Shown here piece by piece: positions 1 through 64,000 of a DNA stretch of 64,000 nt. Location of the stretch: NCBI GenBank assembly GCA_014239155.1, contig JAAZZQ010000075.1, positions 1 through 64,000 on the forward strand. The letters run 5' to 3'. The position numbers and the translations under genes were made by a program. Positions within the stretch are counted from its first letter, which is position 1; the number at the start of each line of letters is the position of its first letter. The notes under the pieces were generated by a model. It was not told where the DNA came from. It saw only the letters and a program-made list of their open reading frames with translations, and searched no databases. The DNA is from Lachnospiraceae bacterium. GTDB lineage: Bacteria; Bacillota; Clostridia; Lachnospirales; Lachnospiraceae.

Positions 1-11
1 ATGTCCAGAAG
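1..11 (-). repeat. Intergenic palindrome copy 4, truncated by the window start
   Basis: The bases reading CTTCTGGACAT on the minus strand lie 8 nt after the stop codon of the coupling-protein gene. They match the left arm of the palindromes at 2482-2504, 2952-2974 and 4945-4967. The right arm is outside the window. Confidence 0.6.
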
Positions 12-18
12 CCGCTAT

Positions 19-1884
19 TCAGTTGTCCGGGGAATCCTTCTCCTGCCCGCTGACTTCCCCACAGTCAAAGGCTTCGTCCACCTCTGTATTCGGAGTGACT
101 TTCATGTGGTGCAGATGCTTCACATAGTCCTCAATGTCAAAGGCGTTTTTCTGGTCATAATCGGACAGCTCTTTGTACCTGCCATGCTTCGTTATATCGA
201 ATTTATCCGAGAAGAATGGTCTGACACCTCTAAGCTGCATGATACATTTCCCGCCGTCCATGACCGCAATCTCATCCTGGCTCATCAGCGCCTTCCCGGT
301 CTTTTGGTAATTCAGACCGTAGGACTGCGATGTTCCCCTTGTATCAGAGGTGTTGTAAAGATCAATGGTTTCCTTCCCTAAAACATCTTCCAGCTCTTTC
401 AGGGTGGTTTTTTCTTTCCCTCCGAGGAATAAAGTAGTGTCACAATTCCCTTCGATTGTGTCGGAATTGTCTTTATAAATTGCCTTTAGCTGGGATTTGG
501 ACTGTAAAATAATGGAAGCCGATATTTCACGGCTTCGGATTGTGGCGATCAGCTTCTCAAACTGCGGAATCTGACCGATATTCGCAAATTCGTCCAACAG
601 CATCCTCACATGAACCGGAAGCCTGCCGTTATAGACATCATCTGCCTTGTCGCAGAGCAGGTTAAAGAGCTGTGAATACATGATTGACACCACGAAATTA
701 AACGTGGCGTCCGTATCTGAAATAATGACGAATAATGCCGTTTTCTGCTCTCCGAGCGTGTCAAGCTCCAGATCGTCATACTCCATCAGGTCACGCAGCT
801 CTTTTATGTCAAATGGCGCTAACCTTGCGCCGCAGCTAATCAGGATAGATTTAGCTGTCTTGCCTGCCGCAAGTTTGTACTTTTTATACTGGCGGACAGC
901 GAAATGATTTGGGTCTTTTTCCTCCAGTTCGTCAAACAGAAGGTCAACAGCGTTTTTGAAATTCTCGTCATCTTCCCTTGCTTCGCTTGCGTCAATCAAA
1001 TCAATCAGCATGGCGAAATTCTGTTCTTCTTCCGGGGCTTCGTACCAGATGTAGGCGATGAGAGCTGTGTAATACAGTTTTTCCGCTTTCACCCAAAAAT
1101 CCTCGCCGGATTGTTGCCCCTCCCCTTTGGTATTGACAATAATCGTGTTTACGAGTTTCAAAATATCCTTTTCGCTCCGAAGATAGGCGAAAGGATTGTA
1201 ATGCATGGACTTCGCAAAGTTTATGGTATTGAGGACTTTTATCTTATATTTTCCCTTTTTCAGCATCTTTCCGCATTCGATCAACACGGTGCCTTTCGGG
1301 TCTGTAACTACAAAGGAGCTGTGCATTTGCATGAGGTTCGGCTTAACAAAAAATCTCGTCTTGCCCGAACCAGAGCCGCCGATCACAAGGATATTTTTAT
1401 TCCTTGCATACTTCGGCTGTTTCGGTCTGCCTGACATCATCAGCCTTTCCGTCTGTGTCAGGAGAATATTGTTCTCAAACTCCGAATCCATATATGGCTC
1501 GATGTCTTTCGCATTTCCCCACCTTGCAGAACCGTACTCCACGCCCTGCCGAAACTTCTTGGCATTCTTCGCCTTGAAATAGACCAGAAGCCTTAATGCA
1601 ATCCCGCAGCACACCCCGATCAGCAGGTCTTTCGGGTAAAAACTTGGTAATGGATTAGAAAACAAATCCTCCATTCCCGCCATGACCGCCATCATCTTTG
1701 CGGAAGCGTCCTGCCCCGGCGATACCCGCCACAGACACGCTGTCTTGTCACAGAAATATCCGGCAAGCACATAAGGAAGGTTCATCAGGACAAGTTTCTT
1801 TTTGTCCAGATTCCCGGTCTTTGCCTTGAGGTTCTTCGGAATGGCTTTTAAGTCTTTGGCTATGCCATTTACGATATTGCTCAT
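19..1884 (-). CDS. VirD4/TcpA-type conjugal transfer coupling protein (TraG/TraD family ATPase)
   Basis: This 621-residue protein is the likely coupling protein, the membrane ATPase that brings the relaxosome to the type IV secretion channel. N-terminal hydrophobic stretches lie around residues 33-45 and 86-103. They are followed by a P-loop GGSGSGKT at 169-176 and a Walker B segment MLLDEFANIG beginning at 428. The length fits Gram-positive TraG/VirD4 proteins. Its ATG overlaps the pcfB stop codon (ATGA), so the two are translationally coupled, as in many enterococcal and clostridial conjugative systems. The stop codon is followed after 8 nt by a copy of the repeated intergenic palindrome. 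The family call is firm. Which relaxase it serves cannot be seen. Confidence 0.95.
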   Translation of the reverse strand: MSNIVNGIAKDLKAIPKNLKAKTGNLDKKKLVLMNLPYVLAGYFCDKTACLWRVSPGQDASAKMMAVMAGMEDLFSNPLPSFYPKDLLIGVCCGIALRLLVYFKAKNAKKFRQGVEYGSARWGNAKDIEPYMDSEFENNILLTQTERLMMSGRPKQPKYARNKNILVIGGSGSGKTRFFVKPNLMQMHSSFVVTDPKGTVLIECGKMLKKGKYKIKVLNTINFAKSMHYNPFAYLRSEKDILKLVNTIIVNTKGEGQQSGEDFWVKAEKLYYTALIAYIWYEAPEEEQNFAMLIDLIDASEAREDDENFKNAVDLLFDELEEKDPNHFAVRQYKKYKLAAGKTAKSILISCGARLAPFDIKELRDLMEYDDLELDTLGEQKTALFVIISDTDATFNFVVSIMYSQLFNLLCDKADDVYNGRLPVHVRMLLDEFANIGQIPQFEKLIATIRSREISASIILQSKSQLKAIYKDNSDTIEGNCDTTLFLGGKEKTTLKELEDVLGKETIDLYNTSDTRGTSQSYGLNYQKTGKALMSQDEIAVMDGGKCIMQLRGVRPFFSDKFDITKHGRYKELSDYDQKNAFDIEDYVKHLHHMKVTPNTEVDEAFDCGEVSGQEKDSPDN

Positions 1885-2369
1885 AAGCTCTGCCCCCTGT
1901 CCTTGTTTTTCTCCCGGCTCCGTTCCCGGTTCTTGTCCTGCGATACTGCGTCTTTGAAACGCTTTAACTTCTCCCTTACGGAAACTTTTCCTTTCTTCTT
2001 CTCGTTACCATAAACAAATTCCTTAAATGCCTGCGCTACCGCATCGGCATCTTTGCCCTTAAAAAAGACCAGATATTTCGGCGGCTCGCACGTCTTGTCT
2101 TTCTTTATGGCAAAATCAACATTGTACTTTTTCGCCACACGTTCAAAAGATTTGATATTGCCGTCAGTGACCTCAATGGACGAAACCCCCATGCCTTCGC
2201 CAACGAGCTTTTTCACAGATGTTTTTCCATGCGTTTTCCGGGCATTTTGCCCTGATTTCTGCTTTTGGTGGTTTAAATACATCCTCATTGCGGCTTTCAG
2301 CACATTGGTGTCTAATTTTGCGGTCTTAATCACAAGGGCGATTGTTTTCTGTGTTACTTCCTCCTGCAT
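1881..2369 (-). CDS. pcfB: PcfB family conjugation accessory protein
   Basis: This 162-residue protein resembles PcfB/DUF3801 proteins, which are encoded beside coupling proteins in pCF10-like plasmids and Tn1549-like elements. In pCF10, PcfB is an accessory that joins the relaxase and coupling protein. The C-terminal 40 residues are strongly charged and Lys/Arg-rich. A good Shine-Dalgarno (AAGGAGG) lies before the ATG. The gene overlaps the coupling-protein start by 4 nt. The call rests on context plus overall resemblance. No enzymatic motif is visible. Confidence 0.8.
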   Translation of the reverse strand: MQEEVTQKTIALVIKTAKLDTNVLKAAMRMYLNHQKQKSGQNARKTHGKTSVKKLVGEGMGVSSIEVTDGNIKSFERVAKKYNVDFAIKKDKTCEPPKYLVFFKGKDADAVAQAFKEFVYGNEKKKGKVSVREKLKRFKDAVSQDKNRERSREKNKDRGQSL

Positions 2370-2407
2370 GAAACACCTCCTTGTTCATTCCTGTCAAAGA
2401 CCATGCA

Positions 2408-2464
2408 CTAAGGCGGAATCCCCCGGCAGGTAATGTAAAAGACAATTTTTAATTTGATATACAT
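2408..2464 (-). CDS. Possible 18-residue peptide upstream of pcfB
   Basis: An ATG at 2464 has a strong Shine-Dalgarno (AAGGAGG, about 5 nt away) and opens an 18-codon frame ending in TAG 38 nt before the pcfB start. It begins just after the palindrome at 2482-2504. The peptide starts MYIKLKIVFYI and is partly hydrophobic. It could be a leader peptide, a coupling peptide or chance. The ribosome-binding site is the main support. Confidence 0.3.
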   Translation of the reverse strand: MYIKLKIVFYITCRGIPP

Positions 2465-2481
2465 ATTTTCCTCCTTTTCCA

Positions 2482-2504
2482 CTTTTGGACATCGTGTCCA
2501 GAAG
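2482..2504 (-). repeat. Intergenic palindrome copy 1
   Basis: On the minus strand, CTTCTGGACA and TGTCCAAAAG flank a 3-base centre (CGA). The arms pair over 10 positions with one mismatch. The palindrome begins directly after the TAA at 2505 and is followed by AGTGGAAA and a Shine-Dalgarno. The same layout occurs at 2952-2974, partly at 4945-4967, and probably at 1-11. Confidence 0.8.
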
Positions 2505-2936
2505 TTAATTTTGCTGGCACTCTGTCCTGATATAATCCTCATATTTTTTTAATTCCATATCTGTATCAACGCCATAGGACAAACAGATGTCCGTAAATCC
2601 GCACAGGCTGTCAGCGTTCAAAAAGTCTTTATAAAGCCTGCCAAAATCATCAGCAAACTTTTCTATGATCTGCTCATGGCTGTCCTGGGGAGAATAACGG
2701 TAATAAATTTTCCTCCCGCTTGTCTTTCCCCTCATATCTGTCAGGTGGTAATGCACTTCCCCCAACTGCTTTACCGTAATATATATATCATTGCCCCGCC
2801 TTCTTAACTGAAAGCAGGTAACGCTGTGCCTTGTTGCAATCGTAATATTCGGATTCACCCCTGCTTTTGTGCATCCCTCCGCTAATTTTGAGAACAGCGC
2901 AGCAACCGCTTTTTTCTGAAAATCAATTTTATCCAT
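2505..2936 (-). CDS. Conserved-looking small ICE protein, unknown function
   Basis: This 143-residue protein has no motif I recognise and no signal peptide or membrane segment. It contains a basic central part (RHSVTCFQLRRRGNDIYITVKQ) and an acidic C-terminus, which suggests a soluble cytoplasmic protein. It lies in the same direction as pcfB and the coupling protein and is bracketed on both sides by copies of the repeated palindrome, so it probably belongs to the same transcript. An accessory role in transfer is inference from position only. Confidence 0.7.
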   Translation of the reverse strand: MDKIDFQKKAVAALFSKLAEGCTKAGVNPNITIATRHSVTCFQLRRRGNDIYITVKQLGEVHYHLTDMRGKTSGRKIYYRYSPQDSHEQIIEKFADDFGRLYKDFLNADSLCGFTDICLSYGVDTDMELKKYEDYIRTECQQN

Positions 2937-2951
2937 TCTTTTCCCTTTCCA

Positions 2952-2974
2952 CCTCTGGACATTGTGTCCAGAAG
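2952..2974 (-). repeat. Intergenic palindrome copy 2
   Basis: The arms CTTCTGGACA and TGTCCAGAGG pair over 10 positions including one G-U, around a CAA centre. It lies immediately after the TAA at 2975 and just before the ribosome-binding region of the next gene. It is the most perfect of the four copies. Confidence 0.8.
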
Positions 2975-3640
2975 TTATTCTTTTTCATTCATGCAGTAGA
3001 TGGTATAAAGGCTGGCAGACAGTTCCCCGTCCGTATACTCCACATCGTCAAGCAAAAGAGCCTGAAACAGTACATCCTCCACACACTCAAGCCGCACTTT
3101 CCTTTGTTCCTGCTCTGCAAGGTGTCCGTACTCCACCCCGTCAGAAACAACAGATTTTCTTGCCGCAACACAATAAGTAAACAGACCGAGGATATATTTA
3201 TTTGACATGATAAAGGCATATGTTTCCTGTCCGTCATGGATCATCCGGTATTTTTCTGCTTCTTCCTGTGGAAGCAGAAAAACACACCGTACTGTTTCCA
3301 GACAAAGCCCTCTGCCATAGTCCGGCTTTAGCCGGTTCTTATACCTCTGTATCCCCGCATAAATCCTCTCACGGTCAATAACGGAGCGTGTGCGCTTAAA
3401 CTGCGGATTTTTGCAGAATAAATCCCAATCCATATATACGTTGTTGATGATGGTCTTTTCTGCATACTGGCGGAAAGATTTCAGCCTTAACAGATAGGCA
3501 AGCACTTCGTCCAGTTTTTCTTCTGATGTAACGGTCTGGAAAGGGTTTGCGCCAAATTCCAGCCTGTCAAACATCAGCGGGCAGCTCCCTTTTTTTGCCT
3601 CACGCTCCATTACCCGTTTCACATCCCGTAATGATTCCAC
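2975..3640 (-). CDS. ICE protein of unknown function, 221 residues
   Basis: The frame opens with GTG at 3640, preceded by AGGAGG 8 nt away, and runs 221 codons. I do not recognise the family. The protein is soluble-looking, with a basic region around residues 75-115 (many Arg and Lys, a possible nucleic-acid-binding surface) and an acidic C-terminal part. It shares direction and palindrome-marked junctions with the genes downstream, so it is probably cotranscribed with the transfer genes. Confidence 0.65.
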   Translation of the reverse strand: MESLRDVKRVMEREAKKGSCPLMFDRLEFGANPFQTVTSEEKLDEVLAYLLRLKSFRQYAEKTIINNVYMDWDLFCKNPQFKRTRSVIDRERIYAGIQRYKNRLKPDYGRGLCLETVRCVFLLPQEEAEKYRMIHDGQETYAFIMSNKYILGLFTYCVAARKSVVSDGVEYGHLAEQEQRKVRLECVEDVLFQALLLDDVEYTDGELSASLYTIYCMNEKE

Positions 3641-3788
3641 ATTGTTCTCCTCCTTTTTCCCGATACACCCGACCAGAAGTAATAAAAAAGGCAGCTACAA
3701 ATCTATACTGATTCATAACCGCCTTCACGCTGTTTCCATATTTCATTTTTTTAAGACAGAGGGCTTCACCCTCCGTACCTCCTGAATC

Positions 3789-3832
3789 CTTGCAGGAAGT
3801 GTGATTGAAAAGATAATCACACTTCCTGCAAG
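3789..3832 (-). repeat. Perfect 18-bp inverted repeat (long hairpin) inside the ICE operon
   Basis: CTTGCAGGAAGTGTGATT at 3789-3806 is exactly mirrored at 3815-3832, with an 8-base loop. It lies about 38 nt after the stop of the gene at 3870-4235 and about 150 nt before the next gene. Neither strand has a T-run after it, so it is not a standard intrinsic terminator. An mRNA-stabilising stem, a processing site or a protein-binding site are all possible. Confidence 0.75.
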
Positions 3833-3869
3833 GCTGAAAAGTGCCGCCCTCCACGTTTTAGCGGACTTG

Positions 3870-4235
3870 TCATATCTCGATTCCCGCTGCTATTGCGAAA
3901 GCCTGTTTCCTGCCCATAAGCTCATTTTTCTTTTCTTCCGGCAGGCTTTTGAATATCCCGTCATAGCCTTCTTCCAAAAGCGGCGTTCCCTCTGCAAAAT
4001 GGTAAAGCCATGCGTTCAGCCATTCTTCCCACAAATCCTCAAAAAGCTCCTTGCTGTCTGTAAATGTATAATCATTCTCAAAGCCTGTTGACGGCGTGTA
4101 ATATTGCAGCTTCACAAAACCGTACCTTCCGGCATCCAGCACAATGACATCCACATCTTCAAGCAGCGTAAATGCGTCCGCCACCTTCCGGCATTTTTCC
4201 TGTTCTTCTTTTGTAATATATGTTTTCTTTTCCAT
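3870..4235 (-). CDS. Small acidic ICE protein, unknown function
   Basis: I choose the ATG at 4235 over an upstream in-frame GTG at 4253 because GAGGAG sits about 10 nt before it. The product is about 121 residues, acidic, rich in aromatic residues in its middle and without membrane segments. I do not recognise a domain. It sits between two other small unknown genes of the same strand, downstream of the strong promoter at 4643-4671. Such small acidic proteins are common in ICE accessory regions; some are antirestriction proteins, but nothing here shows that. Confidence 0.6.
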   Translation of the reverse strand: MEKKTYITKEEQEKCRKVADAFTLLEDVDVIVLDAGRYGFVKLQYYTPSTGFENDYTFTDSKELFEDLWEEWLNAWLYHFAEGTPLLEEGYDGIFKSLPEEKKNELMGRKQAFAIAAGIEI

Positions 4236-4262
4236 AAGCCTGCATCTCCTCACACTTATTTT

Positions 4263-4586
4263 TTATACACCTTCCAAAATGCCAATCCTTGAAAATCTTT
4301 CCATAAGGGTATCATCTGGTTCAAATTCCCGCAGAATGGAAGTGTCTGCGAAAATAAACCTCTCCTTATAGCGGCTCATGACATCAAGCAGCATAAGAAA
4401 ACATTCCTGATGATAGAGCAGGCTGGCAAGGCAGAGCAGCTCACTGTCTTTTAATTCCCCAATCCTGAAATAATTTTCAAAATCATACTGGTCTGCAAAC
4501 TTGCAGAAAGCCACTTTTTCCAGCAGCAGCTCTTTCCCCACTCCGTCCTGTTCCTCATATATTTCCCGAAGTTTTTTCCTGTCCAT
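4263..4586 (-). CDS. Small ICE protein, first gene after the strong leftward promoter
   Basis: Two in-frame ATGs exist at 4592 and 4586. The second has the better spacing (9 nt) from AAAGGAG. The product has about 107 residues, is leucine-rich and predicted helical, with no motif I recognise. It is the first gene behind a near-consensus promoter and may therefore start the long operon leading to the transfer genes. Function unknown. Confidence 0.6.
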   Translation of the reverse strand: MDRKKLREIYEEQDGVGKELLLEKVAFCKFADQYDFENYFRIGELKDSELLCLASLLYHQECFLMLLDVMSRYKERFIFADTSILREFEPDDTLMERFSRIGILEGV

Positions 4587-4642
4587 ATCCATGTACTCCT
4601 TTCTGTTTTTAATCTCTGATTTTGGTAACTATAACCATCTCC

Positions 4643-4671
4643 ATTATAGGAGCATAATAATACATATTCAA
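4643..4671 (-). promoter_or_regulatory. Strong sigma-A type promoter for the leftward ICE operon
   Basis: On the minus strand, TTGAAT (4666-4671) and a perfect TATAAT (4643-4648) are 17 bp apart. Transcription would start near 4636 and enter the gene at 4263-4586. The promoter lies in the divergent gap beside the HTH gene at 4701, whose product is a natural candidate to control it. Confidence 0.75.
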
Positions 4672-4700
4672 GTAGAAAAAGGAGGAAAATACCGCATATT

Positions 4701-4925
4701 ATGATTAAATTCGACAAACTTTTCCGCACCCTGAAAGAAAACGGAATCAGCCAGTACAGCCTCTATACCCATCATGGCATCAGCCGTTCACAGATACAGC
4801 GGCTGAAAAATAACGAATCTGTCACCACCCATACACTGAACATGATACTGAATATCTTAGGCGATGGCTTTTCCCTCAATGACATTGCCGAATTTACGCC
4901 TGATACGGAACAGCCGGAGAAATAA
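4701..4925 (+). CDS. Small helix-turn-helix (Cro/CI-like) regulator
   Basis: This 74-residue protein is almost only a helix-turn-helix domain of the XRE/Cro type: SLYTHHGISRSQIQRLKNN gives the two helices, and the following TLNMILNIL segment is typical of the fourth helix. It is transcribed divergently from the transfer operon, with the leftward promoter between them, so it probably represses or tunes that operon. AAGGAGG lies about 15 nt before the ATG, which is long. It is the only plus-strand gene in this ICE segment and converges on the end of repA. Confidence 0.85.
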   Translation: MIKFDKLFRTLKENGISQYSLYTHHGISRSQIQRLKNNESVTTHTLNMILNILGDGFSLNDIAEFTPDTEQPEK

Positions 4926-4944
4926 GCCCCGCCTGTTTCCTTCA

Positions 4945-4967
4945 CTTTTGGACATCATGTCCAGAAG
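4945..4967 (-). repeat. Intergenic palindrome copy 3, after repA
   Basis: CTTCTGGACA and TGTCCAAAAG surround TGA, four bases after the repA TAA. Unlike copies 1 and 2, no minus-strand gene starts behind it; the HTH gene ends there from the other side. Confidence 0.8.
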
Positions 4968-4971
4968 CATT

Positions 4972-6063
4972 TTATGTAATCCCCTTTTTCGCCCACCCTC
5001 CACCGTACATATCATGCTGTACCTCCTGCTGGTAATAATGGCTCATGGTTGAGGGGGCATTGTAAAGTGTGGTAATCAGGTATGCCCTGATATTGGTAAT
5101 CTTTGTTGTGGTATCTTTCATGCACCCCATGACATATTCCACATGGCTGCTGTTCAGTTTCAGGAAACGGGATTTTACAAGCTCATATGGATATTCTTCC
5201 CCGTTGATGCGTATTTTCTCACGTTTTACGCATACCACATCACAGATTGTTTCATAGATTTCCTCGTACATCTCCTTATCGTGATACTGGTCATATTTCA
5301 TGTGATGCTCATATTCGATATTGTCACGGATCAATGCCATATAGGCGGCTGTTTCATCAATCCTATCCATCATATCCGCTTTTTCCTGTGCCACTGGGTT
5401 ATCCACATCTGCCACAGATTGATTGATAAGATTGGTATAACTCACATCGTTATAATTCTGATTGTTATAGTTAGTATTGTTATAATTAGGGACAAATCCT
5501 TTTACTTCTTGAAGTTCAGTTTCTTTACTTGCAGAAGTTAAATTCTTTTCCCTCTTGAAGTCAGATTCCTTTACTTCCAGAAGTTCAGTTTCTTTACTTG
5601 CAGAAGTTAAATTTCTTTCCTTCTTGAAGTAAAGATTTTTTACTTCTGTAGAAACATCAGTGTTTGCGGACTTTTTTTCGCCCTCTTTTTCTGGCACAGA
5701 AGCAAAATTTTTCACATATATGATGTCAGGTTTTCCAAGTCCCCTGCGTTTTTTCTCAATTAGTCCAATTCCATTGTCTGCATCAAGTTCTTTGATAATC
5801 TTTATGCAGGTAGGTTTGGAACAGCCCAAATCCTCCATAATATTCTCCACAGCATAAATAATATATGCCCGGTTTTCATCGTCCAGCCACCCATTTTTCA
5901 TAGACAGCGCCATTCTGTCAAGCATCAGCCCATACAGGAGCTTAGCATCGCTGCTAAGCCCCTTGAAACGCTCGTCCTTTATCAAGAGTCGGGGAACACG
6001 GTAAAAAGAAAACTGCTCCGCTTCAACGCCATAGTAATAATCAAACTTTAATGGCTCGCCCAT
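4972..6063 (-). CDS. repA: Replication initiator RepA (RepA_N family)
   Basis: The N-terminal 120 residues match the RepA_N initiator domain: a stretch from FYRVPRLLI through LSSDAKLLYGLMLDRM, then the winged-helix part CSKPTCIKIIKELD. The C-terminal part resembles the domain often joined to it (DUF6017). The middle, about residues 140-205, is a low-complexity linker with two 23-residue repeats (containing LTSASKETEL) and an Asn/Tyr-rich stretch. The underlying DNA is a 23-bp iteron array. RepA_N plasmids such as pAD1 are known to keep the replication origin inside the rep gene. It is followed downstream on the operon by no partner and preceded by parB (13 nt gap). It probably gives the excised element autonomous replication. 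Confidence 0.93.
   Translation of the reverse strand: MGEPLKFDYYYGVEAEQFSFYRVPRLLIKDERFKGLSSDAKLLYGLMLDRMALSMKNGWLDDENRAYIIYAVENIMEDLGCSKPTCIKIIKELDADNGIGLIEKKRRGLGKPDIIYVKNFASVPEKEGEKKSANTDVSTEVKNLYFKKERNLTSASKETELLEVKESDFKREKNLTSASKETELQEVKGFVPNYNNTNYNNQNYNDVSYTNLINQSVADVDNPVAQEKADMMDRIDETAAYMALIRDNIEYEHHMKYDQYHDKEMYEEIYETICDVVCVKREKIRINGEEYPYELVKSRFLKLNSSHVEYVMGCMKDTTTKITNIRAYLITTLYNAPSTMSHYYQQEVQHDMYGGGWAKKGIT
5446..5490. other. AT-rich stretch beside the iterons, candidate unwinding element
   Basis: Three close copies of GTTATAATT or GTTATAGTT lie at 5450, 5464 and 5479, next to the iterons at 5502. They encode the Asn/Tyr-rich part of RepA. An AT-rich block beside iterons is the usual layout of a duplex unwinding element, but this is inference. 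Confidence 0.4.
5502..5639. repeat. Six 23-bp iterons inside repA, candidate replication origin
   Basis: Units start at 5502, 5525, 5548, 5571, 5594 and 5617, exactly 23 bp apart, and a degenerate seventh starts at 5640. The shared core is close to TTACTTCNNGAAGTT, an inverted repeat; units 1 and 4 have perfect ACTTC/GAAGT arms. Because 23 is not a multiple of 3, the period cannot come from a simple protein repeat: the protein repeats only every 69 bp. This points to selection on DNA, most likely RepA binding. Confidence 0.85.
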
Positions 6064-6076
6064 TCTACCGCCCCTT

Positions 6077-6976
6077 TCACTGTTTCCTCACGCCTTTCGT
6101 GGCGTTCCATTCCTCCAAAAGCTGGATAATGATGCCCTCTATATCGTCATTGGAATAGTCCTCTGAAAAATACCTGCTGATCTTATCGCCTTTGATTGTT
6201 ACTTTTCTTTCCTTCGGCTTTTCCTCCGCCAGTATCAGGCGCACCATTGCCAGCGTAAGCTCACCGCTTTTCCCATACTCCTTCAGCTTTGCCGCCTGTG
6301 CATTGGAAACAGACACGCCCGTTTCCAGAAGGACAGCCTCCACATACTGCTGTTGTTCTTCTGATAAAAAAGAAATGTCCACTCCCTGTGATATTCCTAT
6401 CTTCTTTGTGTCTACCATATCAAGCAGTTCATCAGAAAGCCTTGCAAGCCATACATACCTCTGCACCGTCTTTCCGCTTTCCCCGGCAGCTTCCCCCACT
6501 TCGTCAAGGGTACTGCCGCCCTTGCTGCCCTGATGCTTCATCGCTTCATACTTCATAGCGTAAGCCTTTGCTTTCTCACTTGGCAGAATGTCCTCCCGCT
6601 GGATATTGGAATCCACCATGATAATCGTAGCTTCATCGTCCGTATAGTTTCTTACAATGACAGGCATAGTGTCAAGCCCTGCCAGTTCAGAGCCACGTTT
6701 CCTCCGGTGTCCGGCTATGATTTCATAGCCGCCTTCTGTCCTCGGTCTTGCAAGCCCTGGCACAAGCACGCCATATTTACTGATACTCTCTGTGGTTTCT
6801 TCCATTTTTTCATCATCAAGGACACGGAACGGGTGTCCTTTGAACATATGTAAATCTGCCAGTTTTGCATGAATAATCTGCTCTCCTGAAACATTTTCTA
6901 CAGTTCCGAATAAATCATCATAGCTGTTCAGCCTGACTTTTGATGCGCTTCCTGCCTTACCTACCTTACCTGCCAT
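6077..6976 (-). CDS. parB: ParB/RepB/Spo0J family partition protein
   Basis: The ATG at 6976 is preferred to an upstream TTG because GGAGG lies 9 nt before it. The product has about 299 residues. It shows the ParB CTPase motif around GHRRKRGSELAG, the following NIQREDILPSEKAKAY segment, and a central HTH region (GEAAGESGKTVQRYVWL). The gene overlaps the 3' end of parA by 11 nt, so the pair is translationally coupled. Together they should segregate or position the element's DNA when it is extrachromosomal. A cognate parS site is not obvious; the palindromes in the transfer operon are one candidate. Confidence 0.93.
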   Translation of the reverse strand: MAGKVGKAGSASKVRLNSYDDLFGTVENVSGEQIIHAKLADLHMFKGHPFRVLDDEKMEETTESISKYGVLVPGLARPRTEGGYEIIAGHRRKRGSELAGLDTMPVIVRNYTDDEATIIMVDSNIQREDILPSEKAKAYAMKYEAMKHQGSKGGSTLDEVGEAAGESGKTVQRYVWLARLSDELLDMVDTKKIGISQGVDISFLSEEQQQYVEAVLLETGVSVSNAQAAKLKEYGKSGELTLAMVRLILAEEKPKERKVTIKGDKISRYFSEDYSNDDIEGIIIQLLEEWNATKGVRKQ

Positions 6977-7751
6977 TTCCAAGCACCTCCTTTGTCAAGG
7001 ACTGGTATGCTGCCGCAACTTTGCCTTTCGGGTCATGCAGGTAAATGCTTATGCCCTCTGCGGAAGTTTCCGCCGCCCTCACTGACATTGGTATGCTGCT
7101 CTCAAATATCCTTACATTCTTTCCGTAATTCTCTACAAGTAATGCTGTAATATCCTTTGCATAGTTCGTCCTGCTGTCCACCATTGTCAGAAGGATTCCC
7201 TCAATCTCTAATTTAGGGTTAATCTGCCGCTTTACCTTGCCTATGGTCTTAATAAGCTGCTCCAGTCCTTTCACGGGCAGGTATGCCGCCTGAACCGGAA
7301 TCAGTATGCTGTCGGCACACGCAAAAGCGTTTATCGTTATCATGCCGAGGGAAGGCATACAGTCAATCAGGATATAGTCATACCTCTCCTTAACCATCTC
7401 CACATAGGAACGCATCATAATCTCCCTGCTCATGACATTCACAAGGGAAACTTCCAAGCCGGACAGCTCAATATTCCCCGGCATCAGGTCAATCCCCTCG
7501 TCATGCTTTAAGATACCATAACCCGGCTCTATTTCCTCGTCATTGATGACTTTTTCCATGACATTCGCAAGGGTGACTTTCAGCTTGTCTGGCTCCGTAA
7601 AGCCAAGACTTGCGGTAAGGCTGCCCTGTGCGTCCGCATCAATTACTAAAACTTTCTTTCCCTGCTTTGCCAGCCCGATCCCTAAATTGCTTGTGGTGGT
7701 GGTCTTGCCCACACCACCCTTTTGGTTTGCGATTGCTATAATTTTACACAT
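6966..7751 (-). CDS. parA: ParA family partition ATPase (Soj-like)
   Basis: The protein has 261 residues, the usual ParA length. The deviant Walker A motif KGGVGKTTTTSNLG lies at residues 10-23, the Walker A' DADAQGS near 39, and the Walker B region ILIDCMPSLG near 127. There is no N-terminal DNA-binding extension, so it is the small type that depends on ParB. It is followed by parB with an 11-nt overlap. Confidence 0.95.
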   Translation of the reverse strand: MCKIIAIANQKGGVGKTTTTSNLGIGLAKQGKKVLVIDADAQGSLTASLGFTEPDKLKVTLANVMEKVINDEEIEPGYGILKHDEGIDLMPGNIELSGLEVSLVNVMSREIMMRSYVEMVKERYDYILIDCMPSLGMITINAFACADSILIPVQAAYLPVKGLEQLIKTIGKVKRQINPKLEIEGILLTMVDSRTNYAKDITALLVENYGKNVRIFESSIPMSVRAAETSAEGISIYLHDPKGKVAAAYQSLTKEVLGNGR

Positions 7752-7767
7752 GGTCTTTACCTCCGTA

Positions 7768-7950
7768 TCAGTTAGATTTCTCTTTTATATTGGCTTTCTG
7801 CACTTCCACATAAGCCCGGTAATACCTGTTTGTACCTTTGTTGCGGTACAGTTCTGAAAATTCTGTCACAGCCACTTTGGGCTGTCTTTTCAGAATCTTC
7901 CCAAACCACTTAATATCATTCTTCGTTCCCATCAGTCGAATTTTCAGCAC
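7768..7950 (-). CDS. Small basic ICE protein, unknown function
   Basis: The likely start is GTG at 7950, with GGAGAGG just before it; an ATG at 7932 is an alternative. The product has 60 or 54 residues and is basic (about a quarter Lys or Arg), with an FSELYRNKGTNRYYRAYVEV stretch. It overlaps the end of the gene at 7916-8434 and ends 16 nt before parA, so it belongs to the same transcript. Function unknown. Confidence 0.5.
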   Translation of the reverse strand: MLKIRLMGTKNDIKWFGKILKRQPKVAVTEFSELYRNKGTNRYYRAYVEVQKANIKEKSN

Positions 7951-8434
7951 GTTTCCTCTCCATTTCCGCAAGGATTTCCGTGGTGGATTTCTGTTTCTCG
8001 CAGTATTCCGGGTAGCGGAGCCTGATGCCCTGCCAGAAGTACACCGCATAGCCGCAGCAGAAAATATCACTTACCGAATACTCCCTACACTCCCTTATCC
8101 GCCCGTCCTCGCTCTCATAGTCATCAACGCTTGGCGTTCCGTCTGTGTAAAGGTTAAAGGCAAGCCTCACTACCCGTACACTTCCGCTGGTCTGCCAGCC
8201 CTGATGCAGACATTCTGGCTTGATATACCCGGACTTGATGTCATAAATCTGGCTGAAATGATTTCTTGTGTCCTCTGAAATGCCGAGAATGTAAATCAAC
8301 GCCTTATGGTAGCTGTCCTGATACCTCGCCTGTTCCAGTTTCTCAAAATAAAATTTCTCATGTTCCCCGTTTGCAAAAACCATGTGTGTGTTGTTGGCGC
8401 TCTGCGCCCCTGCTCTTAACGCTGTGTTGTTCAT
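7916..8434 (-). CDS. DUF6075-like ICE protein
   Basis: This 172-residue protein begins after a clear AAAGGAGG. Its sequence, with FANGEHEKFYFEKL, KALIYILGISEDTR and ECLHQGWQTSGSV, matches a family I recall as DUF6075, widespread near the ends of clostridial conjugative elements. Its function is not known. It is the first gene at this end of the element and probably heads the transcript through parA, parB and repA. A weak promoter-like pair TTGTTA/TATTCT (18-bp spacing, 8454-8483) lies upstream. Confidence 0.75.
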   Translation of the reverse strand: MNNTALRAGAQSANNTHMVFANGEHEKFYFEKLEQARYQDSYHKALIYILGISEDTRNHFSQIYDIKSGYIKPECLHQGWQTSGSVRVVRLAFNLYTDGTPSVDDYESEDGRIRECREYSVSDIFCCGYAVYFWQGIRLRYPEYCEKQKSTTEILAEMERKRAENSTDGNEE

Positions 8435-8480
8435 GCCTGAACCTCCTTTAATTAGAATAAAATAGTTGTTTGACTATAAC

Positions 8481-8522
8481 AAAAAAGGACAGTCCCATTC
8501 GTTAAAATGAGATTGTCCTTTA
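8481..8522 (-). terminator. Intrinsic terminator at the ICE end
   Basis: The arms at 8485-8500 and 8507-8522 pair over 15 of 16 positions (one G-U). On the minus strand they are followed by six T. It would stop transcripts coming from hemZ before they enter the element's genes. Confidence 0.7.
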
Positions 8523-8561
8523 AGGCACAATGTTCAGGTATTCACATTTATTGCGTATTAT

Positions 8562-8628
8562 TCCGTACTATCAAGTAAAAAAATGTTGTACTTTTGATGT
8601 ACTTTCCACCAAATCTTGTACTTTTGAG
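8562..8628. repeat. Repeated motifs like integrase arm-binding sites at the ICE terminus
   Basis: TTGTACTTTTGA occurs at 8587-8598 and 8617-8628. A related TGTACTTTCC begins at 8599 and a weaker CGTACTATCAAG at 8564. Repeats of this size within about 80 bp of an element end resemble the arm sites bound by the N-terminal domain of Tn916-type integrases. That is inference by analogy. Confidence 0.55.
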
Positions 8629-8642
8629 GAAATAGAACACTC

Positions 8643-10088
8643 TTAAAAATCTGTGAGCAGCTTCCGTTTTCTCTCAATCATTTCGTCGATTTTTTCTATG
8701 TATAGAGCCACATCTTTCACATTTTCGCTTCGCTCGATACGCCCGTCAGGGTACACCCGTTTTGACACGCTCCCGGCTCCGCAAGCTACGATAGACTGTT
8801 TCTCCTCCATAATCAGAATATTATAAATCCCATATTTTCCCTCCCTCGCATACCCAACATTCTCAAAATTTCCGGACATATTTTTCTGTCGATAGAGATA
8901 ATATGGTTTCATATCTAGTGCATATGCACCCTTCTGCGCAATTTTTATTGTGTTATCTGTATTGTGGAGCATTGTTATGCCGTTTTCCTCAATCCACTGA
9001 CTGAGTTTTGACGCCCGCTTAACTGCAAGTGAATGCACTGTTAAACTGTCAGGATTCAACTTTATTATCTCATCAATTGTATGTTGCACGTCGATTTCTA
9101 ATTCTCCTGGAAGTCCTAAGATAATATCCATATTAATGTTGTCAAATCCTGCATCACGTGCAAGATGAAATGCATTCTTTACTTGGTTCACAGTATGCTG
9201 CCTGCCAATATATTTTAATGTCTCATCCTTCATTGTCTGTGGATTTACTGAAATGCGGGTCACACCATACTTTTTTAGCACATCAAGCTTTTCTCTTGTA
9301 ATGCTGTCCGCCCGCCCTGCTTCTACAGTAAATTCTATTACCTGTTGAAAATCAAGCCTATCACGCACATACTGCAACAGCCTGTCCAATTCCTCTGCCT
9401 CCAATGTTGTAGGCGTTCCACCGCCAATATAGACAGTATCTAATATCTTATTTTTGTATCTTTCCGCAACAAAATCAATTTCCTGAAAAAGTGCTTGCAA
9501 ATATTCTTCTACTCGATTGCGCCACACTACAATTGGATAAGATGTAAAGGAACAATACAGACAAGTCGTCGGGCAAAATGGAATACCAATATAGATGCTA
9601 TAGCCGTCTTCATAGTGAATTTGATCAAGAATTGCTTTCTCGCGTCTAGCAATATCAAGACTTAACTGTGCTTTTTCCTCACTGACTGCATGTGTCTCTT
9701 TCAGCCATGCGATAATCTCCTCATCTTCTTTTCCCTCTGCCAACATTCCCATAGAAAGTTTTGTTGGTCTAATACCTGTAAGGTTTCCCCACGGAAGTGT
9801 CTTTCCTGTATAATCACACAAATCATTATAGAATGATAGCTTACGCTCTTTTTTTGTGACATCTATGTCATCTTTATATGTATGCTCATACTCTTTTTTA
9901 CCATCAATATCAATCACCACTTTCATGTTATTATCATAAAGTAGTACAATAATTTGATTACCACTGTTTGGTTGATTGCTTTGCTGTTCTTCTCCGTACA
10001 CCCTCACATCATGTTCTGGATAAAATGACTTTATTAACGCGTGCAAATCATACTGATAATTTTCCTTATTTGTATATACATTTATCAT
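8643..10088 (-). CDS. hemZ: HemZ-type oxygen-independent coproporphyrinogen III oxidase-like radical SAM protein
   Basis: This 481-residue protein has a family-specific N-terminal region of about 160 residues. The radical SAM cluster motif CX3CX2C follows at Cys172, Cys176 and Cys179 (GIPFCPTTCLYC), then GGGTPTTL and the HemN-like C-terminal part. The family is annotated as coproporphyrinogen dehydrogenase HemZ, but many members lack proven activity. Its 3' end is the chromosomal border of the ICE. In related Clostridia the relA-MBL-hemZ order is common, and hisS/aspS often follows; here the ICE separates whatever follows. Confidence 0.92.
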   Translation of the reverse strand: MINVYTNKENYQYDLHALIKSFYPEHDVRVYGEEQQSNQPNSGNQIIVLLYDNNMKVVIDIDGKKEYEHTYKDDIDVTKKERKLSFYNDLCDYTGKTLPWGNLTGIRPTKLSMGMLAEGKEDEEIIAWLKETHAVSEEKAQLSLDIARREKAILDQIHYEDGYSIYIGIPFCPTTCLYCSFTSYPIVVWRNRVEEYLQALFQEIDFVAERYKNKILDTVYIGGGTPTTLEAEELDRLLQYVRDRLDFQQVIEFTVEAGRADSITREKLDVLKKYGVTRISVNPQTMKDETLKYIGRQHTVNQVKNAFHLARDAGFDNINMDIILGLPGELEIDVQHTIDEIIKLNPDSLTVHSLAVKRASKLSQWIEENGITMLHNTDNTIKIAQKGAYALDMKPYYLYRQKNMSGNFENVGYAREGKYGIYNILIMEEKQSIVACGAGSVSKRVYPDGRIERSENVKDVALYIEKIDEMIERKRKLLTDF

Positions 10089-10224
10089 ATTTATGCTCCC
10101 TTACATGCCTTTACACATACCAATCAATTGTTTAAAATGATCTTCAATTTAAAACTTCACATTCTATAAAAATTCAAAACTGATAAATTTCAACATTGTA
10201 CTTTTATCATAGTTTATAAAGCTG

Positions 10225-10254
10225 AAAAATCCATGTCTATCCCAGACATGGATT
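10225..10254 (-). terminator. Intrinsic terminator overlapping the end of the MBL gene
   Basis: The 11-bp perfect stem (10228-10238 with 10244-10254, 5-base loop) is followed on the minus strand by TTTTT. The last codons and stop codon of the hydrolase gene lie within the stem and loop. It ends the apt-relA-MBL transcript. Confidence 0.85.
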
Positions 10255-10872
10255 ATACTTTCTCTCATATCCAACTGTTGTTGCGTCACCATGTCCTGAG
10301 TAGAGCTTCACATCATCTGGAAGAGTCATAATCCTCTCACGAATGGAATCTCCCAACTGACGCATAGAACCCGAATAAAAATCTGTCCTTCCAACAGATC
10401 CGTTAAAAATGGTATCTCCGCAAAACATTGTTTTATCTGCTGCAATATAAAAACAGCATCCACCTTTTGTATGCCCTGGTGTATGAAGTACCTCAAACTC
10501 CACTCCGGCCATAGAAAAAATCTGTTTATCTCGAAAATACTCGTCTGCCTCAAAACCATAAGCCTTGCCAAACCAACCAGATAAATTTTTCTCTGGGTCT
10601 TTTAAAATCTCCGCTTCATCCTCATAGGCATAAATTTTTGCACCGCTGAGTTCCTTAAGCTTTAGCGCACCGCCAGTATGATCTCCGTGACCATGTGTCA
10701 ACAAAATGCCCGCTACCTTCTCAAATCCAAGGCTTTTCACATCATTATATACAATCTCCCCATTATCGCCGGGATCAATAATTACAATCTCATCTGTGCC
10801 TTCTCTGTACACATAATAGCAATTGGTTTGACAGGCACCTAGTACCCTTCTTTTTACCTTTAAATCTGCCAT
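10237..10872 (-). CDS. MBL-fold metallo-hydrolase (glyoxalase II-like)
   Basis: The start at ATG 10872, 2 nt after the relA stop, fits better than an upstream in-frame ATG inside relA. The 211-residue protein has the metallo-beta-lactamase metal motif LTHGHGDHTGG, a later HTPGHTKGG, the metal-bridging Asp in FCGDTIF, and a final GHG. This is the typical small YcbL/glyoxalase II-like hydrolase encoded after relA in Firmicutes. Its substrate is uncertain; hydroxyacyl-glutathione is unlikely in this group, and another thioester is possible. Confidence 0.9.
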   Translation of the reverse strand: MADLKVKRRVLGACQTNCYYVYREGTDEIVIIDPGDNGEIVYNDVKSLGFEKVAGILLTHGHGDHTGGALKLKELSGAKIYAYEDEAEILKDPEKNLSGWFGKAYGFEADEYFRDKQIFSMAGVEFEVLHTPGHTKGGCCFYIAADKTMFCGDTIFNGSVGRTDFYSGSMRQLGDSIRERIMTLPDDVKLYSGHGDATTVGYERKYNPCLG

Positions 10873-10873
10873 A

Positions 10874-13234
10874 TCAGCCTGTTGTCCTTTCAATATCAAT
10901 CACACTGTCAATCAACCGCAGCTTATCGACAATCATTTGAAGTTCTTCTCTGCAGGTTATCTCAAAAGTCATCGCAATCGATGCGATATCCTGCTTGTTT
11001 GTTCTGGTATTTACAGAACGAATATCAATATTTTTCTCTGTCAATGTCTTTGTGATATCAGCCAAAAGACCACTTCTGTTCTGCGCGTAGATAACAATCT
11101 CTGTCAAATACTTCTCTTTTCGCTCGGCGGCTTCCTCTGGCTGCCATTCTGCATCAATCAGTCTGGAACGATCCAAGTCTGACAGATTCATAATATTAAT
11201 ACAGTCCGTTCGATGAATGGAAACACCTCTTCCGCGCGTGATAAACCCTACAATTTCATCACCGGGCACTGGCGCACAACAACGAGAAAACCGTGCAGCC
11301 ACATCATGAATCCCTTTGACTGTAATTCCTGTTTTACCTTTAGGTCTTATTAGTTTGTTTGCATTGTTTTCTTTAATCTGCGCAATTAATTCCTCATCAG
11401 TCGCCTGCTTCTTATGTTCCTTGGCATACAATTCCTGCATACGATTGACAACCTGCCCTTCCTTGAGAGCACCATGTCCTATCGCAGCAAGCACTGCATC
11501 CCAATCATTAAAGCCATATTTGTGCATTACTGCTCTTTGCAGCTCCGCTGTCAAAATTTCTGTTATATTAACATTTTTGGATTTGCAATAGTTCTGAAAA
11601 AGTTCTTTTCCTTTGATAATATTATCCTCTTTCAACTCACTTTTGAACCATTGCGAAATCTTGTTTTTTGCCTGTGATGATTTCACAATATTCAGCCAGT
11701 CACGGCTTGGTCCTTTTGAGTTTTGAGATGTCATAATTTCAATACAATCACCATTATTAATTTGATAGTCGATTGTAACTAGCTTACCGTTCACTCTGGC
11801 ACCTATCATTTTATTGCCAACTGCACTGTGGACACTATATGCAAAATCAATTGGAGTAGACCCAGCAGGCAAATTCTTTACATCTCCTGCTGGTGTAAAA
11901 CAATACACATGATCCGAAAATAAGTCCAAATCACTCTTTAGGAGCTTCATAAATTCCTTGTTGTCTGAGGTATCCTTTTGCCACTCCAGAATCTGGCTAA
12001 GCCAAGCCAGTTTTTCCTCTTCGCCACCACTCGACACTTTGCCGTCACTTGCTTCTTTATATTTCCAATGTGCCGCAATTCCATACTCTGCAACTCTATG
12101 CATCTCAAACGTCCGAATCTGTATCTCAAACGGCACTCCCATTGAACCAATTAATGTCGTGTGCAGTGATTGATACATATTTGCTTTTGGCATGGCAATA
12201 TAATCCTTAAAGCGCCCTGGCATCGGTTTATACATCTCGTGAATCACACCAAGCGCCGCATAACAGTCCTTGACGGAATCAACAATAATACGCACCGCAA
12301 ACAAATCAAAAATCTGGTCTATCGTCTTTCCCTGATTTTTCATTTTTTTGTAGATACTGAAAAAATGCTTGACCCTTCCATCAATTTGAGCGTCAATTCC
12401 CGCATCCATAATGTGCTCTGTCACTTCGTCTACAATATCTTGCACATATTTTTCGCGCGCATCTTTTCGCAAAGCTATCTTTTCAACTAAATCATAATAT
12501 GCTTCGGATTCCAGATACTTTAAGGACAAGTCATCAAGCTCAATCTTAATCTTAGAAATACCAAGCCGCTCCGCAAGCGGCGAATAAATATCCAATGTCT
12601 CTCGCGCAATGCGCTTTTGACTCTCAGGAGATTTATATTTTAGAGTTCGCATATTATGGAGACGGTCAGCCAATTTAATCAGTATCACACGGATATCCTT
12701 TGTCATCGCCAAAAACATTTTTCGTAAATTTTCGGCTTGAAGCTCCTCGCGGCTCGTCTGTCTATCCGGCGCTGCATCCCCTGTGTACTGCAATTGTTCA
12801 AGTTTGGTAACACCGTCAACAAGAAGCTCTACATCTGGACCAAACTGTTCTTTCAATTCCTCATTTGTCATAATTGTATCTTCAACAACGTCATGCAAGA
12901 GTCCTGCAATAATTGTCTCTTTATCAAGTTCCAGATCTGCAAGTATAATTGCCACACACAATGGATGGACAATATATGGTTCCCCTGATTTTCTAACCTG
13001 ATTTTTATGTGCAATACATGCGGTCTTATATGCCTTGTCAATCATAGAGATATCATCGGACGGGTGATACTTGTGCACGCGCCGAATAAGCCCCTGATAT
13101 AACTCGTCGGGGCTTTGAAACTCTTTGATATATTCGATTTTCCGTTCATCTGTCTTTCTGGGTCGAGCCTTACTCCCATTTATAATAAGGGAATCCTCAT
13201 ATGCTCCTGTTCTTGTCTGTTTCTCATCTGTCAC
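10874..13234 (-). CDS. relA: Bifunctional (p)ppGpp synthetase/hydrolase, RelA/SpoT family
   Basis: The 786-residue protein has the full long-RSH layout: an HD hydrolase domain near residues 80-200 (HPLCVAIILADLEL, GLLHDVVEDT), the synthetase domain near 240-370 (YKPMPGRFKDYIA, YQSLHTTL), a TGS domain near 430-490 (CFTPAGDVKNLPAGSTPIDFA) and a C-terminal ACT domain (about 715-786). The intact HD motif suggests that it both makes and breaks (p)ppGpp. It follows apt by about 45 nt and is followed directly by the MBL gene. Confidence 0.97.
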   Translation of the reverse strand: MTDEKQTRTGAYEDSLIINGSKARPRKTDERKIEYIKEFQSPDELYQGLIRRVHKYHPSDDISMIDKAYKTACIAHKNQVRKSGEPYIVHPLCVAIILADLELDKETIIAGLLHDVVEDTIMTNEELKEQFGPDVELLVDGVTKLEQLQYTGDAAPDRQTSREELQAENLRKMFLAMTKDIRVILIKLADRLHNMRTLKYKSPESQKRIARETLDIYSPLAERLGISKIKIELDDLSLKYLESEAYYDLVEKIALRKDAREKYVQDIVDEVTEHIMDAGIDAQIDGRVKHFFSIYKKMKNQGKTIDQIFDLFAVRIIVDSVKDCYAALGVIHEMYKPMPGRFKDYIAMPKANMYQSLHTTLIGSMGVPFEIQIRTFEMHRVAEYGIAAHWKYKEASDGKVSSGGEEEKLAWLSQILEWQKDTSDNKEFMKLLKSDLDLFSDHVYCFTPAGDVKNLPAGSTPIDFAYSVHSAVGNKMIGARVNGKLVTIDYQINNGDCIEIMTSQNSKGPSRDWLNIVKSSQAKNKISQWFKSELKEDNIIKGKELFQNYCKSKNVNITEILTAELQRAVMHKYGFNDWDAVLAAIGHGALKEGQVVNRMQELYAKEHKKQATDEELIAQIKENNANKLIRPKGKTGITVKGIHDVAARFSRCCAPVPGDEIVGFITRGRGVSIHRTDCINIMNLSDLDRSRLIDAEWQPEEAAERKEKYLTEIVIYAQNRSGLLADITKTLTEKNIDIRSVNTRTNKQDIASIAMTFEITCREELQMIVDKLRLIDSVIDIERTTG

Positions 13235-13279
13235 TTCGCATCACCAGCCATATCCAACAAAATATTTATAATATGCTTC

Positions 13280-13804
13280 TTACTTACCCTCGTAGGTTAT
13301 TGCTGCATCAAGCCTGTAACCTGCAATTCTCTCTCTTCCTTTAAGTCCCGCAAGCTCCATCAGCACTACAACGCCTACCACCTCACCACCAAGCGACTCA
13401 ATCAACTTAATCATGGCTTCTGTTGTTCCTCCAGTTGCAATTAGGTCATCGACTACCAAAACTTTCTGTCCCGGTTGAACGGAATCCTTATGCATCTCTA
13501 TAGTTGCTTTGCCGTATTCTAAGTCATAATCAATAGAAACGGTCTCCCTTGGGAGTTTTCCCTTTTTCCGAATCAAAACAAAGGGCTTATGGTTGTTATA
13601 GGCAATTGGAGTTCCAAAAATAAATCCTCTAGATTCAGCTCCCACCACAACATCATATTTTAAATCTTTCACTAAATCCTGCATAGTATCAATGGCAAGA
13701 TGCAATCCTTCTGCATCCTGCAAAACACTTGTCACATCACGAAAAATAATGCCGGGTTCTGGAAAGTCAGGTATTGCTCTTACGTATTCTTCCAATTTTT
13801 TCAT
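13280..13804 (-). CDS. apt: Adenine phosphoribosyltransferase
   Basis: This 174-residue protein has the normal Apt length. The PRPP-binding motif VLVVDDLIATGGT lies near residues 114-126, and the purine-binding GAESRGFIFG is near 55. It salvages adenine to AMP with PRPP. In many Firmicutes recJ precedes apt and relA; here there is no recJ and the gene has its own near-consensus promoter 75 nt upstream. Confidence 0.96.
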   Translation of the reverse strand: MKKLEEYVRAIPDFPEPGIIFRDVTSVLQDAEGLHLAIDTMQDLVKDLKYDVVVGAESRGFIFGTPIAYNNHKPFVLIRKKGKLPRETVSIDYDLEYGKATIEMHKDSVQPGQKVLVVDDLIATGGTTEAMIKLIESLGGEVVGVVVLMELAGLKGRERIAGYRLDAAITYEGK

Positions 13805-13878
13805 AATGTATTCTCCAATCTTCTGCTTATTTCAAATTTTTTCATAAAAACTATATATTTTTTAAATAGTTTTTTAAT

Positions 13879-13907
13879 ATTATAGTATTATTTGAATGTG
13901 AAGTCAA
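13879..13907 (-). promoter_or_regulatory. Near-consensus promoter for apt-relA-MBL
   Basis: On the minus strand, TTGACT (13902-13907) and a perfect TATAAT (13879-13884) are separated by 17 bp. The leader to the apt ATG is about 70 nt and AT-rich. Confidence 0.85.
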
Positions 13908-13983
13908 TTCTTTTTCAATTGAACCCTTATTTGTTACGCAATTTCGTATAACAGTTCAGACAAACTAAAATTAATACTTTTTA

Positions 13984-15096
13984 TCAACCTATCTCTGTCC
14001 ATTCCACTTCTTCCTGTTGTTCAATTATCTCATAGTCTATATTAAGTGCATTGCATCTTTCCCGAACCACTTCCTGAACTTCCTCCTCCGTAATCCAATT
14101 AATTCCCGCCTCATCGCGACATCGATTGATATAAGTCTCACATAAAGCAATCTGTTCCTCGGTGCACTCACTCAAATCATAAGTGTGCAATGTTTTATCG
14201 CCAATTGTATGAAACATTACAGAAAGCAAAATATCCTCATTTCCCGCAAACACTTCATTGTAAATCGCTTCATTTATATAGCTTGCCCACCATCCACTCA
14301 TAATCTCTGTCGCGTAAATATCTGCATTCTTTCCATTTGCAAAAATCGCAGATACTGCCACCAAATGGTCTCCTGCTCCACCGGAACCACCTGACACAAG
14401 CAATCCATTTTTACAGGCTTTTGTATAATTGCGCGCCCAACACTCATAAGAACTTGTCAAATATAACTTTCCTTGATTCTCTGCAATCATATAGACAGCA
14501 AAACTATCATCATCTGGCGCATAAATTTCAAGTCCCGAAAACTTCACCAACAAAATGCGTGTATGATTGTCTGAACTTTCCAGATATGCATATTGGGCGT
14601 TGTCATAAGAAGTTTTTGTTGAATACTCAGGGTCAAAATAACTTGTATTTACATAGCTCCCTAGCTCTGCAAATGTATAGGTCTTACCTGGTTCCAAATT
14701 ATAAGTTATGTAATCACTCTGCGGAAAATCTTCTTCTACAGTCACCGAAACCTCATTTTTTATAAACGCGGTATATAAATCCTGTGTCGTTTCATAATTC
14801 TGTATATTGTCAGATGCTTCCTGTATTGTTTCATGATTTTGTGTATTATCAGATGCTTCCTGTGGTGTTTCATTGCTCTGCACACTGTCAGGCATCTCAA
14901 TATTTTGTGTACCATCAGGCGTTTCCTGTAAAAAACTTTTCTGTTCTGTATCATTTTTCGTATTATTTTCCTGATCGATTTGTGTTTTTGTCGCTTCGTT
15001 GTCATTCATATCAATGGAGCGTGTCCCTTGTTTATTACAGCCAGTAAATGTTATTGTTATCCCTATTAGCAATATTGCTACAACTTTCTTTTTCAT
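13984..15096 (-). CDS. Lipoprotein with Gln/Asn/Thr-rich repeats, unknown function
   Basis: The N-terminus has a Lys-rich start, a hydrophobic run and a lipobox TFTGC with Cys at residue 20, so the 370-residue product is probably a membrane-anchored lipoprotein. Residues about 57-107 form a flexible linker of repeated units (ETPDGTQNI and EMPDSVQSN, then two 13-residue units with QEASDN). The C-terminal 260 residues look globular but match nothing I recognise. Its start is 30 nt after the ABC exporter gene, so it may be the last gene of that operon. Confidence 0.75.
   Translation of the reverse strand: MKKKVVAILLIGITITFTGCNKQGTRSIDMNDNEATKTQIDQENNTKNDTEQKSFLQETPDGTQNIEMPDSVQSNETPQEASDNTQNHETIQEASDNIQNYETTQDLYTAFIKNEVSVTVEEDFPQSDYITYNLEPGKTYTFAELGSYVNTSYFDPEYSTKTSYDNAQYAYLESSDNHTRILLVKFSGLEIYAPDDDSFAVYMIAENQGKLYLTSSYECWARNYTKACKNGLLVSGGSGGAGDHLVAVSAIFANGKNADIYATEIMSGWWASYINEAIYNEVFAGNEDILLSVMFHTIGDKTLHTYDLSECTEEQIALCETYINRCRDEAGINWITEEEVQEVVRERCNALNIDYEIIEQQEEVEWTEIG
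14792..14925 (-). repeat. In-frame coding repeats in the lipoprotein linker
   Basis: Imperfect tandem units containing TCAGATGCTTCCTGT recur with a period of about 39 bp, plus shorter related units. They encode the ET.Q.ASDN.QN linker. Variation in copy number between strains would be expected. Confidence 0.6.
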
Positions 15097-15126
15097 AAAA
15101 TTCTCCCTTTTTATTCCTAATTATTT

Positions 15127-16896
15127 CTATTCAAACTGTGCTCTGTACATTTGATAATAAAATCCTTCTTGCTGCATCAGTTCCAAATGTGTCCCTTGCT
15201 CCACAATCTCTCCGTGATTTACCACTAGAATTTCATCTGCATTTTGAATTGTTGAAAGCCTGTGCGCAATTACAAAACATGTTTTATGCTCCATTAATGC
15301 CCGCATTGCCTGTTGTATTTGCTGTTCTGTTCTTGTATCGACATTAGAAGTTGCCTCGTCAAGAATTAGCATTGGCGCCTCCAAAAGCATCGCTCGCGCA
15401 ATTGTCAACAACTGCTTTTGCCCTTTGGAAATATTGGTTCCTTCATCCGTGAGAATCGTGTTATATCCCTGCGGTAGACGCTTAATATACGAATGGATTT
15501 TGGCAGCCTTTGCAGCGGCAGTCACCTCCTCAATTGTCGCCCCTTGTTTGCCATAGGCAATATTTTCAAAAACCGTTCCCTCAAAAAGCCAAGTATCTTG
15601 TAATACCATCGCAAATGCGCGCCGAAGACTTGTGCGTGTGACATCGCAAATATTACGGTTATCTACCAAAATCTGCCCGTGCTCCACATCATAGAACCGC
15701 ATTAACAGATTAATTAACGTTGTTTTCCCTGCGCCCGTTGGACCAACAATCGCCACCAGTTTTCCTGGAGCAGCGTGCAAATTTAGATGTTTAATAATAC
15801 ATTGTTCTTTTGTGTATCCAAAACTCACATCTTTTAATTGAACATCTCCTTTTACAGTTTCCAATGTAATAGCGCCTTCTCTGTCTGCTATCTCTGACGG
15901 TTCGTCAATCATCATAAATACACGTTCTGCCGCAGCGAGCGCAGACTGCAATTCGCTCATAATATTTGCCGCCTCATTAATTGGTCCCGAAAACTTTCTG
16001 GAATATAAAATAAAAGAAGAAATACTGCCGATACGCATCTGCCCAGATAAAAATAAAAGCGCCCCAAAGACACTGACCAGCGTAAGAGAAAGATTATTAA
16101 TAAAATTGACTGCTGGTCCCACTACGCTTCCATAGTATTCCGCCCTATAGTACGCCTCGACAGCTTCTTCATTTTTACCATCAAATTTTGTGATTGTGCG
16201 CTCTTCCTGAGAATATGCTTTCAATGTTTTCTGACCGGAAATCATCTCTTCCACAAAACCATTTAATTCGCCAAGTTTGCGGGAGCGCAGGCGGAACAAA
16301 GGACGTGTTTTTCCTGTAATCAGCTTTGTCAGCAAAATGGACAGTGGCACCGTAAAAACAAAAATTAACACCAATCGCGGCGAAATAGCAATCATCATTG
16401 AAAACGCACCGACAACTGTAATGAGTGTTGTAAGAATCTGTATCAAATCATTTGCCAGTGAAGTATTAACTGTGTCAATATCGTAAGAAATACGACTGAT
16501 AATATCTCCTGTCTGATGTGTGTCAAAATACCCTACAGGCAATTCCATCAAATGTGTAAAGACATCTTCCCGCATTTGATACACCACTTTTCGACTAATA
16601 TGAATCATCAATACAGCAAGAATATAAGACAACACCGAAGAAAACAGATAAAACACAACCATCATTCCTGCATAGTAAAACACGCGCGAAAAATCCACCT
16701 TTCCGACCCCAAGTTCAATTGCATCAATCGCATAGCCGGAAAGCATTGGTCCAACCAATGCCAGTAGATTGCTTCCAATGGTCAACACAAGAGCAAGCAA
16801 TACCAAATATCGGTACTGCATCAAATACGTTCCAAGTCGCAAAATTGTTCCCTTGCGGTTTTTTGGCTTTTCATACTTTTTTTGACCTTCTGCCAT
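15127..16896 (-). CDS. ABC exporter half-transporter, canonical-site subunit
   Basis: This 589-residue protein has an N-terminal six-helix exporter domain (about 20-320) and a C-terminal ATPase domain with Walker A GPTGAGKTTL, signature ISKGQKQ and Walker B MLILDEATSNVD with a normal catalytic Glu. The signature deviates from LSGGQ. In heterodimeric exporters such as BmrCD or LmrCD the partners carry complementary defects, which fits the neighbour at 16915-18624 that has LSGGQ but lacks the Glu. The genes are 18 nt apart. The substrate is unknown, with drugs or peptides possible. Confidence 0.93.
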   Translation of the reverse strand: MAEGQKKYEKPKNRKGTILRLGTYLMQYRYLVLLALVLTIGSNLLALVGPMLSGYAIDAIELGVGKVDFSRVFYYAGMMVVFYLFSSVLSYILAVLMIHISRKVVYQMREDVFTHLMELPVGYFDTHQTGDIISRISYDIDTVNTSLANDLIQILTTLITVVGAFSMMIAISPRLVLIFVFTVPLSILLTKLITGKTRPLFRLRSRKLGELNGFVEEMISGQKTLKAYSQEERTITKFDGKNEEAVEAYYRAEYYGSVVGPAVNFINNLSLTLVSVFGALLFLSGQMRIGSISSFILYSRKFSGPINEAANIMSELQSALAAAERVFMMIDEPSEIADREGAITLETVKGDVQLKDVSFGYTKEQCIIKHLNLHAAPGKLVAIVGPTGAGKTTLINLLMRFYDVEHGQILVDNRNICDVTRTSLRRAFAMVLQDTWLFEGTVFENIAYGKQGATIEEVTAAAKAAKIHSYIKRLPQGYNTILTDEGTNISKGQKQLLTIARAMLLEAPMLILDEATSNVDTRTEQQIQQAMRALMEHKTCFVIAHRLSTIQNADEILVVNHGEIVEQGTHLELMQQEGFYYQMYRAQFE

Positions 16897-16914
16897 ATAG
16901 TTTCCTCCTGTATG

Positions 16915-18624
16915 CTACAGTTGCGAATCCCTAATTTCACGGTACACTTCACATTGTTCTAAAAGCATTTCATGCGTTCCATATCCAATCATTTTTCCAT
17001 CTTCCAACACCAAAATATGATCCGCGTGCATAATGGAGCTGACGCGCTGCGCAATAATAATCTTTGTTGTATCTGCAAAATGTGTAGCCAATTCATACCG
17101 TAAAGCCGCATCTGTTTTGTAATCGAGCGCGCTTGAAGAATCGTCTAAAATAAGAATATCTGGGTGGGCTGCTAACGCCCGAGCAATCAAAATACGCTGT
17201 TTCTGTCCACCGCTAAGATTTGCGCCACGCACATTAATATGATTGTCATACCCACGACCAGCCTCCTCAACAAACTCTTTTGCCTTGGCATACGCTACTG
17301 CTTCTTTAATATCGTTAACAGATAGTGTCCGCCCCATACGGACATTCTCTGCAATTGAGTCCTCAAATATGGTATCATTTTGAAAAACAACCCCAAATCG
17401 CTTTCGCAGTGTGCCTGTTGGTATCGCGCGAATATTTTCACCCTCAATATAAATATCCCCTTGATTTGCCTCATAAAAATGCATTAAAAGCGCCGCGAGT
17501 GTACTTTTTCCTGAACCCGTTGCCCCAATAATGCCCAAGGTTTCCCCTTTATCAAGTGAAAAATTAATATCTGTTAAATTTGGCTCTTCTTGTGACTCCT
17601 TATAAGAAAAAGTCACATGAGAAAAACGAATAAAAGCAGTCTCGTTCGTTAACTTTTCGCAGAGCGCAGGCAGCATCTCCTCTGGCACATCAATAACTTC
17701 CACAATACGGTTTGCCGAAGCAACCGCCTTTGAGACAACCACAAACATTTTTGAGATATTGATCATTGCGTTGAGAATAATTGTAAAATATGTAAGAAAC
17801 GCAAGAATTTTACCAACCTCTGAACTGCCACAGTTCACTCTGTATGCCCCGACAATCACAACAAACACAAGTCCAAGATTTAGAAAAAAATTGGTGGCGG
17901 GATTGACAATTGCCATTGTAATATCCGCTTTCTTTTCCAGAGTGACTACCTCTTTATTTAATGTATCATATCGCTCTGACTCATAGCCTGTTTTTGAAAG
18001 TGCCTTAATTACACGGATTCCAGAAATGTCCTCCCGCAGCAGACGAACAAATTTATCCATTGCACGCTGTAAAGCATGATACATTGGAATACTTTTTTTG
18101 GAAAAATAATATGTGACAAGCACTGTGACTGGCATCACAGAAACCAGTACCAGCGTTAATGCTGGATCTAACGTGAGTGTCACAAGGATTCCGCCCACTA
18201 CTAAAATTGGTGCGCGCACGCCAAGACGCTGGACTCTCCCCAACATTTGATTTACATTGTAAGTATCAGTTGTAAGTCTTGAAATCAAAGACGGCTTTGT
18301 AAATGCATCTACCCTTGTATTAGAAAGCCACATAATTTTCTCAAACAAATCATGGCGCAAAGTCTCTGTTGTATCCCGCGCCACTTTAGACGCCATACGG
18401 TTTGCAATGACATTAAATGTCAGCGCAAACACCGAACACACCAGCATCACAAATCCCCACAAATAGATGCTATTTTTCCTGCCCTGTGGAATCACTGTAT
18501 CTATCATATATGCTAATATCCACGGCAAACACAAATCCATAATTGTGCCAATAAACTTAATGACAAACCCCATTAACATACGCATATAATAAGGTTTTAA
18601 ATAAACTGACAGCACCTTTTTCAT
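16915..18624 (-). CDS. ABC exporter half-transporter, degenerate-site subunit
   Basis: The start chosen is the ATG at 18624, with GGGAGG 5 nt upstream, giving about 569 residues. A six-helix exporter domain is followed by an ATPase domain with Walker A GATGSGKSTL and a canonical signature LSGGQKQ. The Walker B reads LILDDSSSALD, with Asp where the catalytic Glu should be. One of the two ATP sites in the complex with the next gene's product should therefore be slow or inactive, as in known heterodimeric exporters. It follows the MutS-like gene by 10 nt. Confidence 0.93.
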   Translation of the reverse strand: MKKVLSVYLKPYYMRMLMGFVIKFIGTIMDLCLPWILAYMIDTVIPQGRKNSIYLWGFVMLVCSVFALTFNVIANRMASKVARDTTETLRHDLFEKIMWLSNTRVDAFTKPSLISRLTTDTYNVNQMLGRVQRLGVRAPILVVGGILVTLTLDPALTLVLVSVMPVTVLVTYYFSKKSIPMYHALQRAMDKFVRLLREDISGIRVIKALSKTGYESERYDTLNKEVVTLEKKADITMAIVNPATNFFLNLGLVFVVIVGAYRVNCGSSEVGKILAFLTYFTIILNAMINISKMFVVVSKAVASANRIVEVIDVPEEMLPALCEKLTNETAFIRFSHVTFSYKESQEEPNLTDINFSLDKGETLGIIGATGSGKSTLAALLMHFYEANQGDIYIEGENIRAIPTGTLRKRFGVVFQNDTIFEDSIAENVRMGRTLSVNDIKEAVAYAKAKEFVEEAGRGYDNHINVRGANLSGGQKQRILIARALAAHPDILILDDSSSALDYKTDAALRYELATHFADTTKIIIAQRVSSIMHADHILVLEDGKMIGYGTHEMLLEQCEVYREIRDSQL

Positions 18625-18634
18625 GACAGCCTCC

Positions 18635-20356
18635 CTAGATTGCCTTCCACTCACCGCTTCTTAAAAACGCTCCTGCCATATCATCTGCTTTGCCAATAAT
18701 TTCCTTTGAAAATCCAATAATTTCCAAAAGTTTAATTGCATTTCTTGTGTGTGCCCGCCCCTCAAGCAATCTATAAGAAAACAGTACATCACCATGCTTT
18801 ACTTCTTCCTCGAAATGACAGTTATCATAATATTGTTCCAACAGATGCGTCAATTCAATATCATGCGTTGCTGCAAAACAATAAATGCCTTTCTGCGAGA
18901 GCCTTTTTAAAATCTGCGTAGACGCTGCAATGCGCTCCACTGTGTTTGTACCGCGAAGCACCTCATCCACAAAACATAACAGAGGCGTTGCATCCTTTGT
19001 ATCAGCAGCGTCTATAATACGTTTTAGTGCCTTAATTTCCACAATATAATAACTCTCCCCATCAGCAAGATTATCACGCAAAGACATAGAAGAATAAATT
19101 CTAAAATAATTTGCTTTGTACATCTTTGCTGTACAGGTGCAAATTGTCTGCGCCAGAATCGCATTGATTGCCGTCATTTTCAGAAAGGTTGACTTGCCAG
19201 ATGCGTTAGAGCCTGTAATAATCATTCCCCTATTTTGAGTAAAACTATTTGCCACTGGATTTTCAATACAAGGGTGAAATCCCTCGCTCACAACAAAACG
19301 GCTATCACTCCCAGTCTGTAAAAACGGCGTGCAGTAATACGGCAACGCCGCCCTAAAATATCCAATCGAAATCACCGCATCAATATAGCCAATATCTCCT
19401 GCAAGCCCAACAATTGCCTCCTTATTTTTATGAACAATATTTAGCATTTTATTAAAACGAATCAAGTCGATATGCGTCAACATTTTAATGTAGTCAAACA
19501 GCAATTCATCAATATTTCCTGTAGACGCATTCATTTTTAAAACCATTCCTGAATTTTTCTCAAAATCCTTAAATCTACTTCTTTTGGTTTTTAATCCAGC
19601 AGTATAGTCCTCCATCTCAGGACCAAATGCATGCCCCGCTATCTCATCTGCACAGTGCAACATACGCATAATATAAGCAAATGTTGTCACGTAAGGCGCC
19701 GCAATTCCTTTCTCTTTCATATACGTAACAATATTAAAACACGCTGTTGCAATCACCATTGGCACCCCTAACGAAGTACGCACAAAAATAACAGCGATTG
19801 ATACCAAAAGTAAGAAAATACACAGATAATGCATCTTATTGCTCCGCACACCCAGCCCGCCAAGATAATCCAGATAATCAGAGAGCGCATATTTTCCTGT
19901 ATGTCCTAACTCTTTGAGAGACATCATGGTATCAAGACGTTCCTTTTCATGCCCCATCATATAGTCAATTTGTGTCATCATGTGCGCCTGTGCGCCATCT
20001 TTATCATCAGAAACAGGGCTCCGCAACATTGCATAGAGAAATTCCTCACCTGATGAGGATTGCGTGAAATTCATGCGCGCAAAGATACTGTCCATTCCTA
20101 AATCATTCCATGTAATTTCGTCAATCTCATTTATGACAATCCCTTTTTCTTGTATCGACTTCTCACGCATATGCCAATAATACCGCGAAATCCTCTCAAG
20201 TTCCTCAGCACTGTACGTTCTGTCCGGAAAATAACCATAAAGTGCCTTTAATTCGTTGCGATATTTCTTTTTTCGTCTTTTTTCGTCTACTGCACCGCGA
20301 ATCATTACATATAAAAACACTGCCGTCAATATAACAAGTAATACTACAAATTCCAT
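18635..20356 (-). CDS. MutS-like membrane-associated ATPase
   Basis: From the ATG at 20356 the product has about 573 residues. It starts with a membrane segment (MEFVVLLVILTAVFLYVM) and has more hydrophobic helices near residues 175-215. The C-terminal half is a MutS-type ATPase: Walker A TGSNASGKST, then CFVDEVLRGTN and a late ATHDIELTHL. It lacks the MutS mismatch-binding and connector domains, so it is not a mismatch repair MutS. Proteins of this architecture are common in Clostridia but have no settled role. It sits between cdd and the ABC exporter in one operon. Confidence 0.88.
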   Translation of the reverse strand: MEFVVLLVILTAVFLYVMIRGAVDEKRRKKKYRNELKALYGYFPDRTYSAEELERISRYYWHMREKSIQEKGIVINEIDEITWNDLGMDSIFARMNFTQSSSGEEFLYAMLRSPVSDDKDGAQAHMMTQIDYMMGHEKERLDTMMSLKELGHTGKYALSDYLDYLGGLGVRSNKMHYLCIFLLLVSIAVIFVRTSLGVPMVIATACFNIVTYMKEKGIAAPYVTTFAYIMRMLHCADEIAGHAFGPEMEDYTAGLKTKRSRFKDFEKNSGMVLKMNASTGNIDELLFDYIKMLTHIDLIRFNKMLNIVHKNKEAIVGLAGDIGYIDAVISIGYFRAALPYYCTPFLQTGSDSRFVVSEGFHPCIENPVANSFTQNRGMIITGSNASGKSTFLKMTAINAILAQTICTCTAKMYKANYFRIYSSMSLRDNLADGESYYIVEIKALKRIIDAADTKDATPLLCFVDEVLRGTNTVERIAASTQILKRLSQKGIYCFAATHDIELTHLLEQYYDNCHFEEEVKHGDVLFSYRLLEGRAHTRNAIKLLEIIGFSKEIIGKADDMAGAFLRSGEWKAI

Positions 20357-20372
20357 TGCCTTTTCGCCGCTC

Positions 20373-20780
20373 CTACAAATTTTTAGGTCCAAAACCATGT
20401 GGAAGCATCTCTGCAAGTGTCTGTTCCAGATACTGTTCCTCTGAAATTGCTGTGATAATGCGAAATTTCTCTGGATTGCAAAACTCCATCATAACTTGTC
20501 TACACACGCCACAAGGATATGCATAATCTGTGGGATTGCCCTTATAGCCGCCCACAATTGCAATCGCGTCAAACTCGCATTCTCCCTCACTTACCGCCTT
20601 AAAAAAAGCGGTCCGCTCTGCACAGTTTGTCGGCGTATAAGCAGCATTTTCAATATTACAACCTTTGTAGACCTTGCCCTGTTTTGTCAAAAGTGCCGCG
20701 CCTACCATGTACTTTGAATAAGGTACATATGCCATCTGCCTTGCTTCCAACGCCAATTTTATCAATTCTTTACTATCCAT
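20373..20780 (-). CDS. cdd: Cytidine deaminase
   Basis: The ATG at 20780 is favoured (GAGG 9 nt upstream). The 135-residue protein has the zinc and catalytic motif NCAERTAFF, with Cys and Glu, and PCGVCRQ, the usual tetrameric CDA layout. It converts cytidine and deoxycytidine to uridine and deoxyuridine. It lies 12 nt after pnp, forming a nucleoside salvage pair. Confidence 0.96.
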   Translation of the reverse strand: MDSKELIKLALEARQMAYVPYSKYMVGAALLTKQGKVYKGCNIENAAYTPTNCAERTAFFKAVSEGECEFDAIAIVGGYKGNPTDYAYPCGVCRQVMMEFCNPEKFRIITAISEEQYLEQTLAEMLPHGFGPKNL

Positions 20781-20792
20781 GTACACAATCCT

Positions 20793-21629
20793 CTATTCTG
20801 TTATTGTTTTCCCAAACGCTATCATACTATCTGTCACAAGCCTTGTAAACTTTTCTGCTGCCTTGTCTGCTGCCTCCTGCACTTCCTTGTGCGTAAGCGG
20901 TGTTGGATTCATACCTGCTGCGAGATTGCACACACAAGAAATACCACAGATTCTCATTCCAGCATGGTTTGCAGCAATTGCCTCCACAACAGTGCTCATT
21001 CCCACTGCATCTGCAAATTGAGCAAGCATCTTAATTTCCGCAGGTGATTCATAGCTTGGACCCGTAAGCTGTACATAGACCCCTTCCTGAATCGGAATTT
21101 GGTCTGCTGCCGCTGTCTTTCTTATCATCTCCTGCAAATCAAGGTCATATACGTTGCTCATATCGGGAAATCTTGTTCCCAGCGAGTCAATATTTTCTCC
21201 AATTAATGGATTTGGCACAAACACTCCAATATGGTCGGTAATCAACATCAAATCACCCGCTGAAAAATTCTTGTTCATTCCGCCAGACGCATTGGTCAAA
21301 AATAAAATTTCTGCCCCTAGAAGCTTCATAAGGCGCACTGGAAGCACAACATCTGATATTGGATACCCTTCATAATAGTGCACACGCCCTTTCATGCACA
21401 CCACAGGAATCTCTCCAACATAGCCAAAGATAAATTTCCCGGCATGTCCAGGCACTGTTGACACTGGAAACCCTTCAATATCCTGATAGGCAATCTCTGT
21501 GACAACTTTAATATTGTCCGCGTAATTGCCTAATCCTGAACCAAGCACCAACGCCACCTTTGGCACAAAATCTGTTTTGCTTTTTACACTCTGATAGCAA
21601 CGCATTAATTTTTCATATACTTCGCTCAT
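20793..21629 (-). CDS. Purine-nucleoside phosphorylase
   Basis: From the ATG at 21629 (GGAGG upstream) the product has about 278 residues. Motifs of the trimeric PNP family are clear: LVLGSGLGNYAD, VPGHAGKF, NASGGMNKNF, GPSYESPAEI and a GMSTVVEAIAANHAGM segment with the purine-binding Glu. It cleaves inosine and guanosine with phosphate. It heads the operon pnp-cdd-mutS-like-ABC-ABC. Confidence 0.96.
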   Translation of the reverse strand: MSEVYEKLMRCYQSVKSKTDFVPKVALVLGSGLGNYADNIKVVTEIAYQDIEGFPVSTVPGHAGKFIFGYVGEIPVVCMKGRVHYYEGYPISDVVLPVRLMKLLGAEILFLTNASGGMNKNFSAGDLMLITDHIGVFVPNPLIGENIDSLGTRFPDMSNVYDLDLQEMIRKTAAADQIPIQEGVYVQLTGPSYESPAEIKMLAQFADAVGMSTVVEAIAANHAGMRICGISCVCNLAAGMNPTPLTHKEVQEAADKAAEKFTRLVTDSMIAFGKTITE

Positions 21630-21733
21630 ACTAGCCTCCATTTCCGAATGTTATTAATATAACATTCTAACTATAATTGTCCTGCCCCCAACATAGGTTC
21701 AGTATATCATATTTTTTATAACAGAACAACCAA

Positions 21734-21767
21734 AAACAGGAGACCACTCTGGTCTCCTGTTTCTTAG
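21734..21767 (-). terminator. Intrinsic terminator after spoIVA
   Basis: A perfect 13-bp stem (21734-21746 with 21750-21762, loop CTC) is followed by TTTTT on the minus strand. It lies about 150 nt after the spoIVA stop and before pnp. Confidence 0.8.
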
Positions 21768-21769
21768 AT

Positions 21770-21911
21770 GTTACTGTTCACGCCCTATCAGTTTTTAGTA
21801 AATTTTTAGGCACTGTTGGCGTAAACAGCAACAGTTTTGCACACAAAATGCTAAAGGACAAGCATTTTGGCGGATGTTTTTCACTACTTTTGCATACCCA
21901 TGAACAGTAAC
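21770..21911. repeat. 142-bp element with 11-bp terminal inverted repeats (family D)
   Basis: GTTACTGTTCA at 21770-21780 and its exact complement at 21901-21911 bound a stretch containing further internal inverted pieces (GCATTTTG near 21872 against CAAAATGC near 21843). It fills the gap between the spoIVA stop and its terminator. The ends resemble the AACAGTTCA ends of the family A repeats. Confidence 0.6.
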
Positions 21912-21913
21912 CT

Positions 21914-23416
21914 TTAGATAATAATGCAAACCATTCCTCCATTCGAGTCATTGACAATCTTTTGCATGGTATCCTGTAATTTAATTTGGCTCTCCTCCCC
22001 AATCATAGAAACTTTGCTTGTAATGCCATCGTTGACCAACTGTTCCACAGTCTTGCCAAAAATATTTGTCTCCCAAATTCCCTCCTTGGAAGTCTCCGCA
22101 TCTGAGATATAACTAATCAAATCTTGTGCCTGCTGCTGCGTTCCAACAATCGGCGCAATCTCTGTCTCAATATTTGCCTTAATCATATGAATTGATGGAC
22201 TCTGTGCCTTTATTTTCACACCATATTTATTGCCATGTTTAATCAGAGTTGGATTTTCTAACATAATTTCATCGCGCTCTGGGGTGACAACGCCATATCC
22301 CTTTTGTCGAACACTCTCTAACGCATTGAGAACTTTCTTATATTCCCGTTTCATATCTGCTAGACTTGACAATAACTGCATGAGCTGGTACTCTCCGGAC
22401 ACCGTTTCTCCTGTCATGGAACTTAACAGCTCATAATAATATTTGGTATCACCTTCAAGCAAAAATGCTGCGGAACCATCTGCAATGTTTACCTTGTCAT
22501 ACTTACAGCGCTTAATATATTCACTATCTTTTTCCAACAATTGACTAAAATCTTTCTCCACCAAGTCCCGTACTGTTCTGACCTTATCCATAATAATATG
22601 TAACTTCTCAATCACTTCCTTTTTCATAGGATTGTCGATTTCCATAACGTCCATCCATTTTGGTGTGTAAAACTCAATGACAGACACTGGAAACTCGTAC
22701 ATTACTTGCTCCAATATCATTGTAATATCATCTCTTCTAAGCTGTTCGATATTTACTGGAATCGCTTTTACCATATACTTTTTTTCCAGTTCTGCGGCAA
22801 TTTCCTTTGCGTCTTCAGAATACGGTTTTGTTGTGTTTACAAGCACCACAAAAGGCTTTCCGAGCTCTTTGAGTTCCACAATGGTCTGTTCCTCCGCAGC
22901 CCTATAAGAATTGCGTGGTATCTCCCCAAAACTGCCATCTGTGGTCACAACAATTCCAATTGTGGAGTGATCTTGTATTACTTTTCTGGTCCCGATTTCC
23001 GCAGCCTGCGTAAAAGGTATTTCCTCCTTAGACCACGGTGTCTTGACCATGCGCTCCACATCCTCCTCCATATGTCCCGCAGCGCCTTCCACCATATAGC
23101 CAACACAGTCAATTAGACGCACTTTCACATTAATGCCATCACTAATTTCTATCTGTGCCGCCTCTTTTGGTATAAATTTAGGCTCTGTTGTCGTAATTGT
23201 GCGCCCGCCGCTACTTTGTGGCAGCTCATCTTGTGTGCGTGTCCTCTCATGCTCATTTTCAATTTGTGGCAATACCATTAAGTCCATAAATCGTTTTATA
23301 AAAGTGGATTTTCCTGTTCTGACAGGTCCCACCACACCGATATAAATTTCTCCGCCGGTGCGCTGACTAATATCCCTGTATAAATTAAATTCTTGGTTTC
23401 CGTCAAGCTGACCCAT
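21914..23416 (-). CDS. spoIVA: Stage IV sporulation protein A
   Basis: The 500-residue protein has the usual SpoIVA length and signature. The P-loop GPVRTGKSTFIKRFM is near residue 30, DCVGYMVEGAAGHMEED around 104, and the C-terminus NSNGGMVCIII is typical. SpoIVA is an ATPase that polymerises on the forespore surface and anchors the coat. It is made in the mother cell. Its presence marks an endospore former. It stands alone between its terminator and the terminator of the upstream gene. I could not confirm a SigE promoter. Confidence 0.98.
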   Translation of the reverse strand: MGQLDGNQEFNLYRDISQRTGGEIYIGVVGPVRTGKSTFIKRFMDLMVLPQIENEHERTRTQDELPQSSGGRTITTTEPKFIPKEAAQIEISDGINVKVRLIDCVGYMVEGAAGHMEEDVERMVKTPWSKEEIPFTQAAEIGTRKVIQDHSTIGIVVTTDGSFGEIPRNSYRAAEEQTIVELKELGKPFVVLVNTTKPYSEDAKEIAAELEKKYMVKAIPVNIEQLRRDDITMILEQVMYEFPVSVIEFYTPKWMDVMEIDNPMKKEVIEKLHIIMDKVRTVRDLVEKDFSQLLEKDSEYIKRCKYDKVNIADGSAAFLLEGDTKYYYELLSSMTGETVSGEYQLMQLLSSLADMKREYKKVLNALESVRQKGYGVVTPERDEIMLENPTLIKHGNKYGVKIKAQSPSIHMIKANIETEIAPIVGTQQQAQDLISYISDAETSKEGIWETNIFGKTVEQLVNDGITSKVSMIGEESQIKLQDTMQKIVNDSNGGMVCIII

Positions 23417-23501
23417 TGCTTTCCCCTTTCCTATCTTAACATCGTATTTGTTTCAGTAAAAATCTTTTCATTTTCCTACTTAAACTTATGCACCCCCGCA
23501 C

Positions 23502-23542
23502 AAAAAAAGAACCATAACTGTCCTTTTTTCCAGTTATGGTTC
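23502..23542 (-). terminator. Intrinsic terminator upstream of spoIVA
   Basis: A perfect 12-bp stem (23509-23520 with 23531-23542) is followed on the minus strand by seven T. It ends the transcript of the gene at 23559. Confidence 0.88.
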
Positions 23543-23558
23543 CTTTCTATGTCTGTCA

Positions 23559-23948
23559 TTATAAGTTGCTATTCTTTTTCGGATACCGTTGTTTTGTCTT
23601 GTATTTTCTCTTACGCCCAAATGGTTTTCTTTTTTCTTTGGCAGCGTGTTTTACTGCATCTGTAGCACGTTTCTTATCACGCACCTCGACGTTCTCTCGA
23701 TTATAAATGTTTAGTTCATTGGCTTGGGTCAAACGCACATAATTAGGATACGCAGTGTATTTCATATGACATTTGTTGCATTCATAAGTGTTAAGGGGCT
23801 CGCCATTTGGCATTATTACCTTGAGTGTAAGACCATATTTCACAATTCCCTCGCAGTTCTCCCTAATACACTTATTAATCCGCTTATCGTAGACGTAAAA
23901 AACATCACCCTCCCGCAAACGTACCATTCTCTCAGGTGTTTTCTTTTC
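23559..23948 (-). CDS. Small basic protein with paired Cys residues, unknown function
   Basis: The ATG at 23948 has GAAGGA 7 nt upstream and is preferred; in-frame starts exist further up. The 129-residue product has CIRENC and, 30 residues later, YECNKCHMKY, a possible four-Cys zinc site. The last 40 residues are very rich in Lys and Arg, which suggests nucleic-acid binding. I do not know the family. It precedes spoIVA but is separated from it by a terminator. Confidence 0.65.
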   Translation of the reverse strand, partial: EKKTPERMVRLREGDVFYVYDKRINKCIRENCEGIVKYGLTLKVIMPNGEPLNTYECNKCHMKYTAYPNYVRLTQANELNIYNRENVEVRDKKRATDAVKHAAKEKRKPFGRKRKYKTKQRYPKKNSNL

Positions 23949-24038
23949 CATCTCTTTGTCCTTCTCTCTTCCGTAATTCATTCCCTTTTGTAATAGTCCA
24001 GCCAAGCTAAACTATCACTCCCTTTTACACGATTTTAA

Positions 24039-25241
24039 TTATTTATTTGCCATAAGCTTGACCATTGCCTCATTCAATCCCTTTATAGTCAGCTTATACA
24101 TGGGGAAAATCTCCTTTACAGCAGTCTCCGCCTCGCGCCACGGTGCTCTGCCTGGTGCCATTTTTGGATTCATCCACACAATCTTTTTGTAATGCCGTTT
24201 CATTAAATGCAGCCACTCAAAACCGGACAGCCCGCCATTAGGTCCCCTATAATTACCTGTGTTGGAATAAAGCTCCTCGGGCGCCATCGCCGCATCTCCC
24301 ACAATAATAACCTTATAATCACTGCCGACATTGCGAAACATCCACTCGGTATCAATCCAATCACCATTCTCGCACTCTGGCGTCTTATACAGCTTGGAAT
24401 AAATGCAATTATGAAAATAGTAAACTTTAACATCCTTAAAATGGTTTGACTTATTAACAGATTGAAACAAATCATTCATCAGCCTTGTATACGGAATCAT
24501 TGTTCCACCAGAATCCATTAAAAGCAACAATTTTACTGCATTTTTGCGCGGTTTCATCATTTCAATCTGCAAATATCCGCCATTATTGCAGGTCTTATCA
24601 ATTGTCTGGTCAATGTCCAACTCTGATTTGGGAATATCCAACTTTGTAGAAAACTGCCGCAGACGCCGCAATGCCATCTGAAACTGCCGGTTGTCAATCA
24701 CTTTATCATCTCTAAAATCTCTATACTTGCGCGCACCAACCACAGAAAAAGCAGACTGATAGCCTGTCTGACCACCAACACGCACACCACCGACATTTCC
24801 ACCCATATTGCCAAAAGAAGTCTTTCCCATTGTACCAATCCAAAAACTTCCTCCGTTGTGCTCCTCATTCTGGTCTTTAAGACGCTGCTTAAACTTCTCT
24901 TCCACGTCTTCTTTATCTACTTGAATCTCCTCTACTTGGTTTAGATGCTTCCTTGCCTCCTCGTGGGCAAGTTCCATCATATCAGATTTATCAAGCCAGC
25001 GAAGCATATTTTTCCCAACTTCAGTCTCCGTTTTTACTCCCTTAAAGCACTCCTCAAACGCCATATCGAACTTATCAAATTCTGTCTCACTTTTGACAAG
25101 AATCATTCTTGCCACATAGTAAAACTGTGTCAGTGAACTCTCACAAAGCCCCTTGTCAAGCGCTTCCTGTAAATCAAGCCACTCGCCCAGAGAGACTTCA
25201 AGTCCTTTTTCCTTTAATGTATAGAAAAATTTAGAAAACAT
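24039..25241 (-). CDS. VWA domain protein (CoxE-like), partner of the MoxR ATPase
   Basis: The 400-residue protein has a long charged N-terminal half and a C-terminal von Willebrand A-like domain near residues 220-390. Its metal-site loop reads MDSGGTM, a variant of the DxSxS motif seen in CoxE-like proteins, and VGDAAMAPEE follows later. VWA proteins of this kind work with the MoxR AAA+ ATPase encoded just upstream (32 nt), often as a chaperone pair that activates a target protein. The target is not known. Confidence 0.87.
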   Translation of the reverse strand: MFSKFFYTLKEKGLEVSLGEWLDLQEALDKGLCESSLTQFYYVARMILVKSETEFDKFDMAFEECFKGVKTETEVGKNMLRWLDKSDMMELAHEEARKHLNQVEEIQVDKEDVEEKFKQRLKDQNEEHNGGSFWIGTMGKTSFGNMGGNVGGVRVGGQTGYQSAFSVVGARKYRDFRDDKVIDNRQFQMALRRLRQFSTKLDIPKSELDIDQTIDKTCNNGGYLQIEMMKPRKNAVKLLLLMDSGGTMIPYTRLMNDLFQSVNKSNHFKDVKVYYFHNCIYSKLYKTPECENGDWIDTEWMFRNVGSDYKVIIVGDAAMAPEELYSNTGNYRGPNGGLSGFEWLHLMKRHYKKIVWMNPKMAPGRAPWREAETAVKEIFPMYKLTIKGLNEAMVKLMANK

Positions 25242-25273
25242 GCTTTTCCCTCATTCCATATCCTGATAAACCG

Positions 25274-26089
25274 TTAGTGAATCTCCTGCCGCACTGTCTG
25301 CAAATCCTCATCTTTTTTTACCACCACACCGACAAACGGTAGTTTTGACCGCAATGTATCCGCTGAAATACCGCCAATTTGCAGTGCATTAATCCAGTCA
25401 ATTAACTCCGAAGTGCTCGGTTTCTTGCGCACATCACGCAATGCACGAATATCATAAAATACTTGCATTGCATTTTTCATTAGATTTTCCTCAACATTTG
25501 GATAATGTGTCTTAATAATCTCCTCCATTAACGCCGCATCTGGAAAATCAATATAATGGAAAATACATCTTCGTAAAAATGCGTCAGGCAATTCTTTCTC
25601 AGCATTTGACGTAATAATCACAATTGGGCGATGCTTTGCTTTGACTGTACGTTTTGTCTCATGAATATAAAACTCCATTTGGTCCAATTCCCAAAGAAGG
25701 TCATTTGGAAACTCTAAATCTGCCTTGTCAATCTCGTCAATCAATAAAATTACCTGCTCCTCGCTCTCAAAAGCCTCGCCAAGCTTTCCAAGTTTAATGT
25801 ATCTTGCAATATCATCAACACCTTCCACACCAAATTGCCCATCATAAAGACGCTGAATCGTATCGTACATATACAACCCATCTTGCGCTTTTGTCGTGGA
25901 TTTAATATTCCAAATAATCAGCTTTTTTCCAAGCGAATTTGCAACTGCCTGTGCAAGCATTGTCTTGCCTGTGCCTGGTTCCCCTTTGATTAAAAGCGGC
26001 TTTTGCAGCGCAATTGCCACATTTACACTTGCGAGAAGCTCCTCGCTCGCCACATAATCTTGTGTACTGTTAAACTCTGTATTTGCCAT
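25274..26089 (-). CDS. MoxR-family AAA+ ATPase
   Basis: The 271-residue protein has Walker A GEPGTGKTM at about 38-46, Walker B VILLIDEIDKAD near 116, sensor 1 IVIITSNAEKELPD and an Arg-containing FLRRCIFHYIDFP segment. MoxR ATPases act with VWA proteins in maturation or remodelling of protein complexes. The VWA partner follows by 32 nt and an FGE-like gene precedes by 51 nt, so the three form one unit. Confidence 0.92.
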   Translation of the reverse strand: MANTEFNSTQDYVASEELLASVNVAIALQKPLLIKGEPGTGKTMLAQAVANSLGKKLIIWNIKSTTKAQDGLYMYDTIQRLYDGQFGVEGVDDIARYIKLGKLGEAFESEEQVILLIDEIDKADLEFPNDLLWELDQMEFYIHETKRTVKAKHRPIVIITSNAEKELPDAFLRRCIFHYIDFPDAALMEEIIKTHYPNVEENLMKNAMQVFYDIRALRDVRKKPSTSELIDWINALQIGGISADTLRSKLPFVGVVVKKDEDLQTVRQEIH

Positions 26090-26140
26090 TTTGTATCTTT
26101 TCCTTTCTATATTTTAATTGCAAAACTTTTGTAGGAGTTA

Positions 26141-27097
26141 TTATGTCAGCCGAATGATTCGCCGATAACTATAATAATCTTGCGATAACCCATAATCACC
26201 ATAATCATAATTGCCATTCAAATCGCGATAAAAAGCGCTGTAACAAGGCAATACATAGATAGGTCCGTCGCCGCCACAAAGCGAGCACCCACCATCACCG
26301 CCTTTTGTATACAATATATTATCAATAATCTCATTTTTGTAAGAATTATAAGCAATAAATAACCCAAACATATTGCTCTGATTCACTACAGATGATGCTG
26401 TCTCTCTCTCGTTATTAACAGTACCTACATCATAAATTTCATTGAGAATCGTATCATTTAAGATGTCACCCCAGCGAAAAAAGGTACGTGTGCCGCCATT
26501 GCAAAGATACTCCCACTCATCTTCTGTCGCCAATGTAAAAGGACCTTCTTTTAAAGAACGAACCGCTTCTTCTAGCGATGGCATATCACATTCAATATAA
26601 CGGCTATCCACTTCTACAATCATATCACCAATGTCAGCCATACGCAGTGGAGAAAAACATTTCGATAAATGTGCATTCCACTTCTCCAGAAAATTATCCC
26701 AACTCAACCATCCATTTTCCTCCATATATTTTTCTTCCTCATCCAGTTCCAGAGATAATTTTTCTACTTTTGCTAAATCACCAGCAATCGTTGCCTTTTG
26801 TATTTCCTCCTGATAATCTTCTCGCAACTCTTCCAATGTTCCCTGATAATATTCATGCCCCAGAGCAAATTCTTTCTGCAATCCTTGCAACAGCTTTTTA
26901 CTCAAAGGTTGTTTTGTATCCCAACCCAAAACGACATTCTTTTGACCTGGTACAAAAACAAACTGATCGCCTTCATATTCCAAAAGCCAAGTCTCTTGTT
27001 CTATCCCATTCATCTTTGTCTTAATAACTTTAATAAATTGAAAATTCATGTTCAACGCTTCAATGCGTGAGCGAACTCTTTCCAATACTTCTGTCAT
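26141..27097 (-). CDS. Divergent formylglycine-generating-enzyme-like (SUMF1 fold) protein
   Basis: The ATG at 27097 (GGGAG 6 nt upstream) gives about 318 residues. The stretch TEDEWEYLCNGGTRTFFRWGD strongly resembles the LPTEAEWEYACRGG..WGD core of the SUMF1/FGE-sulfatase family. An earlier FVFVPGQKNVVLGWD fits the fold's start and a final YRRIIRL its end. Acidic coiled-coil-like residues 85-115 are inserted. I could not identify the catalytic Cys pair, so it may not be an enzyme. It is upstream of the MoxR and VWA genes, which makes it a candidate partner or substrate of that pair. Confidence 0.7.
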   Translation of the reverse strand: MTEVLERVRSRIEALNMNFQFIKVIKTKMNGIEQETWLLEYEGDQFVFVPGQKNVVLGWDTKQPLSKKLLQGLQKEFALGHEYYQGTLEELREDYQEEIQKATIAGDLAKVEKLSLELDEEEKYMEENGWLSWDNFLEKWNAHLSKCFSPLRMADIGDMIVEVDSRYIECDMPSLEEAVRSLKEGPFTLATEDEWEYLCNGGTRTFFRWGDILNDTILNEIYDVGTVNNERETASSVVNQSNMFGLFIAYNSYKNEIIDNILYTKGGDGGCSLCGGDGPIYVLPCYSAFYRDLNGNYDYGDYGLSQDYYSYRRIIRLT

Positions 27098-27139
27098 TAC
27101 AATCTCCCTAACTCTCATTTACACGCTAAAACGAGCGTT

Positions 27140-28153
27140 TTAATCCCAGTCCTCATCATGTGTAATCTCAATCTTTTTATCGCGTATCATCAAATCTTTT
27201 ACTGCAGCTGCTGCCGGTTTGCCGTTAAATAAGACTTCGTTTACTTGCTCGATAATTGGAAGCTCAACATTATACTTCTTTGCAAGGCGCATTGCAGCTT
27301 TTGCCGAATATACTCCCTCGACAACCATTTTAACCTCTGTCATTGCCTCCTCCATTGTCTTTCCCTGCCCAATAAGGATTCCGGCACGTCTATTGCGGCT
27401 GTGCATACTCGCACAAGTCACAATCAAATCACCAATGCCAGACAGTCCGCAAAATGTCTCAAATTTGCCGCCCATTTCCATTCCAAGCCTTCCAATCTCT
27501 GTGATGCCGCGCGTGATAAGCGCTGCCTTTGTGTTGTCGCCATAGCCAAGTCCATCCGCAATGCCCGCCGCAAGCGCAACCACATTTTTTAGAGCGGCGC
27601 CAAGTTCTATTCCCAACACATCTGGACTTGTGTAAACTCGAAACACATCACTCATAAATACAGTCTGAATATATTCTGCCGTTTTCTTTGTTTTTGCACC
27701 TACCACAATTGTTGTTGGAATGCATTTTCCAACCTCCTCCGCATGGGAAGGGCCAGACAATACCGCCACATCTGCTTGCGGAATCTCATCCTCAATCACC
27801 TGTGAAAGTGTCATAAGGGAAGATTCCTCAATACCCTTTGCCACATTCACAACAATCTGTCCTTCTGCCACAAAGTCCTTCATATTGTGCGCTGTAGCCC
27901 TTGTAAACGAAGACGGCACTGCAAGCACTAAAATATCTTTATCCCTCACAGCCTCCGCAAGTATTGTTGTAAACAGAATGTCCTTTGCAAGTTTTACCCC
28001 CGGAAGTTTTTCTTTGTGTTCATGTTCCCTGTTGAGCATCTCAATCTCATCTTTCAATGCCGACCACACCATAACATCATGTCCATTGTTGTGCAAAAGC
28101 ACCGACAATGCAATTCCCCAACTTCCTGCTCCAATCATTCCTATCTTTGCCAT
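27140..28153 (-). CDS. gpsA: NAD(P)H-dependent glycerol-3-phosphate dehydrogenase
   Basis: The 337-residue protein starts with the Rossmann motif IGAGSWGIALSVLL, then has LSGPSHAEEV, the catalytic Lys region GAALKNVVALAAGIADGLGYGDN and GLSGIGDLIVTC. It reduces dihydroxyacetone phosphate to glycerol 3-phosphate for phospholipid synthesis. It is 10 nt after plsY, the next enzyme of that pathway. Confidence 0.97.
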   Translation of the reverse strand: MAKIGMIGAGSWGIALSVLLHNNGHDVMVWSALKDEIEMLNREHEHKEKLPGVKLAKDILFTTILAEAVRDKDILVLAVPSSFTRATAHNMKDFVAEGQIVVNVAKGIEESSLMTLSQVIEDEIPQADVAVLSGPSHAEEVGKCIPTTIVVGAKTKKTAEYIQTVFMSDVFRVYTSPDVLGIELGAALKNVVALAAGIADGLGYGDNTKAALITRGITEIGRLGMEMGGKFETFCGLSGIGDLIVTCASMHSRNRRAGILIGQGKTMEEAMTEVKMVVEGVYSAKAAMRLAKKYNVELPIIEQVNEVLFNGKPAAAAVKDLMIRDKKIEITHDEDWD

Positions 28154-28163
28154 AACGAACCCC

Positions 28164-28814
28164 CTAATTCTTCTTATTTAAATACGTTTTTCTTTCCTCC
28201 TTATGTAACAGCCGTTTAATGTTTGCCCGATGCCCCCAAAATGCAAGTACCGCCAAGAGAACAGTGACAAGATAAAGCTCATTTAATGCTGCTTGTTCCA
28301 TGTCCCACACACCCATCTGGCCAAATATGACCATCTCTGCAATCAATACAATCTCCACCACCAGCGAACCCAACGACACATAATGCGTCGCAAAAAAGAT
28401 TCCAAAGAAGGTAATAACCTGTGGGATAAGCATATATGGGTGAAAAAAAATTACAAGTCCCGCTGTACAGGCAATTCCCTTTCCTCCTTTAAATCCAAGA
28501 TAAAAAGGGAAATTATGCCCTAAAATTGCACCTGCTGCCGCATAAATCACTAACAGATACAAAATATCACCATACTGTTCCCGAAACAACAATCGAACAA
28601 TTGTCATTGCAAGTCCTGTCTTAATAATATCACAAAATAAGACAATTGCACCTGCTTTTTTTCCAAGAACACGAAGGGAATTTGTTGTGCCTGCATTTCC
28701 ACTCCCGTATTTCCTAATATCAATGCCATGCAATCTGCCATAAATATAGGAAGTCTGAAAACAACCAAAGATATACCCTATCAATAAACATACAAAACGA
28801 ATCATTTTACACAA
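28164..28814 (-). CDS. plsY: Glycerol-3-phosphate acyltransferase PlsY
   Basis: The 216-residue membrane protein has five or so hydrophobic segments and the PlsY motifs GSGNAGTTNSLRVLG, GHNFPFYLGFKGGKG and a third near THYVSLGSLV. It transfers the acyl group from acyl phosphate to glycerol 3-phosphate. Encoded between der and gpsA, as in many Clostridia. Confidence 0.96.
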   Translation of the reverse strand: MCKMIRFVCLLIGYIFGCFQTSYIYGRLHGIDIRKYGSGNAGTTNSLRVLGKKAGAIVLFCDIIKTGLAMTIVRLLFREQYGDILYLLVIYAAAGAILGHNFPFYLGFKGGKGIACTAGLVIFFHPYMLIPQVITFFGIFFATHYVSLGSLVVEIVLIAEMVIFGQMGVWDMEQAALNELYLVTVLLAVLAFWGHRANIKRLLHKEERKTYLNKKN

Positions 28815-28832
28815 AGTCCTTTCCTAAATCAG

Positions 28833-30170
28833 TTATTTATCCTCTTTGCGTTCCCTAATAACAAATTTTAGCGGTGTTCCTTTAAAACCAAATGCTTCCC
28901 TAATTTTATTTTCAAGGTATCTGATGTATGAAAAATGCATTAGCTCCTTGTCATTGACAAATACCACAAAAGTTGGCGGCTTCACGCCTGCTTGTGTCGT
29001 GTAAAAAATTTTCAGACGCTTTCCCTTGTCTGAAGGAGGCTGCTGGAGCGCCACTGCCTCTGTGACAATCTCGTTGACAACTCCTGTAGAAATGCGCAAA
29101 GACTGATTTTCAATCACCATGTCAATTGTATCAAAAAGCTTGTTTAACCGCTGCCCTGTAACCGCAGAAATAAACACAATCTCTGCATAAAGCATAAAGG
29201 AAAGTGTATTGCGCACGCGCTCTGCAAAACGGTAGATGGTCTTGTCGTCCTTTTCAATCGCATCCCACTTATTTACCGCAATAACAATGCCTTTTCCTCT
29301 ATCATGCGCAATTCCAGCAATCTTGGCATCCTGTTCTGTAACACCTTCCACCGCATCAATCACAAGCACCACTACATCTGCGCGCTCCACTGCACTCACA
29401 GTGCGAATAATCATAAACCGCTCTAGTTCTTCTTTAATCTTATTTTTACGGCGCAATCCGGCTGTGTCAATCAATACATACTCCCTATTATTGTACACAA
29501 TTTCTGTGTCAATCGCATCTCGCGTTGTCCCGGCAATATCCGATACAATCACGCGATTCTCTCCAGCAATTTTATTAATAATAGAAGATTTTCCAACATT
29601 GGGTTTGCCCACAATCGCAATTCTTGGTCGGTCATCCTCCGCTTCTGTCTGTGTGTCCTTTTCAAACAGCGCTACTACCGCATCAAGCATCTCACCAAAT
29701 CCAAGCTTGTTAACCGATGAAATGGGATATGGCTCACCAATGCCAAGATTATAAAACTCATAGACATCTGCCTCCATCTTTGCAAAGCTGTCCACTTTGT
29801 TCACAACAAGCACCACTGGCTTGCGACTTCTCCTAAGCATATCTGCCACCTTGGAATCCGCGTCAACCAATCCCTGCCGCACATCAACCAGAAAGATAAT
29901 AACATCTGCTGTGTCAATGGCAATCTGCGCTTGTTCCCGCATCTGCGACAAAATAATATCCTTGCTGTCCGGCTCAATTCCGCCAGTATCAATCATGGTA
30001 AAATTCCAGTTTAGCCAGTTCACATCCGCATAAATACGGTCTCTCGTAATACCCGGTGTATCCTTTACAATTGAAATTCTCTCGCCAGCAAGCGCATTAA
30101 ACAAAGTCGATTTTCCTACGTTTGGTCTTCCCACAATCGCCACAATGGGTTTCTTGGTTCTATTCTCCAT
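28833..30170 (-). CDS. der: Ribosome biogenesis GTPase Der (EngA)
   Basis: The 445-residue protein has two tandem GTPase domains: [14 protein letters not shown] at about 14-27 with DTGG and NKVD, and [13 protein letters not shown] near 187 with DTAG and NKWD. A C-terminal KH-like domain ends the protein. It helps assemble the 50S subunit. It is 18 nt before plsY. Confidence 0.98.
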
Positions 30171-30248
30171 TTTCTCTATATCTCCATTTCTTTTCGTTCC
30201 TTTTATAACCTCTTGATAAAGGATTCTCGCACGCCTGCAATCTTGGTT

Positions 30249-31574
30249 TTACAAGAGAATTGCATCCAGAAAATCCTGCCCGCTTGATTTTACAATATCT
30301 ATTGGCACTTGTAAAGCCTTTTCGAGTTCCGCAAGCGTCATATCATCTAAAAATACCGCCTCATCGCTTTTTAGGATATTTTGTGGCAACAGCAGTTTCT
30401 CTCCCAACCGCTGTTCTTTGAGTTGCGCAAGCAAATCCTGTCCTGTCAGTAGTCCAGAAACCGTAATCATCTCCCCAAAAAAGTCATTTCGTATCGCATA
30501 GACATGCACTGTAATCTGCGGGCACAATGCTGTGACTTGGGCTGCCATCTCGGATATAAAATGGTAGGCAAGTTTCCCCGTCGCAATTGACAATTCTTTT
30601 GGTGGTACTGTGTCATATTTTGTACGACGAAACGCGGTAATTGCCTCCTTAAACTCATCCATAAAAAGACGCAGCATACCAACACCATTCTCAAGCTGTA
30701 GATAACCGTCATAACGCCCCGCATCAGGTAACTTTTCATCCGCAAGAATATACCACTCATCACTCGCATGGATAAAGTGTAAACCATATTCTGGAAAAAG
30801 CTTGTCCTGCCACTGATGTATCATTGAAAGTACCTGCTTTGCATCTTCTTTTGTAAATGGTTCTAACGGAAACAATCCCTCCCGATATTTGGATAATCCC
30901 ACCGGAACAACCGATACACTTTGCAAATTGGGCAGATACTTTGACAAATCTGCGATACTCCGCTCTAACTCCTCGCCATCATTCACGCCTTTGCACAGTA
31001 CAATCTGTCCATTCATAACAATCCCTGCCTTAGCAAGTCTCCATGCCTTTTCAAGCGCCTGTCCCGCAAAACGATTGTTCAACATTTTACAGCGCAGCGC
31101 AGGATTTGTCGTCTGAAAAGATACATTAATCGGTGAAAGATGGTAGTTGATAACACGGTCAATATCCTCATCAGACATATTTGTCAAAGTCACATAATTT
31201 CCCTGCAAAAAGGAAAGTCTGGAATCATCATCTTTAAAATACAATGTATCTCGCATTCCTGGCGGCATCTGGTCAATAAAACAAAAAATACACTTATTAT
31301 GGCAGGAACGATACGCATCCATCAGACCATTTTCAAAAGTGATTCCCAAATCCTCGTCATATTCTTTGTCTATCTCTAGCAACCACTCTTCACCTGATGG
31401 TTTCCGAATTAACACCTCAATATATTCATCCTGCGTAAAATATTGATAATCAAATATATCTTCTATTTTATTTCCATTAATCTCCACAAGCGCATCGCCC
31501 GCCGCAATCTCAAGTTCCTCGGCAATACTGCCCGACGCTACACACTTCACAATGTGCAAATGTTCTTTCTTCAT
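30249..31574 (-). CDS. DUF512 family PDZ-radical SAM protein
   Basis: The 441-residue protein starts with a PDZ-like domain (about 5-65). A radical SAM-like cysteine motif follows at Cys91, Cys95 and Cys98 (CHNKCIFC), then IDQMPPGMR and the DUF512 region. The family is widespread in Clostridia and cyanobacteria and is annotated as an Fe-S oxidoreductase; its reaction is unknown. It is upstream of der by 78 nt, so it may head the der-plsY-gpsA transcript. Confidence 0.9.
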   Translation of the reverse strand: MKKEHLHIVKCVASGSIAEELEIAAGDALVEINGNKIEDIFDYQYFTQDEYIEVLIRKPSGEEWLLEIDKEYDEDLGITFENGLMDAYRSCHNKCIFCFIDQMPPGMRDTLYFKDDDSRLSFLQGNYVTLTNMSDEDIDRVINYHLSPINVSFQTTNPALRCKMLNNRFAGQALEKAWRLAKAGIVMNGQIVLCKGVNDGEELERSIADLSKYLPNLQSVSVVPVGLSKYREGLFPLEPFTKEDAKQVLSMIHQWQDKLFPEYGLHFIHASDEWYILADEKLPDAGRYDGYLQLENGVGMLRLFMDEFKEAITAFRRTKYDTVPPKELSIATGKLAYHFISEMAAQVTALCPQITVHVYAIRNDFFGEMITVSGLLTGQDLLAQLKEQRLGEKLLLPQNILKSDEAVFLDDMTLAELEKALQVPIDIVKSSGQDFLDAILL

Positions 31575-31639
31575 CTTATTATTCCTTATTATAATTATTT
31601 TTTTAATTTTTAACCTCTTTTAATAATACTAGAAATTTC

Positions 31640-31668
31640 TTGACGTGTCACTACCTGAATGGTATAAA
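31640..31668 (+). promoter_or_regulatory. Promoter for prs
   Basis: TTGACG (31640-31645) and TATAAA (31663-31668) are 17 bp apart, 44 nt before the prs ATG. An AGAAAGGAATG ribosome-binding region follows. Confidence 0.8.
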
Positions 31669-31712
31669 ATATAATAGATAATTAAATACCATTGAGAAAG
31701 GAATGAATCCCA

Positions 31713-32903
31713 ATGTCTTATTTAAAACAACTTAAAAACGCCATGCCTGTAGCGCCTTTAAAACTGATGGTCTTAAACGGGGCCGCAAATCTTGGCAATG
31801 AAATCAATAATTATTTAGTTAACTTTCGCAGCAGAGCGGACAATGTATATAACAATGACCCTGCTTTTCAGGGCTATGCAGAAAAAAACTATCTGTTTCA
31901 CTTTAGCACTCCCCGCTTTTATAGCGGTGAGGGTAAGGCTGTTCTAGACGAGACTGTGCGTGGAAAGGATGTTTTTATCCTTGTAGATGTGTGTAATCAC
32001 AGTCTGACTTACACTATGAATGGATATGTTAATCATATGTCTCCCGACGACCACTATCAAGATTTGAAACGCGTTATCGCTGCAACAAACGGAAAAGCAC
32101 ATCGCATCAATGTTATTATGCCTTTTTTATATGAAGGCAGACAACACAGACGAACTGGCAGAGAATCCCTTGACTGTGCATACGCATTCAAAGAACTCAC
32201 AAAAATGGGTGTGAGCAATTTTATTACATTTGATGCCCATGACCCCAGAATACAAAACGCTTCCCCGTTGAGCGGTTTCGATAACTTTACAGCGCACTAC
32301 CAATTTTTAAGAGCGCTCTTGCACTCGGAAAAAGACTTAAAATTGGACAAGGACCATATTATTGTCATCTCTCCTGATGAGGGTGCACTAGATAGAGCCA
32401 TCTATTTTTCAACAGTGATTGGCGCTGACACAGGCATGTTCTACAAGCGGCGCGACTACTCAACGATTGTCAATGGCAAAAATCCAATTGTTGCACATGA
32501 ATTTCTGGGAAATGATATTGAAGGCAAAGACATTATTATTATTGACGATATGATATCTTCTGGCGAAAGTATGATTGACACAGCAAGACAACTGAAATCT
32601 ATGAACGCCAAACATGTGTTTATCTGCACTACTTTTGGTTTGTTTACCAATGGTCTTGCCGCTTTCGACCAAGCTTATGCAGATGGCATATTTGATAGGG
32701 TTATCACAACGAATCTTTGCTACCGTCCGCCTGAACTCTTGACAAAACCCTATTATCTTGAGGCAGATATGAGCAAATTCCTTGCCTCCATCATTGATTT
32801 TTTAAATCATGACTTATCTATCGAGCCAGTGTCCACTCCAACGGAAAAAATTCGACGTCTTATCAAACTTTATCAGAATGGCGGAGAAATCTTTAAAATA
32901 TAA
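31713..32903 (+). CDS. prs: Ribose-phosphate pyrophosphokinase-like protein
   Basis: The 396-residue protein is about 80 residues longer than typical bacterial Prs. Core motifs are present: FITFDAHDPRIQNASP in the position of the metal-binding His region, VISPDEGALDRA, KRRDYS, and the PRPP-binding loop IIIDDMISSGESM. It should make PRPP from ribose 5-phosphate and ATP, feeding Apt and nucleotide synthesis. The divergent subfamily leaves some doubt about exact substrate use. The gene faces away from the der cluster, with its own promoter. Confidence 0.88.
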   Translation: MSYLKQLKNAMPVAPLKLMVLNGAANLGNEINNYLVNFRSRADNVYNNDPAFQGYAEKNYLFHFSTPRFYSGEGKAVLDETVRGKDVFILVDVCNHSLTYTMNGYVNHMSPDDHYQDLKRVIAATNGKAHRINVIMPFLYEGRQHRRTGRESLDCAYAFKELTKMGVSNFITFDAHDPRIQNASPLSGFDNFTAHYQFLRALLHSEKDLKLDKDHIIVISPDEGALDRAIYFSTVIGADTGMFYKRRDYSTIVNGKNPIVAHEFLGNDIEGKDIIIIDDMISSGESMIDTARQLKSMNAKHVFICTTFGLFTNGLAAFDQAYADGIFDRVITTNLCYRPPELLTKPYYLEADMSKFLASIIDFLNHDLSIEPVSTPTEKIRRLIKLYQNGGEIFKI

Positions 32904-32982
32904 ACAAGGAACTGTGAAATAATACAGCCTATAATCCCGTCAATATTCTCAAAACGGTTTCATAAAGGAATAGGAGCATATG

Positions 32983-33567
32983 ATGTTTATCCAATGCAGG
33001 TATCTTAAAAAAAGAAAAATTACACAACGGTTTTTGCTGCTACAAATTCTTGTTGCAAGTCTGGTGTCTTTTTGCCTGACAGGATGTTCTGCGCGCAGTG
33101 ACGATACGAAAGTTTTTGACGTTGCGCAGTTGAAAAATGAAGATGGAACATTCCAATATCAAGATATTCCTTTTGGCAGCTCTTATGAAGAGGCTGCGAA
33201 AAAGATACCGCTGACATTCACAAAAATGGAATCCGAAAGCAGTCTTTCGGTTGCAACGTACTGTGCATCGATTGAATTTTACGGGGAAAAAGCAGTACTG
33301 TATTTGGATTTTAGCGATGACCGATTAGACGTAGTGAAGGTTCAATTCAACGACTCGAAGAATGGAGAAATGTTTGACCAGATTGTCCAACAGCTTGTTT
33401 CACAGTATGGCGAAGCTGATACACATGAGGGGGAAAACGCAACGAAATATTTCACCACACTGGAAATTTATAAATGGGAACAGGAAGAGACATTCCTGAA
33501 TGCGATTCTAACGAAGACAGAATCTGAGTTCGTTGGTGTTGTAGGAGTAGGTACGATATTGAATTGA
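32983..33567 (+). CDS. Small lipoprotein, unknown function
   Basis: Two ATGs are adjacent (32980, 32983); GGAG lies 6 nt before the second. The product has about 194 residues with a basic N-terminus, hydrophobic run and lipobox LTGC, so it is likely a lipoprotein. The remaining 150 residues are a compact, mixed domain containing FGSSYEEAAKKI and LDVVKVQF; I recognise no family. It follows prs by about 80 nt and is followed by a good terminator. Confidence 0.75.
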   Translation: MFIQCRYLKKRKITQRFLLLQILVASLVSFCLTGCSARSDDTKVFDVAQLKNEDGTFQYQDIPFGSSYEEAAKKIPLTFTKMESESSLSVATYCASIEFYGEKAVLYLDFSDDRLDVVKVQFNDSKNGEMFDQIVQQLVSQYGEADTHEGENATKYFTTLEIYKWEQEETFLNAILTKTESEFVGVVGVGTILN

Positions 33568-33609
33568 TATTTGTTTTTCACTTTATAGGAAATTGCGACA
33601 GAACAGACC

Positions 33610-33640
33610 AAAAGATGAGCGTGTTGGCGCTCATCTTTTT
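33610..33640 (+). terminator. Intrinsic terminator after the lipoprotein gene
   Basis: A 12-bp stem (33610-33621 with 33628-33639) with a 6-base loop ends in TTTTT on the plus strand. On the minus strand it has four T and may also serve tyrS. Confidence 0.87.
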
Positions 33641-33704
33641 CGTTCAATCCGAATCAGAGTTAGAATGGGGCTATGAAATAATGCACCCCCTCACAAACGA
33701 CCTT

Positions 33705-34925
33705 TTAGCAACATATTTTGTGAAAACTCTTTTTTCCCTTTTTTATAATAAACTCTTCTGCAAAAGCTTCCTTTGCATACACTGTCTTGGCATCGATAAC
33801 CTTATTTCCATTTACAGAGACTCCTCCTTGTTCTACTGCGCGTCTTGCCTCTGACTTGGAGGCAGTCATTCCTGCTGTCACAAGCAACGTTAAAATATCA
33901 ACTGTTCCATCTATAAAATGTTCCTCTGAAAGTACGGTTGTTGGTATATTCTCTGAGTTGGCACCGCCTGCAAAAAGCGCTGCTGCTGCCTCCTTTGCCT
34001 TTTGTGCCGCCTCTGTGCCATGTACCAACTGTGTCAATTCAAATGCAAGAATTTCTTTTGCCTGATTTAGCGCACTGCCTTCCCACTTCTCCATCGCTTC
34101 AATTTCTTCTAGCGGAAGGAATGTCAACATTTTTAAGCATTTGATTACGTCTGCATCTGATACATTTCTCCAGTACTGGAAAAATTCATAAGGTGACGTT
34201 TTTTCTGCGTCAAGCCAAACAGCGCCAGACTCAGTTTTTCCCATCTTCTTTCCCTCTGAGTTCAACAGCAGATTGATTGTCATTGCGTGTGCGTCCTTGC
34301 CAAGTTTGCGGCGTATTAGCTCTGTACCGCCAAGCATATTGCTCCACTGATCATCACCACCAAACTGCATATTGCAGTTATATTTCTGGAACAATGTGTA
34401 AAAGTCAAAGCTCTGCATAATCATGTAATTAAACTCTAAGAAAGTCAGTCCTTTCTCCATACGTTGTTTGTAGCACTCTGCTGCCAACATACGATTCACA
34501 GAAAAATGTGGTCCTACCTCGCGCAACAGATCCATATAATTCAAATCCAGCAACCAGTCCGCATTATTGACCATCATCGCCTTACCTTCGCCAAATTCAA
34601 TAAATTTGCTCATCTGCTTCTGAAAACATTCTACATTGTGCCGTATGGTCTCTGTTGTCATCATCTTGCGCATGTCTGTCTTACCCGAAGGGTCTCCAAT
34701 CATCGCTGTTCCACCGCCAATTAGAGCAATTGGTCTGTTCCCCGCCATCTGAAGACGTTTCATCAAACAAAGCGCCATAAAATGCCCTACATGAAGGCTG
34801 TCTGCTGTTGGGTCAAACCCAATATAAAAGACAGCTTTTCCATTGTTAATCATCTCTTTAATCTCGTTTTCATTTGTTACTTGCGCAATTAAACCTCTTG
34901 CCACCAATTCCTCATACAATTGCAT
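33705..34925 (-). CDS. tyrS: Tyrosyl-tRNA synthetase
   Basis: The 406-residue class I synthetase has the HIGH-equivalent LHVGH near residue 46, KMGKTESG as the KMSKS loop near 232, and a C-terminal S4 RNA-binding domain (about 340-406). It charges tRNA-Tyr. The leader carries a tyrosine T-box, so expression rises when uncharged tRNA-Tyr accumulates. The C-terminus KKSFHKICC is slightly extended. Confidence 0.98.
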
Positions 34926-34954
34926 CTTTTTTCTCTCCTTTTCATACTGCGTAG

Positions 34955-35302
34955 GGGAAAGATTTTAAAGAAACGCAAAAACCTCGCCCCATGAATATTA
35001 ATTACTCAAAGGACGAGGTACTTTTTATCAATATACCACGTGTTACCACCTTTTTTTACACAGAACTCACATTCTATGCCTCAGCAAGTACGGGAAAACA
35101 AATTAAAATCATTCTCCGATACTCTTCTTGATATAACGTTCAAGAACTCCGTCACAGCCTACTTTTACAAATCTTATCTATCAATTTCGGTGTGCAGCTC
35201 CAAGATGTATTCCCTCTCATTTTCCCTTGCGCCTCTCATCAACCGGCAACTTTCTGTAAGTTCCCATGAAAGCTACTTATTCTTTTCACAGCTTTTTCGA
35301 TA
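34955..35302 (-). ncRNA. T-box riboswitch, tyrosine specific
   Basis: In the tyrS leader the T-box core reads AAGGTGGTAACACG (minus strand, about 35052-35039). Upstream are the GGTTGATGAGAGG-type stem I loop features and a specifier loop GGAATACATC, with UAC (35209-35207), a tyrosine codon. Downstream is a terminator hairpin. Uncharged tRNA-Tyr should bind the specifier and T-box and prevent termination. Confidence 0.92.
34975..35022 (-). terminator. T-box regulated terminator before tyrS
   Basis: ACCTCGTCC and GGGGCGAGGT pair around a 22-base AT-rich loop and are followed by TTTTT on the minus strand, about 50 nt before the tyrS ATG. Confidence 0.85.
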
Positions 35303-35308
35303 TTCATG

Positions 35309-35337
35309 ATTATAAACGCATGTCTATTATTTGTCAA
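35309..35337 (-). promoter_or_regulatory. Perfect consensus promoter for the tyrS leader
   Basis: TTGACA (35332-35337) and TATAAT (35309-35314) are 17 bp apart on the minus strand, both exact consensus. The start would be near 35302. Confidence 0.92.
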
Positions 35338-35364
35338 GAAAAAATTCGGATAATGTAATACATC

Positions 35365-38300
35365 TTATTCCAAAAGGATTATTTGCTGGTCTTTTGTATA
35401 AATTAAATTGAGTTTTTGTACAGCTTTCTTGTTTGAGCCATCTTTCAATGTTACGGTCACAGTCACAGATTGAATATCGCTGTCTTTGCACCGCACCATA
35501 TTTTCAGATATGACTAACTGCGAATACGTTTTATCTGTTGTTGGTTTTGTTGGGACCAAGATAAATCCTCCCTTTATTGTATGATAACCAATTCCCTTTC
35601 CACCACTAATATCAACATTATAGGAAGGTACAAAAACCTCATTCGGATATCCCTTCATAGACATAGAGAGGGAAAAATATATCCCTTTACTATTAATATT
35701 ATTACTAAATCCATCCCACTCAAAATTTAACTTATCAACTTTTGGAATCACAATCACTGGATAAACAGCGCTTACGCCGCTTCCATCTGCTGCCTCCGCC
35801 TTAACATAAATCTGCGGATATCGATTTGATGTAATAACCGATGTGATTCCCTTTATAATCCCTTTATTTTCATCGATCTCAGCATACTGCTCTCCGCCGG
35901 ACATAATGCTCCATTTCACCTTCTGGTTTGCTGCTTTTCCAAAATTGTTGCTTATTTTTGCAGAAAGTGTAATCTTTGAACCTACAGAGACAATCCCTTC
36001 ATTACCATTTTTGGGCACAATAGCAATTCTTGACATAGGAACACTTACCACAACATTACACTTTGCCTTTTTATTACTTCCATCTGTCGCACTGCAAGTA
36101 ATTGTTGCTTTTCCACTGGAATGTGCCACAATCAATCCACTGGAATCAACCGATGCGATTCCCGGTGCACTGCTTATAAATTGAATCCCTTTGCCATCAC
36201 CGCCTTCCACTTCTGGTTTTAGCTGAAATTGTGTCGGAGCATTGTAATTTCCCGATACAGTAAATAAATTCACTGTTTTTGGTATTCCAATCTTTGTAAT
36301 TGGACTTGTTACAACTTCAAATGAAGTGCTTGCCATCTTAGGCTCTTTTCCTTCCGGAACGCCTTTCTCCGTTGCGGTCACCTCAAATTTTCCACTTGCA
36401 CCCTTCTTGACAGAAACCTTTCCACTTGCATTGACTGTTACAATACCACTCGCATTTTCAATTGGTTTAACAGCCCAGTTCAATTTTTTGCTCGATACAT
36501 TGATTGGCAATATACTCGCCTGAATCACTGCGCTTTTGCCAGCTGCTATCTTTTCTGGACCTTTTAATACAATGCTATCTGCAAGCTGTTTTACAGTAAT
36601 GGTACAACTTGCAGCTTTTTTGCTTCCATCATTGGCAGTTGCTTTGATAACTGCTTTTCCCGGACCCAATGCAGTAACCATTCCATTTGCATCTACAACT
36701 GCAACCTTCTGATTATTACTGCTCCATACAATATCTGTGATTTCTCCGCCGTCTATTGTAAGATTATTGCTGTCATCTTCTTTTTTAAGAATATTGATCG
36801 AATCTCCTGCATAGATTGTATACTTTTTCGTAACAAAAGTAATCTTTTTAATTTTTACCGAATCTAAAATCGTCAGATAAAATTCGTCTTGTACTGCACC
36901 TGCTTTTGCAAGAATTTTACACTCACCCGCAGACGCAGTTTTCTCTATTGTTACTTTACCATTATTGTTTACCTTAACCCCACTGTAATTATCCGCTACT
37001 TCCCAGACAACTTTACCATTTCCAAATTTTGCATAAGAAGGCTCAACTGCTGCATATAGCGTTAAACTCTTCCCTTTAGCAATTTTGTTTACAGAGTCTG
37101 CGGCAGTGATCGTCACACTGGAAGGTTCTGGCTCAAAACTATATTTCTGTGAAACCACTTTGCTTGCCTTGCCTGTAATATGGTTTACTGCAATCACACT
37201 CAAAGTAACCTGCTTTGCACCACCGACGCGCGCTTTTCCTTCTATCAATGGCTCACCATTTGTCACAATACCATTTTTAAATGCAGGTTTTTTACCATTG
37301 ATAGAATAATAAATCTCCGTATCCGGCGAACTACACTCAATGGATATATCCTCCCATTCTTTTTTAAATGTAGTCGTATTTTCTGTATTTTTAATTACTG
37401 GCGCTTGAGGAGCCTCATCTACCGCCGCAATTTTGATTCCTAATACTTTCGGCAAATAAGTAGTACCTGCACCTATTTTGGAGGAAGAAGATTTCACAAC
37501 ATTTTTCTTCATAATAGAAAACAGCGCGTCAACTTTCTGTGATCCGCTCTTTCCCTTAAGTGCGTCTATCTCATTTGATGCAGACAAAATCACCGCCGCA
37601 GTCCCTGCCGCAACAGGGCATGCCATACTGGTACCCTGCATAAAATCATAGGACTGATCATCAGAATCATTAATTGTAGAATATATCTCCACACCGGGAA
37701 AAGCAAGGTCAATCATATCTCCGTAATTGGTAAATCCTGCTTTGCTTCCATCTTGCATAATCGCGGCAATAGAACACACATTATCATAAGAGGCGGGATA
37801 TTCATATCCATTTGTAGCTTCATTTCCAGCCGCTGCAAATATGGCAACACCATTTTGATATGCTTTCTCTATTATACTCTCTTCATTTCCATTATAGTAA
37901 CCGCTTCCTAGACTCATGTTGACAACTTCCACGCCATCATCAATTGCCCTATTAATCGCTCTTAGAATATACTCATCTAGCATATTACCATTCGAATCCA
38001 TAACGCTGTATGCATATATCTGTGCATCTGGAGCAATACCTGCCCCTCCTTTTCCATTGTTTGCAACGGCGGCAGCAATACCCGCAACATGTGTTCCATG
38101 TCCTTCTGGGTCTGTTGTTGTCGCAGCTCCACCTTCTGAAACCATTGTCAGATTCTGTGCTACATTCTCTTTTAAATCTTCATGTGTGCTATGTACTCCG
38201 GTGTCAATAATACCAATTTTAACACCCTCCCCTTTATAACCGTTCTCCCACGCATACTGATCGCCAATGTACTCATGTGCCCACTGATAGTATTCACTGT

Positions 38301-39249
38301 TCTCTTTTAACGCAGGATCATTATATTCTTCAAAAAGTCGATAATAATAATTAGGCCAAACCGCTGGAAGATTATAAGATTTACTTGACGCTGCTTTTAC
38401 TGCTTGCCCTACAGTCCGTTTTTCACCAAGTAAAATAACAGCCACGCCATCTCCAAAACTCTTAAGCTCACCGTCAAAGCCTTCTGCAACAGCCAGCGCA
38501 TCTTCTTGGCTGTCTGTCAAATATACCACTTCGCCTTTTACATAAGCCTCAGAATCATCGGATTCCTCCTCAAGTTCTAATATCTCATCCGCAAACGCTG
38601 CTAATGTGGATTTATCTTTCTGCTGTTTTGACGAAAGTGTATAATCTTCTGGAAGCCCCGGAAATAGAGCATCTGTTTTTTCAGCTGTCTCTGTTTCTAT
38701 CTCCTCTAAAGTCAATGTCGTCTCTTCTGTCTCTGTTTCTTCTATCGTTGTTTCTTCCGTCACTGTTTCTTCTATCATTGTTTCTTCTGTCGTTGTCTCT
38801 TCTGTCTCTGTTTCTTCTATCGTTGTTTCTTCTATCGTCGTCTCTTCTGTCTCTGTTTCTTCTATCGTTGTCTCTTCTGTTGACTCTGTTTCTGTTGCTT
38901 CTAATTCTGTTGTTTCTTCTATATCAGAAGAAACAATCTCCATTGTTGTTTCTTCCGTTGAAATGGCTTCCGTTGTTACTTCTTCAATGGAAACTGTTTC
39001 TGTCACTATCTCCTCAGAGGAAGAGGACTCTATTGTCTCCTCGAAAGAATCTGATTCCTCTACGGTTTCTGTTATCGTCTCCTCTTCAGATTCCATAGCA
39101 TCTATCAGCGTTTCCAAATTTGTTTCTGTTTCAGACGCAATAGCATCTGCCTTATCGTTCGATTCTGCCAAAACGGTTATCCCTGTTGTATTGAGAACCA
39201 TAGACACAGCTAATATGGCAGAAACGATCTTTGTTCTCTTTAATTTCAT
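35365..39249 (-). CDS. Secreted subtilisin-like serine protease with Ig-like repeats
   Basis: The ATG at 39249 (GGGGAAAGG before it) gives 1294 residues with a signal peptide (KLKRTKIVSAILAVSMVL). Next come about 160 residues of acidic Thr/Glu repeats, a propeptide-like domain (about 240-306), and an S8 catalytic domain with Asp349 (IIDTGV), His384 (GHGTHVAG), oxyanion Asn476 and Ser541 (GTSMACP). The C-terminal half holds a chitobiase-like C-terminal segment and several bacterial Ig-like (BIG2) domains. There is no LPXTG anchor, so attachment may be by the Ig domains. It follows a lipoprotein gene that resembles its own propeptide. Confidence 0.93.
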   Translation of the reverse strand: MKLKRTKIVSAILAVSMVLNTTGITVLAESNDKADAIASETETNLETLIDAMESEEETITETVEESDSFEETIESSSSEEIVTETVSIEEVTTEAISTEETTMEIVSSDIEETTELEATETESTEETTIEETETEETTIEETTIEETETEETTTEETMIEETVTEETTIEETETEETTLTLEEIETETAEKTDALFPGLPEDYTLSSKQQKDKSTLAAFADEILELEEESDDSEAYVKGEVVYLTDSQEDALAVAEGFDGELKSFGDGVAVILLGEKRTVGQAVKAASSKSYNLPAVWPNYYYRLFEEYNDPALKENSEYYQWAHEYIGDQYAWENGYKGEGVKIGIIDTGVHSTHEDLKENVAQNLTMVSEGGAATTTDPEGHGTHVAGIAAAVANNGKGGAGIAPDAQIYAYSVMDSNGNMLDEYILRAINRAIDDGVEVVNMSLGSGYYNGNEESIIEKAYQNGVAIFAAAGNEATNGYEYPASYDNVCSIAAIMQDGSKAGFTNYGDMIDLAFPGVEIYSTINDSDDQSYDFMQGTSMACPVAAGTAAVILSASNEIDALKGKSGSQKVDALFSIMKKNVVKSSSSKIGAGTTYLPKVLGIKIAAVDEAPQAPVIKNTENTTTFKKEWEDISIECSSPDTEIYYSINGKKPAFKNGIVTNGEPLIEGKARVGGAKQVTLSVIAVNHITGKASKVVSQKYSFEPEPSSVTITAADSVNKIAKGKSLTLYAAVEPSYAKFGNGKVVWEVADNYSGVKVNNNGKVTIEKTASAGECKILAKAGAVQDEFYLTILDSVKIKKITFVTKKYTIYAGDSINILKKEDDSNNLTIDGGEITDIVWSSNNQKVAVVDANGMVTALGPGKAVIKATANDGSKKAASCTITVKQLADSIVLKGPEKIAAGKSAVIQASILPINVSSKKLNWAVKPIENASGIVTVNASGKVSVKKGASGKFEVTATEKGVPEGKEPKMASTSFEVVTSPITKIGIPKTVNLFTVSGNYNAPTQFQLKPEVEGGDGKGIQFISSAPGIASVDSSGLIVAHSSGKATITCSATDGSNKKAKCNVVVSVPMSRIAIVPKNGNEGIVSVGSKITLSAKISNNFGKAANQKVKWSIMSGGEQYAEIDENKGIIKGITSVITSNRYPQIYVKAEAADGSGVSAVYPVIVIPKVDKLNFEWDGFSNNINSKGIYFSLSMSMKGYPNEVFVPSYNVDISGGKGIGYHTIKGGFILVPTKPTTDKTYSQLVISENMVRCKDSDIQSVTVTVTLKDGSNKKAVQKLNLIYTKDQQIILLE
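38680..38910 (-). repeat. Coding minisatellite in the protease gene
   Basis: The DNA is made of short units such as TCTTCTATCGTTGTT (plus strand), which encode TIEETET-like acidic repeats. Units of 15, 18 and 30 bp are mixed. Copy number is likely to vary between strains. The opposite strand also reads as long Leu/Ser-rich open frames, which are shadows. Confidence 0.75.
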
Positions 39250-39333
39250 TTTCCTTTCCCCTTTCCTAAAGTGTATTTCAAACATGCGCTAAAGCTTTCA
39301 CACTATTATTTACAACCACACAGTTAAAAGTAT

Positions 39334-39723
39334 TTACTGCACGTCATCAGCAACTTCACTCAATCTTTCCAACTGATAGTGATTGCTGTTCACTGTCAAT
39401 GTTGGATATCCATTGTTATCCCCCAACTCCATTAATTCTTGTAAATCTTTGTCTGTCGTATAAACTGCCACGCCATCTGAAAATGAAATCAATTCTATTC
39501 CGTAAAGTTTTGCTGTCTTTTCTGCCTCTGTCTGATCTTCTGCCAACGCAATCAACTCCGTCTGCTTTTTCTCGATCTCAGAAGCGTTTTCCGTCTCAAT
39601 AAATTGTGAAATTTTTGGAATAGAACTTTCATCCATTTTTCGTCTGTCGTTACAAGCCACTAACAAACTGCCAAACATACCAATACATAGGACTCCAAAT
39701 AGAAATCCACCTATTCTGCGCAC
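39334..39723 (-). CDS. Lipoprotein resembling the propeptide of the neighbouring subtilisin
   Basis: The 129-residue product has a hydrophobic N-terminus and lipobox LLVAC with Cys24. Residues 55-122 resemble the protease's propeptide region. Both have a negatively charged DQ or DSQ start, a GxELxSFxDGVAV core, then a spacer and a Tyr-rich end before RL. It carries no protease domain. It is encoded upstream of the protease, with an 84-nt gap, on the same strand. A membrane-anchored folding helper or inhibitor of the protease is a reasonable inference. Confidence 0.75.
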   Translation of the reverse strand: MRRIGGFLFGVLCIGMFGSLLVACNDRRKMDESSIPKISQFIETENASEIEKKQTELIALAEDQTEAEKTAKLYGIELISFSDGVAVYTTDKDLQELMELGDNNGYPTLTVNSNHYQLERLSEVADDVQ

Positions 39724-39905
39724 ACTCTCACCTACTTTCCATTTTTTATTTTGCCCTTGTTCTTAACAACACTACCCTTAAAGTTTTCTGCGTCTTTTTT
39801 ATAAGCAATTTTAACGAATAAGTATATTGTATTTAAACAATTTTTATTATAAACATTATTTTACATTTTTTCAAGCGCAAAAGCAAAAAAATGTTCGATT
39901 TATTT

Positions 39906-39999
39906 CAATCGAGTAGGGAAGATAAGACTTCCCTACCCGTGCGCTAGGCACCCGTCAGCTTCGCTGACAATATTCCTTTGGGCGCTCATGTGCATAAAA
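39906..39999 (+). repeat. Structured intergenic repeat, family B copy 1
   Basis: It starts CAATCGAGTAGGGAAG, folds back at CTTCCCTAC, then has a second stem (GGCACCC with GGGCGCT) enclosing GTCAGC-TTC-GCTGAC and ends GCATAAAAA against the copA terminator. Other copies are at 44593, 50482 and 50605. Here no plus-strand gene precedes it. Confidence 0.65.
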
Positions 40000-40000
40000 A

Positions 40001-40053
40001 AACACAGAAGATGCATTTTTCTGTGTTAAGATGCATTCTTCTGTGTTTTTTTT
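40001..40053 (-). terminator. Bidirectional intrinsic terminator after copA
   Basis: A stem of about 16 bp (40001-40016 with 40031-40047, one bulge) has T-runs on both sides: seven on the minus strand and eight on the plus. It starts 13 nt after the copA stop. Confidence 0.88.
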
Positions 40054-40059
40054 ATCTTA

Positions 40060-40272
40060 TCACGATTCCACAGATACTACTTTATAATCCTGTTCTTCTA
40101 CTACCTTTTTCAAAGTCTCGTTGCTGACTTCTGCGCTTAGGGTCAACACTGCTGTCCCTGCCTCATGATTGACCACTGCCTCTGACACACCATTAAGCGC
40201 CTCTAAACATTTCTTTATTCTCGCCTCACAATGCCCACACATCATTCCTTCAATTTTCATTGTCTTTGTCAT
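40060..40272 (-). CDS. copZ: Possible separately translated CopZ-like copper chaperone inside copA
   Basis: Within the copA frame, AAAAAGGAG is followed 8 nt later by an ATG at 40272 that opens exactly the C-terminal HMA domain ([15 protein letters not shown]), 70 residues. A second ATG at 40278 is closer. Stand-alone CopZ chaperones have this length. Internal initiation would give both the fused domain and a free chaperone. This is inference from the ribosome-binding site. Confidence 0.45.
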
Positions 40273-42717
40273 AGTCATCTCTCCTTTTTCGACTTCTTGA
40301 TTTTTATATTCATAGACAGTCTGTGACTGTATATGCTCCTTTTTGCCACTGATATATGTCTTGTCATGTTTTGTACTATATACATCTATCAAATTTAACC
40401 GCAGTGCATTTGTCACCACACAAAAACTAGACAAGCTCATTGCAGCAGCGCCAAACATTGGGTTAAGCTGCCACCCCAAAAGTGGTATCCATACACCTGC
40501 TGCCAGCGGAATCCCTATTACATTATAAAAAAACGCCCAGAAAAGATTTTCATGAATATTTGTCAATGTCCTTCGACTCAACCGAATCGCTGCCGGAACA
40601 TCTCTTAACTGACTTTTCATCAACACCACATCCGCCGCATCAATCGCAATATCCGTTCCAGCGCCAATCGCAATACCAATGTCTGCCCTTGTCAATGCCG
40701 GCGCGTCATTAATACCATCTCCTACCATGGCAGTTTTTCCCTTTTTCATTAAGCTTCGTATCACGCTCTCCTTCCCGTCAGGAAGCACATCCGCAATCAC
40801 TTCATCAACACCAACTTGATTTCCAATCGCCTTTGCAGTACGTTCATTATCACCAGTCAACATTACAACATGGATTCCCATACCTTGCAATTCTTCTACA
40901 GCTTGCCTGCTGTCCTCTTTTATCACATCTGCGACTGCTATCATACCAAGTAACTTGTCATCTGCAAAAAACAGTGGTGTTTTTCCTTTCCAAGATACAC
41001 CCACTTTGCGAAAAAACTTTTGTTTATCTGCAAAAAACAGTGGTGTTTTTCCTTCCTCTGCAAGCTTTTCAGACTGCTGTATAAACTCCTGTGGAATCTT
41101 TATCTTCTCTCCAATAAATTTTGCGCTTCCACCATACAACTCTCTGCCGTTGACAACGATTGTCAATCCATTGCCAGGCAATGCTTTAAAATCAGAACCT
41201 TCTATCATTTGCTCTTTGGCACACTCTGGATGGTCGGCAAAATACGCCTCCGCGTATATATTGACAGCGTGTGCTAATGGATGCTCACTCTTCTGTTCTA
41301 GTGCATATGCCATACAAATTAGTTCTTGTTCTGATACGCCCGCAGCAGGAACAATATCTGTCACTTTGGGCTCTCCTCTTGTAATGGTTCCAGTCTTGTC
41401 AAGCGCTACAATAGAAACTTTTCCCGCTTCTTCAAGAGACACTGCAGTCTTAAACATAATGCCATTTTTAGCCCCCATACCATTTCCAACCATAATTGCT
41501 ACTGGCGTGGCAAGCCCCAATGCGCAAGGACAGCTAATAACAAGTACGGAAATCCCTCTAGCAAGTGCAAATCCAATTGTCTGACCTGCCAAAAGCCAAA
41601 TAAAAATGGTTATCAGTGCAATTACAATCACCGCTGGTACAAACACACCAGACACGCGGTCAGCCACCTTTGCAATCGGTGCCTTTGTTGCTGCCGCGTC
41701 ACTTACCATACGAATAATCTGTGATAGTGTGGTATCTTCTCCAACTCTCGACGCTCTGCATTTAATAAAACCTGACTGATTAACTGTAGCCGCAGATACC
41801 AAATCTCCCGCCTGCTTATCCACAGGAATACTCTCCCCGGTAAGCGCTGCCTCATTAACCGCACTAGTTCCTTCCAGCACTACTCCATCCACAGGAATAT
41901 TCTCCCCTGGACGCACTACAAAAATATCATTCACTGCCACCGCCTCAATGGGAACTTCTGTCTCAATGCCATCTCGCACCAAAACTGCGGTCTTTGGCGA
42001 TATTTTCATCAAACCTTTCAGCGCATCTGTTGTGCGCCCTTTCGAGCGCGCTTCCAACATCTTCCCCACAGTGATTAAGGTCAATATCATCGCTGCCGAC
42101 TCAAAATAAAATTCGTGCATATACTCTATTACCGCCATGCTGTCACCCTTTAGCTGGGCATCAGTCATGACAAACAACGCATAAAGACTATAGACAAATG
42201 CCGCTGTCGATCCAAGTGCAACAAGTGTATCCATATTGGGTGCTCTGTGCCAAAGGCTTTTAAAACCGCTGATAAAAAATTTCTGGTTAATGACCATCAC
42301 TGCAATTGTAAGCAAAAGCTGTATCAGCCCCATTGCAACATGATTCTCTTGTAAAAATTTAGGAACCGGAAATCCCCACATCATATGTCCCATCGAAAAA
42401 TACATCAAAACAACCAGAAATCCAATAGAATACCATAATCTGCGCTTTAACACTGGCGTTTCTTTATCTTTAAGCATTTCTTCTTGTTCTGCGCGAGTGT
42501 TGCTTTGGATATTGCTTTTTCCCTTTAATGACGCACCATATCCTGCCTCTTCGACCGCTCTGATTACCTCCACAGCCGACACACTTCCCTCCACTCCCAT
42601 CGAGTTTGTGAGCAGACTTACAGAACAAGCGCTGACACCTTCCAGCTTTGACACTGCTTTTTCCACTCTGGCGCTACAAGCAGCACAACTCATGCCAGTT
42701 ACTGTATACTGTTCCAT
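40060..42717 (-). CDS. copA: Copper-exporting P1B-type ATPase with N- and C-terminal HMA domains
   Basis: The 885-residue protein starts with a heavy-metal-binding domain ([13 protein letters not shown], Cys10 and Cys13). It has eight membrane helices, the transport motif [11 protein letters not shown], phosphorylation site DKTGT, TGDN and [12 protein letters not shown]-terminal CopZ-like domain with GMMCGHC (about residues 815-885) is fused. It exports Cu(I). A 22-residue in-frame duplication near the nucleotide domain repeats GKTPLFFAD, which is unusual. A csoR repressor gene lies upstream on the same strand, so the pair is probably a copper-induced operon. Confidence 0.95.
40960..41054 (-). 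repeat. 66-bp in-frame tandem duplication within copA
   Basis: A 29-bp segment at 40960-40988 recurs exactly at 41026-41054, 66 bp apart. The result is two copies of GKTPLFFAD separated by 13 residues. Confidence 0.9.
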
Positions 42718-42752
42718 TTCGATATACTCCTTCTCAGATACATTTTATTTCA

Positions 42753-42907
42753 GGAACTGTTAAGAAATAACTCGTTAATTTGACGCCGTATAAATGTTCA
42801 GCTGCAAAGAAGGTAATCACAGGCGTAGCGGGCTACGTCAAGATTATCTGATGCCGAAGATGGACATTTAGACAAGTCAAATTGATGAATAATTTCTTAA
42901 CAGTTCC
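42753..42907. repeat. 155-bp MITE-like palindromic element (family C) in the copper operon
   Basis: The ends are near-perfect 30-31 bp inverted repeats; the left starts GGAACTGTTAAGAAATAA and the right ends with its complement. The middle continues the palindrome (TAAATGT with ACATTTA, GTAGC with GCTAC). No open frame fits. It separates csoR from copA. Target duplications are not clear. Confidence 0.8.
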
Positions 42908-42931
42908 TTATCATGTCCAAATCCTTACTTT

Positions 42932-43237
42932 TTACTTCATTAACTTTTTCAGCGTCTGTATCAACTCATCCACTGTCTCCTCCTTACCATCCTTAATATC
43001 TTGTGTCACACAAGTTTTAATGTGATTCGCAAGCAACACTCTGTTAAAGCTGTTAAGCGCTGCATTCACTGCAGCTACTTGAACCAGAATATCTGTACAA
43101 TAGGCATTTTTTTCGACCATTCCCTTAATTCCCCGCACCTGTCCTTCAATGCGGCTCAGCCGATTAATCATATCCTTGTACTCTTTCTCTGAACGGTCTT
43201 TTGTCTTGTCACTTACGCTTACTGTCTCATTTTCCAT
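42932..43237 (-). CDS. csoR: CsoR-family copper-sensing repressor
   Basis: The 101-residue helical protein belongs to the CsoR/RcnR family. The opening RLSRIEGQVRGIKGMVE is a family signature. The Cu(I) ligand set Cys-His-Cys is present: Cys in AYCTDIL, His and Cys in ANHIKTC. Apo-CsoR represses copper genes and copper releases it. A CsoR-type operator lies in its promoter, so it is autoregulated and probably controls copA downstream. Confidence 0.93.
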   Translation of the reverse strand: MENETVSVSDKTKDRSEKEYKDMINRLSRIEGQVRGIKGMVEKNAYCTDILVQVAAVNAALNSFNRVLLANHIKTCVTQDIKDGKEETVDELIQTLKKLMK

Positions 43238-43284
43238 AGTGATTCCCTACCTTTCCCAAATCAATATTGTTTTTTACTGCTTTT

Positions 43285-43316
43285 ATTATATTATACCCCG
43301 GTACGGTAATTGTCAA
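43285..43316 (-). promoter_or_regulatory. csoR-copA promoter with CsoR operator
   Basis: TTGACA (43311-43316) and TATAAT candidates at 43290-43295 or 43285-43290 (15 or 20 bp apart) flank TACCGTACCGGGGTA (43294-43308). That palindrome closely resembles the known Bacillus subtilis copZA CsoR box. The box overlaps the promoter, so binding should block it. Confidence 0.8.
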
Positions 43317-43325
43317 GCTTCTTTT

Positions 43326-43465
43326 TATAACAATTTATCCTTCGCCTTTCTATTACAAGCATCAAGGTATGTAAAACCACTTCGTGGCTTGATATATCTT
43401 TGCCACTATGTTTTTTCTTACGGACTTTACAATATAATGCAAAATCCTACATTGAACTGTAATAT
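43326..43465 (+). repeat. Dispersed intergenic repeat, family A copy (43.3 kb)
   Basis: The element shares AGCATCAA, AAAACCACTTCGT, GCTTGATAT, TGCAAAATCCTA and TGAACTGTAA, in this order, with the copy at 60519. Its ends are partly inverted (TATAACAATT and AACTGTAATA). No open frame. Confidence 0.7.
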
Positions 43466-43491
43466 GTCTTTCATAAATTATAAAATAATCA

Positions 43492-43520
43492 TTGATTTTC
43501 CCCAAATAAAGTGCCATACT
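43492..43520 (+). promoter_or_regulatory. Possible promoter for asnA
   Basis: TTGATT (43492-43497) and CATACT (43515-43520) are 17 bp apart, about 40 nt before the asnA ATG. The -10 box is weak. Confidence 0.4.
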
Positions 43521-43561
43521 AAAACTATCGTTTTATATCAATATGAGGAGGAAAACCGGTA

Positions 43562-44572
43562 ATGGAACACCTGAAAATTCCAAAAAATTATCATTCAGCA
43601 TTAAATCTGCACGATACGCAAATTGCCATTAAAACTGTAAAAGACTTTTTTCAAAACCAGATTGCGCAGCGGCTCAATCTCGCACGCGTGTCCGCACCGC
43701 TTTTTGTAGACCCCTTGTCTGGTCTAAATGACAACCTAAATGGTATAGAACGCCCTGTTAGTTTTGATATCAAAGAACAGGACGGACGCATTGCAGAGGT
43801 TGTTCAGTCACTTGCCAAGTGGAAACGATATGCGCTGCAAAAATATGGTTTCTCTATAGGAGAAGGCATCTATACAGACATGAATGCTATCCGCCGCGAC
43901 GAGGACACCGATAATATTCACTCTATCTTTGTGGACCAGTGGGATTGGGAAAAAATTATTGCGCGCGACGACAGAACTCTTGACACGCTCAAGGCAGTTG
44001 TTCGGAAAGTATATAAATGTCTGCAAAATACAGAGAAATATATGGCAATCCAATACGATTATATTGATGAAATTCTGCCCGATGAAATTTATTTTATCAC
44101 CACACAGGAACTGGCAGAAATCTTTCCTGACAACACGCCAAAGGAGCGTGAATACTACATAGCAAAAGCAAAAGGCGCTGTGTGCATTATGAAAATTGGT
44201 GACAAGATGGAAAACGGAAAACCACATGACGGACGCGCGCCAGACTATGATGACTGGGCATTAAACGCAGACATTGTTGTCTACTATCCTGTACTTGACA
44301 TTGCACTCGAACTTTCCAGCATGGGTATCCGTGTGGATAAAGACGCTCTGCTTTCACAGTTAGAAAAGGCAGGCTGCCCCGAACGCGCGGCGCTTCCCTA
44401 TCAGAAAGCAGTCATCAATGAAACACTTCCTTTTACAATTGGCGGTGGCATTGGTCAGTCACGCATTTGTATGTTTTTCTTAAGAAAAGCGCATATTGGT
44501 GAAGTTCAGTCTTCCTTGTGGCCAGAAGAAATTGTTACAGCTTGCCAAGAAAATGGAATCCATCTTTTGTAA
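43562..44572 (+). CDS. asnA: Aspartate-ammonia ligase (asparagine synthetase A)
   Basis: The 336-residue protein matches AsnA, a class II synthetase-like enzyme that makes asparagine from aspartate, ammonia and ATP. Motifs include the RVSAPLFVDP segment near the N-terminus, RPVSFDIK, the DQWDWEK region and a final GGGIGQSR with the motif 3 Arg. Strong AGGAGG ribosome site. Monocistronic, ending with a family B repeat and a terminator. Confidence 0.97.
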   Translation: MEHLKIPKNYHSALNLHDTQIAIKTVKDFFQNQIAQRLNLARVSAPLFVDPLSGLNDNLNGIERPVSFDIKEQDGRIAEVVQSLAKWKRYALQKYGFSIGEGIYTDMNAIRRDEDTDNIHSIFVDQWDWEKIIARDDRTLDTLKAVVRKVYKCLQNTEKYMAIQYDYIDEILPDEIYFITTQELAEIFPDNTPKEREYYIAKAKGAVCIMKIGDKMENGKPHDGRAPDYDDWALNADIVVYYPVLDIALELSSMGIRVDKDALLSQLEKAGCPERAALPYQKAVINETLPFTIGGGIGQSRICMFFLRKAHIGEVQSSLWPEEIVTACQENGIHLL

Positions 44573-44592
44573 TTCCTTATTATGTTTTCGCA

Positions 44593-44681
44593 TAATCAAG
44601 CAGGGAAAAATTTTCCCCTACTCGCCGCGCGACCTGTGTGCCACTTTAGTGACATATTTCCTCTATACAGGTCTGCATATA
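44593..44681 (+). repeat. Structured intergenic repeat, family B copy 3
   Basis: It begins 20 nt after the asnA stop with TAATCAAGCAGGGAAAA, folds back at TTTTCCCCTACT, then has GACCTGT with ACAGGTC enclosing GCCACT-TT-AGTGAC, and ends GCATATAAAAA at a terminator. Stem sequences differ from the other copies while pairing is kept. Confidence 0.7.
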
Positions 44682-44716
44682 AAAATCCACGCAATCAAGA
44701 CTACGCGTGGATTTTT
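44681..44716. terminator. Bidirectional terminator between asnA and the RND gene
   Basis: AAAAATCCACGC (44681-44692) and GCGTGGATTTTT (44705-44716) form a 12-bp stem with T-runs in both directions. It serves the convergent asnA and RND transcripts. Confidence 0.9.
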
Positions 44717-44723
44717 GTATTTT

Positions 44724-47700
44724 TTATTTATTTTTTGCTTCTTGGCGTTTCTGTCGTTTCAGTCGCCGACGCTCCTTCGCCTCTTTTCTCCCCTGCTTGC
44801 TCATCAGCAGATAGAAACTAGGCAGCAAAAGTAAGATTAACAAAGTTGAAGTGATTAGACCTCCAATAATAATCAGAGACATTCCCTTCATCATGGCAGC
44901 ATTTTCATTATTGGTAAAAATCATTGGCAGCATGGACAGAATCGTCGTCAATGTTGTCATAAGAATCGGTCTTAAACGAAGCCGACCACTCTCCATCAAC
45001 GCATCATTTAATGACATTGTCTCCTTGAGCTGATTGGTTGTGTCAACATACAAAATACCATTGTTAACCACAATTCCCACCAGCATAAGCACACCCATCA
45101 AGGAAGTCATATTGAGCGTTGAACCTGAGATAAACAGCAAGAAAAAGGAACCAATTAAACTAAATGGAATACTTAACATTACCATTAGAGAAAAAATCGG
45201 AGACTCAAACTGCATTGCCATCACTAGAAAAATTAGGAAAATTGCTGTGATAATGGCCTTGATAATCGCTGTAAACTCCTCAATCATCATCTCATCCATC
45301 ATGTTTTGTGTCCGCCCTACACCTGCAGGAAATTCTCCGCTCAATTCCGCCTTGCTCACAGCTTCGTCAATCAGTTTAGGCACTGTATATTTTGTCTCAT
45401 CTGTTGTGTACGCCATAATTGCAACCTGATATTTGCCGTCCTCTCGAACAAGTGTATTTGGCACGTCAGAATACACAGCCTCCGCCACATCTCCCACTGT
45501 AATCATTCCACCGGTTGGCGTTGCAATCTCAAGGCTTAGCAACTGATTCATATCCACATAACTGTCTTCTGGATATTCCATTCTCACAGTATATTCATCT
45601 GTTCCAATTGTCATATCCATAACTTCTATTCCACTGCTGGCATTGTACATTTCACTTGCCACCTGAACCGCGGTAAGCCCTACATTCATACACTTTAACG
45701 GATTAATTTTTATCTTTGCTTGAGATGCATCTGAAGTCAGGTTGCTTGAGGTTTTAATAACCCCCGGAATATCCATCAAAATAGAATCGACCTTACTTGC
45801 AGCAATTTTCAAATCTTCTATATTATCACCGCTCAAATCAACTTCTGCGCTAGCCGTCACACTCATCATAGAAGACATACCACTGCCTGCTGCTGAAACA
45901 ATAATACTCATATTGGTTGTATTCATCAATTTCTGATTATACGCATCTACAAGCTCATTGATACTCTTGGTGCACTCCTCTGAAGGATATGCGGTGATAG
46001 TTGCTGAGGAGTTGCTAATTGTCAGGTTACACCCTGAAAAATCAGGGTCATCTATAATCATCTGCTCAATAAACTGTATGTTTTCATCCATAACCTCAAT
46101 GCGAGTGCCTGCTCTTTGCTCAATAGAAATACTAACATTGTCAAGACCAGTTGCAGACATCAATTCCGTGTCTAATTGCATTACCAACACATAAGAGAGC
46201 ACAAGAAGTCCGATTGACACAAGCATCACTGTCTTTTTCTTAAGCATAATATGTTTTAGAAGCGTTTTATACCCATTTCCGATATGCCCCACAATACGGT
46301 TTGCCAATGTATTTTTCTTTTCTTTTGGCCTATATTTCCAAAAGAAAATAGGAATCAGTGTAATTGCAACGATTAATGAGGACAACATTGCAAAGATAAT
46401 GGTAAATCCAAGTTGTGAGAATAATTGTCCTGCCAAACCCTTCATCGTGGCAAGCGGCAAATAAACTACAACTGTGGTGAGCGTTGAAGCAGATACAGAA
46501 GAAGCAACAATCTTTGTACCAATTAGCGCTGCATCTTTAAAATCCGGTCGTTCATCTTTCAATCGAAAACAACTTTCTAGCACAACAATCGAAGAGTCAA
46601 CCATCATACCAATTGCAATAACAAGTGCCCCCATTGTGACAACATTCAATGAAAATCCTGCAAAACTCATAAAAATCAATGTTGCAAGAAGGGAAATCGG
46701 CATGGAACTACCCACGATTAAACTCGCTTTAATATCTCCAAAAAAGATAAATAATACCAGCATGGAAAATAACACACCGAGCACTAATGTCTGTGCCACA
46801 GAACTTAAAGACGACTTAATGCTGTCTGCCGCATCATATGCCACGGAAATCTGAATCGCAGAGTTTTTTGCGCCCACTCGTTTTAACAAAGACTTTACAT
46901 GATTGGATACATCAACAGTTCCTTCACTTTGAACTTTCTTAATCCCAACACTAATGCTTTCCTGCCCATTAAAGCGGCTGATACTGTTATTCGCTTTTGA
47001 GGACATCGCCACTGTAGCAATGTCAGAAAGTGCAATCGTTGTCCCACGGTTTGTAATAATTGGCACATTTTGCAAATCCATTAAGTTCGCTGGCTTTGAT
47101 GATGCAGATGTACTAATATTCTGTGCGCCTTGTTCCACACTTCCAATTGGTATTGTAAAATCTGTTGTGGTAATATATGTTTTTATGTTCGCCATTGTCA
47201 CGCCATACTGTTGCATCTTATCTCGATGAAGCTGTATGCGAATATAATCTTCCTCACCGCCGGACACATCAATCTGTGCAACATCAGAAAGTCGCTCTAA
47301 CTCTGGTTTTAGCTCGTCTTCCACAAATGCCAGCACATCGGTATCCCCTGTTGAAGTAATTGATAACGTCATCATATCCTGTGCATTAATATCCATCTCA
47401 ACAATAACAGGGTCCATCGCATCCTCTGGAAGACGAAGGGAGGCTGTATCGACGGCACTTCTAAGATCAGCATATGCCTCATCAATATCTGTGCCATACT
47501 CATAAGAAAAAATAACAAACGAAATGTTTTCTGTGGTCTGTGTTGTCACAGAATCCACGCCGGAAAGCGTCTTTCCGGCTTCCTCTATAATTTTTGTCAC
47601 CAGCTCCTCTGTGGTCGCTGGATCACCGCCCTGATAGATTGTGCTGACAAACAGCATAGGCATCTCCATATCTGGCGTTAGTTCCATCTGAAATCCAAAT

Positions 47701-47789
47701 ACAGAACCAATACCAAATACAAACAGTGCCAACACAATCAACAGTGCCGAAACAGGCCGCTTAAGGGCCAGCTTGGTCAAGGAACTCAT
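44724..47789 (-). CDS. RND-family efflux permease
   Basis: The 1021-residue protein has the RND layout: one N-terminal helix, a large extracytoplasmic loop, helices 2-6, and the same again in the second half. It matches the AcrB/SwrC group (for example GAQNISTSASSKPANL and MVDSSIVVLE, with the charged membrane residue in helix 4). It pumps solutes out using the proton gradient. The adaptor gene lies 13 nt upstream. There is no outer membrane channel, as expected for a Gram-positive. Substrate unknown. Confidence 0.93.
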   Translation of the reverse strand: MSSLTKLALKRPVSALLIVLALFVFGIGSVFGFQMELTPDMEMPMLFVSTIYQGGDPATTEELVTKIIEEAGKTLSGVDSVTTQTTENISFVIFSYEYGTDIDEAYADLRSAVDTASLRLPEDAMDPVIVEMDINAQDMMTLSITSTGDTDVLAFVEDELKPELERLSDVAQIDVSGGEEDYIRIQLHRDKMQQYGVTMANIKTYITTTDFTIPIGSVEQGAQNISTSASSKPANLMDLQNVPIITNRGTTIALSDIATVAMSSKANNSISRFNGQESISVGIKKVQSEGTVDVSNHVKSLLKRVGAKNSAIQISVAYDAADSIKSSLSSVAQTLVLGVLFSMLVLFIFFGDIKASLIVGSSMPISLLATLIFMSFAGFSLNVVTMGALVIAIGMMVDSSIVVLESCFRLKDERPDFKDAALIGTKIVASSVSASTLTTVVVYLPLATMKGLAGQLFSQLGFTIIFAMLSSLIVAITLIPIFFWKYRPKEKKNTLANRIVGHIGNGYKTLLKHIMLKKKTVMLVSIGLLVLSYVLVMQLDTELMSATGLDNVSISIEQRAGTRIEVMDENIQFIEQMIIDDPDFSGCNLTISNSSATITAYPSEECTKSINELVDAYNQKLMNTTNMSIIVSAAGSGMSSMMSVTASAEVDLSGDNIEDLKIAASKVDSILMDIPGVIKTSSNLTSDASQAKIKINPLKCMNVGLTAVQVASEMYNASSGIEVMDMTIGTDEYTVRMEYPEDSYVDMNQLLSLEIATPTGGMITVGDVAEAVYSDVPNTLVREDGKYQVAIMAYTTDETKYTVPKLIDEAVSKAELSGEFPAGVGRTQNMMDEMMIEEFTAIIKAIITAIFLIFLVMAMQFESPIFSLMVMLSIPFSLIGSFFLLFISGSTLNMTSLMGVLMLVGIVVNNGILYVDTTNQLKETMSLNDALMESGRLRLRPILMTTLTTILSMLPMIFTNNENAAMMKGMSLIIIGGLITSTLLILLLLPSFYLLMSKQGRKEAKERRRLKRQKRQEAKNK

Positions 47790-47802
47790 CGCTTAAGCCC
47801 TC

Positions 47803-49371
47803 CTATTCCTGTGTGGGATTGTCTGTGTCCGCTTCGCTTTCAGGCACAGAAATTTCAACGCCGTCGCGCAATTGGGCAGACCATGTTGTTATAATTGTAT
47901 CTTCTTTTGTAAGTCCTTCTGTGATCACAATCTGTTCTATGTCATAAAGTCCTGTGGTTACATTTGTCTTTTTGGCTTTTCCATCCACAACAGTATACAC
48001 ATATGCCTGTGCACCATCATAGTAGACAGAATCGTATGGAACAATCACTACATTTTGCTCATGATATGTATCTGTTGTAACAGTCGCTTTTGTGCCAGAA
48101 AGCAATGCTGAGGTATCTCCCTTCACTGCTGCTTTTATCTTAAAAAGTCCTGTCGTGTTGTCAAGTGCACTGCCAATCTCTATCACTTCACCGTCATAAA
48201 GTTTGTTATCCTTCTCCAACACAATTTTTTGTCCAAGGGAAAATGTATTCCGTACATCTTCGCTGACATAGTATGTTGCTGTCATTGTATTTTTATTGGA
48301 AATAACAAATGCCGGATTACTTGATGTGGCAAAATCATGTTCCTTTAAATTTACAGCCTCAATCACACCGGAAATCGTTGCTGTAATGGTGTATGCATCT
48401 AAATTTTCCTGTGCTTGCTCTATGCCAATCTGCGCTTGCGAAATACCAACCTCCGCCTGTGAGATACCAAGTTCTGCCTGTGAAATACTATTCTGTGACG
48501 CCTGCTTCTTTCCCTCCAAAATTTCTCCGTTTGTAATGTTGTCCGCTGTCACTGCTTGACTATATGAGTCATATGTACTGTTAATATTATACTGTAATTC
48601 TTCTATTGTACCCTCTAACTGGTCAATTGTTGATTTGTACTGTGTAATTGTTCCCTCAACTGTCTTTACTTCGGTTGCAGCCGCCTGATACCGTTGCATA
48701 ATAGCAGCATATTGCGCTGCTCCTTGTGGGGTATCTCTATCAATGGAATCTGCATAATCCTTAATCTCATCCACATCTTCCCGAAAATCATACTCCACTT
48801 TCAAATCTTCCAGTTCTTGTTCTTTCTCCTTTAAATTATCTTTTGCCTTCTGCAGATTGTCCATCGCATCCACATAGCTTTCTTGCAATTTACTTACACC
48901 ATCTTCCGCCTGTGAAATGGTTTTATCCGACTGCATCTCATTTAAAGTTGACGCACCTTCACCATATTGAAGTTCGTAGGAAAGCTTGGCACTCTCCAAT
49001 CCAATTTGTGCATTTTGCGCAGCAGTCTGTGCATTTTGTGCAGCTGCCTGTGCATTTCGCACTGTAAATTGCGCCATTGTATCATCGAGTATTGCTAGTA
49101 CATCACCTTCCTCCACAACATCTCCTGCGGCAACTTTTACTTCAAGAACTTCCGCTGTCGCCTTGGGAATCACATAGACGGATTCGTCTGGACTAATTGT
49201 AGCGATGTATTGACCGCTCAACTTTAAATCTCCCAGCTCTGGTTTTGCTGTCTCTACAATCGCCACGTCCTCAACGGTTTTTTCCTCAGGCGCCTGCCCA
49301 CATCCCCATAGAGCCATTGACGACAACATCACACACAATAATGCTGCCACTTTCCTCTGTCTGCTTTTCAT
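47803..49371 (-). CDS. RND efflux adaptor, HlyD/membrane-fusion lipoprotein
   Basis: The 522-residue product has a signal sequence with lipobox ALWGC and Cys24. A biotinyl-lipoyl-like segment (VLEVKVAAGDVVEEGDVLAILDD) follows, then a long coiled coil (about 110-310) with repeats such as QAEVGISQAQIGIEQ, then the second half of the lipoyl domain and a beta-barrel. The coiled coil is about 200 residues, longer than in many adaptors. It should link the pump at 44724 to the wall-facing side. Confidence 0.9.
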   Translation of the reverse strand: MKSRQRKVAALLCVMLSSMALWGCGQAPEEKTVEDVAIVETAKPELGDLKLSGQYIATISPDESVYVIPKATAEVLEVKVAAGDVVEEGDVLAILDDTMAQFTVRNAQAAAQNAQTAAQNAQIGLESAKLSYELQYGEGASTLNEMQSDKTISQAEDGVSKLQESYVDAMDNLQKAKDNLKEKEQELEDLKVEYDFREDVDEIKDYADSIDRDTPQGAAQYAAIMQRYQAAATEVKTVEGTITQYKSTIDQLEGTIEELQYNINSTYDSYSQAVTADNITNGEILEGKKQASQNSISQAELGISQAEVGISQAQIGIEQAQENLDAYTITATISGVIEAVNLKEHDFATSSNPAFVISNKNTMTATYYVSEDVRNTFSLGQKIVLEKDNKLYDGEVIEIGSALDNTTGLFKIKAAVKGDTSALLSGTKATVTTDTYHEQNVVIVPYDSVYYDGAQAYVYTVVDGKAKKTNVTTGLYDIEQIVITEGLTKEDTIITTWSAQLRDGVEISVPESEADTDNPTQE

Positions 49372-49410
49372 ATTCTGCTTCTCCTATTATTATTTGCCAC
49401 TTTCATTTTT

Positions 49411-49530
49411 TGTAACAATTCAGCCTTTGGCTTCTTGTTACAGACATTAAGTCATGCATAACCGCTTTGCGATGTCAAAGTCATGTACATGACTTGATGC
49501 ATCTCAACTACGACGCTATTTCATGACGTT
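49411..49530 (+). repeat. Dispersed intergenic repeat, family A copy (49.4 kb), right end incomplete
   Basis: GTAACAATTCAGCC, then TTGTTAC and a series of partial matches to the copies at 43326 and 60519. The right part (TGCAAAATCC, TGAACTGTAA) is missing. An extra short palindrome GTCATGTACATGAC is present. Confidence 0.6.
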
Positions 49531-49636
49531 TTTTTACCTATCTGCTATTTTAAACAATCTTTTTGCAAAATGAAAGAGTATCTGACATTTTTAATCTAAG
49601 TTTAATTTTTTATTGTAATTTTTTATAAGTTGTTAC

Positions 49637-49666
49637 TTGTTATTTTGGTACTTTTTTTATTATAAT
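49637..49666 (+). promoter_or_regulatory. Promoter for the secreted protein gene at 49764
   Basis: TTGTTA (49637-49642) and a perfect TATAAT (49661-49666) are 18 bp apart. A short hairpin (AACAGTT 49706-49712 with AACTGTT 49724-49730) lies in the leader and may be regulatory. Confidence 0.65.
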
Positions 49667-49763
49667 ATAGGATAGATAGCATATCATTTGACAAATGCTA
49701 ATTGCAACAGTTCAACTTGTCTAAACTGTTACTACTAATTTTTATTTCACAAGGAGAAGATTT

Positions 49764-50465
49764 ATGAAAACGAATTTCAAAAAATTACTCTGTTCCATAA
49801 TAACATTATTTATGGTAGCTTCTATTAATATTGCCACGCCTGTACTGCCTGTCTCCGCAAAGGAAAGTATTGGAAACGGTCTAATTCTCTCCACAGATAT
49901 GATAACCATCACAGAAAATGGCACTGTTGCCTTTACTGCATTGATGGAGGAAGGCTTTGATGCATCCCGCCTTGCCTGTGTTGTCGCAGACCCTGCTGTC
50001 GCCAATGTGTCACTAGGCACCTATGCACTGAACGCAGCGGCATTTCAAGTAACCTACCAAAGCGCGGGCACAACGGTTGCAGCAGTTTACAATATTGACA
50101 ATCCAGCAGTTGTTGCATATGTTACCATTAATGCAACACCGGTTATTATGGATATCCCTTCAAAGCTTGGTACCAATCGTGACAATTACTGTTCTCTTGT
50201 CAGTTATGAATTTGTACCTTACGATTTTTCTTATACAAATTTTCAAGACTATAAATGCACACTAAATCTAAAATATCAATGTGTCTCTTACAAGGATGAT
50301 GACTATAATCGCTGGGGCTGTTATGGATATTTCTATGATGCGGCAGGAAACGTATTATCAAAAGTCCACCTTTATGCCAGCTCGCTGTCAAAAGGACGAA
50401 TTTATCACAGTGAATTTAATGTTCCTATCAACGCAGTGCGGTTTTCCATTGAAAGTTTTTCTTAA
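49764..50465 (+). CDS. Secreted protein of unknown function
   Basis: The 233-residue product has a clear signal peptide (KTNFKKLLCSIITLFMVASI with a later VSA-KE cleavage-like site near 32). The rest has a beta-rich stretch (residues 45-130) rather like a bacterial Ig domain and a C-terminal part rich in Tyr and Cys (CTLNLKYQC, RWGCYGYFYD). No known family recognised. It has its own promoter and is convergent with the chemoreceptor-like gene. Confidence 0.75.
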   Translation: MKTNFKKLLCSIITLFMVASINIATPVLPVSAKESIGNGLILSTDMITITENGTVAFTALMEEGFDASRLACVVADPAVANVSLGTYALNAAAFQVTYQSAGTTVAAVYNIDNPAVVAYVTINATPVIMDIPSKLGTNRDNYCSLVSYEFVPYDFSYTNFQDYKCTLNLKYQCVSYKDDDYNRWGCYGYFYDAAGNVLSKVHLYASSLSKGRIYHSEFNVPINAVRFSIESFS

Positions 50466-50481
50466 AAAAATTATCTATATG

Positions 50482-50573
50482 CAATCAAGTAGGAAAGTCT
50501 CATCTTCTCTACTCTCTCGCAGGCGTCCATCGGTTTGCTGACCTATTTCATCTGGACGTCTGCGCGCATAAAA
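50482..50573 (+). repeat. Structured intergenic repeat, family B copy 2
   Basis: It starts 17 nt after the stop of the gene at 49764. AGTAGGAAAG pairs with CTTCTCTACT, then GCAGGCGTCC pairs with GGACGTCTGC (10 bp), then GCATAAAAA leads into the terminator at 50570. Confidence 0.72.
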
Positions 50574-50606
50574 AAAACGCTGTTTTCACCTTACAGCGTC
50601 TTTTTT
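50570..50606. terminator. Shared terminator between two convergent genes
   Basis: ACGCTGT (50577-50583) and ACAGCGT (50593-50599) form the stem with a T-run after it on each strand. It is flanked on both sides by family B repeats in mirror orientation. Confidence 0.8.
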
Positions 50607-50696
50607 ATGCGCAGATCCATGCAGAGGACATAATCCGCTATGGCGGCACACAAGTCATGCGACAAGTACGAAAAATAAACCTTCCCTACTCAATTC
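50605..50696 (-). repeat. Structured intergenic repeat, family B copy 4 (mirror orientation)
   Basis: Read on the minus strand it starts CAATTGAG/TAGGGAAG just 6 nt after the stop of the gene at 50703. It contains GTGTGCCGCCATAGCGGAT, similar to the asnA copy, and ends GCGCATAAAAAA at the shared terminator. Its first hairpin is weak. Confidence 0.65.
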
Positions 50697-50702
50697 ACCC
50701 TT

Positions 50703-51284
50703 TTATTTAAAGGCTTCGATAATTGAATTAATCAAATTGGTAATCTCCTCAACTGACGTTTCAATATCTGTGTAAATGCCAGCTGACTGACTAGATAAGT
50801 CCTGCATACTCTTTGCAACTACTGCAAAGCCAACACCTGCCTCACCACTTCTTGCAGCCTCTATTGTAGCGTTGAGGGATAATATTGTCTGTTTCTTTGC
50901 AATTCCTTTTAGATGCCCTGTCTTTTCGTTAATCATTTGGACCAATTCACCCGACTTTTTGATATCACTCTTGATGGAATCAAATCTGCCCGAATTAATA
51001 TTGTTTAGAAGCTCTAGCGTTGCAGTCTGGCCTATCTGTGTACTAAGTAACTCCGCGGCAGTCCTCGCGTTCTTGTCCGAAGACTTCGCAATAATAACAG
51101 AACCTAACTTGTCTCCATTTACAATAATGTCAAAAGACTCTGTCTCCTCCTCCTGAAATCCTTTTCTGCCTGCAAGATACTCTCCATCTAAGCCAAGTAC
51201 AACGGCGTCAAGACCAGCCACATCCGCATAAGACCGCTGTAAAGCTTGTAATTTGTTAGAATCAATGTAATCTTTTAATACCAT
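50703..51284 (-). CDS. Small soluble chemoreceptor-like protein (PocR-like sensor plus MCP tip)
   Basis: The 193-residue protein has no membrane segment. Residues about 5-85 resemble a PocR-type ligand-binding domain (YADVAGLDAVVLGLDGEYLAG). Residues about 125-165 are the conserved hairpin tip of methyl-accepting chemotaxis proteins (LSLNATIEAARSGEAGVGFAVVA). The MCP coiled coil is much shorter than usual, so it may be a minimal cytoplasmic receptor or a decoy in signalling arrays. Its gene is alone, with a terminator shared with the secreted protein gene. Confidence 0.82.
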   Translation of the reverse strand: MVLKDYIDSNKLQALQRSYADVAGLDAVVLGLDGEYLAGRKGFQEEETESFDIIVNGDKLGSVIIAKSSDKNARTAAELLSTQIGQTATLELLNNINSGRFDSIKSDIKKSGELVQMINEKTGHLKGIAKKQTILSLNATIEAARSGEAGVGFAVVAKSMQDLSSQSAGIYTDIETSVEEITNLINSIIEAFK

Positions 51285-51359
51285 ATATTATCCTCCATTC
51301 CGCGGTTCGACATATATACAGTATACCGTTATTTTCAGACATTTTCAATATTTATCCGC

Positions 51360-53066
51360 CTATTTTACTATTTTTTTGTAGCAATTCGTTATTTTCGTTG
51401 TACTAGCAGTAGTAATCAGTTCCTTTGCGTTTTCTCTCACAGTATCTGTAATTTCATCACTTCCCAGCATTCTTGCAAGCTCGTCCACCGCCTCAGTCTC
51501 CCCAAGCTGTATAATATCTGTGATCGTCTTATTATTCACTGCCTGTTTTGCTATCTTATAATGATTATCAGCCATCGCTGCAATCTGCGGTAAATGTGTA
51601 ATACAAAGAATCTGATGGCTTTGTGACAACTGCCCTAATTTCTCAGAAACTTTCCATGCAGTCTTCCCACTGATACCGGTATCAATCTCATCAAAAATCA
51701 TTGTCGGAATTTTATCCCGCGATGCGAGCACGGTTTTAATCGCCAACATAATACGAGAAAGCTCACCCCCACTTGCCACATTTCCCAAACTTCTTAGTGG
51801 TGCCCCTGGATTGGTGGAAATCATAAACTCCACATCATCAAATCCCCACGCTGTCATCTCTTCTTTCTCTCGCACCTGTATCTCAAACTTTACATCAAGA
51901 AAGTTTAAGTCTGTGAGTGCTGCTATCATATCCTTCTGCAGCTTTTCTGCCTCCTTGCTGCGGATTTTTGATGCCTTCTGACACAATTTTTTTAATTCCT
52001 CTTGCACTTGTGTTAACTTTGTCTCAAGCTGTGTTTTATAGGCATCTGCATTGTTTAACCGCGCAATTTTCTCTCCAAGTTCCTCCTGATATTGCAAAAC
52101 AGCTTTAATACTACTACCATATTTGAGTTTTAGATGATTTATCAGATTTAGACGCTCCTCCATCTGCTGAAATTGTTCGCTGTCAAATTCCATATCTGCC
52201 ATATACTCGGCAAGCTCTCGATTAAAATCATTCAACAACGCATCAATATTTTCAAGTGCGTCCGCAAGTTCACGCGCCTTGTCATCATAACTTTCGACAC
52301 CTCGCAGTTCCCGCACAGCATAACCAACTGCATCCGCCGCAGACTGGTCACTATTTCCAGTAAGCTGATAGGACTTATCCGCCGCCTCCACAATCTGACG
52401 ACTGTTTGCCATCCGCCGATATTCCCGCTCAAGAGTTTCATCTTCCCCGTCTGTCAATCCTGCTTCCTCAATCTCCTGAAACTCAAATTCTGCAAGGGAT
52501 AATTCCTTTGCCTTTGTCCCATCATCAATGCAGAACTCCACAAGTTCCTTTTTTAGTGCTGCATATTGGTGATAGCGCTCCTTCAATGCAACTTTGACAA
52601 CAGCAAGTGCTTCCCCTGCAAAAGAGTCCAAAATCTCCATATGATTTTTTTTGTACAATAGGGATTGGTGTTCGTGTTGGCCATGAATATCAATCAAACG
52701 TTCAGATAATGCTTTGATTTGCTTTGCAGTAACCGTCTCCCCGCATATTTTAAACACATTTCGACTAGGTTGTATTTTGCGCTGGATAATGATAATTCCC
52801 TCTTCTTCAATGGGAATCTCAAGGGCTTCAATCTCCTTTTTTAACACATCATCAGATACTTGAAACACAAGCTCCACAAGCGCATAATCAGCCCCTGTCC
52901 GAATCATATCCTTATCTGCCCGCGCACCCAGAGCAAGATTAATGGAGCCAATCAAAATTGATTTGCCGGCTCCTGTCTCTCCGCTCAATATGTTAAGCCC
53001 TTCTCCAAAATTTACCTCTGTCTCTGCTATTAGAGCCAGATTCTTTACATGCAAACTAATCAACAT
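51360..53066 (-). CDS. recN: DNA repair protein RecN
   Basis: The 568-residue SMC-like protein has the N-terminal Walker A GETGAGKSIL, a long coiled coil interrupted by a hinge, and C-terminal signature LGNVASGGELSRI with Walker B IFDEIDTGISG. It holds broken DNA ends for recombinational repair. It is the last gene of the argR-recN segment. Its ATG lies 10 nt after argR. Confidence 0.97.
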   Translation of the reverse strand: MLISLHVKNLALIAETEVNFGEGLNILSGETGAGKSILIGSINLALGARADKDMIRTGADYALVELVFQVSDDVLKKEIEALEIPIEEEGIIIIQRKIQPSRNVFKICGETVTAKQIKALSERLIDIHGQHEHQSLLYKKNHMEILDSFAGEALAVVKVALKERYHQYAALKKELVEFCIDDGTKAKELSLAEFEFQEIEEAGLTDGEDETLEREYRRMANSRQIVEAADKSYQLTGNSDQSAADAVGYAVRELRGVESYDDKARELADALENIDALLNDFNRELAEYMADMEFDSEQFQQMEERLNLINHLKLKYGSSIKAVLQYQEELGEKIARLNNADAYKTQLETKLTQVQEELKKLCQKASKIRSKEAEKLQKDMIAALTDLNFLDVKFEIQVREKEEMTAWGFDDVEFMISTNPGAPLRSLGNVASGGELSRIMLAIKTVLASRDKIPTMIFDEIDTGISGKTAWKVSEKLGQLSQSHQILCITHLPQIAAMADNHYKIAKQAVNNKTITDIIQLGETEAVDELARMLGSDEITDTVRENAKELITTASTTKITNCYKKIVK

Positions 53067-53076
53067 CTATAAGTCC

Positions 53077-53532
53077 CTAACCTTTTATAATCATATTCAG
53101 CTTATCCATCACAGCCTTTGTTTCCTTGACGGACCTCACAGCAGCAAAGATTGTGTCATCCCCTGCTATACAGCCTACAATCTCTGAAAACCGCATTGCA
53201 TCCAGTGCCGCTGCAACTGCCATCGCCATTCCTTGTTCTGTCTTAATCACCAATATATTCTGCGCCATCTGCACAGAAAGAAAGCCTTCCCGCAGCACAC
53301 GAATATATTTATCTCCCAGATTATTATCTTCTCCTTGCTGCAAAATGATATACTTCTGCCTGCCGTTTCCAACCACTACTTTTGACAAATGCAGTTCTCG
53401 GATATCCCTTGAAACCGTTGCCTGCGTCACATCAAAACCTTCCCTGCGAAGATATTCCGCCAGTTCTTCCTGCGTCTCAATTTCGTATTTATTTATTAGA
53501 TCTACTACGACCTCATGTCTTTGTCTTTTCAT
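53077..53532 (-). CDS. argR: Arginine repressor ArgR
   Basis: The 151-residue protein has a winged helix-turn-helix N-terminus (residues 1-65; RREGFDVTQATVSRDIRELHL) and a C-terminal arginine-binding hexamer domain with GDDTIF. It represses arginine synthesis in the presence of arginine. In Clostridia argR is commonly encoded between nadK and recN, as here. Confidence 0.96.
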   Translation of the reverse strand: MKRQRHEVVVDLINKYEIETQEELAEYLRREGFDVTQATVSRDIRELHLSKVVVGNGRQKYIILQQGEDNNLGDKYIRVLREGFLSVQMAQNILVIKTEQGMAMAVAAALDAMRFSEIVGCIAGDDTIFAAVRSVKETKAVMDKLNMIIKG

Positions 53533-53556
53533 TGGATATCTTGCCTTTCACACTGT

Positions 53557-54366
53557 TTATATCCGCATTTTTTTGCGCAACGTATCCAGAAAGCTTCCCT
53601 CGCTGAGTTTGATAATCTTTACCACTTTATCCGAACGTATGATCCGTACCCTGTCGCCCTCATTGAGACTCACAGGACACCGCCCGTCAAAGCTGACTTC
53701 TACCCCGCGCTTCTCACTGGATTTGTATCGATCAATCTCGATATCAATCACATCATCTTCCGCAAGTATAATTGTTCTGTTATTGACCAATGTATGAGAG
53801 CAAACTGGCGTCATTAAAATTAACCGCGCACGCGGTTCCACAATCGGTCCTCCCGCTGACAGGTTATACGCAGTGGACCCTGTCGGGGTGGAGACAATCA
53901 TACCATCTGCATTGTATGTACTTAAAAGGCGTCCATTGACATAAATATTAAAATTAATAACGTGCAGCGCCCCTTTTCTGTTGATTACAATATCATTCAA
54001 CGCGGTCTGTGGCTTCCTGCTCGCACCAGATACGACTGCAGTTCCACACAACATCATGCGAGACTCAATTTCATATTGGTTTTCAATCAAACTGTCGAGC
54101 GCCGGCTCAATCTCCTCTCGGTCAACCTCCGCAAGATACCCCAAGGTTCCAAGATTTACGCCAATCATTGGAATATGATAGTTGACATACTCCCTTGCCG
54201 CTCGAAGCATAGTGCCATCACCGCCTAACACAATCATTCCTTCCACATGCTCGTCAACGCTGTCGCTACAAAAACATCCTTTCAGATTCAGGTAATCTCT
54301 TATATAATGCGTAATCTCACCATTTCCGTCTTTTGTCTGATTTGTATATATATAAAATGTTCTCAT
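53557..54366 (-). CDS. nadK: NAD kinase
   Basis: The 269-residue protein has the NAD kinase motif GGDGTMLRAAR near residues 48-58, NDIVINRKG, and TPTGSTAYNLSAGG. It phosphorylates NAD to NADP. It follows tlyA by 17 nt and precedes argR. Confidence 0.96.
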   Translation of the reverse strand: MRTFYIYTNQTKDGNGEITHYIRDYLNLKGCFCSDSVDEHVEGMIVLGGDGTMLRAAREYVNYHIPMIGVNLGTLGYLAEVDREEIEPALDSLIENQYEIESRMMLCGTAVVSGASRKPQTALNDIVINRKGALHVINFNIYVNGRLLSTYNADGMIVSTPTGSTAYNLSAGGPIVEPRARLILMTPVCSHTLVNNRTIILAEDDVIDIEIDRYKSSEKRGVEVSFDGRCPVSLNEGDRVRIIRSDKVVKIIKLSEGSFLDTLRKKMRI

Positions 54367-54383
54367 TCATACTCCATTAACTA

Positions 54384-55202
54384 TCAAACGTCCAATGTAT
54401 TGTGTGCCTGGGCAACGATCTCTGCTATCATGTCAGAAAACTTCTGTTGTAGTGTATTGCCAGCCTGCTCTGTGCGCCTCAAATACATCAAATATTCTAT
54501 ATTTCCCTCGGGTCCTCTAATTGGAGAAAAATCGAGATTTAAAATCTCAAATCCTTCTATTAACGCAAAGGTAAACACTCTCTCAATCACTTCTTTATGA
54601 ATCTGTGGGTCCCGCACAACTCCTTTTTTTCCAACCTTCTCTTTTCCTGCCTCAAACTGTGGCTTAATAAGACACACCATCTCAGCGCACGGCTTCAACA
54701 ACATATACGCAGGTCCCAATATCTTATCCAACGAGATAAAAGACACATCAACCGATGCAAAATCAAGCTTATCCACAATGTCTTCGGGTGTCATATATCG
54801 GAAATTCGTCTTTTCCATGCAGACAACGCGCTCATCATTTCTAAGCTTCCACGCAAGTTGCCCGTGCCCTACATCAACAGAGTATACTTTTTTTGCCCCA
54901 TTCTGAAGCATACAATCTGTAAAACCACCTGTCGATGCACCAATATCCATACAAATTTTATTATCTAGTTTAACACCAAATTGTGCAATCGCCTTTTCAA
55001 GCTTTAATCCACCACGGCTGACATAGCGTAGAGAGTTTCCTCTAACCTCAATTTGGACCTTGGCTTCGTCAAACATCGTTCCCGCCTTATCCTCCTTCTG
55101 GTCATTGACATACACACAACCTGCCATAATCACTGCTTTTGCTTTTTCCCGAGACTCCACAAGCCCCCTATGCACCAACAGTATATCCAGACGTTCCTTC
55201 AT
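54384..55202 (-). CDS. tlyA: TlyA family rRNA 2'-O-methyltransferase
   Basis: The 272-residue protein joins an N-terminal S4 RNA-binding domain (residues 1-60; RLDILLVHRGLVESREKAK) to an FtsJ-type methyltransferase domain with DIGASTGGFTDC as SAM site and DVSFISLDKI. TlyA proteins methylate rRNA. Some are called haemolysins historically. The position between dxs and nadK is typical. Confidence 0.94.
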   Translation of the reverse strand: MKERLDILLVHRGLVESREKAKAVIMAGCVYVNDQKEDKAGTMFDEAKVQIEVRGNSLRYVSRGGLKLEKAIAQFGVKLDNKICMDIGASTGGFTDCMLQNGAKKVYSVDVGHGQLAWKLRNDERVVCMEKTNFRYMTPEDIVDKLDFASVDVSFISLDKILGPAYMLLKPCAEMVCLIKPQFEAGKEKVGKKGVVRDPQIHKEVIERVFTFALIEGFEILNLDFSPIRGPEGNIEYLMYLRRTEQAGNTLQQKFSDMIAEIVAQAHNTLDV

Positions 55203-55232
55203 GTTCCCGAATCCTTTCTAAAATTCCCTCGG

Positions 55233-57086
55233 TTAGTTGTTCCTAAGTATTCTGTACTCAATTGTCTCTGCATCAATTCCCACTTCATGGCGTAAGATTT
55301 CCACATTTCCATGTTCTACATACTCATCTGGAATATGAATTGTTATCAGCTTTACATTTGGTGCATTTTCATCCAAATAATTTCTTACCTTCTCGCCAAA
55401 TCCGCCACTTGCTACATTTTCCTCCATTGTCACAATCAAATGATGCTCCTTGACTACCTCATCCAAAATTTCTGTATCAATTGGCTTCACAAAGCGGGCA
55501 TTGATAACACTGCAAGAATAACCTTTCTGTATCAGCATCTCACGCACTGTAAGTGCTGTTTTTACCATGCTTCCCACTGCTATCAAGGCAATGTTACAAC
55601 CGTGGTAGATCCATTCCGCCTTTCCAAAACAAATGGGTTCGCGGTACTCCCGCAAACCGTCATACGCTTCACCGCGCGGATATCGGAGCGCAATCGGTCC
55701 CGCAAATGCCACCGCAAATTTAAGCATATCCGAAAGTTCCCACTTATTTTTGGGCGCCATGATATGCATATTTGGTATTGATGATAGATATGACAAATCA
55801 AAAATCCCCTGATGTGTCTCTCCATCACTGCCAACAAGCCCAGCACGGTCTATCGCAAAGACCACTGGCAAATTCTGAATGCAGACATCATGCAGAATCT
55901 GATCATATGCTCTTTGCAAAAAAGAAGAGTAGATTGCAACTACTGGTTTTAATCCACCTGCTGCCAACCCTGCCGCAAAAGTAACAGCATGTTCCTCCGC
56001 AATCCCCACATCAAAAAAGCGCTCGGGATACAGATTGCGAAACCGCTTTAATCCTGTTCCATCTGGCATTGCAGCTGTAATTGCCACAACATCATCATAT
56101 CGTTCTCCCATTTTGCACATCACAGTAGAAAATACATCTGTGTAGCTCGACTTTGTTTTTGGCGTTAGTGGAAGCCCTGTATTCACATCAAATGGCTCCG
56201 CACCATGAAACCTTGCTGGATGCTTCTCCGCAGGTGCAAATCCCTTGCCCTTTTGTGTGATCACATGAATCAGTACAGCAGACTTACAGCGCTTTGCCTC
56301 ACGAAATACTTTCATCATAGCACTGATATTGTGCCCGTCGACTGGTCCTAGATAAGTGATTCCCATATCCTCAAAAAACATACCCGGAATCACCAATTGT
56401 TTTACTGAGCTTTTTGCGCGCCGTATACTTGTTACAATCGGTTCTCCCAATTTGGATTCCATAAGAGAATTATAGATTCCCTCTTTCATATCAAGGTATT
56501 TGTCCGCTGTTCTAATATTATTTAGATACTTTGACATTCCACCCACATTTTCTGAAATGGACATATTATTGTCATTTAAAACAATAATAAAATTTTTCTT
56601 AAGACGCGAAGCATTATTCAATGCCTCATATGCCATTCCACCTGTGAGCGAACCATCTCCGATAACTGAGACAATTGTGTGGTCTTCATTGCGCAAATCT
56701 CGTGCTTTTACCAACCCCAAGCCTGCAGATATGGAGGTGGAACTGTGTCCCGTGTCAAAACAGTCACACTCACTCTCCTTTCTCTTAGGAAAACCACTCA
56801 TGCCGCCATACTTCCTTAAATGTTCAAAGCCTGATCGCCTGCCAGTAAGTAGTTTATGTGTATAAGACTGATGTCCTACATCCCACACAATCTTATCCTG
56901 CGGTAAGTTTAGACTTAAATGCAGCGCCATTGTCAACTCGACTGCACCGAGATTAGAACCAAGATGCCCTCCTGTAACACTGATTTTATTGATTAAAAAT
57001 TCCCGAATCTCCTCTGCCAGTAAATTCCAATCCTCTGGCGGCACATTTTTTATATCATTTTCTTTCTCTATCGTCTCTAATATCAT
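55233..57086 (-). CDS. dxs: 1-Deoxy-D-xylulose-5-phosphate synthase
   Basis: The ATG at 57086 (AAAGG 9 nt upstream) is preferred to an upstream GTG. The 617-residue enzyme has the thiamine diphosphate site GDGSLTGGMAYEALNNA, the GHQSYTHKLLTGR motif and the transketolase C-terminal domain. It makes the first MEP-pathway intermediate for isoprenoid precursors. ispA, which uses those precursors, is just upstream. Confidence 0.97.
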   Translation of the reverse strand: MILETIEKENDIKNVPPEDWNLLAEEIREFLINKISVTGGHLGSNLGAVELTMALHLSLNLPQDKIVWDVGHQSYTHKLLTGRRSGFEHLRKYGGMSGFPKRKESECDCFDTGHSSTSISAGLGLVKARDLRNEDHTIVSVIGDGSLTGGMAYEALNNASRLKKNFIIVLNDNNMSISENVGGMSKYLNNIRTADKYLDMKEGIYNSLMESKLGEPIVTSIRRAKSSVKQLVIPGMFFEDMGITYLGPVDGHNISAMMKVFREAKRCKSAVLIHVITQKGKGFAPAEKHPARFHGAEPFDVNTGLPLTPKTKSSYTDVFSTVMCKMGERYDDVVAITAAMPDGTGLKRFRNLYPERFFDVGIAEEHAVTFAAGLAAGGLKPVVAIYSSFLQRAYDQILHDVCIQNLPVVFAIDRAGLVGSDGETHQGIFDLSYLSSIPNMHIMAPKNKWELSDMLKFAVAFAGPIALRYPRGEAYDGLREYREPICFGKAEWIYHGCNIALIAVGSMVKTALTVREMLIQKGYSCSVINARFVKPIDTEILDEVVKEHHLIVTMEENVASGGFGEKVRNYLDENAPNVKLITIHIPDEYVEHGNVEILRHEVGIDAETIEYRILRNN

Positions 57087-57111
57087 ACTCAGCACCTTTC
57101 ACCACAAGGTT

Positions 57112-58029
57112 TTACTTCACACGTGTTATCAGACTGCGTATCAATTTCACCAAAAACTCATTCTGAATGCCTTTTTCCTCCAAAGAATTCAGAAGTTTTA
57201 TCGCATGGTTTGAAAATTCCTTTTGTTCTTGTGATGCCTCCGTAATCCCTTTCAGTGTGACATAAGTTCTCTTTAGATTCTTCGCATCACTTCCGACAGG
57301 TTTCCCCAAAGTCTCAAGTGTGCTTGTCACATCAAGAATATCATCTTGTATTTGAAATGCAATGCCTATCTCATAAGCTGCCCTCTCCACAAGAGTAATC
57401 TGCTCTTCGTCTGCCCCCGCAAGGACTGCTCCAACCATCATTGCAGCTTGTATCAGTGCCGCAGTCTTGTGTGCATGAATGAACAACAAATGTTCCTCTG
57501 TGACCATTTCTCCAAGATTTTCCGCCTCAATGTCCGCAGTCTGTCCCCCAATCATTCCATAAATTCCCGCCTTCTGCGCAAGAATTGAAAGTGCTCTCGC
57601 CGTTCTATTTGCGTCGTCTTCTGACAATGCAAATGCTTTCAATGCAGTCTCAAATGCATAGTTTAAAAGACCATCTCCCGCAAGGATTGCCATTGCTTCT
57701 CCATAAACTGCCCAAGTTGTCTTCTTACCTCTGCGGTAAAGGTCATTATCCATAGCAGGCAAATCGTCATGTACAAGCGAATACGTATGTATCATTTCGA
57801 TCGCTGCCATAAATGGTTCTATCACTTTGTCTGCACCGCCAAAAAGACTATATGTTTCCGCCATTAACAAAGGACGTAATCTCTTTCCGCCTACATTCAC
57901 ACTGTAATTCATCGCCTCTATCACAGTCTTTGCCCAGTCTTTTTTCTCGGACGTGCATTGTGGGAGATACGCCTTTATAATTTGTTCTATTTTCTCTACT
58001 TTATTTTTTAGTTCCTGCTCAAAATTCAT
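57112..58029 (-). CDS. ispA: Farnesyl diphosphate synthase-type polyprenyl synthase
   Basis: The 305-residue protein has the two Asp-rich motifs DDLPAMDND (about 93-101) and DDILD (about 233-237). It condenses isopentenyl and allylic diphosphates. Its start overlaps the end of xseB by 11 nt, showing translational coupling, and dxs follows. Confidence 0.95.
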   Translation of the reverse strand: MNFEQELKNKVEKIEQIIKAYLPQCTSEKKDWAKTVIEAMNYSVNVGGKRLRPLLMAETYSLFGGADKVIEPFMAAIEMIHTYSLVHDDLPAMDNDLYRRGKKTTWAVYGEAMAILAGDGLLNYAFETALKAFALSEDDANRTARALSILAQKAGIYGMIGGQTADIEAENLGEMVTEEHLLFIHAHKTAALIQAAMMVGAVLAGADEEQITLVERAAYEIGIAFQIQDDILDVTSTLETLGKPVGSDAKNLKRTYVTLKGITEASQEQKEFSNHAIKLLNSLEEKGIQNEFLVKLIRSLITRVK

Positions 58030-58225
58030 CTAACTCTCCATTTTTATTTAATTTGAGGACTTCCTTCTCCACTCTGTCAATCCTGTCATTACAAGACTGA
58101 ATCAGCTTCATGCCCTCCTTGTACAATTGAAAGGATTCTTCCAGCGAAATATCTTCCTGCTGCAATCTGCCAATTGTATCTTCCAATTTGTCAAATGTCT
58201 GTTCCAATGTCAGCTCCTTCGCCAT
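58019..58225 (-). CDS. xseB: Exodeoxyribonuclease VII small subunit
   Basis: The 68-residue helical protein has the typical XseB pattern LTLEQTFDKLEDTIGRLQ and DISLEESFQLYKEGMKLI. It binds the coiled coil of XseA. It overlaps the 3' end of xseA by 35 nt and the start of ispA. Confidence 0.94.
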   Translation of the reverse strand: MAKELTLEQTFDKLEDTIGRLQQEDISLEESFQLYKEGMKLIQSCNDRIDRVEKEVLKLNKNGELDEF

Positions 58226-59480
58226 ACTTTACCTCTCTCTCAAAACAGTCTATCGAAATTTCTTTAGGAACTGTATTCGCTATTTCTCTACAGCTTTTCA
58301 CTTTTGCCTGTACAATACCATTTCTCACATAAATACAAACAGTATCTTCTGGTCGCACACAGTGCACATCATTGACAACTCTGTGCTGCATGTCCTCAAC
58401 ATATGCATACCCTTGACTAAGTTTGTCAAGCGGAGAAAGTCCCTTTAACTGCTCCGCATAAATTGCCAATCTATGTCTCTGTTGTACCAATATATTTTCC
58501 ATAAACCCTACCAGCTTTCCTTCCAAATCCATACAATATGTTCGCTTCTGCTGAATCTGATTGACTGGACTTAGAAATTTTAATTTTAACCAAAGCTGGC
58601 TCAAACGATTCTGTTGTCTTTCAAGCTGCACCTGCAACGCATGTGTGAGGGTAGATTGATAAACTGTTAACTTGTCCATCAATTGCCTAAAATCAAAAAC
58701 TGCAAGTTCTGCCGCCGCCGAGGGAGTTGGCGCTCTCAAATCAGCCACAAAATCTGCTATTGTAGTGTCCGTCTCATGCCCTACTGCCGATATTACAGGC
58801 ACACTACAATTAAAAATTGCCTGCGCGACTGCCTCCTCATTAAATGCCCACAAATCTTCAATAGAGCCGCCTCCTCTTCCGACAATCATCACATCTACAC
58901 CAAGGTGATCCAATGCACGAATTCCACTTACAATGCTCGCCACAGCCTGATCTCCCTGAACAATCGCAGGGTACAAAATAATCTGTATATAAGGATTTCG
59001 TCTTGTCGCTATAGTGATAATATCCCGAACTGCTGCCCCTGTAGGTGCTGTCACAACTCCTAGCGTCTGAATATACTCTGGTATAGACTGTTTGTACTCC
59101 GCTGCAAACATACCCATTTCTTCTAACCTGCGCTTCATGCGGTCAAACTTTTCATATAATACACCTGCACCGTCAAGTGCAATTTGCTTCGCATACAGTT
59201 GGTATCTGCCATCTCTCTCATATACGTCAATTGTACCGCCAACCACAACCATTTGCCCTTCTTCCAAACGAAAAGAAAGTCCGGTGCGATTGCCGGCAAA
59301 CATAACACAGGCAATCACTCCTTTTGCATCCTTCAACGTAAAATAGATATGCCCCGAAGAATGATACTTACAATTGCTAATCTCCCCCTTAACCAAAAGG
59401 TATCTCAGCATATAATCCTGTGTAAACATATTTTTAATGTAGGAATTAACCTGTGCAACCGTATAAACACTTTGCCTCAC
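58191..59480 (-). CDS. xseA: Exodeoxyribonuclease VII large subunit
   Basis: The 429-residue protein has an OB fold at residues 1-100, a catalytic core with GTGRGGGSIEDLW-like VGRGGGSIEDLWAFNEE and GHETDTTIADFVADLRAPTPSAAAE, and C-terminal coiled coil. With XseB it degrades single-stranded DNA to oligonucleotides. It follows nusB by 26 nt. Confidence 0.97.
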   Translation of the reverse strand: MRQSVYTVAQVNSYIKNMFTQDYMLRYLLVKGEISNCKYHSSGHIYFTLKDAKGVIACVMFAGNRTGLSFRLEEGQMVVVGGTIDVYERDGRYQLYAKQIALDGAGVLYEKFDRMKRRLEEMGMFAAEYKQSIPEYIQTLGVVTAPTGAAVRDIITIATRRNPYIQIILYPAIVQGDQAVASIVSGIRALDHLGVDVMIVGRGGGSIEDLWAFNEEAVAQAIFNCSVPVISAVGHETDTTIADFVADLRAPTPSAAAELAVFDFRQLMDKLTVYQSTLTHALQVQLERQQNRLSQLWLKLKFLSPVNQIQQKRTYCMDLEGKLVGFMENILVQQRHRLAIYAEQLKGLSPLDKLSQGYAYVEDMQHRVVNDVHCVRPEDTVCIYVRNGIVQAKVKSCREIANTVPKEISIDCFEREVKYGEGADIGTDI

Positions 59481-59506
59481 AAAAATGCCTCCCTGTCATA
59501 CAGCAA

Positions 59507-59938
59507 TTATTTTTTTGTAGCAAATTTTGCAAGAACACCATTGACAAAGCCCGATGACTCATCTTGACCAAATTGTTTTGCAAGCTCCACCGCCTCATTG
59601 ATTGCGACACTCGTTGGAACATCCTCGTCAAAAATAATCTCATATACTGCAAGGCGCAGAATTGTAAGATCCACTTTCCCCATTCTCTGTGTCGTCCAGC
59701 CTTTTGTCCGCTCATTAATCATCGCATCAATTTCATCCAACTTTTCCAATATCCGATTGCCCTTGTCCGAGATGTATGCCGTGTCCGTTTCACTGATTGG
59801 CGGCAACTCTTTTTCCTGTGCCTCCGCCTTCAAGTTCTCAAAAAAGAATTGCTCTTGTTCCGGCATTTCCTCCCTGTCGTTAAACTCAACTCTGAATATA
59901 AACTTAAATATTTGTTCTCTAAGCTCTCTTCTGCCCAT
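59507..59938 (-). CDS. nusB: Transcription antitermination factor NusB
   Basis: The 143-residue helical protein has the NusB C-terminal pattern TILRLAVYEIIFDEDVP and VAINEAVELAKQFGQDESSGFVNGVL. It binds rRNA leader boxA with NusE. It lies between the Asp23 gene and xseA, as in many Clostridia. Confidence 0.96.
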   Translation of the reverse strand: MGRRELREQIFKFIFRVEFNDREEMPEQEQFFFENLKAEAQEKELPPISETDTAYISDKGNRILEKLDEIDAMINERTKGWTTQRMGKVDLTILRLAVYEIIFDEDVPTSVAINEAVELAKQFGQDESSGFVNGVLAKFATKK

Positions 59939-59970
59939 TTGTCTTTTCCCTAATTCATATTTTGCACCAA

Positions 59971-60037
59971 GCCTCAGGCGAAAATGCTTGCATTTTCATT
60001 TGAGGCGCAAACACAAAGGGTGAAAGATATGTGTTTG
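59971..60037. repeat. Two hairpins between the Asp23 gene and nusB
   Basis: GCCTCA (59971) pairs with TGAGGC (60001-60006), enclosing GAAAATGC with GCATTTTC. A second stem CAAACACA to TGTGTTTG spans about 60008-60037. There is no clear T-run, so they are not standard terminators. Confidence 0.5.
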
Positions 60038-60069
60038 CATTTTATCCCTTTCTCTTTTTTCTTTCACCC

Positions 60070-60456
60070 TTATTTGTCTGATGCCATCTTAATTCCTACA
60101 ATCCTAATATTTACATCGGATACGTTAAATCCAGTCATTGTCTCAATTGCATTCTTTACCTTCTCCTGGACTTTATTGCAAGTAGTCGGAATATTATAAC
60201 CATACTCCAATGTAACTGCAAGTTCCACAGATACATTTCCATCCAAAATATCGACTTTGACTCCTTTGGTCTGCTTTTTCATACCGACCTTGCCCATCAG
60301 CTCATTTGTGATATTGCCAGCCATAGCTCCCACACCTTCCACTTCTGTGGCAGCGAGTCCCGCAATCATGGCAACAACATCATTGGCTATCTTCACTGTG
60401 CCAAACTCCTCATTTACCGCGTATCCATTTTTATCTGTTTTCGTTTCTTTTTCCAT
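60070..60456 (-). CDS. Asp23/Gls24 family envelope stress protein
   Basis: The ATG at 60456 is preceded by AGGAGG and starts a 128-residue protein. The upstream open frame has no ribosome site. The Asp23 fold is shown by FGTVKIANDVVAMIAGLAATEVEGV and GVKVDILDGNVSVELAVTLEYG. Members are membrane-associated or stress-linked; function not settled. Located before nusB as is usual. Confidence 0.92.
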   Translation of the reverse strand: MEKETKTDKNGYAVNEEFGTVKIANDVVAMIAGLAATEVEGVGAMAGNITNELMGKVGMKKQTKGVKVDILDGNVSVELAVTLEYGYNIPTTCNKVQEKVKNAIETMTGFNVSDVNIRIVGIKMASDK

Positions 60457-60518
60457 GTCTTTCCCTCCTGTATCCATTCCTTGCACACTTCTGCAATCCC
60501 CTGCAGCAAGTAATTTTA

Positions 60519-60672
60519 TACAACAATTCAGCCTTTGACTTCCTGTTACGAGCATCAAACCATGCAAAACCACTTCGTTGTAGCTTGATATGTCTCAACT
60601 TCATAACTATTTTACGTGGCTTATAAAACCATAATTTACAGTTAGTGCAAAATCCTATGCTGAACTGTAACA
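60519..60672 (+). repeat. Dispersed intergenic repeat, family A, most complete copy
   Basis: The ends TACAACAATTCAGC and GCTGAACTGTAACA are imperfect inverted repeats. The internal blocks are shared in order with the copy at 43326. It fills the space upstream of the Asp23 gene. The gap from 60673 to 60794 holds nothing recognisable. Confidence 0.72.
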
Positions 60673-60794
60673 ATTTTATTACATTATATCAAAATCCCTT
60701 GGCTTTGCAAAGAAAAAATTCGTGATATACTACATATCTTTTCCCAAAATTTACTATTCCATTCAGAAGTAACAAGCTGTGCGATTCCTACTTT

Positions 60795-62012
60795 TCACAA
60801 ATCCCACAAACTAATTGTGCGCTGCGTTTCATTGAAGGTATATGCAATGCTTGCCCCACGCTTATCTATAAAATCAAAAATATTTTGTTCTGTAATTAGA
60901 TTCTGTACTAGAGATGCATAAGTCTCATCACTGTCACACTTAAGCGTTACACTACCCACTGATTTTACTGCATCGCTGTCAAAAATAAGTGCAAGCTTTG
61001 CCTCATCATAACTGTCAAAATACAATCCTTCCCGCACAAAATAGTTATCCGCAAGTGCACTGCAAACAGGAAGCGGAACCACTTTTTCTATCGAGTGTGT
61101 CCTTGTAATCTCGTCTGTTGTCACCAGAAAATAATCATAGTTAATTGATGGGACATACGCCTGCGATGCGGTGTCTGTCCCACTTGAAGTGTACGAGGCA
61201 TCTCCCCAAGTAGGGTCAAGATAATAGTAATTGCCATTCACCCGCACGAGATTCCAACCATGCCGCTCACCATTGGTAAACCCTGTAACCAACAGACATT
61301 GAATGCCTGCTTGCTGCAACATATATTGCATTGCTTTTGCATATCCCTGACACACAGATTTTCCCTGCAAGAATACGGAACTTATATTCTGATTGTTTTC
61401 CACAGACTTGTCATACTCTGTGTTGTTAATTAGCCATTCATACAAATATTTGACAGTATTGTATTCGTCTTCATTTAACGGAATCTGCGCAAAACAATCT
61501 CTCAAACGCTGCACAATCGAAAGTTGTACTTGTCCTATCTCTTCCGCTGTCATAGAGTATGTGCCGCTAAACGTTATCTCTGTGACAACAGCGTTTGTCA
61601 TATATTCTGTATATTGATACCCCTCCACATAAAACAGTTCTGGGTGATCATTCATCACGCAGGAAAACACAACCTCTAAGATGGACTTGTCCACCGTCGA
61701 TAAATGCACTCCACTTTCGATACCCGTAAGCGCATCTAACATTTCAAGATAAATCTGTTGTTTTTCTCTGTCAAGACAATGATAGGCATAATACAGTTCT
61801 GACACTTCCCGCAATTTTTGTGGTTCCTCTGTCTGTGTTGTCTCCTCTGTTGTTTGTACCATATCCGGCTGTTCCGGCTCATACGTGCATGTCTCCTCTG
61901 TTCCCTTTTTCTCCAGAGTTGCGTTTTGTTGATTATCTTGCACTGCACACCCCTGTATCAGCAGCATGATACAACTAGCCAGCGCTGTCAACAACACTAT
62001 TCTACTTTTCAT
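60795..62012 (-). CDS. Transglutaminase-like lipoprotein
   Basis: The 405-residue product has a signal sequence with lipobox LIQGC and Cys22, a Thr/Glu-rich linker, and a transglutaminase-like domain. The catalytic Cys is in KSVCQGYAKAMQYML, the His in RHGWNLV and the Asp in YYLDPTWGD. The likely activity is a protease or cross-linking enzyme at the cell surface; the substrate is unknown. It lies 24 nt after prfC. Confidence 0.88.
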   Translation of the reverse strand: MKSRIVLLTALASCIMLLIQGCAVQDNQQNATLEKKGTEETCTYEPEQPDMVQTTEETTQTEEPQKLREVSELYYAYHCLDREKQQIYLEMLDALTGIESGVHLSTVDKSILEVVFSCVMNDHPELFYVEGYQYTEYMTNAVVTEITFSGTYSMTAEEIGQVQLSIVQRLRDCFAQIPLNEDEYNTVKYLYEWLINNTEYDKSVENNQNISSVFLQGKSVCQGYAKAMQYMLQQAGIQCLLVTGFTNGERHGWNLVRVNGNYYYLDPTWGDASYTSSGTDTASQAYVPSINYDYFLVTTDEITRTHSIEKVVPLPVCSALADNYFVREGLYFDSYDEAKLALIFDSDAVKSVGSVTLKCDSDETYASLVQNLITEQNIFDFIDKRGASIAYTFNETQRTISLWDL

Positions 62013-62036
62013 TTATTAATGCCCCATTTTTCCTAT

Positions 62037-63632
62037 TTAATTTTTGCCAAACTCGGAGAGCACTAGCCCTTTGTTTCTATCAAGCGTCATACCAATACTC
62101 CACTGGTTAATAAACAAAAGAAGCGGATTTCCTTTTAAATCCTGAATTTTCTTCATATCTGATGTGCCGGAAAGCTTGTTCAAATCCACCTCATCTTTGT
62201 TTTCTATCCAGCGAATATATTCATATGGAAGCGGTTCCAGTTTAATTTCTACATTGTATTCATTCTCCAAACGATACTTGAGCACATCAAATTGCAGAAC
62301 ACCCACAACTCCTACAATAATTTCCTCCATACCAGTATTAAATTCTTGAAATATCTGAATCGCGCCTTCCTGTGCAATCTGATTGACTCCTTTGATAAAC
62401 TGTTTTCTCTTCATAGTGTCGATCTGACGAACCCGCGCAAAATGCTCCGGTGCAAAAGTTGGTATGCCCTCATAGCAGATATTATTTTTAGGCGCGCAGA
62501 CAGTATCCCCTATTGAAAAAATGCCCGGATCAAACACACCGATAATATCCCCCGCATACGCCTCACTCAAAATCTTGCGCTCATCAGCCATAATCTGCTG
62601 TGGCTGGGAAAGCCGCATCACTTTTCCGCCTTGCACATGCTTGACTTCCGCGCCCGCATCAAATTTGCCGGAACAGATGCGCATAAATGCCACTCTGTCC
62701 CGGTGTGCTTTGTTCATATTTGCCTGTATCTTAAAGACAAACGCAGAAAAATCATTCTCAACAGGGTCAATGATCTCTCCCTGTGAAACTCTTGGAAGCG
62801 GCGTTGTTGCCATTTTTAGAAAATTTTGCAAAAATACTTCGACGCCAAAATTCGTAAGTGCAGAGCCAAAAAATACAGGGGTTAGCTTTCCATTTCGCAC
62901 TTGCTCCAAGTCAAATTCCGCGCTTGCTCCATCCAGCAATTCAATTTCATCGCGGAGCGTAGTGAGGGCCTCGTCACCAATATTCTTTAGTAACAGTGCT
63001 TCATCATCCATTGGAATCACTGTTGTCTCTCCTTCTCTAGTACCCTTTTGCGTATCTGAGAAAGTAAGTACATGATTTCCATGTCTGTCGTAAACTCCCT
63101 TAAACCGCTTTCCGGAACCAATTGGCCAGTTTACAGGACAAGTGGCAATGCCAAGCTCTTTCTCAATCTCATCAAGCAACGCAAACGTGTCATTTGCATC
63201 CCTGTCCAATTTATTGATAAAAGTAAAAATCGGTATGCCTCTCATACCGCACACCTTAAATAATTTTCTTGTCTGTGCCTCAACACCCTTTGACGCGTCA
63301 ATCACCATCACTGCCGAATCTGCCGCCATAAGGGTTCTATAAGTATCTTCTGAAAAGTCCTGATGCCCTGGCGTGTCAAGAATATTAATGCAATAACCGT
63401 CATAGTTAAATTGCAAAACGGAGGAAGTAACCGAGATACCTCTCTCCTTCTCAATCTCCATCCAATCTGATACTGCATGTCTAGCGGTAGCCTTGCCTTT
63501 AACGCTCCCTGCGAGATTGATAGCACCTCCATACAGCAAAAACTTCTCAGTCAGAGTTGTCTTGCCAGCATCTGGATGCGATATAATGGCAAACGTCCTT
63601 CTTTTATTGATTTCCTCTGCAATATTACTCAC
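62037..63632 (-). CDS. prfC: Peptide chain release factor 3
   Basis: The 531-residue translational GTPase has G1 SHPDAGKTTLTE, the RF3-specific ATARHAVSDWMEIEKERGISV, DTPGH and NKLD, followed by the RF3 C-terminal domains. It recycles RF1 and RF2 after termination. Its 3' neighbour is the transglutaminase-like lipoprotein. Confidence 0.96.
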   Translation of the reverse strand: MSNIAEEINKRRTFAIISHPDAGKTTLTEKFLLYGGAINLAGSVKGKATARHAVSDWMEIEKERGISVTSSVLQFNYDGYCINILDTPGHQDFSEDTYRTLMAADSAVMVIDASKGVEAQTRKLFKVCGMRGIPIFTFINKLDRDANDTFALLDEIEKELGIATCPVNWPIGSGKRFKGVYDRHGNHVLTFSDTQKGTREGETTVIPMDDEALLLKNIGDEALTTLRDEIELLDGASAEFDLEQVRNGKLTPVFFGSALTNFGVEVFLQNFLKMATTPLPRVSQGEIIDPVENDFSAFVFKIQANMNKAHRDRVAFMRICSGKFDAGAEVKHVQGGKVMRLSQPQQIMADERKILSEAYAGDIIGVFDPGIFSIGDTVCAPKNNICYEGIPTFAPEHFARVRQIDTMKRKQFIKGVNQIAQEGAIQIFQEFNTGMEEIIVGVVGVLQFDVLKYRLENEYNVEIKLEPLPYEYIRWIENKDEVDLNKLSGTSDMKKIQDLKGNPLLLFINQWSIGMTLDRNKGLVLSEFGKN

Positions 63633-63694
63633 TGGTCTATCCTCCGTCTATCTATTTCATTCTCTTTTATCAAGGCAGAGCCTATGGCACTAAC

Positions 63695-63728
63695 ACGAAC
63701 AATTCAACCTTCGTCTTTCTGTTACAGG
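63695..63728 (+). repeat. Left end of a family A repeat
   Basis: ACGAACAATTCAACC and TCTGTTACAG match the first 35 bp of the copies at 49411 and 60519. The rest is absent. Confidence 0.5.
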
Positions 63729-63800
63729 CTGCTGCCCTGACATATTGCATCTAAGTATATCACATTTATCCAATTAATTCCACATCTTATTTTTTCGTTT

Positions 63801-63940
63801 TAGCAACAGTTCAGATACCTTCACTGTTACGGCATCTAGCCCATTGAAGGTCGCCTTCGGCGAGGGGCTAGATGCTTCCATGCTCTACGTTTTGATACAG
63901 TCAGCGCAGTAAATGCGCAGACCTGCCTAAACTGCAATCG
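63801..63940. repeat. Hairpin-rich repeat near the window end
   Basis: Ends AGCAACAGTTCAG and TAAACTGCAATCG are partly inverted. Inside, GCATCTAGCCC (63832-63842) pairs with GGGCTAGATGC (63865-63875), and a small stem GCCTTCGGC lies within. It resembles family A only at its ends. No gene is visible from 63633 to 64000. Confidence 0.55.
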
Positions 63941-64000
63941 ATTTTATTCCGTGCCAGAAACCGTAATTATAATATTTTCCGCGGAGATATTGGTCTTGCG

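Follow-up and report, generated by a model that had tools for sequence, protein, structure and literature searches.

A 23-bp iteron array inside the repA gene of an integrated mobile element and its covariation with the RepA N-terminal domain

The repA locus at one end of an integrated element

The window, meaning the whole 64-kb stretch of Lachnospiraceae DNA analysed here, starts at the first base of contig C49 and holds one end of a repA-bearing mobile element integrated in the chromosome. Since the window covers this end only, the label "ICE" rests on a coupling protein, on a second copy in the genome and on the gene neighbourhoods of relatives. The coupling protein is a VirD4-like conjugal transfer protein of the CD1115 family encoded on the minus strand at 19..1884 (NF045973, 567.5 bits, cut-off 250), the family of T4SS coupling protein by which Tn1549/CTn-like ICEs are recognised. 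On the same strand lie repA (4972..6063, 363 aa), parB for a partition protein (6077..6982; PF02195, E 1.2e-17; TIGR00180, 85.1 bits, cut-off 58.45), parA for a partition ATPase (6966..7751; PF13614, E 2.2e-57) and a DUF6075 gene (7916..8434; PF19552, E 8.3e-57), which is the outermost element gene at this end; 13 bp separate the end of parB from the start of repA. The repA-end module is present twice in the genome, and the second copy, on contig C36, has its DUF6075 gene in matching gene order. A stretch at 8555..8603 (minus strand) matches the terminus of this copy at 38 of 49 bases (blastn of window positions 8300-8800 against L177) and is taken to lie close to the right end of the element, ahead of a gene at 8643-10088. 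The left join is ambiguous, because C49 shares its opening 141 bases with an end of contig C69 and its opening 86 with an end of C42. RepA_N gene neighbourhoods were inspected in eight other genomes in support of the ICE label. In the relative G636 a single contig carries an integrase (1414800), a relaxase (1418325), VirD4 (1479663) and repA (1486006), and in G088 relaxase, VirD4 and repA all lie within 35 kb; by proximity, each of these gene sets probably forms one element.

RepA consists of a RepA_N winged-helix domain in residues 19-93 (PF06970, E 1.4e-28, 99 bits, cut-off 30), the N-terminal domain (NTD) typical of RepA_N replicons, a linker in about residues 121-235, and a DUF6017 C-terminal domain (CTD) in residues 229-355 (PF19481, E 3.8e-38). 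The solved chains 4pt7, 4pql, 5kbj and 4pta, of which 5kbj is titled as a Rep-DNA complex, were matched both by phmmer and by Foldseek with a full-length RepA model (E 8e-7 to 5e-5), and at E ≤ 0.001 this model matched N-terminal structures only. Mean pLDDT was 53 for the full-length model and 73 for a separate CTD model; the linker, at 22-31, is read as disordered. The CTD model gave 0 matches to solved structures at E ≤ 0.001, which lends no support to a DnaD-like or pSK41-CTD-like identity of this domain. The codons of residues 82-86 (S-K-P-T-C), at 5806..5820 on the minus strand, stand at the start of a predicted helix of residues 83-93, which is taken as the recognition helix.

The iteron array and neighbouring elements in the linker-coding region

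Six 23-bp units at 5510-5647, followed by a seventh that is half degenerate (5487-5509), form an array at 5487..5647 on the coding minus strand, as delimited by repeat finding and unit scoring. Such an arrangement inside repA was the original observation, and it was borne out by Tandem Repeats Finder (period 23 × 6.4 copies, 5501-5647; period 69 × 2.1, 5501-5646) and by a separate repeat search with unit spacing 23,23,23,23; the bounds first assigned, 5502-5639, were rightly placed inside repA but the true extent is slightly wider. In each unit arms of the form GAAGTnnn/nnnACTTC converge on an A-tract, the perfect site being GAAGTAAA-AAATC-TTTACTTC and the inner-arm consensus of the window AAA/TTA. 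On the coding strand, U1 (5625-5647) has 16/16 arm bases of the perfect site, U2 (5602-5624) and U4 (5556-5578) have 14/16, and U3 (5579-5601), U5 (5533-5555) and U6 (5510-5532) have 13/16, while U7 (5487-5509), with 11/16, has an intact left arm and a degenerate right arm. The ACTTC/GAAGT inverted core that was first described does exist as a motif, but it is the junction of adjacent units, and the co-varying dyad is centred on the A-tract. Iterons of RepA_N replicons are semi-palindromic with arms converging on an A-tract (PMC7145576), and both this design and the tandem arrangement in the central part of rep were found in the window. A search of the 64 kb with the perfect site at ≤3 mismatches found 6 sites with 0.48 expected, all in the array and none elsewhere, for instance at promoters.

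The 23-bp period is a DNA-level signal, as had been claimed. Lag-23 self-match in the linker was 91/136 compared to 50.0 ± 5.4 (largest 73) in 20,000 synonymous recodings, drawn with the codon usage of the window element, and to 40.8 ± 5.0 (largest 60) in 20,000 codon shuffles. The observed self-matches at lags 23, 46 and 69 were each reached by 0/20,000 synonymous recodings. Successive units begin in codon frames 2, 1 and 0, so a full 69 bp must pass before the amino-acid repeat returns, in agreement with the earlier reading.

Directly after the array lies an AT-rich block with a 15-bp period (5429..5487, minus strand; period 15 × 3.9), and the GC content over the 60 nt downstream of the array is 0.23. 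An AT-rich block beside the array, placed earlier at 5446-5490, is thus real and is a candidate unwinding region. Among 62 genes, namely 56 arrays and 6 plasmid genes with hand-set array ends, wobble positions of the AT block favour T. Lag-15 identity is 0.47 after the array relative to 0.33 in an NTD stretch. The AT-rich block is followed at 5417..5433 (minus strand) by an ATCNATC block, ATCNATCNATC with a neighbouring ATC. ATCNATC occurs 92 times in the 62 genes against 24.7 ± 4.7 in synonymous recodings, and in 43/62 it lies after the array; in the window alone the count is not unusual (2 found, 0.93 expected). With ATCNATC present anywhere in the rep gene in only 7/20 plasmid genes, and 0 times in pSK41 rep, it was rejected as a general origin element. 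An exact match to the DnaA box, TTATCCACA, is found at 5399..5407 on the plus strand, although the 6 exact boxes in the window alone are not unusual with 3.95 expected. In the 240 nt that follow the array, 6/56 genes have an exact box compared to 1.2 ± 1.0 when recoded, whereas boxes with ≤1 mismatch are not enriched there (15 against 15.5 ± 3.1); in the 240 nt before the array 32/56 genes have a box with ≤1 mismatch. Exact boxes were found in only 9/65 representatives, in 7 at coding positions 641-656 and in two elsewhere in the gene (L077 at 805, L032 at 452), and there is none in pSK41 rep. General dependence on DnaA was accordingly rejected.

Spacing and covariation among homologs

The homologs are a non-random sample of loci returned by searches and of 60 and 40 hand-picked among the matches listed in two of them. 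From 115 loci, 107 full-length genes (including the window, excluding its two copies) gave 65 representatives at <95% identity; for the period survey, 162/181 loci had an ORF of at least 150 aa and 147 of these distinct DNA. A period of 23 bp was the best significant linker period in 123 of the 147 repA genes, among them that of the window, the sister gene on C36 and three genes from plasmids. The remaining 24 had best periods of 24 (6), 15 (5), 22 (3), 34 (2), 17, 30 or 12 bp (1 each), or no significant period (5); the 15-bp periods were the AT block where inspected, and the 24-bp arrays of L128 and L129 are in frame. Among 59 additional genes 36 had the 23-bp period and 23 did not, 11 of the latter without any significant period. 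Of 20 plasmid rep genes, 13, pSK41 included, exceeded 200 codon shuffles at 23 bp and 7 showed no such period; L178 and L180 are counted both in these 13 and in the 147, and the plasmid survey left out L179, which encodes 117 aa and has no array, as well as L181, whose 23-bp period is already included in the survey of the 147. Most homologs keep the spacing, as had been expected, but 23 bp as a universal rule was rejected.

For covariation, arrays with <3 units or an outer-arm score <5.5 were dropped, leaving 116/123, of which 56 at <92% NTD identity were analysed, 55 in the Mantel tests. The inner three bases of both arms change together across arrays, and inner-arm pairs were complementary at 0.786 within their own unit compared to 0.308 ± 0.041 (largest 0.464) when right arms were swapped (56 arrays, 5000 swaps). 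Unit sequence followed the cognate RepA N-terminus, as predicted, with a partial Mantel correlation of 0.443 given the CTD (0/2000 permutations, 55 arrays), while units and CTD given the NTD gave -0.243. For the 31 arrays with a ParB found, the correlation with the NTD given ParB was 0.457 (0/2000) and that with ParB given the NTD was -0.334, and ParB was rejected as the reader of the array. This covariation is strong support for the NTD as the putative reader.

RepA columns 84, 82, 85 and 86 rank 1-4 of 248 for tracking the inner bases, with an excess of 0.0126-0.0092, compared to a largest value of 0.0067 in 2,000 label permutations that ignore kinship. Residues 82-86 were picked on the discovery data also used for this ranking, and held-out genes are the independent test. 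Of the 36 additional genes with a 23-bp array, 9 at least 97% identical to discovery genes and 4 with an untabled helix were removed, and the 23 left were kept without thinning among themselves. A residue-to-base table, fixed from the discovery-set listing before the new units were read, scored 0.783 on these 23 genes compared to 0.460 ± 0.051 when shuffled (0/5000). In 7/23 genes it missed at least 3 of the 6 bases, the misses being mostly arrays without GAAGT/ACTTC arms and of doubtful phase. Exceptions in the discovery set concern the helices GNKA (TTA in 5/8), GQKA (GTG in 5/7), AQKA (2/3) and AATC (TCA in 6/7), and also KEKA, AEKG (CAG), SDKA (AGG) and SKKA (GAA). Pairs with the same helix and <0.60 identity elsewhere in the domain matched at 0.464 (14 pairs) against 0.279. 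On a quick tree, AAA went with P84 in 7.0/8 independent pairs (median p 0.016, range 0.016-0.070), TCA with A84 in 4.9/5 and CG-containing classes with acidic 84 in 4.7/6 (p 0.22). CGG with E84 gave 2.0 same and 1.6 other, D84 also accompanying CGG; GTG with Q84 reached 0.9/4 and TTA with N84 0.5/1. The putative code suggested by these data is AAA for P84, TCA for A84, mostly CG-containing for E/D84, mostly GTG for Q84, mostly GTC for K84 and often TTA/TTG for N84.

A putative pSK41-type origin and its alternatives

In pSK41 the Rep NTD binds four Rep boxes located centrally in rep, and these constitute the ori (PMC5703833), so that the location of a RepA_N origin inside rep, as originally stated, is backed by a mapped case with the same 23-bp spacing. 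Both proteins have a RepA_N winged-helix NTD, and both genes have tandem semi-palindromic 23-bp units with an A-rich centre in the linker-coding part, directly followed by a 15-bp AT-rich repeat (ATTGATACTGATTTT in pSK41). The pSK41 units have inner bases GTC/GAC and the helix is GKKI; the nearest table entry, GKKA, predicts GTC/GAC. Fits of plasmid genes to the table were read post hoc, the table itself being older than the retrieval of pSK41, and L178 (N84), L184 (N84) and L273 (A84) fitted poorly. Unlike pSK41 with its four units, the window repA has six to seven, with inner bases AAA/TTA, is borne on a chromosome, and has ATCNATC and an exact DnaA box. It lies 13 bp behind parB, whereas pSK41 rep has a leader with antisense RNA, a type of system apparently absent in other genera (PMC5703833). 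The C-terminal domains differ as well, that of pSK41 Rep engaging DnaG; this link is not transferable to RepA because its DUF6017 domain has no solved-fold match.

The occurrence of RepA_N genes in conjugative elements is already known, and roles in replication as well as in transfer have been proposed for them (PMC4701971, PMC7145576). Tn1549-family ICEs and TnGBS are likewise integrated conjugative elements that carry RepA_N together with ParA, for which replication as episomes was suggested, although no iteron array or in-repA origin is described for them in the accessible text of PMC4701971. The PLE satellite of Vibrio cholerae is also an integrating element with a RepA_N initiator, but it is a phage satellite with a noncoding origin and iterons of about 30 bp (PMC7145576, PMC8263062). 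In the staphylococcal hybrid replicon pPR9, NTD and origin region were swapped as one module, its new NTD not being RepA_N (PMC5703833), unlike the change of few residues within RepA_N seen here.

Very likely, the array is where RepA, as initiator, binds within a pSK41-type origin that lies in the repA gene. The sequence itself shows the repeated units, their 23-bp period and dyad symmetry, the way they co-vary with RepA and the spacing and design shared with pSK41, and from these we infer RepA binding, unwinding, a C-terminal function and plasmid-like replication of the element. Such an origin would be theta-type and of the RepA_N/pSK41 kind, embedded in the linker-coding part of the gene that encodes its initiator. 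Each 23-bp unit would be bound by RepA dimers via the winged-helix domain, with the outer arms GAAGT/ACTTC conserved and the three inner bases per arm apparently set by residues 82, 84, 85 and 86. Side-by-side binding at 23-bp spacing would bend and load the DNA, upon which the adjacent AT-rich 15-bp-repeat block would open and the DUF6017 domain would recruit host replication proteins. The linker would be a flexible spacer of mostly unconstrained protein sequence, and this freedom would allow repA to host an origin; in pSK41 an in-frame deletion of the central linker domain was still able to rescue Rep-defective plasmids (PMC5703833). Once excised, the element would then replicate and persist as a plasmid, helped by the parA and parB genes that adjoin repA. 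Points that speak against this reading are the frequent sharing of an iteron class by co-resident copies, the CTD that matches no solved fold, the genes with no 23-bp period, the misses of the residue-to-base table, the lack of ATCNATC and of an exact DnaA box in pSK41 rep, and the transfer role once speculated on for chromosomal RepA_N proteins.

It is unlikely, yet conceivable, that RepA binds the array for autoregulation or conjugative transfer in an element no longer self-replicating. The element is integrated and a transfer function for chromosomal RepA_N proteins was speculated on in an earlier review (ref 45 in PMC7145576), but replication is reported to aid maintenance of TnGBS, with its RepA_N, in transconjugants (PMC4701971). 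Co-resident copies do not avoid a common class, as this reading would allow; against it, iterons, AT-rich block and intact repA beside parA and parB have all been kept, pSK41 also combines iterons with a 15-bp AT-rich repeat, and the rest of the 64 kb, promoters included, has no additional site at ≤3 mismatches. A parS-like partition centromere read by the adjacent ParB is very improbable: parA and parB lie directly upstream of repA and tandem repeats are common in centromeres too, but the units follow the RepA NTD and not ParB when the other is held fixed, and the tracking residues fall within or just before RepA helix 83-93. Units of like spacing and design are moreover bound by Rep in pSK41 (PMC5703833). 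That the repeat is a protein feature with the DNA period as a by-product is hardly credible. The disordered linker does have a 23-residue protein repeat, and a 5-residue repeat is encoded by the AT-rich block, but a 23-residue repeat cannot yield lags 23 and 46 because a 23-bp shift changes the frame, lags 23, 46 and 69 are lost on synonymous recoding, and the arms are compensatory DNA palindromes.

The pSK41-type origin layout is accordingly found in the repA of a conjugative element and is kept in most genes examined, also in plasmids of Bacilli, which makes plasmid-like replication of these elements directly testable. One in-gene 23-bp origin grammar is probably common to RepA_N initiators, those of Lachnospiraceae mobile elements as well as those of staphylococcal plasmids. 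In it, residues 82, 84, 85 and 86 (window numbering) would choose the inner arm bases, and lineages would switch class by altering a few residues of the helix along with every iteron; many linkers would hold further DNA-level origin elements (the wobble-T AT block and the ATCNATC block, missing in pSK41). If the residue-to-base relation is confirmed, the origin class could be read from sequence for many plasmids and integrated elements, and repA offers a clear example of how an initiator can evolve in step with a binding site that is present in many copies inside the same gene.

Incompatibility as a driver of class diversity was assessed in 26 genomes with at least 2 typed copies, using a hand-made locus-genome table and 38 pairs uncorrected for within-genome kinship. 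Incompatibility is not claimed as the driver, since same-class iteron pairs among co-resident copies were commoner than in shuffled data (11/38 compared to 4.9 ± 2.0), which is the opposite of simple iteron incompatibility.

Period of the array in the repA linker

The repA gene (6063-4972, minus strand) encodes a protein of 363 aa with two Pfam domains, RepA_N at residues 19-93 (NTD) and DUF6017 at residues 229-355 (CTD). On its upstream side the minus strand also carries parB (6982-6077), parA (7751-6966) and, beyond parA, a DUF6075 gene (8434-7916). On its downstream side, toward window base 1, lie small genes and one for a CD1115-family, VirD4-like coupling protein (1884-19, minus strand). 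Tandem Repeats Finder identified in the linker a period of 23 with 6.4 copies at 5501-5647 and a period of 69 with 2.1 copies at 5501-5646. Read on the coding strand (minus), the iterons run from U1 (5625-5647), the perfect unit AGAAGTAAAAAATCTTTACTTCA, to U6 (5510-5532), and in a seventh unit (5487-5509, minus strand) the left arm is intact and the right arm lost. From one unit to the next the codon frame of the start shifts (2, 1, 0), so that at the protein level a repeat returns only after 23 residues. Sites with at most three mismatches to the perfect unit numbered six in the 64 kb, all in the array, against 0.48 expected. When the linker was recoded in 20,000 versions with the protein unchanged and the codon usage of this element, the lag-23 self-match of 91/136 compared with a mean of 50.0 (sd 5.4, largest 73), and none of the 20,000 reached the observed self-match at lags 23, 46 and 69. 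The array is neither a product of chance nor a by-product at the protein level. Two other tandem repeats in the window, 15 bp x 10.5 at 38723-38880 and 39 bp x 2.4 at 14780-14873, have periods that are multiples of 3.

Matches were found in 131 of 299 genomes of the family. A contig search of genomes gave 124 relatives, 80 of which were kept, and the viral collection gave 2 matches; with 60 picked from the family-genome matches, stretches of the own genome and 4 plasmid stretches, the set comprised 181 loci. A RepA_N ORF of at least 150 aa was present in 162, and 147 of these had distinct DNA, the window included. The best significant linker period was 23 bp in 123 of the 147 genes, 24 in 6, 15 in 5, 22 in 3, 34 in 2, and 17, 30 and 12 in 1 each, none being significant in 5. 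In a separate later set of 59 genes the period was 23 bp in 36 and 15 bp in 6; periods of 24 and 34 bp each occurred twice, those of 21 and 22 bp each once, and 11 genes had none. Among array-length differences of at least 20 bp between pairs 75-99.5% identical, which are not independent, the commonest was 69 bp (96 pairs), equal to three units or one frame cycle, followed by 54, 113 and 42 bp (36, 32 and 29 pairs). One homolog (L040), with a RepA 84% identical to that of the window, is longer by 69 bp and has 9.7 units versus 6.4. Some arrays (L128 and L129 of genome G077, also L149 and L152) have a period of 24 and not 23, in frame, with 8-residue repeats in the protein; in L128 and L129 the repeat is EVGKRRPQ and the extra base sits in the spacer between the arms. 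Periods of 17 or 34 bp replace 23 in L012, L018, L117, L201 and L203, and the units of the first three are ACCGG/ACCAG-like.

Unit symmetry and the RepA residues that covary with the inner bases

Across genes the unit has an A-rich centre and almost invariant outer arms, GAAGT/ACTTC. The three bases on the inner side of each arm vary by gene in both arms together (TCG/CGA, CGG/CCG, TCA/TGA, GTG/CAC, AAA/TTT, GTC/GAC and others), being fully complementary in 70 of 123 consensus units and off at one or more positions in the remainder, such as AAA/TTA of the window itself, AAA/TTG and TCA/CGA. In 56 arrays with NTDs less than 92% identical, inner-pair complementarity was 0.786 within the own unit versus 0.308 ± 0.041 (largest 0.464 of 5000) when right arms were swapped between arrays, and for the 25 distinct classes 0.653 versus 0.293 ± 0.054 (largest 0.520). 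Such complementary change of the two arms is the pattern expected of a binding site for a protein with two-fold symmetry.

In 55 arrays the partial correlation of unit with NTD, the CTD held fixed, was 0.443 (0/2000 permutations), and that of unit with CTD, the NTD held fixed, was -0.243; by these sequence comparisons the unit differences track the NTD of RepA and not its CTD. ParB was rejected as reader of the array, with a partial correlation of -0.334 with the NTD fixed versus 0.457 for the NTD with ParB fixed (31 arrays).

Pairs switched in iteron class (533, with 184 unswitched, from 71 genes) showed the largest excess change at residues 84, 82, 85 and 86 among 248 aligned columns of both domains, and each of the four lay above the highest value in 2,000 permutations of the labels, a test that takes no account of relatedness. 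Residues 82-86 lie at the start of a predicted helix, 83-93, which we take from general knowledge of winged helices to be the recognition helix. Written in the order 82, 84, 85, 86, SPTC went with the inner bases AAA in 15/15 genes, SEKA with CGG in 7/7, AEKC with TCG in 6/6, AATC with TCA in 6/7, GQKA with GTG in 5/7, GNKA with TTA in 5/8, GKKA, GKYA or AKKA with GTC in 3/3 and GDKA or GDKG with CGG in 3/3. Exceptions were KEKA and AEKG (CAG), SDKA (AGG) and SKKA (GAA). With donors whose domain was otherwise less than 0.65 identical, prediction of the inner bases scored 0.618 from the four residues, versus 0.275 from the rest of the domain and 0.268 from a random donor (71 genes). The relation from these discovery genes scored 0.783 in 23 new genes (<97% identity) versus 0.460 ± 0.051 when shuffled (0/5000), missing at most one of six bases in 16 genes and three or four in 7.

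Plasmid rep genes and the stretch after the array

In pSK41, a plasmid with a known origin, the rep gene (NC_005024.1, 13205-14164) contains four units spaced exactly 23 bp apart. The first is GAAGTGTCAAAAGGACACGTC, and after the units comes the 15-bp repeat ATTGATACTGATTTT. The helix of pSK41 Rep is GKKI, and the nearest entry in the relation above, GKKA, predicts GTC/GAC, as found. According to PMC5703833, pSK41 Rep binds through its NTD to four Rep boxes in the middle of rep, the ori sequences encode the central domain, which acts as a linker, and Rep-defective plasmids with a functional ori can be rescued by pSK41 Rep with an in-frame central-domain deletion. Of 20 plasmid rep genes, 13 had a 23-bp signal above that of 200 codon shuffles, among them genes from Planococcus, Anaerococcus, Aerococcus and staphylococcal plasmids; by this comparison the signal was absent in the other 7 (five from lactobacilli/Lactococcus, one split gene, one from S. 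epidermidis). In two of the 13 (L182 and L277) the 15-bp block outscores the 23-bp signal, and L185 has two units only. The Anaerococcus plasmid pAPRE01 and a 592-kb Aerococcus tenax plasmid (L180, L192) have repA genes of equal length (774 bp), closely alike iterons and matching neighbours.

In a set of 62 genes, made up of 56 thinned homologs plus 6 from plasmids, the DNA that follows the array is AT-rich, with a mean GC of 0.326 versus 0.421 elsewhere. Wobble T is strongly favoured in its first 60 nt, where Thr is ACT in 124/150 codons versus 55/287 before the array and Tyr is TAT in 100/102 versus 667/1008 elsewhere. Lag-15 identity is 0.47 after the array versus 0.33 in a stretch of the NTD. 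Within 150 nt downstream of the array the motif ATCNATC occurred 92 times, versus 24.7 ± 4.7 (largest 36 of 200) on recoding with the region's own codon usage. Its block is present in 43/62 genes and occurs in two reading frames; lying beyond the AT-rich block, it is conserved at the DNA level in many homologs. ATCNATC was found in 7/20 plasmid rep genes and not in pSK41 rep. In the window the AT-rich block (5429-5487, minus strand; period 15 x 3.9 copies in Tandem Repeats Finder) is followed by an ATCNATC block (5417-5433, minus strand) and an exact DnaA box (5399-5407). An exact DnaA box lay in the 240 nt downstream of the array in 6/56 genes versus 1.2 ± 1.0 recoded (largest 5 of 300), and with one mismatch allowed there was no excess in these 240 nt. 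With its iterons and AT-rich block, and with partition genes beside the initiator gene, the region has the layout of a RepA_N plasmid replicon; RepA would bind the array, the DNA would unwind and replication would follow.

The carrier element and related copies

The contig starts at window base 1, and only one element end is therefore visible. Eight other genomes were searched for CD1115 coupling proteins near RepA_N genes. At least one RepA_N gene has such a protein, above cut-off, at a distance of no more than 15 kb in five of them (G088, G028, G633, G635, G636) and of no more than 26 kb in two (G138, G191), and in G634 the neighbour is a coupling-protein fragment only. In G636 a single contig carries integrase, relaxase, VirD4 and repA in a span of about 72 kb, and the latter three are within 35 kb in G088. 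Given such neighbours in other genomes, the carrier is likely an ICE, here incomplete. Another contig of the same genome (C36) has a second DUF6075-parA-parB-repA copy, preceded by a gene that we take to be lysS; its repA is 80% identical to that of the window, with class TCA/TGA versus AAA/TTA, and the ends of both copies share sequence (window about 8555-8603). Co-resident copies shared their iteron class more often than shuffled ones, so that simple iteron incompatibility was not seen; the exposure of an integrated element to it may be brief.

Prior work considered here comprised PMC5703833, PMC7145576, PMC8263062, PMC4701971 and PMC8129170. It has already been published that ICEs of the Tn1549 and Tn5252 families carry RepA_N genes and that in PLEs the RepA_N domain covaries with its origin. 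In the open-licence literature no report was found of an iteron array within the repA of an ICE or of a code at residue level for RepA_N, parts of which might be covered by work on Rep structure or RepA_N reviews, and no paper on DUF6017. This CTD is conserved (80% mean column identity, 28 sequences), and its model had no match among solved structures at E <= 0.001.

Elsewhere in the own genome (C2:100943-102512; L269:8944-10513) a parA-parB stretch 83% identical to that of the window has short frames of 181 and 197 aa, with no RepA_N-domain match there. Stand-alone RepA_N domains in frames of about 117-137 aa, lacking linker and CTD, were found in several genomes (L001 / L176:9389-9757, own genome C47; G028:C82; G636:C7:332101; G634:C36:397978; L179:7998-8351), and may be relics of full RepA or compete with it for DNA binding.
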